A DNA stretch of 41,557 bases from Phycisphaera mikurensis NBRC 102666 (GTDB lineage Bacteria > Planctomycetota > Phycisphaerae > Phycisphaerales > SM1A02), in the NCBI GenBank assembly GCA_945890745.1, contig CAMDCW010000004.1, positions 1-41,557 of the forward strand. The letters run 5' to 3'. The notes beneath the pieces are model-generated. The model was not told the origin of the DNA. It saw nothing but the letters and a program-made list of their open reading frames with translations, and searched no databases. Below, piece after piece: positions 1 through 41,557 of this stretch (the stretch's first letter is position 1; every line of letters begins with the position of its first letter). Both the position numbers and the translations under genes were made by a program.

Positions 1-247
1 CGTAACGAATCAGCAGCGACTTCGGGGCGTCTGCCACGAGCTCTGCACGCATGCCGGTGATGCCAAGGTTGTAGAACCATCCGGGCACCTCAGCATCGGG
101 CCCGGAATCCGCGCGCTGTTTCCATGGTTGACCATCATCGTGGTAGTGGACCTGCGCCTGCGCGGGCGCAGCGAGCGACAGCGCGAGCGCGGTGATGGCT
201 GAGAGCGTGAGCCGTGTGGGACCTGCAGGGAGTGACTGGTGCACCAT
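1..247 (-). CDS. Secreted protein, N-terminal part only (possibly DUF6288/PDZ-like)
   Basis: The gene reads leftward from an ATG at 247 and runs off the window edge, so only about 82 residues are visible. Residues 1-31 form a classical signal peptide: a hydrophobic stretch (LTLSAITALALSLAAP) ending in AQA. The exported part continues with PGWFYNLGITGMRAEL and DAPKSLLIRY. The 'NLG-TG-RAE...DAPKSLLIRY' pattern resembles the start of planctomycete DUF6288 proteins, where it begins a PDZ-like module, but this is a weak match made by eye. It lies downstream of the PhoD-like gene on the same strand, with a strong hairpin between them, so it is probably transcribed separately. The function is unknown. 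Confidence 0.6.
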   Translation of the reverse strand, partial: MVHQSLPAGPTRLTLSAITALALSLAAPAQAQVHYHDDGQPWKQRADSGPDAEVPGWFYNLGITGMRAELVADAPKSLLIRY

Positions 248-297
248 TTTTCCGAGGGTAGCACAGCGAACAGCGCGCCCTCTCGACCTGCCCACGA

Positions 298-331
298 CAG
301 CGCCCGAGGGGGAAAACCCCCTCGGGCGCTG
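298..331 (-). terminator. Strong hairpin after the PhoD-like gene
   Basis: A perfect 15-bp inverted repeat (left arm 298-312, AAAA loop 313-316, right arm 317-331) starts 45 bases beyond the phosphatase stop codon. There is no clear T-tract on the minus strand, so it may act as a terminator or as an RNA 3' end stabiliser. Confidence 0.6.
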
Positions 332-375
332 CACCGCAATTCAACACATGTCACTTCGCTGCAAACACCGCGCAC

Positions 376-2217
376 TCACTGCGGGCACGAACCCCACGCG
401 GCCAGCACGACGGCCAAATCAGGACCGTCCACTACGCCGTCGCCGGTCAGGTCTTGCGCTGACCCTGTCGCGCCCCAAGCCGCTAGCACCACACCCAAAT
501 CAACGCCGTCCACACGACGGTTGCCGTCACGATCGGCCGGGCACGGCGCAAGGTGCGACTGCACGGTGAAGCGCTGGCGGACGGTGAGCGGGCGCGCAAT
601 GATGGCCGCCGGATCACCCGCCGCCTCTTGCGGTGTGTACCAATCAACGCCCCATGTGGTCATCGTCAGCGCCTTGGACTGCGCGTTCACCTCAAACTCA
701 GTCCAACCGTAGTGATGCACGGCAACCGGTCCACCAACCGTGAAACTGGCGGCGATGGAAGGATCTTGAATTCCTGTCGCCGAATACCCGTACTGCGACA
801 CCACGCCGTCAAGCACGTTCTGCACGAACGCATCCTGCGCTGCAGGCGGAAGCGTCAAGTAGTACGCGTACTGCTGAGCATTGAGAACACCGGTCGACAC
901 TCCAAGTTGCGCGAAGGTTGGCCCAGCCGGCGCGGAGTAGGCCACCGAACCGGTGATGATCTCAAACATGCCCGTATACAACTGCTGTTGTGGGTTGACA
1001 GGGTTCGGCACCGTCACATCATTCACGATGGTGCCGTGAAAGTCCGCCGTCACAAACACAACATCCTTGATGCCCAACTGCATGATCTGACCGAGCAGGT
1101 AGGCGCGCTCCGCTGCATAACCTTCCCAGCGATCTTCACCGGCAAGTGGGCCGAAGTTTTGCATCGGCTGCGAAGTCATGACGAACTTCCAAGTCACACC
1201 CGCTGCCTGCGCCGCTGCCAAGTTCTGCACCAGCAGTCCCAACTGCGCGTAACCCATCATGGTGCGGGCTGGATTGAACGACGCCTGGATGAACGTAAAC
1301 ACCTCGGTCGGGTCAAACGGGTTTGCCACTGGCGGCAAACTTGCGTCGCGGAACGAGCGGGTGTCGAGCAGGAACACCGCAGCATCGGTGCCCCAACTGA
1401 ATGATCGATAGAGGTTCGGGCGGCCATCAAAGCGCGCATCACCGAGCGCAGGCCACGTGGCGGGCACGATGGCGTTGTGCTCAACGAACGCCTGCAATCC
1501 GTTCACATACAGGCTGCTCTGGTTGTACCAACCGTTGACTGCATCCCATGCGCCGCCGTCAAAGTCGTTGGTGACTTCGTGATCGTCGATCATGGAGAAG
1601 GTTGGCATCGCGGCGGCAAGATCGCCCCACGGATCGATGCCGTTACTCGGTGCGTAGTTCTCAACGTGCTTGGCGCGGAACTCATTCAGCGTCTGCGCGG
1701 GGCCGTTCGGTACAGCCGGGCTTGGCACGTCTGCGTAAATGGTGTCGCCGAGTTTCACAAAGAATTCCAGGTCGCGCTCGTCCGCGTTCAAGATCGAGTT
1801 GAAGATCCCAACATCGCCGCGCCAGTCACCAGAAACACCAAAGCGCACGCCCGATGAAGCGGCGGGAGCAGCTACTGAACTTCCGCGTGCATTGAATGTC
1901 GCGGTGCGCGCTTGGCCAGCGTGGGTGGCCCGCACGAAATGACGAACGCCCGATGGAAGACCTTCCAAGAACACCTTGCCGGGTACGAGCGCATCGGTCA
2001 CGTTCAACACCGTGGAGAAGGAAACGGCGCCAAACGCGGGATCGGTGGAGACTTCAACAGTCACCTCGCCCGTGCCGGTCTTGGGAGCTACCAGAACCAC
2101 CGCGCGACCACCGATGGTGTCGCCCACCGCAACGCGCGGCGCCTCTTGTGCCCCAGCGAACGCCAGTGCAGTGGGTGCGAGTAGAACGAACGCGGAGAAC
2201 AGTGGTCGGGTCATCAT
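376..2217 (-). CDS. phoD: Secreted PhoD-like metallophosphatase with C-terminal dockerin-like repeats
   Basis: This is a predicted extracellular phosphatase or phosphodiesterase of the PhoD/PF09423 family. The ATG at 2217 (MMTRPLFSAF) is preceded by GAGGTGAC, a good ribosome binding site, so it is preferred over the upstream ATG at 2271. A signal peptide ends near AFAGA. An Ig-like N-terminal domain (to about residue 120) is followed by the metallophosphatase core: SGDWRGD, VKLGDTIYAD, MIDDHEVTNDFDGG, LLDTRSFRD, MTSQPMQNFGPL and VTADFHGTI supply the expected Asp, Asn and His metal ligands. The last 55 residues carry two Asp-rich dockerin-like repeats (DRDGNRRVDGVDLG and DLTGDGVVDGPDLA, each followed by AAWG), a common C-terminal tail in Phycisphaerae secreted proteins. 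The fold assignment is solid; the substrate cannot be told from sequence. Confidence 0.93.
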   Translation of the reverse strand: MMTRPLFSAFVLLAPTALAFAGAQEAPRVAVGDTIGGRAVVLVAPKTGTGEVTVEVSTDPAFGAVSFSTVLNVTDALVPGKVFLEGLPSGVRHFVRATHAGQARTATFNARGSSVAAPAASSGVRFGVSGDWRGDVGIFNSILNADERDLEFFVKLGDTIYADVPSPAVPNGPAQTLNEFRAKHVENYAPSNGIDPWGDLAAAMPTFSMIDDHEVTNDFDGGAWDAVNGWYNQSSLYVNGLQAFVEHNAIVPATWPALGDARFDGRPNLYRSFSWGTDAAVFLLDTRSFRDASLPPVANPFDPTEVFTFIQASFNPARTMMGYAQLGLLVQNLAAAQAAGVTWKFVMTSQPMQNFGPLAGEDRWEGYAAERAYLLGQIMQLGIKDVVFVTADFHGTIVNDVTVPNPVNPQQQLYTGMFEIITGSVAYSAPAGPTFAQLGVSTGVLNAQQYAYYLTLPPAAQDAFVQNVLDGVVSQYGYSATGIQDPSIAASFTVGGPVAVHHYGWTEFEVNAQSKALTMTTWGVDWYTPQEAAGDPAAIIARPLTVRQRFTVQSHLAPCPADRDGNRRVDGVDLGVVLAAWGATGSAQDLTGDGVVDGPDLAVVLAAWGSCPQ

Positions 2218-2670
2218 GTCACCTCGTACGGCGGCGGGGCCGAGCGCCCGTGCCAAAGATGTTGGGGGCACCCCAAGTTGGGGAGCGTGAGGAAGAAAGG
2301 ATGACGAGCGCGTGCTTTGATTTCGTCACGACCCAGTCAAGATCTGGCGTTGATCGCACCCCGATTTCGTTGGGGAAATGTCAGGGAATTGCAAAGCGTC
2401 GCGAAAGGCACGCCGACTCCGAAATTGCTCCCATTCCTCCCGGACCATTTTGGGGCGCGGGACGGAACTTGCGGGATTCGCACGGTCGGGGCTCCGAAAT
2501 TGCTCCCAGTCCTCCGGGAACACCCGTTCCTGGGGGTTGCGTGTTTCAAATTTTGTTGAAACAACGAAACCGAAGGCCGTTGACGCGCGAAGCCGGGGGA
2601 CGGACTTCAAATTCCGTCCACGCGCGCCGCGCGATCGGGTTCTCGGACTATTTCATAGAAAGCTACCACC
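2218..2670. other. Divergent intergenic region with repeats and hairpins
   Basis: This stretch separates the divergent phosphatase and fasciclin genes and has no convincing gene. It contains TTGGGG (2262-2267), CCCCAA (2271-2276) and TTGGGG (2278-2283), so the middle element can pair with either neighbour. It also holds a direct repeat (2417-2443 and 2492-2518) and a perfect 8-bp inverted repeat TGTTTCAA/TTGAAACA at 2542-2563. Translations of the region are low-quality in all frames. Confidence 0.6.
2417..2518. repeat. Imperfect 27-bp direct repeat pair
   Basis: CTCCGAAATTGCTCCCA begins copy 1 at 2417 with T in place of the final A at the variable site. The same block begins copy 2 at 2492. 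Both copies then continue TCCTCC-CGG. Copy-to-copy distance is 75 bp. The origin is unknown; it could be a dispersed intergenic element. Confidence 0.7.
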
Positions 2671-3198
2671 ATGTTCTGCAAGATCTGCCTCGCAACCACC
2701 GTCCTCTCCCTCTCCACCGCGTTCGCCATTGCAGCCCCACAGGCTGACACCAAGGCCCCGCCGGCACCAGCCGCCAAGGCGCCAGCCAACATCGTGAAGA
2801 CCGCGCAAGACGCTGGCAAGTTCAAGACCCTGGTCGAACTGCTCGTGATCGCCGACCTCGTTGACACCCTCAACGGCCCAGGTCCATTCACCGTGTTTGC
2901 ACCAACCGATGAGGCTTTCGCAAAGCTCCCACCGGAAACTGTTGCTGCCCTCAAGAAGGATCCAAAGGCACTCGCCAAGATTCTCACCTACCACGTTGCA
3001 GCAGGCAATGTTGGTGCAGCCGAAGTCATGAAGTTGAAGGAAGTCAAGACCGTTGAAGGTCAGCCAGTCATGATCACCATCAAGGAAGGCAAGGTCATGC
3101 TGAACGATTCCGCAACCGTCATTGCCGCCGATGTCAAGACAAGCAACGGCGTCATTCACATCATTGACACCGTTATCTTGCCACCAGCCAAGAAGTAA
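2671..3198 (+). CDS. Secreted fasciclin (FAS1) domain protein
   Basis: A 175-aa protein with an N-terminal signal peptide (cleavage probably after FAIAA), a short Ala/Pro/Lys-rich linker and a single FAS1 domain from about residue 38. The two conserved FAS1 blocks are visible: H1 as [17 protein letters not shown] and H2 as [13 protein letters not shown], with the YH motif (LTYHV) between them. Single-domain bacterial FAS1 proteins are exported and generally linked to adhesion or the cell envelope. The ATG at 2671 places the signal sequence directly at the start; the ribosome binding site is weak. A strong hairpin follows 49 bases after the stop, so the gene is probably a single-gene unit. The family assignment is firm; the ligand is unknown. 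Confidence 0.95.
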
Positions 3199-3239
3199 TT
3201 GGCGGACAGGCTGAATCACTGTTGGTCAGCCGTTATTGA

Positions 3240-6757
<3,518 letters not shown>

Positions 6758-6763
6758 CCTTGC

Positions 6764-6791
6764 AATATACCATTTGATTTCTAATTTGCAA
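6764..6791 (-). promoter_or_regulatory. Sigma70-like promoter of the DUF4143 ATPase gene
   Basis: On the minus strand TTGCAA (6786-6791) and TATATT (6764-6769) are separated by 16 bp in an AT-rich pocket. The -10 box ends only 6 bases before the ATG, so the transcript would have little or no leader. An inverted repeat CTAATT/AATTAG (6781-6798) overlaps the -35 region and could be an operator. Confidence 0.5.
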
Positions 6792-6810
6792 GAATTAGAT
6801 CTTGCCGAGC

Positions 6811-6829
6811 TGCGGCCATTTTAGCCGCA
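6811..6829 (-). terminator. Hairpin downstream of the secreted protein gene
   Basis: A 6-bp perfect stem TGCGGC/GCCGCA with a 7-nt AT-rich loop, located 37 bases past the stop of the gene ending at 6866. There is no long T-tract, so termination is only possible. Confidence 0.35.
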
Positions 6830-6865
6830 AAGACCGGTTCCTTGCATGCTTAGGGACCACCCCGC

Positions 6866-8566
6866 CTACTTACGCGGTGCGGCAGCACTATCAATCTCCT
6901 GCCGCGTTGCGATCGGCACATAGCCAATCTCTAAACCCTTCGGCGGTTGCACGATTTGCGCAGGATCAAGCTTCGCAAGCGCGCCCGCCGTCGGCGGCGC
7001 GAGGTACTCGCGATCCTTGGTCCACTCGCGGTGCATCTTCTCCACAAGCACCTGAATACGTTCGCGCTCTTCCTTGGTGATGTCCGCATGCTGCATCGCT
7101 GGCTGATCGGCAAAGCGATACCAGTAGTACGTGACCACGCTGCCATCGCCAAGATGCGCTTGGAACGGGCCGGCTACCGGGCCGGGAATTTTCCACGCGC
7201 TCTGCGCGTCTTCCGGCGTGTCGTACGGAGCCTCTGCATCCTCACGTGGTCGATCGAACTTGACGCGCGCAAGCCCGGTTGAACTCGGCACATCCTTCGC
7301 AGCCGCCACCACCCACTGCGATTTCTTCTCATTCGTCTTCAGTTTGAAATACTCCGGCAGCGCTACCAGGTCACCCGCGGGCGAAGACATGCGCCTGACG
7401 CGCGATGCATCCCACTCGTATCCATACGTTGTCGGATCGGCAGCGATTGGCCTACCAAACGACTTCCACGCGATACCGATCTTCTTGTCGTCTGACGCAC
7501 CATCGGGATAGATCTGCCAAGTGGAATCACCCTCGGAACGAAACTTCTGCACGTATTCACCAGCAGGATTCACCGCCCCACTCGCCTTTGCTCCGCCATC
7601 AAACCACACCTTCACCGCATCCCACATCGCTGACTTCTTGTAACTCGTCAACCGATGCAGCACGACCGTCTTTCCATCCGCGCCCACCGGAAACCGCGTC
7701 GGCGCCACGCGCGCAAATGAATCGCCCTTCGCATCAACCGCCAGCATCGCTGGCACATACTGCGTCTCCATCTGGAACGCTTTATTCGGGTCCGACGGTC
7801 GCGAGTCAAGCAGCAGACCCGCGTACTTGGCATCCACCTCCGCGGAGTGAGACCAGAAGTACGGCGTGAAAAAACACACCGGACCCTTGAAATTGCGCGT
7901 GTTCAAGAACAGCGTCCAGCAATTGTCACCACTCGGAATGTTCGTGCCACCAGTTGTTGGTTTCGCCGCAACCAGTGGCAGCGGCAAGTATCCGTAGCCA
8001 AACAAATCGCCGCGCGTTCCCTGCGCGATATTCAGTCCGTCAATTGGAAACAAGAGCCACGGACTGAGTTGCGCAACTCCGTACAGACCAGCGGGCTTCT
8101 TCCAATCGCCCGCGCCGTGGGCGGGACCATTCGCAATCTCCTTGAAGTTCACCGCCACTCCGCCCATGATGAACTTGGGTGTTTCAGTTGGAAACCGCGT
8201 ATCGCGCCACCAACCAAGCCCACCCTCAATGTCGGAGTACAGATCCTTCGGTGCCGCGCCTTCGTACTGCGCGTGCATCCACGTACCGAACAATCCCGTC
8301 TGGAACCGATGCCCCGGATAGTGTTCAAGCAGCGGCCACGCCGCGGCGTACAAAGAAAATCCCGCATTGAATTCCGCAGGCACCTGCTCGCAGCCAACCA
8401 GCATGTACCCCGCCATCTCCGCATTCTGCGGTGCAGTGGTCTGCGTCGAAACTTTCTGCGCCGAAACTTTCTGCGGCGAAGCGGTCGCCGCCTTCGCCTT
8501 CTCTTGAGCCATCGCGGCGACTGTGAGTGCGAGCGGCAGCAGCGCGGCAAGCGTGATCGAATTCAT
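6866..8566 (-). CDS. Secreted protein of unknown function, 566 aa
   Basis: I do not recognise the family. The first 20 residues are a signal peptide ending AAMAQ. A low-complexity linker with a short internal duplication (QKVSAQKVSTQ) follows, encoded by a near-repeat of GAAACTTTCTGCG at 8449-8475. The remainder is a large Trp- and Tyr-rich globular region with no obvious transmembrane segments, and the C-terminus is charged with many Pro residues. It starts 43 bp after the stop of the SLC13-type permease on the same strand, so the two could be co-transcribed and the exported protein might process or bind what the permease imports. That link is inference only. Confidence 0.85.
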   Translation of the reverse strand: MNSITLAALLPLALTVAAMAQEKAKAATASPQKVSAQKVSTQTTAPQNAEMAGYMLVGCEQVPAEFNAGFSLYAAAWPLLEHYPGHRFQTGLFGTWMHAQYEGAAPKDLYSDIEGGLGWWRDTRFPTETPKFIMGGVAVNFKEIANGPAHGAGDWKKPAGLYGVAQLSPWLLFPIDGLNIAQGTRGDLFGYGYLPLPLVAAKPTTGGTNIPSGDNCWTLFLNTRNFKGPVCFFTPYFWSHSAEVDAKYAGLLLDSRPSDPNKAFQMETQYVPAMLAVDAKGDSFARVAPTRFPVGADGKTVVLHRLTSYKKSAMWDAVKVWFDGGAKASGAVNPAGEYVQKFRSEGDSTWQIYPDGASDDKKIGIAWKSFGRPIAADPTTYGYEWDASRVRRMSSPAGDLVALPEYFKLKTNEKKSQWVVAAAKDVPSSTGLARVKFDRPREDAEAPYDTPEDAQSAWKIPGPVAGPFQAHLGDGSVVTYYWYRFADQPAMQHADITKEERERIQVLVEKMHREWTKDREYLAPPTAGALAKLDPAQIVQPPKGLEIGYVPIATRQEIDSAAAPRK

Positions 8567-8609
8567 GCCCCAAGTATCCCACGGACCGCAGCCATTCGCC
8601 CGCGATCAC

Positions 8610-10058
8610 TCACAGCAATACCTTCGCCATCACCACGATCGCCACCACATCCAATATGAGTCCCGCGCGCATCATGTCACGACTGCGGACGTGGCCACTT
8701 GCGTACACCAGCGCGTTGGGCGGCGTTCCAACTGGTAGCGCAAATGCCCAACTGGCAGCAAAGACTGCCGGAATCACCAGCGTCTCCGGCTTCACCCCAA
8801 GCCCCGGCGCCAGGCCACCCACGATCGGCACTGCCATCGCCGCCAGCGTGGTGTTCGACCCAACTTCGCTACTAAACACCAGGAGCGTCACCATGATGGC
8901 GAGCACCGCCAGTGACGGCAACGTTCCTGCTGAATGAATGATGGTTCCAAGCGATGTGGAAAGCCCGGTGCGCTGCATCGCATCGGCAAGGCACAAGCCG
9001 CCGCCGAAGAGAACCAACACGCGCCACGGCACCTTTGCAAACGCAGCGCCGTCAAGAATGCCCCGACCAGGTCGATCCTTGCTCGGCACCATGAAGAGAA
9101 GTACCGCTGCGCCCACGCCGATGGTTCCATCCTTCAACGATGGCAACAGTGTGGCGTACAACGGCTGGCTCACCCACGCCGTCACTGCAAGTACAAAGAT
9201 TCCAAGTGCAAACCATCCATCGCGGCTCACAGGCTGATTGCGATGGTCACCGGCTGGCACCGAAATGCCGCGCGCGGGATATAGCCACACGCCAAGCACT
9301 GCAATAGCAATCGGCAGAAACACCGCGGTGGTTGGCACGCTGAAGCGCAACCACCGAACGAAATCCATCTCCACGCCATTCTTACGAAGCCACTCCACGG
9401 CGATCGGGTTCGGCGGACTACCGATGATGGTGAGCGCGCCACCGATACTCGCCGCAAACGCAACTCCAAGAAATAGCGAAGTACCAAAGCGCGCCGCCGC
9501 TGCGCGACCAGCGTCATCCGTTGCAGCGCCGCGTGCACGCGCGGCGAGCGCCACCGCCAGCGGCAGCATGGTGGCAGTGGTTGCCAAGTTGCTGACAAAC
9601 GCGCTCATCACGGCAGTGGCAAGCATCACGGCAGTCAATACGCGCAGCGGTGAGGTGCCCGCGCGCCGCACCAGCCACGAAGCAAAGCGTGAAGACATGG
9701 CGGTGCGTTCGAGCGCCAATGCAAGCAACGCGCCGCCGCCGAAAAGAAAGATCACGTCGTTTGCAAACGGCGCAGCTATCTCGGCGGGCGTGCCGATCCC
9801 CAGGACACCAAGCGCTACCAGTGGAATGAGCCCGGTAACTGCGGGTTCAACAGCAAGTGTCACCCACCAAGTGGCCATCAGTGCAAGCAGCGCGAACACC
9901 CACGTTGCATCCGGCGCAAGACCCAAGCTCGGGCCTGCAAACCACGCCACCGCTGCCAGCGCGGGGCCAACAACCAGCCCAAGCCGCTCGACAAATCGAG
10001 ACCCAATCTCCACTTCCCCCGCGAGTTCTTCGTCCTGCGATTGCGTGGGCTGTGCCAT
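8610..10058 (-). CDS. SLC13/DASS-family anion permease
   Basis: A multi-spanning inner-membrane transporter of the divalent anion:Na+ symporter (SLC13/DASS/CitT) family. It shows the two symmetric substrate-site motifs, SNLATTATMLP and GSNTTLAAMAVPI, plus SPPNPIAVEW and VGTPPNALVYASG. About 11-12 hydrophobic segments are apparent. The substrate could be dicarboxylates, citrate, sulfate or a similar anion and cannot be assigned. I chose the ATG at 10058 (MAQPTQSQDE), which begins a hydrophilic N-terminus of about 30 residues; the upstream ATG at 10139 adds a Pro-rich stretch that looks untranslated. It sits upstream of the unknown secreted protein on the same strand. A 40-codon segment of this family recurs as a relic at 12520-12639. 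Confidence 0.93.
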   Translation of the reverse strand: MAQPTQSQDEELAGEVEIGSRFVERLGLVVGPALAAVAWFAGPSLGLAPDATWVFALLALMATWWVTLAVEPAVTGLIPLVALGVLGIGTPAEIAAPFANDVIFLFGGGALLALALERTAMSSRFASWLVRRAGTSPLRVLTAVMLATAVMSAFVSNLATTATMLPLAVALAARARGAATDDAGRAAAARFGTSLFLGVAFAASIGGALTIIGSPPNPIAVEWLRKNGVEMDFVRWLRFSVPTTAVFLPIAIAVLGVWLYPARGISVPAGDHRNQPVSRDGWFALGIFVLAVTAWVSQPLYATLLPSLKDGTIGVGAAVLLFMVPSKDRPGRGILDGAAFAKVPWRVLVLFGGGLCLADAMQRTGLSTSLGTIIHSAGTLPSLAVLAIMVTLLVFSSEVGSNTTLAAMAVPIVGGLAPGLGVKPETLVIPAVFAASWAFALPVGTPPNALVYASGHVRSRDMMRAGLILDVVAIVVMAKVLL

Positions 10059-10194
10059 CGGCGGTAAGGGTAGCGGAGCCGGATGGGGTCGAAAGTTCAC
10101 CAAATCGTCGATGAGGGGGCTTGCCCCCACCATACCCACAATAACCTCGTACTACTGCCTTCACCCACCGACCCTGACCCCAAGGAATGTGTTT

Positions 10195-12465
10195 GTGCTG
10201 ATCAACCACCGCTGCGCGCAACTCGCTTTCGCTATCGCCGCCACAGTCACTGCATGCGCCCATGCAGAAGTACCCGCGCCGTACAACGTTGCGACCGGCC
10301 AGGCGGCGCAGGTCACGGTGCGCATCACCACCACCAATAGTTCTGGCACGCAGTTCAGTGAAGACTCAATGATCGTGCCCGTCACTGGCATCGGTAGTTT
10401 CGGGCTGCTTCCAAACACGCCGCCCTTCACATTCGCCGAAATGAAGGCAGGTTCCAAGTTGAATTTCGGCGGCGGAAGCCTGGACTTCCAGCTCCTGTGC
10501 GGCGTGTTCGGGTGTGTACCGGTCAATGTGAATTTAAGCACCACCACCGCCACCATGATCGCCAATACTGGTGCATCAATCGTCGGCTCCGGGCGCGCCG
10601 ACTTTGGTACGACATGGACCCTGAGCGGTAACTATGTGACCACTACGCCGTTCTCATCATCGCCCGGCACGCTCGACGCCACCTCTGTTGCCCCGTTCGG
10701 TACCACGTTCACCTTCGACGCCACCGGATTCATCGGCAGCCAACTCACCATCGGCGCCATCGAAGGCGACCTTGATCCTTCCAGCTTCCCCGCCGGCACC
10801 ACTGCGCGCATCCGCACAACAGTGGTCTTTGGCAACACCTACATTGAGGGTCCGTACTACCTCGGCCCGCCGCCAAGCTGCGGCACTGGTGAGCCGTGCA
10901 ACACGCCGCATAGCGCGAGCGGCTGCGCCAACTCCGCATGTTGCGCGATTGTGTGCGGCATTGATCCGGCGTGCTGCACCGTTTCGTGGGATTCACTGTG
11001 CGTGAACATCGCCGTGGAGCGTTGCAACCTGACCCCTGAGAACGACCACTGCAACGCTGCCCGCCCACTCGGCTTCGGTCGCTATCCCTTCACAACATTG
11101 AACACGGATACCGACGGCCCGCCCCTCATTTCTGAGTGCGCAGACCCTGGAACGAGCGGCCTATTCACCAACGATGTGTGGTTCCGCGTTGTTCCACCAG
11201 TGAACGGCGGCTTGGCGGTTTCCACCTGTAATCACTCGGGCTTCGACACCAACATTGTCATCTACGGTTCGTGCGGCGGAGTTCCGCTTGCCTGCAATGA
11301 CAACGACTCCGTCTGCAACGGAGGCACCTCACGCCTCATCGTTCCATGCACGGCGGGCGAGCTCTATCTGATCCGCGTCGGTGGCAAGGGCGTAAGCGGC
11401 ACTGGCGAAATCGACATCGCACTCGGTGACCCGGCACCAATCGCGGATGGCCTAGCCATGCAGTGGCCAGCATCGCAAGGTGGCAACGACCACTGGTACG
11501 CGGTGTACGCACTCGACGGCAGCAAGACGTTTGAAGAAGCGCAGGCCACTGCGATCGCGCTCGGCGGCTACCCCGCAACCATCACTTCGGCCGCAGAGAG
11601 TGAGTTCATTCGCACCCGCGCAACCCCAACGCTCCTTGGCGGTCCAACCGCATTCGGACTATTGCAGGCACCGGGCTCCGCGGAGCCTGCTGGTGGTTGG
11701 GGATGGTCCAACGGCGAACCACTCGGCTACACCAACTGGAATCCTGGCGAACCCAACAACGTCGGCAGCGAGAATTGGGGTGTCGTCTATCCCAACGGTA
11801 AGTGGAATGACGATCGCGATTCGTTTGGCAACGTGCTCGTGGAATTCAACAGTGATCCGCAACTCAACACGGCCACATGGACGACCGCTGAAGGTGGCAA
11901 CGGAAAGACCTATTCCGCCGTGATTCTCCCCACACGCGTGACTTGGCAACAAGCGAAGGTCTATGCGGAATCGCTCGGCGCGCAGTTGGTGTCCATGGAG
12001 ACGCAAGCAGAGTTGCAGTGGATCTACCGCCGCTTCGCAGCGTTCACCAACATGTGGACCATGACCGGCTACAACGTCGGACCGTGGGTTGGACTGAGCC
12101 GCGAAAGTGGTGATTGGCTTTGGCAGTCCGGCGAACCAGTGACTGAGTCTCCATGGTTACCAGGTGAGCCAAACCTCACTGGCGACTTCGCCTGCTTCTA
12201 CGGCGGCGGAGACGGCCCACTTCCCGGCCTCGACGACACCTTTGAAGCCAACGCGCGTCGCGCGCTGATCATCGAGTTCCCTGCTCCCCCGTGCCTCGGC
12301 GACATCGACAACGACGGCATCGTGGGCGGCGCCGACCTTGGTCTCATGCTCGGAAGTTGGGGAGCATGCCCCTCCGGTCCGTGCCTCGCCGATCTCAACA
12401 ACGACGGCGTGATTACCGGCAGCGATCTCGGATTGCTGCTCGGTCAATGGGGCGCATGCCCGTGA
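10195..12465 (+). CDS. Secreted protein with two C-type-lectin-like domains and C-terminal dockerin-like repeats
   Basis: About 756 aa, starting at a GTG (10195) about nine bases after AAGGA; a GTG at 10189 is an alternative. The reading frame is open much further upstream, but that part is antisense to the permease. The order is: signal peptide (QLAFAIAATVTACAHA), an N-terminal beta-rich domain, a Cys-rich block (CANSACCAIVCGIDPACC, WDSLC), a PPC-like beta domain (NDVWFRVVPP...TCNHSGFDTNI), then two C-type-lectin-like domains with the marker strings TNWNPGEPNN and SPWLPGEPNL. The last 55 residues hold two dockerin-like repeats (DIDNDGIVGGADLG, DLNNDGVITGSDLG, each ending WGACP). It is probably a surface or extracellular carbohydrate- or matrix-binding protein. 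No catalytic domain is seen. Confidence 0.9.
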   Translation: MLINHRCAQLAFAIAATVTACAHAEVPAPYNVATGQAAQVTVRITTTNSSGTQFSEDSMIVPVTGIGSFGLLPNTPPFTFAEMKAGSKLNFGGGSLDFQLLCGVFGCVPVNVNLSTTTATMIANTGASIVGSGRADFGTTWTLSGNYVTTTPFSSSPGTLDATSVAPFGTTFTFDATGFIGSQLTIGAIEGDLDPSSFPAGTTARIRTTVVFGNTYIEGPYYLGPPPSCGTGEPCNTPHSASGCANSACCAIVCGIDPACCTVSWDSLCVNIAVERCNLTPENDHCNAARPLGFGRYPFTTLNTDTDGPPLISECADPGTSGLFTNDVWFRVVPPVNGGLAVSTCNHSGFDTNIVIYGSCGGVPLACNDNDSVCNGGTSRLIVPCTAGELYLIRVGGKGVSGTGEIDIALGDPAPIADGLAMQWPASQGGNDHWYAVYALDGSKTFEEAQATAIALGGYPATITSAAESEFIRTRATPTLLGGPTAFGLLQAPGSAEPAGGWGWSNGEPLGYTNWNPGEPNNVGSENWGVVYPNGKWNDDRDSFGNVLVEFNSDPQLNTATWTTAEGGNGKTYSAVILPTRVTWQQAKVYAESLGAQLVSMETQAELQWIYRRFAAFTNMWTMTGYNVGPWVGLSRESGDWLWQSGEPVTESPWLPGEPNLTGDFACFYGGGDGPLPGLDDTFEANARRALIIEFPAPPCLGDIDNDGIVGGADLGLMLGSWGACPSGPCLADLNNDGVITGSDLGLLLGQWGACP

Positions 12466-12519
12466 ACTGACGGGATGGGGCCTCGACATCCGTTCAGTTG
12501 TTTCACACGCTCCGCCGAC

Positions 12520-12639
12520 GCCAAACAAAAAGATCACATCATTCGCAGACCGCGCGGCAATCTCTGCCGGCGTACCGATTCCAAGTACACCGAGCGCAAC
12601 AAGCGGGATAAGCCCGGTTACTGCGGGTTCAACAGCAAG
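12520..12639 (-). pseudogene. Relic of a second SLC13/DASS permease gene
   Basis: On the minus strand 40 consecutive codons (from LAVEPAVTGLIPLV to NDVIFLFG) match residues of the intact permease at 8610-10058 in 38 of 40 positions. By eye the DNA differs at about 23 of 119 bases, nearly all at third codon positions. The match ends abruptly on both sides: on the right into unrelated residues, on the left after GVGGA. Nothing else of the permease is recognisable nearby. This is a broken paralogue, not a recent local duplication. Confidence 0.8.
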
Positions 12640-12984
12640 GGCGGCGATTCCAGTGCTTGCACGTAGAGTGATGGTGCGGGAACAAACTTTCATAATGTGG
12701 CTACCTATCTATGGGTCAATGAGGGGTGAATAAGGGATTCAAGCGCAGCAGCCAAACTTGGTGCCCGCATCAGATAAGGCGCGCTGACCGAAACGCGACC
12801 CTGACCCCCGTATCTTGCACCCAGATTCACCGCAGGGGAACCAATGGGTGTCCATAGGTGGACACCACGACCCCGTCGCCCACGCGATGGGGGTCGTCGT
12901 GCAAAATGACCCGGATGACCGCGCGTGCTCTCCTTTACCATGCGTTCAGCCAATCCAAAATCCAAACCGACCACGAGGGACATG
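12640..12984. other. Intergenic region with two hairpins
   Basis: No gene is supported here. GGTGTCC/GGACACC (12847-12866) forms a 7-bp stem, followed directly by ACGACCCC/GGGGTCGT (12867-12897), an 8-bp stem with a 15-base loop. They lie about 90 bp upstream of the amidase start and could be leader structures or a terminator for rightward transcription. Confidence 0.5.
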
Positions 12985-14094
12985 ATGAAGAACTTCCGGA
13001 AATCTGCACGAAACATCTCGCACACGGTTGCTGCCGCCGTTGCCGTGGCTGCCACGCTTGCTGCGTACCGAGCTGATGCGTGTACGCGCATCCTCTACGT
13101 GGCCAAGGACGGCACTGTGATCACGGGGCGGGGCATGGACTGGGTAGACGACACGCAGCCGAACCTGTGGAGCATGCCGCGCGGCGTGCACCGCGAGGGG
13201 TGCGCTGGCCCAGCAAGTATTGCGTGGACTTCGAAATATGGAAGCCTAGTCACCAGCATGTACGAGATTGCCACAGTGGACGGTATCAACGAGAAGGGGC
13301 TGGTGGCCAATGTGCTGTACCTCGTTGAGAGCGATTACGGAAGTACTGAAGGTAAACCCACGCTGTCCATCTCTTTGTGGGCGCAATACGTGCTCGACAA
13401 TTACGCCACGGTCACTGAGGCGATTGAGAAATTGGAAGCAGAGCCATTCCGAATTGCATCGCCGATTATGCCCAACGGATCGCCAGGTACTGGGCACTTA
13501 GCACTTTCAGACTCATCGGGCGATTCAGCAATCCTGGAGTACGTGCGCGGTAAGTTGGTCATCCACCACGGGAAAGAGTTCAAGGTGATGACCAACTCCC
13601 CTACGTACGATGAGCAACTTACGCTCAACACATACTGGCAGTCGATCGGCGGGACCACATTCATGCCCGGAACGAACCGCGCGGCGGACCGATTCGTGCG
13701 CGCGTCGTTCTACCTTGATGCCATTCCCAAGCAGAAGGACGAGCGTTTCATCAAGGCGGTGCCGGACCAACAATTCCGTTGGCAGGCGCTCGCAAGCGTG
13801 CTGAGCGTGTTGCGATCCGTTGGCGTGCCGCTCGGAATTTCCGTGCCTGGCCAGCCAAACATTGGCACCACTCAGTGGCGCACTGCCTACGACAACGGCG
13901 AGCGTGTGCTGTACTTTGACAATGCGCTCAGCCCGAACACATTCTGGGTAGACCTTGATGAGTTGAACATCAGTGCAGGCGCCCCCGTCATGAAGCTGTC
14001 CCTTACCGGCGGCGTCGTATATGCCGGCAATACCAGCGCAAAATTCGCAAAGGCAGAGCCGTTTCAATTCCTCGCCGCTCAGCCGCGGCGATAA
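12985..14094 (+). CDS. Choloylglycine hydrolase / linear amide C-N hydrolase family protein
   Basis: A secreted Ntn-hydrolase of the penicillin V acylase / bile salt hydrolase family (C59). With the ATG at 12985 (GAGG six bases upstream; 12982 is the alternative) the signal peptide ends YRADA and Cys33 becomes the first mature residue, as required for the N-terminal nucleophile (CTRILYVAKDG). Other family positions are visible: GRGMDW, NEKGLVANVLYL, LALSDSSGDSAILEY and MTNSPTYDEQL, the last carrying the conserved Asn. Such enzymes cleave linear amides such as penicillin V, conjugated bile acids or acyl-homoserine lactones; the substrate here is unknown. The 3' end overlaps the convergent PEP-CTERM-like gene by 16 bp. 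Confidence 0.93.
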   Translation: MKNFRKSARNISHTVAAAVAVAATLAAYRADACTRILYVAKDGTVITGRGMDWVDDTQPNLWSMPRGVHREGCAGPASIAWTSKYGSLVTSMYEIATVDGINEKGLVANVLYLVESDYGSTEGKPTLSISLWAQYVLDNYATVTEAIEKLEAEPFRIASPIMPNGSPGTGHLALSDSSGDSAILEYVRGKLVIHHGKEFKVMTNSPTYDEQLTLNTYWQSIGGTTFMPGTNRAADRFVRASFYLDAIPKQKDERFIKAVPDQQFRWQALASVLSVLRSVGVPLGISVPGQPNIGTTQWRTAYDNGERVLYFDNALSPNTFWVDLDELNISAGAPVMKLSLTGGVVYAGNTSAKFAKAEPFQFLAAQPRR

Positions 14095-14831
14095 CGACCC
14101 GCGAAACCCATGAGACCAAACAGTGCCAAGGCACCCGGCGCTGGCACCACCGTGCCGACCCATGAACCGTTGAACACCGCCGTGCTGTGAGCCGAAAGCG
14201 AGAACGTCATCAGGTAGCCGATGGTGGCGATGTTCGGTCCGTTCGGGATCGGTCCCACGTAGTCGTTGACGGAGGTCCCGAAGAAGGACGCGGTGGTCGT
14301 GCTCGCAGCCGACGGATTGTTGGACACCACGCCGGTACCGTTGATCTGCCCCTGGAACATCGAGGGAATCAGGCCCACGAGCGAGGCCACGCCGCCGTTG
14401 TTCGAGGCCAGCACGCCGGAAAGAGTCGTCCGCCACGCATAGCCCGTGTCCGGGGCCACCTGCACCGGCGCCTCATATGTCACCAAGATCTGGAAGGTCC
14501 GAGCGACATCGCCCGTGTTCCCGACCGCAAAATTGGTGGTGATCGAGGGGCTGCCGGGCTGCGCCACGGTGTCGGAGCCGGTCAGGTTCCAGTTCACGAA
14601 CCAGCTGCTGCCGGAGGTCGACGTGAGGGAGCCGTCGTAGAGGTACGAACCATCGGCGTTGCGAAAGCCGGACGTCGACGTCGAGCTCTGCGGGGCATCA
14701 CCGGAGACGGCGACAGCCACCGAAAGCTGCGGCGAAACAAACCCGGCCGACGCGGTCGACCCAGCAACCGCGATGGCAGCAATGACAGCGGCGACACCAG
14801 CGGTGGCGACAACGGGACGCTCTAACTTCAC
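14079..14831 (-). CDS. Exported protein with PEP-CTERM-like sorting tail
   Basis: A 250-aa Ser/Thr/Gly-rich protein. It starts at a GTG (14831) with AAGGAT eight bases upstream and has a signal peptide ending STASAG. The body is a beta-rich, low-complexity extracellular type with no recognised enzyme motif. The C-terminus is VPAPGALALFGLMGF followed by RYRRG, that is a Pro-rich signal, a hydrophobic helix and a basic tail, the planctomycete variant of the PEP-CTERM exosortase sorting signal. It is therefore probably processed and anchored or released at the cell surface. It is convergent with the amidase gene, with 16 bp of overlap. Confidence 0.85.
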   Translation of the reverse strand: MKLERPVVATAGVAAVIAAIAVAGSTASAGFVSPQLSVAVAVSGDAPQSSTSTSGFRNADGSYLYDGSLTSTSGSSWFVNWNLTGSDTVAQPGSPSITTNFAVGNTGDVARTFQILVTYEAPVQVAPDTGYAWRTTLSGVLASNNGGVASLVGLIPSMFQGQINGTGVVSNNPSAASTTTASFFGTSVNDYVGPIPNGPNIATIGYLMTFSLSAHSTAVFNGSWVGTVVPAPGALALFGLMGFAGRYRRG

Positions 14832-15109
14832 GGGGAATCCTTCGGAACGGGAACCTCAGCACGTATCGGCCGCACGCAGCCGATCCATGCCCAGCCGAGG
14901 TCTGTCGGCCGGCAGCCCTTGTCCCATGTGACACACCTCCGAGGCACCGGGAAGTACCTCTGCCAGAAACATGCCCGTGATTGACGCAACGTCCAGCGCA
15001 GGTGCGACTCTTCACGCGAAGAAACAGGGAAATCACGTACGAACGCCCGAGAACGCACGAGTCACGCGGTCAAGCGGCGAGGGATCCGCAAACGGCGCCG
15101 TCATACGAA

Positions 15110-16318
15110 TCACGAGTCCACCGGGTTGTGCTTCTCAACGATCATCGCGTCCGCAGTGCGCTCGGGGTAGCGCGGCAGCGTGGCGACCGTCATGCCGAGC
15201 GTTGGCGCCACGATTCGCCGCGGGAACGCAGGGATACCGCCCGTGTAACCCACGTCCTGGGGCATCGCGCGGTCGAAGAACACAAGGAAGTGCAGTTCAT
15301 CCGTACCCAGGTTCTCAATGTGGTGCGGATACCCAGCGGGGATGAAGTACATGTCCCCGGGTCCAATCTCGAACGTGTCGATGGCGCTCGGAGACTTGAT
15401 CGTCATGCGGCTCCGGCCCGCCCGCACGTAGCCCATCTCCGCCGTCTCTGGATGCCAGTGCGGTTCGCGCATGCCATTGCCGCCAAGCCGCAGGGAGTAC
15501 ATCGACTGCGAGCGGAGCGCCGGCCACACATCGCTGCGGGCGACCCGCGCGGAGCCGAACTCGTTGACGATGGCAGGCGGAATCGACTCGATCGCAAACT
15601 TCCACGGATTCGGGCTCGCGGCCGAAACAGGGACTTCGGCGGGCCCGTCAGTCTTTCCGAACACGACGTCCTCCGTCGAGCGCGTCACGCCAGCGAGCGC
15701 GGACGCGTCCATGCCCCACGCGTTGCCCATCACCGACGGCGACATGCAACCGACTGCGCCAGAGAGCCCGAAGTCCTCGGGTGACTGGTGCGAGAACGCC
15801 GCGACCAGTTCGGCGCGGCTGGCACCAACGTTCTCGATCGAGTGAACCGAGCCGGACGGCACCGTGTACATCTCGCCGGCCTTGATGCGGAACACGTCGT
15901 GACGGTTCCCGGTGGAGAAGACGGTCACCAACACTTCACCAGCAGTGCAGTAGCCAAGTTCGTCGGCGTTCGCGTGCCAGTGCGGCTCGCGAAAGCAACC
16001 AGGCTCGATCGACAGTTTGTACAACGACATGCCGCGCAGGGCTGCAAACTGGCGCACCGTCGCCGTGGTCCTTGTGCCGAAAGCCGTGGTCAATTGCGGC
16101 GCCAAAGTCGACAAGCGGAACGAGTGCACGCCCAGCTTGCCGTCCGCGGCTGCTCCGCCGAATGATTCAGATGCCGCTCGTCCTTCCAACGTCGCGCCGC
16201 CCCGGGAGTCGGAGCCCGCCACGCCGGCGGTGCCCGCGAGGGCTGCCATGCCAGCCAGGAATGTCCGGCGATCGTTGCTGCGTGCGGAGGCGGGTCGTGC
16301 AGTTGGCTGATTGCTCAT
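15110..16318 (-). CDS. Tat-exported bicupin protein (oxalate-decarboxylase-like)
   Basis: A double-cupin protein. The N-terminus has a Tat signal (NDRRTFLAGMAALAG, residues 15-29). Cupin 1 has REPHWHANADELGY (His113, His115, Glu120) with the later His in GSVHSIEN. Cupin 2 has REPHWHPETAEMGY with the later His in GYPHHIEN. Both domains keep the 3-His/1-Glu metal set and the REPHWH signature of the oxalate decarboxylase/oxidase family. Activity on oxalate is plausible but unproven. The start at 16318 (MSNQPT) is assumed; an in-frame ATG at 16333 is also possible, and neither has a clear ribosome binding site. The gene diverges from the gamma-glutamyltransferase gene. Confidence 0.9.
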   Translation of the reverse strand: MSNQPTARPASARSNDRRTFLAGMAALAGTAGVAGSDSRGGATLEGRAASESFGGAAADGKLGVHSFRLSTLAPQLTTAFGTRTTATVRQFAALRGMSLYKLSIEPGCFREPHWHANADELGYCTAGEVLVTVFSTGNRHDVFRIKAGEMYTVPSGSVHSIENVGASRAELVAAFSHQSPEDFGLSGAVGCMSPSVMGNAWGMDASALAGVTRSTEDVVFGKTDGPAEVPVSAASPNPWKFAIESIPPAIVNEFGSARVARSDVWPALRSQSMYSLRLGGNGMREPHWHPETAEMGYVRAGRSRMTIKSPSAIDTFEIGPGDMYFIPAGYPHHIENLGTDELHFLVFFDRAMPQDVGYTGGIPAFPRRIVAPTLGMTVATLPRYPERTADAMIVEKHNPVDS

Positions 16319-16333
16319 CGGTGATTGATGCAT

Positions 16334-16367
16334 AAAGCGGCGCTATTCTAGCCGCCCGAGATTCCTC
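16334..16367. promoter_or_regulatory. Very short divergent promoter between bicupin and gamma-glutamyltransferase genes
   Basis: Fewer than 50 bases separate the two divergent start codons. TAGAAT (minus strand, 16345-16350) resembles a -10 box for the bicupin gene and would place the transcript start within a few bases of its ATG. GCGGC/GCCGC (16337-16341, 16351-16355) is an inverted repeat centred on it. At least one of the two transcripts is probably leaderless or nearly so. Confidence 0.4.
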
Positions 16368-18110
16368 ATGACATCAACCGACCAATCGCGCCGCCTCCTG
16401 CTCGCCTCTCTTCCGGTCGCCATCGCGGCCGCAGGAATCCGCAATGCGTGGTCGGCCGCACCGCTCGCCGAAGATGGCGCAAAGCCAAGCAACGGCGCCC
16501 CGCCCACCGCCGACCCGGAGGCATTCCTCGACCGCCGCTCGCCAGTGTTCACGCGGCGATGCATGGCCTCATCAAGTTCGCCGATGGTGACGCAGGTCGG
16601 ATTCCGCGTGTTGGCAGAAGGCGGCAACGCGTGCGACGCAGCGCTTGCCATGGCAGCGATGATGGGCGTGGTGGAGCCAATGATGAGCGGCCTCGGCGGC
16701 GACACGATGGTCATCGTCTGGTCGGCGAAGGACCGCAAGGCCTACGGCCTCAACGGCAGCGGAGCCGCGCCATCGGGCGCCTCACTCGACCGCATTCCGG
16801 CCGGACCGTTCGTGCCTGAGCACGGCCCGATGTCAGTGACCATCCCCGGCGCCGTCGACGGTTGGTGCGCGCTCAACGAGCGATTCGGGTCGAAGCCACT
16901 GGCCACGCTGTGGGAACCCGCGATAGCGGCGGCGCGCGATGGCTATCCCATCGGCGAGTCGATCGCCGGAGTCTGGAACCTCTTCGCACCGGCGCTTCCC
17001 AAGTTTGCGAGCCCCGAACTGCTCGCCCTGCTGCTTCCCGGCGGCAAGGGCCCGGTTCCCGGCCAACTCATTCGGTTCCCCGCGCTCGCCAACACGCTCG
17101 AGCGCGTCGCGAAGGGCGGCCGCGAGGCGTTCTACGCAGGAAGCGTCGCGCGCGCGATCGCCGACACGCTCACCACCGGCGGCGTCCCGACAACGATGGA
17201 TGACTTCGCCCGCCAGCGCGCGCAGTGGGTCGAACCGCTGTCCGCCGGATTCCGCGGCCGCGACGTGCTGCAACTGCCGCCGAACTCTCAGGGCGTGGTG
17301 ACGCTGCAGGCGCTCGGCATCCTCGATGGGTTCGACCTGGCGAAGATGAGCCCCGCGGACCGCATGCACCATGAGATCGAAGCGCTCCGCATCGCGTTCG
17401 CGTTCGCGATCGATACGGTCGGCGAGCCAGACGACGCCATGATGGCGAAGTTGCGTACCGCGCTCACCCCCGCGGGTCTCGCCGAGGCGCGCGCGCGCAT
17501 CGGTGCCCGCGCGCTGCCACTTGGTCGAGCGCAAGGCGGCAACTCGGGCGACACCTCGTACATGTGTGCGATCGACGCGGAAGGCAACGCCGTCTCGCTG
17601 ATGTCGAGCATCTCCGGCGTATTCGGCTCGGGGCTGCTTGCGGGCGACACCGGCATCATCCTGAACAACCGCGCCGCGCAGTTTGCGGCGAAGCGCGGCA
17701 GTCCCAACGCACTGGCGGCCGGAAAGCGTCCGCGACACACCATCCTCCCTGGCATGGTGATGAAGGACGGCACGCCGGAGTTCCTGCTCGGTTGCGTGGG
17801 AGCCAACAACCATCCGCAGGGACAACTGCAATCGCTCGTCAACGTGCTCGACCTCGGCATGAACCCACAGCAGGCGGTCGACGCGCCCCGGTTCCGTGTG
17901 GTGATGACAAACGACGAGATCGAGTTAGACGCCGATGTCCCCGAGGACGTGAAGCGCGACCTCGTTGCGCGCGGTCACCAGCTGGGTGATCCCAAGGACT
18001 TCAAGGGCGCCGCACAGATGGTGCGCCTGCACCGCGGCGAAGGCGGCGTGGGACCATGCCTGGAGTCAGGCGTCGATCACCGCCTCGACGGCGTGGCGTT
18101 GGGTTGGTGA
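16368..18110 (+). CDS. ggt: Gamma-glutamyltransferase family protein
   Basis: A 580-aa Ntn-hydrolase precursor of the gamma-glutamyltranspeptidase family, which cleaves gamma-glutamyl bonds such as those of glutathione. The N-terminus has a Tat-like signal (SRRLLLASLPVAIAAAG). The large-subunit start signature is clear (VLAEGGNACDAALAMAAMMGVVEPMMSGLGGD). The autoprocessing and catalytic Thr is residue 396 in NSGDTSYMCAIDAEGNAVSL, which begins the small subunit. ILNNRAAQF and HTILPGMVMKDGTP follow as expected. It is periplasmic or secreted. Family members also include cephalosporin acylases, so the physiological substrate is open. A weak hairpin follows the stop. Confidence 0.95.
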   Translation: MTSTDQSRRLLLASLPVAIAAAGIRNAWSAAPLAEDGAKPSNGAPPTADPEAFLDRRSPVFTRRCMASSSSPMVTQVGFRVLAEGGNACDAALAMAAMMGVVEPMMSGLGGDTMVIVWSAKDRKAYGLNGSGAAPSGASLDRIPAGPFVPEHGPMSVTIPGAVDGWCALNERFGSKPLATLWEPAIAAARDGYPIGESIAGVWNLFAPALPKFASPELLALLLPGGKGPVPGQLIRFPALANTLERVAKGGREAFYAGSVARAIADTLTTGGVPTTMDDFARQRAQWVEPLSAGFRGRDVLQLPPNSQGVVTLQALGILDGFDLAKMSPADRMHHEIEALRIAFAFAIDTVGEPDDAMMAKLRTALTPAGLAEARARIGARALPLGRAQGGNSGDTSYMCAIDAEGNAVSLMSSISGVFGSGLLAGDTGIILNNRAAQFAAKRGSPNALAAGKRPRHTILPGMVMKDGTPEFLLGCVGANNHPQGQLQSLVNVLDLGMNPQQAVDAPRFRVVMTNDEIELDADVPEDVKRDLVARGHQLGDPKDFKGAAQMVRLHRGEGGVGPCLESGVDHRLDGVALGW

Positions 18111-18115
18111 GAGTG

Positions 18116-18138
18116 AGAGCGGAACGCGACCGCTCTTT
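18116..18138 (+). terminator. Weak intrinsic terminator after gamma-glutamyltransferase
   Basis: A 6-bp stem AGAGCG/CGCTCT (18116-18121, 18131-18136) with a 9-nt loop followed by TTGG. It lies 6 bases after the stop codon and marks the end of the chromosomal block before the island. Confidence 0.5.
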
Positions 18139-18147
18139 GGAGTGCAT

Positions 18148-18172
18148 AGCTGAGAGGGAGTCGAACCCCTGA
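18148..18172 (-). other. tRNA/tmRNA T-arm-like 3' fragment, possible attachment site
   Basis: On the minus strand the segment reads GGGGTTCGACTCCCTC followed by TCAGCTATGCA. It resembles the T-stem-loop and 3' acceptor strand of a tRNA or tmRNA. The T-stem is imperfect (four of five pairs with a G.U) and no matching 5' half is present, so it is not a functional gene. Its place between the chromosomal block and the island is where an integration footprint would be expected. No second copy was found in the window. Confidence 0.35.
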
Positions 18173-18173
18173 T

Positions 18174-18989
18174 TTATCCCGCGGGTTTCGAGGGGGAGAT
18201 GAAAGCGGCGCGGAACGCGGCACACGGGCAGGGAGGTGCGAGCGGCGAAGGCGGCGCGAGCTCCTCAGCTAAGCGTGTCGATTCGGTGGCCGACTTCGTC
18301 GCACTTGAGGCGCGGACCGCTAATTTCGCGAGATCGGCATTCTCGAGTTTCGGGCTGTCAATGGGCGCAAGATCCGCGAGGCGGCCGCCCCAACGCTCGC
18401 CCTCGTAGTCGATCCCGACGACCAAGCCTCCTTTGACGTCGAACTTCCAGTCTCCGAGGCACCGCTTGCCCTCATAGAAATAGGGTTTCTCAACGCGGTC
18501 AGTTTCACCCCCGAGGATTCGGAGCCACTCCTCGAACGACATCGTTAACTCGTGCATGTCGTACCCCAACTCGGCGCCGAGCTTTACCTTTTCAATGCCG
18601 CGAATGGACGTTAGCAACCTTTGCGAGATAACGGTCTCGAATGGCGGCAGCTTGGGCACGTCATAGTCCGTGTCGTTCGCGATCACTGCGGCCGTGATCC
18701 AGTCGAGCTGGGCAATCAGCGGGATGGCATGCACCCACTCCATCTCAACGGCGAGTATTGACGCAGCATTGTTGAGCGCTCGATACAACGCCCGAGGGGA
18801 AGTGATGCCGTCAACATGCGTGATCGGAAGATTCCCTAGCTGATCGGTGGGCCGACCGAGATCTTTCGATCCGGTGACGTTAAATCTGCATCTTGGCAGT
18901 CGTGTCAACTCGATCCTGTGCGTCCAAATGCCGCTCATGGCGAAGCGATCTTTATTGAGCAGAATGACTGCGGGGGACTTTCGACGCAT
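18174..18989 (-). CDS. Hypothetical protein, 271 aa
   Basis: I do not recognise this protein. It reads as a genuine soluble protein over residues 1-225, with balanced composition and many acidic and hydrophobic alternations such as YFYEGKRCLGDWKFD and VVGIDYEGERWGG. The last 45 residues turn Ala/Ser/Pro-rich (AEELAPPSPLAPPCP) and look like a readthrough tail. Its stop codon lies two bases from the tRNA-like fragment, so the 3' end may have been altered by an integration event. It is divergent from the HTH gene of the defence operon. No signal peptide or membrane segment is visible. A start at the internal ATG at 18938 is possible. Confidence 0.6.
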   Translation of the reverse strand: MRRKSPAVILLNKDRFAMSGIWTHRIELTRLPRCRFNVTGSKDLGRPTDQLGNLPITHVDGITSPRALYRALNNAASILAVEMEWVHAIPLIAQLDWITAAVIANDTDYDVPKLPPFETVISQRLLTSIRGIEKVKLGAELGYDMHELTMSFEEWLRILGGETDRVEKPYFYEGKRCLGDWKFDVKGGLVVGIDYEGERWGGRLADLAPIDSPKLENADLAKLAVRASSATKSATESTRLAEELAPPSPLAPPCPCAAFRAAFISPSKPAG

Positions 18990-19155
18990 GTCCTAAGTCC
19001 TGGGCTGGCGCGTTGCATATCTCGGCGCCTTGGCGAATTGCGCGACGGTGAGGACGACCTGACACACCGGGGGCCGCCGCGGTTGATCGAGGGGCTCCCC
19101 CGGTGGACGCCACTTCAGGCTGACCCCAACTGCTACCAACGAGTAGAGTACGGAA

Positions 19156-19362
19156 ATGCCGTCCATGATCCTCCGTCCGGGGCGCGCGGCTGCACTTCCG
19201 GACGTGATAACTATCTCCGACCTCGCTCGATACCTGCAGGTGTCAAAGTCGTCTATGTACAAGCTTGCACAGGAAGGCGAGGCGCCCGGGCAGCAAGTTG
19301 GCAAACACTGGCGGTTCCACCGCGAAGTGATACATCACTGGCTCAGTAAGAAGTCGTACTGA
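19156..19362 (+). CDS. Excisionase-type helix-turn-helix protein
   Basis: A 68-aa protein consisting almost entirely of a MerR/excisionase-type DNA-binding domain (HTH_17). The characteristic pattern is ITISDLARYLQVSKSSMYKL followed by GEAPGQQVGKHWRFHREVI and a C-terminal Trp-containing helix. ACGGAA lies just before the ATG. It sits 45 bp upstream of the DUF499 gene on the same strand. In phage-derived elements such proteins control excision; next to defence genes they more often act as small transcription regulators. It is therefore the best candidate regulator of the operon. No integrase gene lies nearby. Confidence 0.85.
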   Translation: MPSMILRPGRAAALPDVITISDLARYLQVSKSSMYKLAQEGEAPGQQVGKHWRFHREVIHHWLSKKSY

Positions 19363-19407
19363 GCGCGGGTCCGTGACGGGTGGCCGACCATACCTCGAGG
19401 AAACAAC

Positions 19408-22134
19408 ATGCTGGGATTGACGCTTAGAGAAGAATTCAAGGGCCGCCGCCTCAAGGGCACGGCCATCGAATTAACGAACAGGAACAACACCGGCGCGACG
19501 CAGGTTCCGGCCGAGGAATTCCTCAGAATCACGTATCCCAGCACAGACGTCCTCAAGATGATTGAGGCAGCCGGACCCGATCAAGGCAGGCCGATCGTCC
19601 TGCAAGGCGAACGTGGTCAAGGAAAGACGCACTTGATGGCAGCGCTTTATCACTGCCTAAAGGATCGAACCGCAACCGAGGCCTGGCTCGGCCACTGGGC
19701 GGAGGTCCTCGGCAATCCCAAGATCAAGGCTATGCCGCTTCGTTCAAGTATGCACGTTGTCAGCGTGAGCCTGCATCAGCAGCATTACAAGCATCTGTGG
19801 GACGTGCTCTTCGACAACCACCCGCACGGCAAATTCTGCCGTGGAAAGTGGGAGGCACAAGGCGGCGAGAAGAGGACGGAGGTGCCCAGCGATACGCTGA
19901 TCCTCGAGATGCTCGAGCACACGCCGACCGCGGTGATTCTCGATGAGTTCCAGACGTGGTTTGACGGGCTGACGAACACCAAGCAATACCCCTGGCGAAC
20001 ATGGGCCTTCAACTTCATCCAGATCCTCTCCGAGATCGCGAAGGAGCATCCGGATCGGCTGGTGCTTGTGACTTCTGTTCGCAACGGTACGACCGATGCG
20101 TTTCAGCAGATCCAGCGAGTTAATCCGGTGCTCATTGATTTCAAAGGCCCCTCGGCTAAGCAAGAGCGTTCGCGATTGCTCCTTCATCGACTATTCGAAA
20201 ACCGACTGCAGGTAGGCCGCGCCAAGATCGAGTCTTTGATCACCACGCACGTCGATGAGTACTTCAGACTCAAAGGCACGGCGCCGACAGAACAAACGCG
20301 GATTCGTAATGACTTCATAGAGTCATGGCCTTTCGCCACACATCTGATGCAACTGTTGGAAGACCAAGTCCTCATCGCCACAAGCGCTCAAGGGACCCGC
20401 GACTTGATCCGAGTTCTCGCAGACCTGTTCAAGCAATGCAGTGATCGCGCGCCCATCATCACAGCAGCTGACTTCCGCCTCGACGACGAGTCGAGCGGCA
20501 TTGCCGCCCTACTGGATTCGGTCGCGAATCAGCACCACGCAAAGCTGCGCGAGAAGGCACTCCGTAACCTTGAGGCGGTTCGAGCTGCTGTTCCGGACAC
20601 GTCCAAGCGACTACCTCGCCTTGAAGCAATCATCGGGGCCTTGTGGCTCCGATCTCTCGCTGACATTAACCAGGCAGGAGCCGACAGGGCAACCCTACAA
20701 ATTGACGTGACCCAAGAGAGGCCCGTCGACGACAATGCGTTCCATGTCGAGCTGTCGACGATCGTCGAAAACAGCTTCAACATCCACGAAGATGGAAACA
20801 GATTCATCTTCAAGGAGGAGGAAAACCCGCAAGCGAAGCTGATCGCGAGTGCGCGGAACGACAAGTTGTTCCAAGATGGCCAGGACTTGGCGCATCTTGC
20901 CCGGGAGACCAGGTACGTGATCAGCGGCACAAGCGAGCTCGCGACACGGTTTCGCGTCATCGTGCTTTCGCCATCGTGGACGAGCAACCCGTGGGCGTCG
21001 GTCGAGGAATCAGATCAGCCGAATCAATGGGACGAACGTATTCCGATGCTCGTCTTGCCGGAAGCCCCGTCCAGCATTGGCGCCACACTCGGCATATGGC
21101 TCAAGGACTACTTACAGAGGAATCGGAATGCCGTTCGATTCCTACTCCCCGCAGATGGCACCGCGAACATCTTCGCTGATCGAGACCTCGTGATTTTGGC
21201 ACGATGCGTGTACCTCGCAGAGCAGTGGAAGGCGCAGAACCCTGAGTACGGGAGGCTGCAACCCAAGTATCAGAAGGAGCTCCGCGAGAGCCTCAAGTCC
21301 CGCTTCGACCGATTCGCGATCCTCGCGAACTGGAACTTCCAGCAGCCTGCGACGTGCCGATTCCATATCGAATCGCACCGCGCCAGTGGGCAGGCGATTC
21401 CCGAAGCCGTCGATAAACTCGTTGGCGAGAACTTGTTCATCCCCGAGGACTTTGAGACGCTAGTACTCACGGCCGCGGCCAACAACGAGCCCGTTGGGAA
21501 GCTGATAAAGGAGCTGAAGGAACCCCGCCCCGCGGGCCAGGACTGCATTCCTTGGCTAGGCGAGACGCTCGTGAAAGAGCGCGTCATACGCCTCTGCGCA
21601 CGAGGCCTCATTGCGATCAACTTGCGCGGGATTGAGAACCTGCAACTAGATGCTGGAGAAGATGAGGAAACCGCGTGGCGACGTATGCGAGGAAAGCTTG
21701 GGAGCGGGAAGCACCTCGATGAGACTGTTATTCTTCTTCCGCAGACCGTACCCGGTACAGGGGGTGTCTCCGGCTCTGGTGCTGCCGGGGCTTCGGTAAG
21801 CGGCGGCGCTGGCGTTACAAGCTCTGGACTGAACGGCGAGATATCCCGTAGCGGTACCGTCAGCGGCGGTGCAGAACAGCCGAGCGGCCAGCAGGCTGCC
21901 GGCGGCATCTTCGGGGGCAGCAAGTCGGTCCGCGTCGCGGTCTCGATACCCGCGACTTCGTCACTCAACCTGCTTGGCCGCATCGAGTCACAAGGAATCA
22001 AGCCGGGCACTCAGATCCATGACCTGAGCCTCAAAGTGGAGAATCTCACCGGCGCCCAGCTCCAGGATCTGCTTAAGAAGCTCCCCGATGGGATGACTTA
22101 CCAGCTCGAGCTTGCGAAGGAGCAGCAGGGATGA
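19408..22134 (+). CDS. DUF499-family AAA+ ATPase (BrxC/PglY-like role)
   Basis: A 908-aa large ATPase of the DUF499/COG1483 family found in anti-phage islands. Walker A is GERGQGKT (residues 67-74) and Walker B is TAVILDEFQTWF (near residue 176). The central region is helical. Residues about 780-835 form a Gly/Ser-rich flexible linker (GGVSGSGAAGASVSGG and similar), and the end is a compact beta-rich domain (VRVAVSIPATSSLNLL...). GAGGAAAC before the ATG is a good ribosome binding site. The ATGA overlap with the next gene implies translational coupling. By family analogy it should be the motor or DNA-surveillance subunit working with the methylase and PglZ-like partner. Confidence 0.93.
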   Translation: MLGLTLREEFKGRRLKGTAIELTNRNNTGATQVPAEEFLRITYPSTDVLKMIEAAGPDQGRPIVLQGERGQGKTHLMAALYHCLKDRTATEAWLGHWAEVLGNPKIKAMPLRSSMHVVSVSLHQQHYKHLWDVLFDNHPHGKFCRGKWEAQGGEKRTEVPSDTLILEMLEHTPTAVILDEFQTWFDGLTNTKQYPWRTWAFNFIQILSEIAKEHPDRLVLVTSVRNGTTDAFQQIQRVNPVLIDFKGPSAKQERSRLLLHRLFENRLQVGRAKIESLITTHVDEYFRLKGTAPTEQTRIRNDFIESWPFATHLMQLLEDQVLIATSAQGTRDLIRVLADLFKQCSDRAPIITAADFRLDDESSGIAALLDSVANQHHAKLREKALRNLEAVRAAVPDTSKRLPRLEAIIGALWLRSLADINQAGADRATLQIDVTQERPVDDNAFHVELSTIVENSFNIHEDGNRFIFKEEENPQAKLIASARNDKLFQDGQDLAHLARETRYVISGTSELATRFRVIVLSPSWTSNPWASVEESDQPNQWDERIPMLVLPEAPSSIGATLGIWLKDYLQRNRNAVRFLLPADGTANIFADRDLVILARCVYLAEQWKAQNPEYGRLQPKYQKELRESLKSRFDRFAILANWNFQQPATCRFHIESHRASGQAIPEAVDKLVGENLFIPEDFETLVLTAAANNEPVGKLIKELKEPRPAGQDCIPWLGETLVKERVIRLCARGLIAINLRGIENLQLDAGEDEETAWRRMRGKLGSGKHLDETVILLPQTVPGTGGVSGSGAAGASVSGGAGVTSSGLNGEISRSGTVSGGAEQPSGQQAAGGIFGGSKSVRVAVSIPATSSLNLLGRIESQGIKPGTQIHDLSLKVENLTGAQLQDLLKKLPDGMTYQLELAKEQQG

Positions 22135-23132
22135 CGCTCTCGCGAGATCTGCTTAGGCAACTGCAATCGCAATCGCCCGCTCTGGCATGGGCGACGATCT
22201 TCAAACACGCATGGGATGTGTGTGCAGCGCCGTTTGGCGGCGCGCGGCCCGAGTCTGACGTTGTTCGTCGCGATCGCGAAGTGGCAGATCTCGATCTGTT
22301 CCTTGCGACGGCGGGCTGGGACCTTTGGGGTTCATACGAATCCAGTGTTCCCCGCACAAGCGACGCACTGGCTCATTGGTGGACGACGCGCGGAAGTGGA
22401 CGCGCAATTCTCATTTTGGATGGGCTCTCACTTCGAGAGATCCCGTGGATCCTGAGCCAAGCTGAGGCGCGCGGATTCGTCGTCCACGAAGCGAGAGCGA
22501 CTGGGGCGGAGCTGCCAGCCGAAACCACCCCCTTTGCCAAGGCGATGGGATTCGCGCAGCGCTCGGCGCTCGGTGCGAACGGCGCAGGAGCGGGACACCG
22601 GTTGCCGGGAGCGCGTACGGAAGTCTCAAATCTCCCTTGGGAAGACTGCAGTCGATTCATCGGGGCGGAGCCTGACTGGCTGTTCTGGCACGACTGGCCC
22701 GACAGGGACGTTCATGACTTCGCGGATGCCGGTGAAGGGCTGCGACTGTTGATCCAGAAGGCGTCCGACCAGCTCCAGAGCGAGTCATTCTGGCGACTCG
22801 TTGAACGTCTGGCAGAAGGTCGAAGGCTTGTGCTTACCTCAGATCATGGGTACGCAGCCAGCGAGCTGTTTCCCGATGCGGGTGCAGATCACGCCGAATA
22901 CTTGAAGCGCACCTACAAGAGTAGACGCTGGTCTGACTCGAGCCAGGAAAGAGCGGCCATGGTGCCGCCGATTGACCTCTCCATGCAGACACATCACGGT
23001 CATTACCTATTCGTGAACGGTCGCCGCAAGTGGAGGAGCGCTGGTGGCTATCCAACCCTGACCCATGGTGGGCTGTCGGTCCTCGAGGTCGCAGTTCCCT
23101 TCATTGAGCTCAGCAAGAAAGGCGGGGCTTGA
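22131..23132 (+). CDS. Compact PglZ-type (alkaline phosphatase superfamily) protein
   Basis: A 333-aa protein whose core matches the PglZ fold. It has a hydrophobic strand ending in a metal Asp (AILILDGLSLREIPWIL), a Thr-containing segment (LPAETTPFAKAMGF), the metal motif LTSDHGYAA and the C-terminal signature LTHGGLSVLEVAVPFIEL with a His ligand. PglZ proteins are the shared hallmark of BREX, Pgl and related systems. This one is much shorter than typical BREX PglZ and lacks their long N- and C-terminal extensions. It starts inside the stop of the ATPase gene and ends two bases before the methylase ATG. A nuclease or phosphodiesterase role is inferred from the superfamily, not shown. Confidence 0.82.
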   Translation: MTLSRDLLRQLQSQSPALAWATIFKHAWDVCAAPFGGARPESDVVRRDREVADLDLFLATAGWDLWGSYESSVPRTSDALAHWWTTRGSGRAILILDGLSLREIPWILSQAEARGFVVHEARATGAELPAETTPFAKAMGFAQRSALGANGAGAGHRLPGARTEVSNLPWEDCSRFIGAEPDWLFWHDWPDRDVHDFADAGEGLRLLIQKASDQLQSESFWRLVERLAEGRRLVLTSDHGYAASELFPDAGADHAEYLKRTYKSRRWSDSSQERAAMVPPIDLSMQTHHGHYLFVNGRRKWRSAGGYPTLTHGGLSVLEVAVPFIELSKKGGA

Positions 23133-23134
23133 GG

Positions 23135-26100
23135 ATGGCAACGACAAGTAAGAACGCACAGCCATGGAAGGACGAGGGGCTCACAAAGCCCGAATGGCTC
23201 GCCCGTGAAGTTCAACGGGCGGTGAATGCGGGCAAGTCATGGTCGCTCGAGACCGTGAACTTCGACGATCCCAATCGGCCGCTGACCTGCCTAGAAGTCG
23301 ACTTCCCGATCATTCCCATCAATCAAGTCGCCGCGATTGAGGGCAACGCGGGGAAGCCGATCTACCAAATGTCGAAGTGGTGGGCGCGCCGTCGAAGCAG
23401 CGTCTTTCGATCGATGCTGCTCGCCGCAGCGATCAAGGCACCAGACGATCCGGCCGAGGCCGCCAAACTCGTCTGGGACGTCTACTACGGCAACCACCAA
23501 GCGACAGACACATTCAAGCAGCTGAAAGTCGCGGACATCTTTATGGGTGGCGGCACGACGGTCGTTGAAGGCTCGCGACTCGGAATGCAGATGTACGGTA
23601 ACGATCTGAACCCGGTCGCGTGGTTCGTGGTGAAGAATGAACTCGCCAAGGTGGCGAAGTCGGATGTCGAGGAGTTACTGGCACGGATCGAAGCAGAGGT
23701 GAAGCCTCAGATCATGCCGTTCTACGCATGCGATTGTCCGCGTGGCCATCGGGGTAAGTGGACGCATATCGCCACCCAAACCGTAAAGGGCGATGACTTC
23801 GACCCACTGGCACTGACGACCGACGCACGGGCGGAGTATCGGTATGAGGGACCGGAGGTCATCTACACGTTCTGGGCCAAGCACGGCCCTTGCCAAGTCA
23901 CGGGCTGCGGGCATCGCACGCCGATCATGACCACGCCCGTCATGGCCGTGAAGTCACTCACCGTTCGCGCCTGGGAACGCAAGTGCAAGTGCTGCGGCCA
24001 AACGTACGACATCGAAGAGCAGGACGCCCGCATGGCACCAGGGGCCGAGCTAGTTGTGGCACCGACGGAACGCCCCTACGCGATCGCGCAACTAAACCTG
24101 GTCGGCGATCCTGAGTCAGTCACTTGCCCGCATTGCGGCGGCGCAGAGCGCGTAGGGATTCTTGGAAAGCCGACAAAAAAGACAATTGAGCTGTCACTGC
24201 TGGTCCACCCGGACTGGCTTTCAGGCGAACCGCCGACCAACGCTCGTGGGCAAGTCCATGGCGGAAGTGCCGATGATCCCATCGAAGCAACCACCCGATG
24301 GAATCAGGCTAGGGCCGCAAAGTGCAAGCTTGTTGAAGTTCGAGGCGCACTCCCGAATCAGGTAACCCTTCGAAATGGAAAGGTGCTTAGCACAAGTAAG
24401 GACGGAGGAACAGTCCCAGGCAAGAGCACATTTGCGTGCGCGGCATGCGGAACGGCCTCGGATGTTCGTGAAGCAATCGCCGCAACTAAAAAGAACGGGC
24501 CAATCGCCGCTTACGCCGTTCAAGGCTACTGCCCCTGCTGCAAAGAAGAAGGCGCGGCCTACAACGGACGGTTCTTTGCCCCCGTCACGGATAGCCGTGC
24601 GTATGACGCCGCAGATCTCGAATGGCAACGACGCAAGTCGGATGACCTTGCCGAAAACTGGCCAACCAGCGAAGTCCCTTACGGCTTCATGACGGCGATG
24701 GCGAATGGCGATATCCGGCAGGCGCACGGGTTCACGCACTGGTGGAAAATGTTCAACTCTCGCCAGCTGCTTGTTCACGCCAGCCTCCTAGGCGCGCTGA
24801 GAAGAAATGACAGTCAGCCGGTCGCAGAATTCGTTCTCGGCGCTTTCCAACAGTACCTGCGAAATCAGTGCCTTTTCACGATCTGGAACCCCCAGCGTGA
24901 TACTCCGGAACCAATGTTCTCGAACAACAACTACCACCCCAAGTCAACCATGGTGGAGAATTGCGTCTTCGCCAAATTGGGTCGCGGAAACTGGCAGTCA
25001 CAGTACGGGAACATGCTTGAAGCGCTCGATTGGATCTCGGATCCTTGGGAAATCGTGTGTAACGAGCACATCGCAGCAAAGCGCCCGCAGCTCTCCGAAG
25101 CCCTTACGGGGACTAGCGATAAGGTTCACTGCCATGATCCGCTCACGCACACCGAATCGCTGGTCTGCTTGTCGTCGTCCGAGCGCCTTACCTGTGGCAC
25201 CTCGACAGAACTCAGGACGATCGATCCTGGGACTTACGATGCAGTAATCACCGATCCTCCGTTTGGTGGGCTACTGCACTACTCGGAACTTGCGGACTTC
25301 TTCTATGTTTGGCTTCGACTCGCGCTTAAGGACAAATACCCCCAGTATTTCGGCACCGAATACACGCCAAAGACGATGGAAGCCGTCGCAAACCGTGCAC
25401 GGCATCCTGGCGAGGATCCGGCAACCGGCAAGAGTAATGCCGACGCGTTCTACCAGCGCTTGTTGACCGCCTGCTGGATCGAGGCCAGGCGAATTCTGAA
25501 GCCCGGTGGCATCCTAAGTTTCACATTCCACCACAGCGAAGACGCCCCGTGGGTATCAGTTCTTGAGTCGCTGTTCGACGCAGGCTTCTACCTTCAGGCC
25601 ACCTATCCCATCCGCAGTGACGAAACTAAGGGGACCGGGCAGTTTGGTTCCAAGACAATCGAATACGACATCATCCACGTGTGCCGCCAGCGGACCGAGG
25701 AATCGAAGCCGATTTCGTGGGCGAAGTTGCGCCGACACGTGCTGCATGACGTCGCGGAGATCAAGACCCTTCTGGAACACCATCAGCAAGATGGGCTTCC
25801 CGAGGCAGACCTACAAGTCATTCGCCGCGGCAAGGCACTCGAGTACTTTTCACGCCACTACGGTAAGGTCTACAAGGGCCCAGACGCTCCAATGACGGTA
25901 CTTGAGGCGCTCGTCGGCATCAACCAACTACTCGAAGAGGAAACATCGGGTCTAAAGGAGCCGCCACCCCACAGCGCGGAGCCTTTCACTCGGATGCTGC
26001 TTCGGCTTTTCGATGGCGTTGCCGAGCTGCCGAGAGACCAAATGCAGAAGTTCTTGCGCGGCACCGGCAGTGCACCATCGGATTTCGAGGGTCGCGGCTG

Positions 26101-26452
26101 GGTCGTGGAGAGCAAGAAGGTGTTCCACCTCGTGCCGCCGATCGATCTTGCGGGACGGTGGATCGGAAAGCCGCGAAGTGAGCTAACGAGCGACTACGAC
26201 CAAGCCATGTTCTTCGTAGGCGCCTGCATCGATGGAAGCGGAATCAACGCGAGCGACACGCTGAACAATCCAAACTTCCGCCCGCATCCGGCGCTTGGCG
26301 CCCTTCTCGGCTGGTTCAAGACCCACCTGTCCGACTCGCCCGGCCGAAATGCGGCGACGATTGCCGGTCAGCTCTATCGCGCCTGGGAAGCGAAGAACCA
26401 GCCGAAGACGAAGGAACTCACACTGTTTGACCACCTCGGGGAGGAAAGCTGA
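23135..26452 (+). CDS. DUF1156-family DNA methyltransferase with zinc-ribbon insertions
   Basis: About 1105 aa. The DUF1156 N-terminus (SKWWARRRSSVFRSMLLAAA) is followed by a SAM-binding motif (IFMGGGTTVVEGSRLG...NDLNPVAW, near 131-160). A long insert rich in Cys pairs comes next (CDCPRGH, CKCCGQTY, CPHCGGAE, CAACGT, CPCCKEE), probably several zinc ribbons. The catalytic DPPF motif (VITDPPFGGLLHYSEL) lies near 706 and a later methylase core block is KPGGILSFTFHH. DPP[FY] enzymes methylate exocyclic amines (N6-adenine or N4-cytosine). The ATG at 23135 is chosen over an in-frame TTG at 23129. It probably marks host DNA as self in the defence operon. The stop overlaps the next ATG (TGATG). Confidence 0.93.
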   Translation: MATTSKNAQPWKDEGLTKPEWLAREVQRAVNAGKSWSLETVNFDDPNRPLTCLEVDFPIIPINQVAAIEGNAGKPIYQMSKWWARRRSSVFRSMLLAAAIKAPDDPAEAAKLVWDVYYGNHQATDTFKQLKVADIFMGGGTTVVEGSRLGMQMYGNDLNPVAWFVVKNELAKVAKSDVEELLARIEAEVKPQIMPFYACDCPRGHRGKWTHIATQTVKGDDFDPLALTTDARAEYRYEGPEVIYTFWAKHGPCQVTGCGHRTPIMTTPVMAVKSLTVRAWERKCKCCGQTYDIEEQDARMAPGAELVVAPTERPYAIAQLNLVGDPESVTCPHCGGAERVGILGKPTKKTIELSLLVHPDWLSGEPPTNARGQVHGGSADDPIEATTRWNQARAAKCKLVEVRGALPNQVTLRNGKVLSTSKDGGTVPGKSTFACAACGTASDVREAIAATKKNGPIAAYAVQGYCPCCKEEGAAYNGRFFAPVTDSRAYDAADLEWQRRKSDDLAENWPTSEVPYGFMTAMANGDIRQAHGFTHWWKMFNSRQLLVHASLLGALRRNDSQPVAEFVLGAFQQYLRNQCLFTIWNPQRDTPEPMFSNNNYHPKSTMVENCVFAKLGRGNWQSQYGNMLEALDWISDPWEIVCNEHIAAKRPQLSEALTGTSDKVHCHDPLTHTESLVCLSSSERLTCGTSTELRTIDPGTYDAVITDPPFGGLLHYSELADFFYVWLRLALKDKYPQYFGTEYTPKTMEAVANRARHPGEDPATGKSNADAFYQRLLTACWIEARRILKPGGILSFTFHHSEDAPWVSVLESLFDAGFYLQATYPIRSDETKGTGQFGSKTIEYDIIHVCRQRTEESKPISWAKLRRHVLHDVAEIKTLLEHHQQDGLPEADLQVIRRGKALEYFSRHYGKVYKGPDAPMTVLEALVGINQLLEEETSGLKEPPPHSAEPFTRMLLRLFDGVAELPRDQMQKFLRGTGSAPSDFEGRGWVVESKKVFHLVPPIDLAGRWIGKPRSELTSDYDQAMFFVGACIDGSGINASDTLNNPNFRPHPALGALLGWFKTHLSDSPGRNAATIAGQLYRAWEAKNQPKTKELTLFDHLGEES

Positions 26453-26973
26453 TGGTTCGTATTCGCAATGGGATGGCGTGGAGCCGGAGGGGCATTTCGT
26501 TGCTCTGGAGTCCCGAGGCCCTCGCGGCGGTCGCCGATCCGACGGAGGTGATTTCCATTCGCCAGCTCTTCGCGATGGATGGCCATTGGCCGGACGTTCT
26601 TCCAAGTGCTGGCGGCGACGCGGTTGTCGTCGCTGGCGCGGAGGGGTGCATTGATTCATTGAACGGCGCGGATGCGGAGCGATGGCTCGCCGAGGACCTT
26701 CGTCAAGTGGTCATGGGATTCCAAGAGCACTACGAGGGTGCCGCAGGTCTGATTCTCTGGATTCCGTCCGGTCGCCCCCGCATCATCATGCAAGGCGCAA
26801 GCGAGCACTATTACATGAGGCATCGCGCTTACCACGATGGCAAGCTTCCTATTGGTCGCCTCCTCTGCTCGGGTGCCGAGAGCGAGATTGAACGAATCAT
26901 GATGACGGACGATGAACGCGCGGACCCGGATGGCCCGCACTGGGCGGGTCTTTATCACCCGAGGATTAGCTGA
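26452..26973 (+). CDS. Unrecognised 173-aa operon protein embedded between methylase and helicase
   Basis: Not recognised. It is a soluble protein without signal peptide or membrane segment, with an alpha/beta appearance: strands such as DAVVVAGAEGC and GLILWIPSGRPRIIM and helices such as WLAEDLRQVVMGFQEH. Conserved-looking features are EHYYMRHRAYHDGKLP and the acidic C-terminal MMTDDERADPDGPHW. No nucleotide-binding or nuclease motif is clear. It shares one base with the methylase stop and one base with the helicase start, so it is translated as part of the complex and is probably stoichiometric with it. Candidate roles are adaptor between helicase and methylase, target sensor, or antirestriction-proof accessory. 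All are inference. Confidence 0.88.
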   Translation: MVRIRNGMAWSRRGISLLWSPEALAAVADPTEVISIRQLFAMDGHWPDVLPSAGGDAVVVAGAEGCIDSLNGADAERWLAEDLRQVVMGFQEHYEGAAGLILWIPSGRPRIIMQGASEHYYMRHRAYHDGKLPIGRLLCSGAESEIERIMMTDDERADPDGPHWAGLYHPRIS

Positions 26974-29735
26974 TGTCAGAGATGACGTTCAAGCCCGGCG
27001 AGCGGGTCCGCCATTCCGACTTCGGGGAAGGCGTCGTAATCAATGTCGGAACGGATGGCTATGTTCGTGTCTTCTTCGCCTCTGGCGAGAGACGGGCCAA
27101 TGCCGCGACGCTCACACCAACCCGGAGCCGCATCGATCGGTTGCTTGAGGACGTATCGGCAGGTGATCAACGCCTACGCGCAGCCTGGCTGCACGTCGAA
27201 TCGCACGCACTTCCACTGATCGAGAACGCCGCCGCACTGACGGCGGCACGAATCGACCTGCTGCCCCACCAGGTAGTGCTCACTCACCGAATCGCGACAG
27301 CATCCCCACGTCGGTTTCTCATTGCTGATGAGGTCGGTCTCGGCAAAACTGTCGAGACGGCACTTGTGCTTCGAGAGCTGGCGAGTCGCGGCGAACTCAA
27401 TCGGGCGCTGATGATTGTTCCGGCAGGCCTCGTGAACAACTGGCATCGCGAACTCAACGAAGTGTTCAATCTGAACTTCGAGGTGTTTGGTAGCACAGGC
27501 GACGTGACCGACCGAAAATCGAATGCATTTACGAAACACGATCGACTGATCGCCAGCGTTGACACGCTGAAGCGGCGCGGTCGCGTGCGACGATTGCTGG
27601 ACGCGCCGAAGTGGGACCTAGTCGTCTTTGACGAGGCCCACCACCTCTCCGCCTACAAGAGCGGAGGCAAAGTGCGCAAGACTGAGAACTATAAGTTGGC
27701 AGAGGCGATGCGCGAGCACGCACGCGATCTTCTCTTACTTTCCGCGACCCCGCATCAGGGCGACCACTTTCGCTTCTGGATGCTGGTGCAACTGCTCAAT
27801 CCGGCACTCTTTGGCGATCCCGATGAAATGGTCGCGGAGCGACATCGCTTAAACAGTGTGGTCTATCGACGGACGAAGGCCGATGCATGCACTCCGGATG
27901 GCTCGCCGCTGTTTGCGCGCCGCTGGGTCCATACCGAGTCATTCACCATGTCTGACCGGGAACGGAAGTTCTACGTCAAGCTCCGTGAGTACCTGCAGGA
28001 CGGCTTCGATCTTGCGAAGCAGCAGGGAAACCAAGGCCGCGCGCTTGGCTTCGTGATGACGATCTTCCAAAAGATCGCTGCGTCGAGTTTCTCTGCCGTC
28101 AGAAGCACCCTGCGCCGACGCCAGCTCATGCTGACGATTCATGAGGCCATCCTCAAGGATCAGGCGCTCGACATCGACGGACATGGAAAATTGCTCGAAG
28201 AGGCCAAGCGACTCCTTCACCAAGCGACCGGACACCCGACTGATGCAGCTGGTCGTGGCGAGGTTGATCGCATGCTCGCAGATCTCAAGCTCCGGCTGAT
28301 TCGCAAGCTCGACGAGGAGCAGCTTGAATCGGCTGCATCTTCAGAAAGCGGCGAGGAGTCGACAGCAGCTGGCGAGAACCTCGCGGCCGAATGCGTCTCC
28401 CTTTCGCTACCGGAGGAGCGCATGCGGATCGCGGATTTGCTTGCCAGCTTTCCCGACGGCCGCGAGACAAAGGTCGAGAAACTTCTTCGTGGCCTCGGTG
28501 CGCTCTGGGAACAAAACCCCAATGAAAAGGTCGTGATCTTTGCGACCTACCTGGCCACCGTCGATCTGCTCTCACGGGAGATCAATGCCGTGTATCCGGG
28601 TCAGGGGGTAGTCGAACTTCGGGGCGGCGACCATGGCGCGAAGCTCGCCGCGGAGAAGAGATTCCGTCGCCCTGATGGGCCCCGAGTCATGGTGTGCACA
28701 GCAGCAGGCCGCGAAGGAATCAACCTGCAATTCGCGCGCATCCTGTTCAACTTCGATCTGCCCTGGAATCCGATGGACGTCGAGCAGCGGATCGGGCGAA
28801 TTCATCGCTATGGGCAGCGAGACACTGCGCAGGTCTACAACCTCGTGCTTTCCGACACGATCGAGGGCCGGATTTTCTTGCTGCTGTCCGACAAGCTGCT
28901 CGAAATCGCGAAGGCGCTTGGTAAAGTTGATGAGCATGGAAACGTCACGGAGGATTTGAAGGCCCAAATACTTGGCCAGCTCTCCGATCGACTTACCTAT
29001 GACACGCTATATCGAGACGCGCTTTCCGACCCGGAGCTGAGAAGGACGCGACAGGAGCTCGAGGCTGCGGTATCGAACGCAAACGAGTCAAGGAAGGTTG
29101 TGTTTGAGCTTTTTCAGGATCTTGATCGTTTCAGCCTCGACGACTATCAGCCTTTCGCCAATATTGATGCAAGCAAGCAGCGGATATTGGGATTCTTGAG
29201 AGCAGCGCTTGAGGCCGACCGCGGAAGTGTTGAACCTGCGGGCGCCGATTGCTTCCGAGCCACGTTCCCCGAACATTCAGAATCGCTGGTCTTCACGCTC
29301 GACCGAGAGGTCGCTCAGCGCGACGAGAAGATTCAGTTGATGGGCCTCGATCATCCGCTTATGGTTCGCTTTTTGAAGCGTTGGCGTTTGCAGCAGCCGG
29401 AGCTACTTGGTGTCGCGACTGCAGCAAGTAGCGGAACCCCCCGGGGGGTTCTAACGGTCTGGTCGGTCGAGGCGTTTGGTGGGCCCTCATCGTCGACTCA
29501 CGTGATCCCGATCGCAATTGATCTGTCAGGGCAGCGAATCCCGAGCCTTGAGAAGCGCTACGCAGAGGCGTTCGCGGGTACCCCCGCGGAATCACGACTC
29601 GATGTGATTGCCCGAAAACAGCTTTACCACGACTTCGTCGAGCCGGCGCTACAACGAGAGTTAGGACACCGCGGATTGGCGGGGCCCTCTGGTGGCCATT
29701 CGACAGAGCTGATCGCTTGGGTTGAGGTCGGGTAG
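26973..29735 (+). CDS. SNF2/SWI2-family helicase-like ATPase of the defence operon
   Basis: A 920-aa superfamily 2 translocase. Residues 5-45 form a small beta domain (GERVRHSDFGEGVVINV), like the tudor/KOW-type modules found at the end of UvrD-like and CarD-like proteins. The ATPase motifs are in order: Q-motif region LLPHQ, motif I DEVGLGKT (119-126), motif II DEAHHL (near 221), motif III LLSATPHQGDH, motif V CTAAGREGINLQ and motif VI QRIGRIHRYGQRD. A helical C-terminal part follows. The pattern matches RapA/BrxHI/DrmD-like defence helicases. It probably tracks along DNA, remodelling or restricting unmodified DNA. No separate nuclease domain is recognised. Confidence 0.93.
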   Translation: MSEMTFKPGERVRHSDFGEGVVINVGTDGYVRVFFASGERRANAATLTPTRSRIDRLLEDVSAGDQRLRAAWLHVESHALPLIENAAALTAARIDLLPHQVVLTHRIATASPRRFLIADEVGLGKTVETALVLRELASRGELNRALMIVPAGLVNNWHRELNEVFNLNFEVFGSTGDVTDRKSNAFTKHDRLIASVDTLKRRGRVRRLLDAPKWDLVVFDEAHHLSAYKSGGKVRKTENYKLAEAMREHARDLLLLSATPHQGDHFRFWMLVQLLNPALFGDPDEMVAERHRLNSVVYRRTKADACTPDGSPLFARRWVHTESFTMSDRERKFYVKLREYLQDGFDLAKQQGNQGRALGFVMTIFQKIAASSFSAVRSTLRRRQLMLTIHEAILKDQALDIDGHGKLLEEAKRLLHQATGHPTDAAGRGEVDRMLADLKLRLIRKLDEEQLESAASSESGEESTAAGENLAAECVSLSLPEERMRIADLLASFPDGRETKVEKLLRGLGALWEQNPNEKVVIFATYLATVDLLSREINAVYPGQGVVELRGGDHGAKLAAEKRFRRPDGPRVMVCTAAGREGINLQFARILFNFDLPWNPMDVEQRIGRIHRYGQRDTAQVYNLVLSDTIEGRIFLLLSDKLLEIAKALGKVDEHGNVTEDLKAQILGQLSDRLTYDTLYRDALSDPELRRTRQELEAAVSNANESRKVVFELFQDLDRFSLDDYQPFANIDASKQRILGFLRAALEADRGSVEPAGADCFRATFPEHSESLVFTLDREVAQRDEKIQLMGLDHPLMVRFLKRWRLQQPELLGVATAASSGTPRGVLTVWSVEAFGGPSSSTHVIPIAIDLSGQRIPSLEKRYAEAFAGTPAESRLDVIARKQLYHDFVEPALQRELGHRGLAGPSGGHSTELIAWVEVG

Positions 29736-29941
29736 CGCGGGACCCGCGGGCAATCATGCTGCCCAATTACGATGCCCTGTAAGCGATTCGAGCCGGTTTT
29801 CTCCATCTTTGTCGGTAATGGCGATCGCCACAGACGCGGGCACTGGGACAGCTGCCCGTAAACGGCCGACCTGGGGTACTAGCGCTTGAGCGCTCCAGTC
29901 CCGCCCACCCGGTCGGTGCGCAAGGCGAGCTGGCGCGGCGG

Positions 29942-30244
29942 GTGTTCGGAACGATCATCAAAGACTGCGCGACGCGGCTCGCGGCGCTCAGGATCGAAAG
30001 CCCCGGCTTTGCATTGCGGCGCATGGAAAAGCGGCTCGGTAGTTGTGCGCCTTCGGGCAAACTGCTTCTTGACCCACGGCTGGTGGAAGCATCGACTGCG
30101 CTGATTGAGTTTGTGATAGTGCATGAGCTTTGCCACCAGCGTGAGCTGAATCACGGTCCAGCCTTCTACCGACTGATGGACAAGGCCTTGCCCGACTGGC
30201 GGGAGCGCGAGCGTCGTCTACTACGATATGAATTCCGCGTGTGA
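29942..30244 (+). CDS. YgjP/SprT-like zinc metallopeptidase, N-terminally short
   Basis: A 100-aa protein matching the second half of the YgjP/M48-type (DUF45) family. It has RRMEKRLGSCAPSGKLLLDPRL (the RWGSC-like block, here RLGSC), the zinc motif VIVHELCHQRELNHGPAFY with HELCH plus a downstream His, and DWRERERRLLRYEF. Typical members are about 230 aa; the N-terminal half is missing here. The upstream frame stays open back to 29819 without an ATG, GTG or TTG, so the GTG at 29942 is the only standard start. Genes of this family often accompany restriction systems. It may be a genuine minimal variant or a truncated relic. Confidence 0.7.
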   Translation: MFGTIIKDCATRLAALRIESPGFALRRMEKRLGSCAPSGKLLLDPRLVEASTALIEFVIVHELCHQRELNHGPAFYRLMDKALPDWRERERRLLRYEFRV

Positions 30245-30300
30245 CCATTCCGGCGTCGAGATTGCTCACCCCTCGACAGCCAATACATTCGCGTGAGCCC

Positions 30301-30323
30301 GGAGGCGGACCAATTGTCCGATG
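30301..30323 (+). promoter_or_regulatory. Shine-Dalgarno separated from start codon by a perfect hairpin
   Basis: GGAGG (30301-30305) is followed immediately by the inverted repeat CGGAC-CAATT-GTCCG (30306-30320) and then the ATG at 30321. Linear spacing is 15 nt, too long for efficient initiation, but folding of the hairpin would bring the site and start together. Confidence 0.45.
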
Positions 30324-31283
30324 TACATGTTCTGGAAGAAAAAGAAAGATCAGGATTCCAACCCGCACGGCGTGTCACTCAGCGATCTCGCACGAATGCT
30401 GAGCACCGGAACGATCAAGACTTCGATAGAAGGCAACACGCTGTTCGCAAAGGACGAGCACTACACGACCAAGGTCGAGGTCCTACCACCGGACGCTGAC
30501 GGCGGAGACGGCGAGCCGATCCGCGCGGTCGTACGCTTGACGACGGAACTTCCTGGTCCGTTTCAAACGATGATGAAGGGCCACGAACTCGAACTGAGTT
30601 CGCTATTCAACCCAATGGCTGCACTCGGTGCGCTGACCTTCGATGGCTCGAAGGTCTACATTGGATCACGGCTCACCATCTTCGAACGAGAGGATGCATG
30701 GAGCACTCTCCACCTGCCATTACTCATGATCGCGACCATTGGTTCCGCCGCTGGCATCCTTGGTGCAATGCGGCGTAACTTTAGCGGCGAGCCTTCACGC
30801 GGCGGCGATTCGGAATGGGGCGAGGACGAGTTTGAGTTGCTGCAAGAGGTGATGTCTCGCATTTGTGTCTGCACCACCGGTGGTCTCGGCTTCACTGCTG
30901 AATTCGGGCTTGAGGCGGATGCCGCATCAGCCGCTGCCGGGGACCGCAACACCGCGCTGTTCCAGATGTACGCCGATCAACCACACCCGGAGCTCGGGGG
31001 CGGGCTTTTCGTGCTGCTTCAACTTCCACACCAATTGCCGGGGCCTCGACAGGTGCAAGAGCTGTGTGAGGCGCTCAACCTACTCGAGATGGATGCGGTA
31101 GATCTACCGCCGCACTTCGGCGCGTGGTGCCCCGGACGAATGGGAACCAACATTGCGTACGTCTCGTTCCTCCCAAACGCGCTGCACGCCGTACCAAACA
31201 TCGCGACGAACGCCTCCATCTGGGGCATGCATCGCGCACAATGGGCTAGCGAACAACTAGCGGACATGGGATACAAACCCTAA
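30321..31283 (+). CDS. Hypothetical protein, 320 aa
   Basis: Not recognised. The N-terminus is basic (MFWKKKKDQD). A short domain to about residue 150 contains LSDLARMLSTGTIKTSIEGN, suggestive of a small helical or HTH-like start followed by beta strands. The second half (FELLQEVMSRICVCTTGG...) reads as an alpha/beta domain with an unusual Gly/Pro-rich strand LGGGLFVLLQLPHQLPGP. It has no signal peptide and no obvious catalytic motif. It lies 76 bp after the metallopeptidase gene on the same strand and could share its transcript. An in-frame ATG at 30327 is an alternative start. The function cannot be assigned. Confidence 0.8.
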   Translation: MYMFWKKKKDQDSNPHGVSLSDLARMLSTGTIKTSIEGNTLFAKDEHYTTKVEVLPPDADGGDGEPIRAVVRLTTELPGPFQTMMKGHELELSSLFNPMAALGALTFDGSKVYIGSRLTIFEREDAWSTLHLPLLMIATIGSAAGILGAMRRNFSGEPSRGGDSEWGEDEFELLQEVMSRICVCTTGGLGFTAEFGLEADAASAAAGDRNTALFQMYADQPHPELGGGLFVLLQLPHQLPGPRQVQELCEALNLLEMDAVDLPPHFGAWCPGRMGTNIAYVSFLPNALHAVPNIATNASIWGMHRAQWASEQLADMGYKP

Positions 31284-31292
31284 GGCAGTGCC

Positions 31293-31445
31293 ATGAGCTC
31301 TAACACTCAATCACCGAACCAAGGTCCGCTACCAAAAGTCGTACCACTGCTCAGGCACGTACCAAACAGGACGCGCTTTGACTGGAAGCAGTTCAAGCCG
31401 GGAGCTGTGGCCGCTACTGAGCCTCTTTGTTTGGTTCCGTACTGA
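31293..31445 (+). CDS. Small ORF, 50 aa, following the 320-aa protein
   Basis: An ATG at 31293 with AAGG eight bases upstream opens a 50-codon frame (MSSNTQSPNQGPLPK...) that ends at 31445. It starts 9 bases after the stop of the preceding gene and is Pro/Arg-rich and unrecognised. It overlaps the convergent 31414-31806 frame by 32 bases, so at least one of the two could be a relic or artefact. It is listed because start spacing and position suit a translated operon tail. Confidence 0.35.
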   Translation: MSSNTQSPNQGPLPKVVPLLRHVPNRTRFDWKQFKPGAVAATEPLCLVPY

Positions 31446-31806
31446 GGAGTAATCTCGAAATCGCGTCCTCGTACGCGCTTGATGCCATCGCGTTCGGATC
31501 TTGCAAAGGAGAGTCCGGCTTTGTCCCATCCGGATTTGGCTGCAAACTGGTCATTGACGGTTTGGATTGCAGCGCGGAGATCTCTAACTTTCCCGAGAAG
31601 ATTGGGTCGTTCGCCTCTAACTCTATCCAAGTGTTCTGCGCCATTTTTATCGTTGCTCCAGTAGTTACTTGCACGATTTCCGTCAAATCTACCCGTTGCT
31701 GATCGAACCATACCACCGCCGAGGTGCTAGGCAAGGATTGAACAGCAGCGTTGCATGCTTGGCCGAACTTAAAGATCGATACTAGCTCTTGATCCGTCGA
31801 TCTCAA
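31414..31806 (-). CDS. Hypothetical protein, 130 aa, partner of the methyltransferase gene
   Basis: An unrecognised soluble protein with normal amino-acid balance in its first 90 residues (AVVWFDQQRVDLTEIV, WIELEANDPIFSGKL) and a polar Ser/Asp/Pro-rich tail. It begins at a TTG that lies inside the end of the methyltransferase gene (38-bp overlap), which suggests translational coupling if real. A later in-frame ATG (MAQNTWIEL) is another possible start. There are no motifs. Confidence comes from composition and from the absence of a better frame on this strand. Confidence 0.45.
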   Translation of the reverse strand: MRSTDQELVSIFKFGQACNAAVQSLPSTSAVVWFDQQRVDLTEIVQVTTGATIKMAQNTWIELEANDPIFSGKLEISALQSKPSMTSLQPNPDGTKPDSPLQDPNAMASSAYEDAISRLLLSTEPNKEAQ

Positions 31807-32743
31807 TTTTGACGCTGCGGTAATGCGCCAACGTCTGTTTGTCGCGCGGATTCTCTCCAGAGTTGCAGAACTTCCTAAAGCCGTCGTCCCAGATCCTCTC
31901 TGAAAATGAAATGGGGTCCTTTATTGCCTGCCCGACGGGACGCTTGCCTGCGAGAAGCACGGCTTTCGGTTCAAAGTGGTGCCCCGTCCAGCCACCAATG
32001 ACATCGGCGTGAAGTAGGTGTAGTCCAGCACGCTCAGCGGCCGGGATAATTTGGTCACGATCGGGCATATCGCCGAACCACGCGACCACTCCATCCTCGT
32101 GAAGTAGCGGAACCACGGTACGCAGGCACTTCGTCGTCCAATCAACCCCGCCATCAGACGACATGACGATGTCGACCGTCCCGGCGGGGATGCCCTTCAG
32201 ATCCTTCTGGCATCGAAACTCAAGTTTGCCGTGTGGTACTTCACGAGCGAATCTTGTTGACTCCGCGAAGTGAATGGCTGCACTACATCGGTCAATTCCA
32301 ACGACGCTAGCAGCCGAACTCTCTACGAGCCACGTCGAGTGATACCCAACGTGGCAACCAATGTCCGCAATCAAACCTCGTACCGCAAGGAGTTCGCACA
32401 ACGCTTGCATGTACGCAGCGACATCAAAGATGAATGACCACTTGTGAGAGTGCATGATCCCAAGAAACGGCTGCATAGCAATCAGTTCATAGAACTCTTG
32501 ATCGCCACGTTCGCGGTGGCCGGGGATCGGTGACGTCCGACTCTCCTGGATATCCCAGAGCCTCATGATCATTTCGGAAAATTCTGCATCGTCTGCGATT
32601 TTGCTCAATTCAAAGTCGGTGTCGATGCCAGGCTTGATTCCATATCCGTCACCAAGGAAGGACCGCAACGCCGCGAGTTGCTGTTGGCTAATGGCCACCG
32701 CGCGCGGATCCCGTTGAAGTTCGCAGATTTTTTCGAGGTCCAT
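31769..32743 (-). CDS. Class I SAM-dependent methyltransferase
   Basis: A 324-aa protein with a Rossmann methyltransferase core in the middle. Motif I is GLIADIGCHVGYHSTWL, followed by the acidic end of strand 2 (VVGIDRCSAAIHFAES), the motif IV region (TVDIVMSSDGGVDW) and VVPLLHEDGVVAWFGD. The N-terminal 100 residues are helical and may recognise the substrate. The substrate class (protein, small molecule or nucleic acid) cannot be told; there is no NPPY or DPPY motif, so amino-DNA methylation is unlikely. It is transcribed divergently from the dual-OB gene, with about 180 bp between the starts. Base composition is more AT-rich than the genes before 18110. Confidence 0.85.
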   Translation of the reverse strand: MDLEKICELQRDPRAVAISQQQLAALRSFLGDGYGIKPGIDTDFELSKIADDAEFSEMIMRLWDIQESRTSPIPGHRERGDQEFYELIAMQPFLGIMHSHKWSFIFDVAAYMQALCELLAVRGLIADIGCHVGYHSTWLVESSAASVVGIDRCSAAIHFAESTRFAREVPHGKLEFRCQKDLKGIPAGTVDIVMSSDGGVDWTTKCLRTVVPLLHEDGVVAWFGDMPDRDQIIPAAERAGLHLLHADVIGGWTGHHFEPKAVLLAGKRPVGQAIKDPISFSERIWDDGFRKFCNSGENPRDKQTLAHYRSVKIEIDGSRASIDL

Positions 32744-32920
32744 ATCTAAGCGGACAGCCTACCTTCCATGGCGATTGGAAGAGAAGTTACACGTCGGCCA
32801 TTACCGCTCCGAAGAAATTTGGTGGCCAAACACACACGATCCGTATCATGGCCTTCATTAAACGGGTGTATGTCACAAGGCCGAAATCGCGGGGTGCGTC
32901 CCATTGCTCGGAGTGATTCG
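32744..32920. promoter_or_regulatory. Divergent regulatory region between the methyltransferase and the dual-OB operon
   Basis: About 177 bases of non-coding DNA between two divergent starts. No clean -35/-10 pair was identified. The frame upstream of the dual-OB start is open but has no ribosome binding site until GGAG just before 32921. Confidence 0.35.
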
Positions 32921-33649
32921 ATGCCAAACAAAACCATCGTGATACTAGCCAACTCCGTAAAAAAGAAGCCCGGGCGTTGCATTGCCGGACGTGAAGTTGT
33001 GATTTCTGGGAAAGGCGTGAGCCTCGGCGAATGGATCCGACCCGTGAGCCCCGACGGCGAAGCAAAGGAGGGTGAATTGCTCGCAGTTCACCACCGAACA
33101 ATCAAGAATGTCGCGATCGATGTGCTCGACATCTTTGAGGTTCCGCTCGCGCGCCAACGGACTGATTTAGGACAACCAGAGAACTGGGATGTCATCACCG
33201 ATGTGCCATGGAAGAGACTTGGCACGCTAAAGCGCAAAAGCCTGCCGAAACTTGTGGAGTCACCCCCGCACCTTTGGGACATTGATATTCCGGGCGATCG
33301 TCGTGTCCATGTCGATGCGCCCATTGGCAAACGAGGGCGCTCCTCACTCGCGCTCATTCAGCCATCCAACTTTCGCGCCTTGGTGCAACGCGAGCAAAGG
33401 CCATGGAACAACTACGAGTCGACCAAAGTACGCGGCGCATTTAGTTATGCAGGCCGCAACTACTCTTTGGATATAACGGACGACTCTTTTGTTCCGCAGT
33501 TACGGGCACAGGCAACGGCTTTGCAGATCGAATATCGCCCGCCATTCGGTGACAAGTGCCTGCTTTGTGTCAGCCTTAGCGCACCGTTCAATGGCTATCA
33601 TTACAAACTGATCGCAGCAGTGATTCCCCTCGAGGAGCACACTCCGTAA
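32921..33649 (+). CDS. Dual OB-fold (DuOB-type) domain protein
   Basis: A 242-aa protein. The ATG at 32921 has GGAG at a good distance and begins MPNKTIVILANSVKKKPGRC, the family's characteristic 'TIV-LANS-K---CIAG-EV' opening (CIAGREV follows). The upstream in-frame ATG at 32768 is rejected for lack of a ribosome binding site. Further family-like parts are GEWIRPVSPDGEAKEGEL, ending a first OB-like barrel, and a C-terminal second barrel ending LCVSLSAPFNGYHYKLIAAV. Such proteins are typically encoded next to DUF488 genes, exactly as here (36-bp gap). Nucleic-acid or nucleotide binding is the expected role by fold; the biological function is not established. Confidence 0.72.
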   Translation: MPNKTIVILANSVKKKPGRCIAGREVVISGKGVSLGEWIRPVSPDGEAKEGELLAVHHRTIKNVAIDVLDIFEVPLARQRTDLGQPENWDVITDVPWKRLGTLKRKSLPKLVESPPHLWDIDIPGDRRVHVDAPIGKRGRSSLALIQPSNFRALVQREQRPWNNYESTKVRGAFSYAGRNYSLDITDDSFVPQLRAQATALQIEYRPPFGDKCLLCVSLSAPFNGYHYKLIAAVIPLEEHTP

Positions 33650-33685
33650 TCGCCCGATGGGGCCGAAACTAGCCTGTTCTCAGTC

Positions 33686-34321
33686 ATGAACCGCGCTCTC
33701 TACACCGTTGGCCACTCAAACCATAGCGCAGATGCGTTTGTGGACATCTTGCGGCGCAATGGAATAGACGCGATTGCGGATGTGCGCTCAAGTCCTTACA
33801 GCAAGTTCTCCCCGCAGTTCAACCGTGAGACGCTGAGCACGGTTCTGCGCAACCAAGGGATCCAGTACGTCTTTCTCGGTCGCGAGCTAGGCGCACGACG
33901 CGACGAACGCGATTGCTATGTGGGTAATCAGGCGCGCTACGACCTGATCGCGAAGTCAAGGTCCTTCCGCGACGGACTCGACCGCGTCATCGCTGGTGCG
34001 AAATCCCATGCGGTCGCGTTGATGTGCGCCGAGAAGGACCCAATCACCTGCCATCGCATGGTGCTTGTATGCCGCGAACTCCGCGGGTCTGATTTAAGTC
34101 TTCAGCACGTGCTCGAAGATGGCTCTCTCGAATCGAATTTCGAAGCGGAGAATCGCCTTCTTGACCTGGCGGACCTTCCGCGGGGCGACTTGTTTCGGTC
34201 GCGAGATGCCATTGTGGAGGAGGCCTATGATCGCCAAGCACGTCGAATTGCTTGGACGGAGCGCGAACCCGCCGGAATGCCTAGTGCTGCTGATCCAAGC
34301 GAACACGGAGACCAGCAGTGA
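33686..34321 (+). CDS. DUF488 family protein (first copy)
   Basis: A 211-aa protein with all the DUF488 hallmarks: LYTVGHSNHSADAFVDIL at the N-terminus, IADVRSSPYSKFSPQFNRE, FLGRELGARRDE and the Cys/His-bearing ALMCAEKDPITCHRMVL. The last 50 residues are an acidic, helical extension. DUF488 proteins are small alpha/beta proteins of uncertain activity; conserved Arg, Cys and His suggest nucleic-acid or nucleotide chemistry. It overlaps the next DUF488 gene by 4 bp, so the two are translationally coupled. With the dual-OB gene it forms a three-gene unit closed by a hairpin at 34781-34802. Confidence 0.92.
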   Translation: MNRALYTVGHSNHSADAFVDILRRNGIDAIADVRSSPYSKFSPQFNRETLSTVLRNQGIQYVFLGRELGARRDERDCYVGNQARYDLIAKSRSFRDGLDRVIAGAKSHAVALMCAEKDPITCHRMVLVCRELRGSDLSLQHVLEDGSLESNFEAENRLLDLADLPRGDLFRSRDAIVEEAYDRQARRIAWTEREPAGMPSAADPSEHGDQQ

Positions 34322-34755
34322 ACGTCTTTACCATCGGATTCACTGAGAAACCAGCGAAGCGATTCTTCGAACTTATCCGATCTTCGGGCACGAAGCGCGT
34401 CGTGGATGTTCGGCTCAACAATACTGGCCAGCTTGCAGGGTTTAGCAAGCGTGAAGACTTAGTCTTTTTCCTGCGCGAACTCTGTCAAGTCGAGTACATC
34501 CATGTTCCTGAGCTTGCGCCGACAGCAGACATCCTCGACGCCTATAAGAAGCATGGAGGAGCGTGGTCTGTTTACGAGGCAGAGTTCCTCAACCTCATGG
34601 AGAAGCGGCGCATCGACCAATCGATTGCGCGTGACGTAATCGACCAAAGCTGCCTCTTATGTAGTGAGCACAAACCGCATCATTGCCACCGAAGGCTTGT
34701 CGTTGAGTACTTGGACCGCAAGTGGGGCGGGCTGAAGCCAACACACCTCGCATAG
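34318..34755 (+). CDS. DUF488 family protein (second, shorter copy)
   Basis: 145 aa. It starts at a GTG that overlaps the TGA of the first DUF488 gene (GTGA). It shows a diverged version of the same motifs: VFTIGFTEKPAKRFFELI, RVVDVRLNNTGQLAGFSKRED, HVPELAPTADIL and LLCSEHKPHHCHRRLVVEYL. The two copies share the fold but little sequence, so they are likely subunits of a heteromer, not a recent duplication. The Cys-x(n)-HCHRR end is intact, implying a conserved active site. The gene is terminated shortly after by a hairpin. Confidence 0.9.
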   Translation: MNVFTIGFTEKPAKRFFELIRSSGTKRVVDVRLNNTGQLAGFSKREDLVFFLRELCQVEYIHVPELAPTADILDAYKKHGGAWSVYEAEFLNLMEKRRIDQSIARDVIDQSCLLCSEHKPHHCHRRLVVEYLDRKWGGLKPTHLA

Positions 34756-34780
34756 GTCGCTACAAAAATTCTAATCGCGA

Positions 34781-34802
34781 AGCGCTGCCGCTTGGTAGCG
34801 CT
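34781..34802 (+). terminator. Hairpin after the dual-OB/DUF488 operon
   Basis: A 9-bp stem AGCGCTGCC/GGTAGCGCT (one G.U) with a GCTT loop, 25 bases past the DUF488 stop and followed by CCGTGTTT. It probably terminates the operon. Confidence 0.6.
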
Positions 34803-34893
34803 CCGTGTTTGCGACGCACGGAGATTTCGTGCGCGCTACGTGGGTAGCCCGCCCGAGCGCGAAAGGGAGATAGCCATCGATTAGGCTCCTCAC

Positions 34894-35280
34894 ATGCCAG
34901 GAGCTCTTGATGCACTCGTAAACGCGTGGCGGACTGAGCAATTTGCCCCCGGAGCGCGGAACGTGCTAGCGGGCGATGAAGCCACAATCAACGCTCCTGC
35001 GGAAGTGGCGTATCACGCAAGTTGGAATAGCCTGATCAAGTCTGATCAATTTGGTGCTCCTGATGGGAGTGCCTTCCATCTCGGGCTACTTCCGATGCCT
35101 TTCCTCGGGAACCTCAAGCGAGCGCGTGTGTTTTTGCTTTCACTCAATCCGGGAGTGGGTCCGTATGACTACTTCGCCGAGCATCAGGTCAGCGACTATG
35201 GAAAGGCTGCTCAACCGTCGCGGTCATCCACTTCCGCTGCGGTTTCCTCCCTGTGGGCTTTTGCTGCTTCGAACCAATGA
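34894..35280 (+). pseudogene. Truncated 'LNPG' protein (uracil-DNA-glycosylase-like fold suspected)
   Basis: The first 107 residues look like a real protein: MPGALDALVNAWR, then LLPMPFLGNLKRARVFLLSLNPG and VGPYDYFAEHQV. The 'RA-VFLL-LNPG' strand-turn is typical of a widespread family with a uracil-DNA-glycosylase-like fold, usually two to three times longer. Near 35211 the frame enters the antisense of the Sel1-repeat gene and the residues become Ser/Ala-rich (QPSRSSTSAA), ending after 128 aa. The gene has therefore lost its 3' part to a rearrangement that joined it tail-to-tail with the Sel1 gene. The family assignment is tentative. Confidence 0.5.
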
Positions 35281-36803
35281 TTGGCGGTCTTGCGGTGTCG
35301 TTTGACGCCATGACCATTTTGGTAGCACACCGCTAGATTGTGCATCGCCGTCGCATGCCCAGCCCACGCCGCCTTTTGATACCAAAACACAGATTCGACT
35401 TGATCCTGTTCGATTCCCTCCCCATTCGAGAGATAATTCCCGAGGGTGCACATGGCGCCCGCGTGCCCAGCTTCCGCGGCCTTGCGATACCAAGCAACCG
35501 CGTCGACTAGATCCTTGTCGACCCCCCTCCCCTCACCGAAACACACACCGAGGTTGAACATCGCGGCTGGATACCCCGACTCCGCAGCCTTGCGGTACCA
35601 GCCAACCGCCGTCTCCATATTCTGCTCGGCCCCGGTCCCGACCGCATAGCACACGCCGACGTTAAACATCGCGCTGGGCAAACCAGCATCGGCAGCACAC
35701 CGATACCAAAACAGAGCCAAGTCGAAGCTCCTAGTCGTACCGAAGCTTTCGTCATAGCAGACACCAAGATTGAACATTGCGTTCGAGTGACCACCCGCTG
35801 CAGCCTTGCGGTACCAACTGAAAGCCTCCACAAGGTCAATTTCTACCCCGCATCCCTGATGGAAACACAAGCCGATCGCAAACATCGCTTCCACATGTCC
35901 GGCAGCCGCGGCTTCGCGGTACCAATGGGCGGCACGCTCTATGTCCTGATCTTCCTTGTCTCCGGACCAATAGCGCTGCGCCAGGCAATACATCGCACGA
36001 ACATGACCGCACTTCGCCGCTCTTTCGTACCAGACCGATGCGCTGATATCTGATTGGGCAACGCCACGACCCTCGTCGTAGCACGCAGCGATGCCAAACA
36101 TCGCCTCTGGTTCAGCGGCCTTAACAGCAATTCGATAAAGGTCGAGGACGAAATCTTCGATATTAATGCCGACTACGTTCCGCGACCGATACTCCGCGAC
36201 AACTGCCTCAGCATCATGGTGACCGTCTCGCGCAGCCCTCCGATACCAATAGAGGGAAGCGACGGGATCTTGATCGTCTGAGTCATCGGCGTCGTGCATG
36301 ACGCCAAGATTGAACATTGCATTGATATCTCCCGCTTCAGCAGCCTTCCGGAACCAGAAGAAAGCCAAGTCAAAGTCACTTTCGACTCCATCGCCATTCT
36401 TGAAGCAACTGCCGAGCGCGCACATTGCGGCTTCGCATCCACCCTCTGCAGCCTTGCGATACCAAGCCGTCGCTGCAGGTAGGTCCCGTTCGATCTCATC
36501 GCCGCACGCAAGGCATACGCCGAGGTTGAACATCGCGACGATGCTGCCCGCCTCCGCAGCCTTGCGGTACCAAGAAACAGCCGCGACGGGATCCAGTTCG
36601 ACTCCCTCACCCTTCGCATGACATGCGCCGAAACTACTCATGGCGAGTGCATGCCCACGCTCGGCAGCTTTGCGGAAAAGCAACGCAGCCGCAGCTAGGT
36701 CTCTGGAAACACCCGTTCCAAAGTAATACATTTCACCTAGGCGGAACAGCTCCTCGGCATGGTCGTTTGTGACCGCACTTCCATCGGACTCGATTCGCGA
36801 CAC
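35211..36803 (-). CDS. Sel1-like repeat (SLR) protein
   Basis: About 530 aa built from roughly fourteen 36-residue Sel1/TPR-like repeats with the consensus A--WYRKAAE-G---AM-NLG-CY--G-GV--D. Examples are WYRKAAEAGSIVAMFNLGVC and WYRKAAESGYPAAMFNLGVC. There is no signal peptide or catalytic domain. The GTG at 36803 has GAGGAG four bases upstream and is preferred over the TTG at 36815. The repeats form a curved helical scaffold for protein-protein contacts; bacterial SLR proteins serve in signalling, envelope and host-interaction roles. The 3' end collides with the truncated gene at 34894-35280. The repeat units are similar in DNA as well, so copy number may vary between strains. Confidence 0.93.
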   Translation of the reverse strand: MSRIESDGSAVTNDHAEELFRLGEMYYFGTGVSRDLAAAALLFRKAAERGHALAMSSFGACHAKGEGVELDPVAAVSWYRKAAEAGSIVAMFNLGVCLACGDEIERDLPAATAWYRKAAEGGCEAAMCALGSCFKNGDGVESDFDLAFFWFRKAAEAGDINAMFNLGVMHDADDSDDQDPVASLYWYRRAARDGHHDAEAVVAEYRSRNVVGINIEDFVLDLYRIAVKAAEPEAMFGIAACYDEGRGVAQSDISASVWYERAAKCGHVRAMYCLAQRYWSGDKEDQDIERAAHWYREAAAAGHVEAMFAIGLCFHQGCGVEIDLVEAFSWYRKAAAGGHSNAMFNLGVCYDESFGTTRSFDLALFWYRCAADAGLPSAMFNVGVCYAVGTGAEQNMETAVGWYRKAAESGYPAAMFNLGVCFGEGRGVDKDLVDAVAWYRKAAEAGHAGAMCTLGNYLSNGEGIEQDQVESVFWYQKAAWAGHATAMHNLAVCYQNGHGVKRHRKTANHWFEAAKAHREETAAEVDDRDG

Positions 36804-37318
36804 GCTGCTCCTCAATAACGCACCACAACTACGGAAGACCGGTCATTACCGCGACCTTGGCCACTAGGTTCCAGATGCGTCCCATCAGTTTATAGTCAAA
36901 CAGCAGCTATCAACCATTCAAGCTCTTGCGGTTGGACCGGCGCGAATCGGAGGACGACCCAGCACCGACCGCGGATGGCTTCCGCACACCCTCGTCATGC
37001 ATGCCTCGCGCGCTCGACCAGAGAGGTTACTTATATCCGCAGGTAAACTCGGTGCAGAGCCGCGGGCAGCGACCAGAAGGCCTGCGAATTCAGGCAGTAG
37101 TCGCGCAGTGGGAGAGGCCTGTCCTAGGTTGAGATCTCGCTGAAGATCCCGGATGACTGCAGTCGCGGACTTCTGGATCCACTTGTCAGGAAGCGCCTCG
37201 AATACCAAGTTGCAATGTCTTTGCGCCATTTTCTGACTTCTGCAGTCTGTTGGCCTTCATCTCAATATCCGGGAAGGTCGCGAGCGAGGCGACTCTTCAG
37301 GATGCTTGAGAAATCGCA
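36804..37318. other. Gene-poor stretch, one doubtful ORF
   Basis: The only candidate is a 103-codon minus-strand frame (36918-37229). Its first 55 residues (MAQRHCNLVFEALPDKW...) look protein-like and the remainder does not. It lacks a good ribosome binding site and may be a decayed gene. Nothing else is supported. Confidence 0.4.
36918..37229 (-). CDS. Doubtful ORF, possible gene remnant
   Basis: 103 aa. The N-terminal half (ALPDKWIQKSATAVIRDLQR) has a balanced, helix-forming composition. The C-terminal half is Arg/Ser/Pro-rich and looks like out-of-frame translation, suggesting a frameshifted or truncated gene. No family is recognised. Confidence 0.22.
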   Translation of the reverse strand: MAQRHCNLVFEALPDKWIQKSATAVIRDLQRDLNLGQASPTARLLPEFAGLLVAARGSAPSLPADISNLSGRAREACMTRVCGSHPRSVLGRPPIRAGPTARA

Positions 37319-37894
37319 CTACTCGTCTTCGTCTTCTGCATGATCGTCGTAGTCCTCCTCATCATCGGAAGAAACCTCGTCCGGATCATCATCGCTATAG
37401 AACCAGCCGTCGTCGTGTGAGCGTGCGTATGACTCGGAGTCAGTGTCCATTTCGTCGACGAAATCCTCATGATCGACTTCTCGGTCTTTGAGTTCGAACT
37501 GCTCCTCCTCCTCATCCTCATCATCATCCTCATCGTCATCAAGGTTCTCGTCGCTGTCCAACCAGTCATCCGATCCATGGTCCGGGTACTCGCTCGGATC
37601 ATCGACCCACCATGGCTGTCGTGGCGTCCACAATGGGGCGACCAGGTACCTAGTTCGTCGCTGGGTCTGCTTCTGGATCCATCGGCCCCAAAGACCTCCG
37701 CCTTCGCAGATGGCTCCGGAGGTGTCAGGAGTGGAAAGACACTGACCGCTGAATCGGAAGCGAAAGACCTTAGCGGTCCCGGGCCGAAACCACATGCACA
37801 CTACCTGTCCAGTCTTCCGGCGTACCGACACAACGGTAAGCACGGGACCTCCTGATCGAAGCTGTACAAGACTCCCCAACTCTGGAAACATCAT
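37319..37894 (-). CDS. DUF2158 (YodC-like) protein with long acidic tail
   Basis: 191 aa. Residues 5-45 are a DUF2158/YodC-type small beta domain: LGSLVQLRSGGPVLTVVSV...GQVVCMWF. After a Trp-rich linker the last 90 residues are strongly acidic (runs such as LDDDEDDDEDEEEEQFEL), likely disordered. GAGGAGG seven bases upstream supports the ATG at 37894. It lies 12 bp after a second DUF2158 gene, so both are one operon. DUF2158 proteins are small and uncharacterised; an acidic tail of this length is unusual and could mimic DNA or bind basic partners. Confidence 0.8.
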   Translation of the reverse strand: MMFPELGSLVQLRSGGPVLTVVSVRRKTGQVVCMWFRPGTAKVFRFRFSGQCLSTPDTSGAICEGGGLWGRWIQKQTQRRTRYLVAPLWTPRQPWWVDDPSEYPDHGSDDWLDSDENLDDDEDDDEDEEEEQFELKDREVDHEDFVDEMDTDSESYARSHDDGWFYSDDDPDEVSSDDEEDYDDHAEDEDE

Positions 37895-37906
37895 CGGAGC
37901 GCCTCC

Positions 37907-38350
37907 TCAGAACGGAATTTCGTCCTCGGGGACATCTTTGTGTGGAACAGGCTTGGACTTCGCCAACGGCTCCGAAGCAGCGTCATCGGTCTTCTCAAGG
38001 CGCTCGGGTTCACCCGTCTCGGGCTCAAGCTTCCAGATTGCGATTTGCGGGAAAGCACGCTTCCTAAGACGGCCATCGAGATCAAACCAATAGCACTCGA
38101 CCAACTTCCTGGCTCGATGTAGCCGACTGACCGTCATTGGCGGTCCGCCCGAGCGAAGTTCGACGATATCCCCGCGCGACAACCGGCCACATCGCATCGA
38201 GTCGAGTTCTTGACGGACGTCCTTGGCCGCGACCACAGCACCTAAAAGCTCCTTCAAGGTCAGTTTCGTGCCACAGCCCAACGTCACTGAAGTCGCGAGA
38301 GTCAACTCCACGCGCGGGCTAGAGCCTAATTCGTTCCCCGAGTCACCCAT
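37907..38350 (-). CDS. DUF2158 (YodC-like) protein
   Basis: About 147 aa from the ATG at 38350 (AAGGGG upstream; the ATG at 38368 is less good). An N-terminal helical segment (LKELLGAVVAAKDVRQELDSM) is followed by the DUF2158 module GDIVELRSGGPPMTVSRL...LVECYWFDLDGRLRKRAF. The tail is charged and ends PEDEIPF, resembling the acidic C-terminal tip (DDDIPF) of single-stranded-DNA-binding proteins. It heads a two-gene operon with the acidic-tail paralogue. It carries no enzyme motifs and could be an adaptor that recruits SSB-interacting enzymes, which is inference from the tail only. Confidence 0.82.
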   Translation of the reverse strand: MGDSGNELGSSPRVELTLATSVTLGCGTKLTLKELLGAVVAAKDVRQELDSMRCGRLSRGDIVELRSGGPPMTVSRLHRARKLVECYWFDLDGRLRKRAFPQIAIWKLEPETGEPERLEKTDDAASEPLAKSKPVPHKDVPEDEIPF

Positions 38351-38979
38351 GGCAAATCCCCTTATCATGAAGAGCCGGTCCCTTCGGTAACGCGCCTCGC
38401 GTCGACCAGTCTGGATCCAAGGACCTGGTCAGCCTACCCCCAACCGCCCCAGTTCGCACTGCTTCATTTCGTCCTCGGGTACCCCTAAAAGCGCAGCGTT
38501 GTTGCGCCGCTCTGTTCGAGCGAACACAGCCACGTGCGTTCTTCTTTGTTGGGCTGAGATGAATTCGCTGCTCGCGCCGCGAGCGCCGAACAGAGCCGGC
38601 GCGGTGCGCGGAACGGCGCACCCGGCGAAGACTCGCCGTCGCGCCAGGCGGCCACTGGTGCGGTCTGGATCGTGCCCTATTCGCTCGTGGAATCGCCATA
38701 GATTGACGGGCAGTATGGTTCGCGCTCGGCCCTGCGTAAGGCTCCCTATCAACGCGCCGGGCATCCGAGGTCCGCTTGCATTTCAGCCGGATGCTGCCAC
38801 ACACCTCTTGGGACTCGCCGAGACATTCTTGCGACAGCCGGCGCAAGCGAAACCACCGAAAATGAACAACAGGAGGCACATGGCCTACTGTTGTCTATGG
38901 GTATCAGATGGAATCATCGGCCTGTGCGCTTTAGTGGCGCCGGGGGCTACCAACAAGCCCTGCCGCGCCGAGCAGACCA
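38351..38979. other. Gene-poor stretch with an inverted repeat
   Basis: No frame on either strand reads like a protein over any length. TGTTCG-AG-CGAACA (38513-38526) is a perfect 6-bp inverted repeat with a 2-bp spacer and could be an operator. The region is probably decayed sequence joined to the helicase fragment that follows. Confidence 0.45.
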
Positions 38980-39270
38980 ATGGCGCCTGGTGACGGATTC
39001 GAAGTGCTCAACCAGCTTCGCGATGACGTCGAGGCGGCGCTTCATGATGAGTTGGTGACTGTCGACCTTGCGCTCGCCGACAGCAGCGAGCGGCAACTTC
39101 GAAAGGAGTCAGGCGTGATTCTTGCCCCCGTCGGACTAACAAAGGGCCTTGAGTTTGACGTCGTTGTACTGGTATCCGCCACGTCACTTCGGTCCGACGT
39201 CGATCGAAACCGTCACTACGTTGGATGCAGCCGCGCCAGAACCGGCTTGACCGTTATCACCTTGGATTGA
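38980..39270 (+). pseudogene. C-terminal remnant of a UvrD/Rep-type helicase
   Basis: The 96-aa frame ends with the last helicase motifs of superfamily 1A: LTKGLEFDVVVLVSAT (motif V, 'KGLEFD') and RHYVGCSRARTGLTVITL (motif VI, 'YVG-SRAR---TV'). Typical UvrD-like proteins exceed 600 aa; motifs I-IV are absent and the preceding 600 bp contain no helicase sequence. It cannot act as a helicase and is a truncated remnant. Confidence 0.7.
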
Positions 39271-39428
39271 TGTTGCTATTGGGTGGGACGCCACATCTGC
39301 TGCTCGACTCTAGGCTGAATTGCGTGCCCTCGGATGCCCCGACCTTGAGGATGAAGCATGTACTTCACCGGACGCGGCTACCTTATTGGCGTTTGATACA
39401 TGCAGGATCCCGCGTTGGGGTCGATGCG

Positions 39429-40235
39429 ATGGCGTTTAACGGGGCGCGCCTTGTGCCCGGGGAGCTGACCGTGCGATTCAATCAAGAAGATAGATCACTG
39501 TGGACCGACGATGGCCGCTTCCTCAAGCAGCTGGATTGCCCCTTGCACAAGCGTTGGAGCGAAATGAAGCCCGTTGAGGGCGATGAACGTCGACGCATTT
39601 GCGGCTCGTGCTCAAAGGCTGTCGTTAGCCTTGAGGGCGTGACTGACGCCGAGGCTCGGGAACTCTTAGGTTCCAAGCGCGACACGTGCGTCATGATCCC
39701 CTTCGGGGCGGCGAACGTAACGATTCACGGCAAAGCGCCTCGGTTGATGTCCGGCTTCGAGGAAACATGCCCCCTTCGCGTGATTCGCACCGCGCGGGGC
39801 CTCGCCGAGATTCGTGGGCAGACGACACCGACACTGCGCCCGTTCGTGGTTGAGGTTCCCGAAAATAAGGGCATCCAAATGTCCGTCTGGCAACACCAGA
39901 AGACAGGCGAAGTTGATATCGCAGGGGACATGCGATACACGCCAACGACCGACTGCCTTGCCAAGGATCGCCCGCATTGGAAGATGATCATTGGCTGGTA
40001 CCGATACAGCCAGGGTCACCGGACCGGCAGCGACCACATCCCGATCGCCGCCTACATGATTCCTTCAGACCTCAAGCCTAGAGAACTCGTCTTCGTGGAA
40101 GACATCATCGAGATCGTCGTGTCCTCCGTCAACATCAGCCAGGGCGGAGTATCGGCCCATCGATCTGCGACAGCGGTGTGGACCGGCAATGGCTTCGAGT
40201 TTTGCGTGCCACCACCGAGCGAGTCGATCGGCTGA
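39429..40235 (+). CDS. Cys-containing hypothetical protein of the 'CPxxxxWxxM...RxCxxCxKxV' type
   Basis: About 268 aa. Near the N-terminus LDCPLHKRWSEMKPVEGDER is followed by RICGSCSKAVVSLEGVTDAEARELL and TCVMIPF. This matches a motif known from hypothetical proteins of planctomycetes, cyanobacteria and myxobacteria (CP-RW--M-----R-C--C-K-V-NLS-M---EA--L). The Cys set may bind zinc. The rest is beta-rich and unrecognised, with VSSVNISQGGVSAHR near the end. The start is uncertain: the ATG at 39429 has GGGG at -13 to -10, while the in-frame ATG at 39351 has no properly spaced site. No signal peptide is seen. The function is unknown. Confidence 0.7.
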   Translation: MAFNGARLVPGELTVRFNQEDRSLWTDDGRFLKQLDCPLHKRWSEMKPVEGDERRRICGSCSKAVVSLEGVTDAEARELLGSKRDTCVMIPFGAANVTIHGKAPRLMSGFEETCPLRVIRTARGLAEIRGQTTPTLRPFVVEVPENKGIQMSVWQHQKTGEVDIAGDMRYTPTTDCLAKDRPHWKMIIGWYRYSQGHRTGSDHIPIAAYMIPSDLKPRELVFVEDIIEIVVSSVNISQGGVSAHRSATAVWTGNGFEFCVPPPSESIG

Positions 40236-40752
40236 ATCTGACAGCCCTGACGTCCGGGGCTCCCGACTCTCAAAGCGATCAACCGCACTCGAAGCACTGC
40301 AGGCAGATGGTGCGCATAGATTGCCACCGCTGCGGTGACAGACACGCAGCCGAACAATCAGCGCCGACTAAATATATCTGTCCTTCTCAGACGGCCAGAT
40401 TCCCAACAATCTGTCCTTCTCAAACGGTCACTTTTAGGGGGACCGTTGGACATGGACCTGCTTCTCGCGCAACCGGCCCCCTTCGTAATGGAGCAGCGCC
40501 AAGCATCGGCAGCGGCCGGGGTGACCTTGTCGAGCGGCGTGATTGCTGCTCGGGCGAAGGTGGCGCGCCGATCCGGGTGCTAGATTCAGCGACGCCTGAC
40601 ATAAATCCCAACGAATGTCGTTCTGCTGGTCTTCAGACCTGTCTGTATATTTCTACTACAGGCATTCTGCACACACAGATGCCTTGTGATTTGCAGCCGC
40701 CGAGTACTATTGCAAATGCTGAACGCATAACGGATCCAACGGGGACAAATAG
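40236..40752. other. Non-coding stretch with insertion-sequence-end-like repeats
   Basis: No gene is supported. The stretch contains a direct repeat pair at 40376-40427 and a short AT-richer patch at 40640-40760. The frame open through it to 41491 has no protein-like composition before about 40940. Confidence 0.5.
40376..40427. repeat. Two-copy direct repeat, 33-nt period
   Basis: ATCTGTCCTTCTCA-ACGG occurs at 40376-40394 (G at the variable base) and 40409-40427 (A). Closely spaced short direct repeats of this kind are found at the ends of IS21-like elements, where they bind transposase. No transposase gene is present in the window, so this would be a solo end or relic. Confidence 0.6.
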
Positions 40753-40941
40753 ATTAAAACTACCGGCAAGATTCTTGTTCGAAACTTCAAGGCCGCGTTC
40801 GTCGGCGAGTTCAGCGTTGCCATCAACGTCCACAACGGTTTCAGCGCCGGAAGTTATGCCGACGACGGCGCGACCCTCGCGGTCATCCGCAGTGAAATGG
40901 CGGAGGCCGACAATACCGCTCGCCTCGGCTCACTTAGGTAA
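40753..40941 (+). pseudogene. Orphan small-domain fragment ('ADDxATLAxIR' type)
   Basis: A clean 62-codon frame (ILVRNFKAAFVGEFSVAINV, GFSAGSYADDGATLAVIRSE) follows directly after a stop codon, with no ATG, GTG or TTG at its head. The sequence resembles a small repeat domain seen in bacterial hypothetical proteins, with the pattern 'V-NF---F---V-V--G--ADD-ATLA-IR'. It is likely the 3' part of a gene whose start was lost; initiation at the ATT at 40753 cannot be excluded. Confidence 0.4.
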
Positions 40942-40957
40942 TCGATCGGCTCAACTC

Positions 40958-41491
40958 TTGGCGACTACCAAATCACCCGATCTTCATGCTCTTGGCCGTC
41001 TCCTCGAAGAGCGTCGCATCGCGGCAGAGCTTCGGCCCGGCGAGCTTGCCCAGCGCGCTAAGTTGAACCCGGACCCAGCCATTGGCGGTTGCGAAGTTCG
41101 GGCGTTGGAGCTTTATGGGAAGGGTGAACTGACAACCATCGTGAAGCTACTAAATGCATTGGAAATCGATGACAGCGCCGTGTTGGCGGCCAGCGGTCTT
41201 GACCTTCCTGCGATGCGGGTGCGGTGGAATGAATGGGCTGCTGCTACTGAGCCAATCACCATGTCGGTCCGCCTGATGGCTGCTGTATGGCGCGGAGAGC
41301 GCGTGCCCGATGGACTCGATCAGGCCGGCATCATTGAATGGGCAAAATCGCACCCTCAGTGGAAGCACTGCCTGCGCTGCATTCGCTGGTCACGAACCCA
41401 CTGCACCTATTTGCGGAACGACGGCACCTCATACGAGATTTACTCGGTGTTTCCAGAGAATTGCCCCGAGCCCTCCATGACCATCAGATGA
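40958..41491 (+). CDS. Hypothetical protein, possible HTH regulator
   Basis: A frame with protein-like composition from about 40958 (TTG) to 41491, about 177 aa; a GTG at 40892 is an alternative start. The first 70 residues (LGRLLEERRIAAELRPGELAQRAKL...VRALELYGKG...VKLLNALEID) follow the layout of an XRE-type helix-turn-helix: five helices with a Leu-Ala-Gln turn. Residues 85-177 form a Trp-rich domain (WNEWAAATEPITM, HPQWKHCLRCIRWSR) without known motif. It may autoregulate a neighbouring gene beyond the window. Both the start and the family are uncertain. Confidence 0.5.
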   Translation: MATTKSPDLHALGRLLEERRIAAELRPGELAQRAKLNPDPAIGGCEVRALELYGKGELTTIVKLLNALEIDDSAVLAASGLDLPAMRVRWNEWAAATEPITMSVRLMAAVWRGERVPDGLDQAGIIEWAKSHPQWKHCLRCIRWSRTHCTYLRNDGTSYEIYSVFPENCPEPSMTIR

Positions 41492-41557
41492 CCGCTGCCA
41501 GTAGCAGGCAAACGGACGCGCTCTCCCCGGCTGGTCGCTGCCCTTAGCGGGCGACTT

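Follow-up and report, generated by a model that had tools for sequence, protein, structure and literature searches.

The locus at positions 19408-29735 raises the question of whether its genes form a defence system of a distinct, hybrid kind, or belong to a type that has already been described. The window, meaning the whole stretch of DNA analysed here, is 41,557 nucleotides long and comes from Phycisphaera mikurensis NBRC 102666. We predict with good confidence that the cassette is an anti-phage operon of the Type-3 BREX-Related (BR) kind, which is horizontally mobile and resembles a restriction-modification system.

Layout and inheritance of the cassette

The operon occupies 19408-29735 of the window on the + strand and consists of five genes, for a DUF499-type ATPase, a PglZ protein, a DUF1156 methyltransferase, a 173-aa protein and an SNF2 helicase:

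19408..22134, + strand: DUF499-type AAA+ ATPase (HmaC/BrxC-like), 908 aa, from profile matches and Walker motifs
22131..23132, + strand: compact PglZ domain protein, 333 aa, from an NCBIfam match, the predicted fold and conserved residues
23135..26452, + strand: DUF1156 amino-methyltransferase (also open from TTG 23129, which gives 1107 aa), from profile matches and motifs
26452..26973, + strand: 173-aa protein, probable inactive-STAND (iSTAND/BrxB-like) component, from the predicted fold and co-occurrence
26973..29735, + strand: SNF2/BrxHII/HmaA-type SF2 helicase, 920 aa, from profile matches and motifs

All five reading frames of the original prediction were recovered at their positions and on the + strand, as was the tight gene train that it described, with a 4-base ATGA overlap at 22131 and one-base TGATG overlaps at 26452 and 26973. 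For the methylase, the ATG at 23135, located 2 nt past the PglZ stop, is a more likely start than TTG 23129, because most relatives show a short positive gap at the PglZ/methylase junction. Upstream of the operon, a promoter and terminator scan gave nothing. A candidate defence operon, PDC-M45, lies within the window, 3 kb downstream of the cassette.

The cassette is far beyond chance: about 70 loci whose genes are intact show an identical five-gene order. These loci are spread over several phyla, and some are on plasmids. The five genes are inherited as a block: the correlation of pairwise distances between genes, computed on raw distances between related loci, was r = 0.84-0.98, compared with at most 0.30 in 499 permutations. 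ATPase and PglZ form the tightest pair (r 0.98), and their genes overlap or nearly abut in 78 of 79 loci.

The occurrence of the cassette among the sampled genomes is patchy. For example, sampled genomes of the same genus were without it, several of these genomes being only 64-88% complete, and a cassette from an acidobacterial MAG is among the nearest relatives of the one in the window. Some of the relatives' cassettes are located on conjugative plasmids. The mini-PglZ was absent from the phage genomes searched. In the GC profile the cassette is no outlier, so that the case for horizontal transfer comes from its distribution and the tree and not from composition.

The five proteins

The PglZ assignment of the original prediction held. 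The BREX_PglZ_3 profile matches the 333-aa protein at E 7.5e-6 (NCBIfam), and its predicted structure (pLDDT 91.5) is closest to PorX, whose PglZ domain degrades cyclic nucleotides (Z 23.7), followed by the BREX PglZ 9zn5 (Z 19.1) and, near 11, by NPP enzymes. Judged by this model, the protein is a true PglZ domain. The Pfam PglZ profile (PF08665) found no match in the window's own genome, the 333-aa protein included; because this protein is a PglZ and yet unmatched, the absence of PF08665 is no evidence against PglZ. Residues D97, T132, D191, D238, H239 and H312 are kept in 86/86 sequences, and H195 in 85/86. We propose that they are NPP-type metal ligands and the nucleophile, roles assigned by motif and spacing and not by residue-level structural alignment. 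By motif, the invariant T132 and H312 align with the experimentally tested T538 and H741 of the Escherichia fergusonii PglZ. The latter is a metal-dependent nuclease by experiment, forms a sub-complex with BrxB, and nicks and linearises dsDNA; cA6 and pApA are further substrates, and substantial defence persists in the T538A mutant (PMC12205998). Since the other four proteins of the operon match no nuclease family domain, PglZ is its most plausible nuclease-type effector.

The ATPase carries a Walker A motif (GERGQGKT, residues 67-74) and a Walker B motif (LDE, 178-180), conserved in nearly all of 76 sequences, and is matched by the HmaC model of PADLOC (E 1.2e-9). Its DUF499 label stands for the family, in which 21/22 members match the Pfam profile at E<=1 (best 1.5e-10), but for the window protein alone the match is not significant (E 0.18). 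DUF6079 is the weaker of the two profiles, matching 4/22 members.

The DUF1156 label of the methylase was borne out at E 1e-4, just under the curated cut-off, together with N6_N4_Mtase (E 1.4e-6) and the PADLOC models HmaB (5e-38) and PglXI (1e-21). Counting residues from TTG 23129, motif I (FMGGGT, 138-143) and motif IV (DPPF, 709-712) are both conserved across relatives. Between them lies a long, fast-diverging insert, at about residues 300-700, which is presumed to be the target-recognition region: pairwise identity is 0.42-0.63 at 301-700, versus 0.81-0.86 at 51-200 and 0.74-0.85 at 701-950. The CxxC-CxxC cysteines 286, 289, 333 and 336 are invariant, and cysteines 468 and 471, which may belong to a second finger, occur in 19/73.

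The helicase was likewise correctly named, with an SNF2 profile match at E 1.6e-20 and SNF2-rel_dom and Helicase_C domains (Pfam). It matches the PADLOC models HmaA (9e-98) and BrxHI (2e-93) and, below the curated cut-off, the NCBIfam model DrmD (1.8e-88). Its GKT, DEAH and motif VI are conserved in 69-70/70 sequences. At E<=0.1, Pfam matched neither a nuclease domain, as in Type-3 BR, nor a Tudor domain.

The 173-aa protein, which had been called an orphan, is instead a member of a conserved family, the fastest-evolving of the five. Among 392 genomes the family occurs only with the cassette, in seven genomes that each have the mini-PglZ as well; the genome of the window is one of the seven. 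The predicted structure (pLDDT 91.5) is an alpha/beta fold with extra strands at 111-123 after the strand at 99-103. Structural comparison gave RecA/Rad51-type P-loop folds as weak matches (Z <=4.9); BrxB and BrxF structures were absent among the matches, and a PDB sequence search with the family gave nothing credible. A Walker A motif is not recognisable in the family sequences. By hhalign there was no signal between the family and BrxF, the BrxF side consisting of two sequences only, and no significant match between BrxF and a 142-aa ORF at the iSTAND position of a diverged cassette. Operon position and co-occurrence are compatible with an iSTAND component, and this protein is probably that of Type-3 BR. 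The Type-3 BR iSTAND is described with eroded Walker motifs and a beta-sheet cap after strand 4 (PMC12839542).

Proposed mechanism and alternatives

If the operon acts as a restriction-modification-like system, the DUF1156 methylase would mark the cell's own DNA at a site that its variable insert recognises. On incoming DNA, the DUF499 ATPase would join PglZ and the small iSTAND protein in one complex, and the SNF2 translocase may travel along this DNA or remodel it. PglZ, as a metal-dependent phosphodiesterase, would then nick unmarked or sensed phage DNA, standing in for the REase or PLD nuclease of the Type-1 and Type-2 BR systems. The original prediction also had a short PglZ replacing the usual nuclease. 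This remains plausible, but it is not a novelty, having been published for Type-3 BR (PMC12839542).

A rather unlikely alternative is that PglZ is a signalling or nucleotide-depletion enzyme acting on PorX-like cyclic or linear oligonucleotides or on NTPs, while the SNF2 helicase or host nucleases carry out DNA restriction. PorX is indeed the best structural match, nucleotide pyrophosphatases are the next-best folds, and both the cleavage of cA6 and pApA and the defence left in the T538A mutant would fit such an enzyme. However, dsDNA is a substrate of the E. fergusonii PglZ, which nicks and linearises it (PMC12205998), and Type-1 and Type-2 BR carry a DNA nuclease at the place of PglZ (PMC12839542). 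We consider it very unlikely that the operon serves epigenetic marking by methylation or plasmid stabilisation and has no role in phage defence. A lone methylase and translocase could serve gene regulation, and conjugative plasmids do carry some relatives, but the patchy distribution, the kinship with Hma and BREX, the neighbouring PDC-M45 candidate and the anti-phage modules nested within the same operon of relatives all argue for defence.

A genuinely new hybrid system outside every defined subtype, as the original prediction had it, is highly improbable. The profile check leaves some room for it, as no single system in the PADLOC version used has models matching all five genes, and Pfam PglZ misses the 333-aa protein. 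Nevertheless, the new system has to be rejected because PMC12839542 describes the same component set, which it defines as the Type-3 BR system in 569 taxa (Rakesh & Krishnan, NAR, January 2026); a second 2026 paper (PMC13326643) cites it too, as a BR type whose PglZ is minimal and which has a BrxB homologue. In the literature consulted, we found no experiment showing anti-phage activity or methylation for the Type-3 BR subtype.

In relatives, defence modules (SIR2-HerA, IetAS, OLD/DUF4276) are repeatedly found within the operon, for the most part at two junctions. Tentatively, Type-3 BR could be a chassis with two docking junctions (PglZ/methylase and iSTAND/helicase), which repeatedly take up defence modules sharing its expression or trigger, while ATPase-PglZ stays closed. 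Modules named for this reading are SIR2-HerA, IetAS, OLD-ABC/DUF4276, Schlafen and PD-T4-4. If confirmed, the pattern would show how defence operons gain backup effectors. Neither the nested modules nor the fast divergence of the presumed methylase target-recognition region appears in the main text of PMC12839542, as far as it was available. Type-3 BR is compact, and its PglZ is a standalone protein with a BrxB-like partner, so that it offers a clean test of whether PglZ is the nuclease of BREX-like immunity. The intact proposed active-site residues, the plasmid relatives and the roughly 70 comparison loci make this question testable.

Comparison with known systems

On its component set the cassette is, as originally stated, neither classical BREX nor DISARM. 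Type-3 BREX (BrxF, BrxC, BrxXI, BrxHII, PglZ, BrxA) has homologous counterparts of the ATPase, the methylase, the helicase and PglZ. In contrast, the window has no BrxA-like gene among the five, its ATPase is of the DUF499 and not the DUF6079 type, and its PglZ is a 333-aa single domain, compared with 642 positions in the BREX-3 PglZ model. BrxF shows a Walker A motif, unlike the small protein of the window, and BREX_3_BrxF had no match in the window's genome (assembly about 90% complete). Classical BREX was rejected for lack of a BrxA-like gene and a BrxF match, and for the weaker DUF6079. With DISARM class 1 the window shares a DrmD-like helicase (the sub-cut-off match above), but the five proteins include no DrmA/B/C set and no PLD or DUF1998 protein, and DISARM was rejected on these grounds.

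Hma, which is Type-1 BR (HmaABC), has a homologous helicase, methylase and ATPase, but neither PglZ nor iSTAND. According to PMC12839542, the Type-1 helicase has a C-terminal REase in 79% of taxa and the ATPase is often HEPN-fused; the window helicase has 920 aa, compared with 1176 in the HmaA model, and no matched nuclease domain. The presence of PglZ and this helicase led us to reject Hma. Type-2 BR (DUF3780/PLD-helicase) shares the DUF499-DUF1156-SNF2 core, but no DUF3780 and no PLD/HKD domain was matched among the window proteins.

Type-3 BR, as described in PMC12839542, has in common with the window a DUF499 ATPase (present here by family-level match), a standalone PglZ with conserved metal-site residues, a DUF1156 MTase with zinc-finger insert, a small fast-evolving protein (the published iSTAND) and a nuclease-less Swi2/Snf2 helicase. 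The MTase is published as an N6-MTase, with two zinc fingers in a subset; in the window N6 specificity is putative. The same paper gives the helicase an N-terminal Tudor and the ATPase a C-terminal RRM/ferredoxin-like domain. In the features compared, which are those of the component set, there was no difference. The operon is thus not a new system type, but a good example of the already described Type-3 BR (PMC12839542).

Layout and proteins of the cassette

The five genes of the cassette (window 19408-29735, forward strand) are linked by overlaps, in an assembly of 2.7 Mb and 250 contigs. Family searches gave no match for the 320-aa ORF downstream.

Genes of the cassette and its upstream neighbours
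16368-18110, upstream of the cassette: gamma-glutamyltransferase (family match)
Upstream of the cassette, reverse strand: ORF
Gene 1, forward strand: AAA+ ATPase, 908 aa
Gene 2, forward strand: PglZ protein (mini-PglZ), 333 aa
Gene 3, forward strand: methylase, 1107 aa, likely start ATG 23135
Gene 4, forward strand: 173-aa protein
Gene 5, forward strand: SNF2 helicase, 920 aa

A second candidate defence operon lies 3 kb downstream (32768-34752, forward strand). Its three genes, for a protein with a dual-OB domain and a pair of DUF488 proteins, match components A, B and C of PDC-M45, a PADLOC candidate system, at 2e-44, 1.3e-76 and 4.1e-69. DUF2158 occurs in both of two adjacent genes at 37319-38368, reverse strand.

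The original prediction of a PglZ in the 333-aa protein was right. Although the Pfam PglZ model did not detect it, its identity follows from a weak match to BREX PglZ models (7.5e-6), from its fold and from its conserved residues. The AlphaFold2 model (pLDDT 91.5) matched PorX best (Z 23.7 over 301 residues), followed by BREX PglZ (9zn5, Z 19.1), with other NPP-fold enzymes at about 11. Residues D97, T132, D191, D238, H239 and H312 are kept in 86/86 sequences, and H195 in 85/86. Motifs and their spacing suggest T132 and H312 as the counterparts of T538 and H741 in the Escherichia fergusonii PglZ, two residues at which mutation removes or changes the nuclease activity (PMC12205998).

The ATPase matches HmaC. 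DUF499 was found in 21 of 22 ATPase relatives at E<=1 (best 1.5e-10), the window protein alone giving 0.18. The helicase matches HmaA, BrxHI and DrmD, and no family match indicated a nuclease domain in it. The methylase matches HmaB, PglXI and DUF1156, and essentially all of 73 methylase sequences carry motifs I (FMGGGT) and IV (DPPF). Between these motifs, at about residues 300-700, mean identity is 0.42-0.63, while the catalytic regions on either side reach 0.74-0.86, the pattern expected of a changing recognition domain. Compared with the nearest relative, L015, residues 401-700 are 40-48% identical, against 89% for residues 1-200 and 74-84% for residues 801-1000. Across the close relatives L015, L016, L018 and L022, residues 401-700 (24329-25228, forward strand) show 35-58% and residues 1-200 show 66-90%, a divergence that points to a fast shift of target specificity.

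The 173-aa protein gave no match in family model searches, yet it is not the orphan originally proposed: its family occurs in 7 of 392 genomes of the phylum, the window's own included, always together with mini-PglZ (7/7). Its mean identity of 0.54, compared with 0.63-0.74 for the other four, makes it the fastest-evolving protein of the cassette. Its predicted alpha/beta fold (pLDDT 91.5) weakly resembles P-loop domains of the RecA/Rad51 type (Z no higher than 4.9), with additional strands following strand 99-103. BrxF retains Walker A in the sequences compared, whereas the 173-aa family has no recognisable Walker A motif, and a profile comparison with two BrxF sequences gave no match. The predicted fold fits the published inactive-STAND component (iSTAND), short of proof.

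Inheritance and nested modules

A genome scan recovered 80 homologous loci. The gene order recurs identically in relatives, and all five genes are single ORFs in 70 loci. Pairwise distances correlate whichever two genes are compared (r 0.84-0.98, against no more than 0.30 in permutations), so the cassette was passed on as a block; as related loci are non-independent, r measures co-inheritance and not cause. ATPase and PglZ form the tightest pair (r 0.98), overlapping or at most 20 nt apart in 78/79 loci. In the tree, the window's cassette groups closely with those of Phycisphaerales MAGs and of a single acidobacterial MAG. Using tblastn, homologous cassettes were found on Tenderia, Ensifer, Aminobacter and Citrobacter plasmids, and mini-PglZ turned up on plasmids of Klebsiella, Enterobacter and Raoultella as well. 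The sampled same-genus genomes, several of them incomplete, lack a detectable cassette, which points to horizontal transfer.

The annotated ATPase of the Citrobacter plasmid cassette (L012, 3925-6081) starts to match the window's ATPase at residue 215 of the latter. It lacks the Walker A and B part, and this copy may be inactive. Genome G168 carries a cassette that shares the five-gene layout but has diverged strongly (L108, 1585-11387, reverse strand), with an ATPase 23% identical to the window's. It encodes an 875-aa ATPase, 324-aa PglZ, 984-aa methylase, 142-aa ORF and 933-aa helicase; similarity of the 142-aa ORF to the 173-aa family was not detectable.

Extra genes are nested in relatives' operons. 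The PglZ|methylase junction accounts for 14 cases and iSTAND|helicase for 8, with single cases at other positions, counted without the loci with a fragmentary methylase gene (L028, L036, L068, L082). Many are defence genes (loci L012 to L094): HMM-confirmed SIR2-HerA (L012), IetS with an AAA partner (L042), a PD-T4-4-type protein (L020), OLD-ABC with DUF4276 (L065), Schlafen (L046, L080) and GmrSD/NsnA (L025). ORFs in L066, L084, L086 and L092 resemble the L012 SIR2-HerA in size and position and are candidates for the same module, and similar ORFs in L066, L078 and L087 are candidate OLD-ABC/DUF4276 genes. Others, e.g. in L021 and L067, gave no family match. SIR2-HerA also occurs on Escherichia coli chromosomes without the remaining cassette (75% DNA identity). 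On a FastTree tree of 61 complete loci, with 9 and 7 carriers at the first and second junction, module state changed at least seven and at least six times, respectively.

Proposed mechanism and relation to Type-3 BR

In Type-1 BREX, PglZ nicks dsDNA and binds BrxB (PMC12205998). What the analysis shows for the cassette is its anatomy; by analogy with Type-1 BREX, the methylase would mark self DNA, the ATPase and iSTAND would sense and assemble, the helicase would supply movement, and PglZ would cleave.

The main text of PMC12839542 defined the Type-3 BREX-Related (BR) system in January 2026, from 569 taxa, with a DUF499 ATPase, a standalone active PglZ, a DUF1156 MTase, a nuclease-free helicase and, in 82%, iSTAND. 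It argues that PglZ stands in for the nuclease, REase or HKD, of Type-1 and Type-2 BR, and the account is given again in PMC13326643. The window cassette agrees with that text in its DUF499-type ATPase, standalone PglZ, DUF1156 methylase and nuclease-free helicase, and its 173-aa protein is a probable iSTAND. Thus, the original idea of a short PglZ in place of the usual nuclease comes close to the published mechanism, while its claim to novelty falls. That main text describes Type-3 BR loci as having no conserved standalone nucleases; judged on it, the nested modules may go beyond the published description of Type-3 BR.
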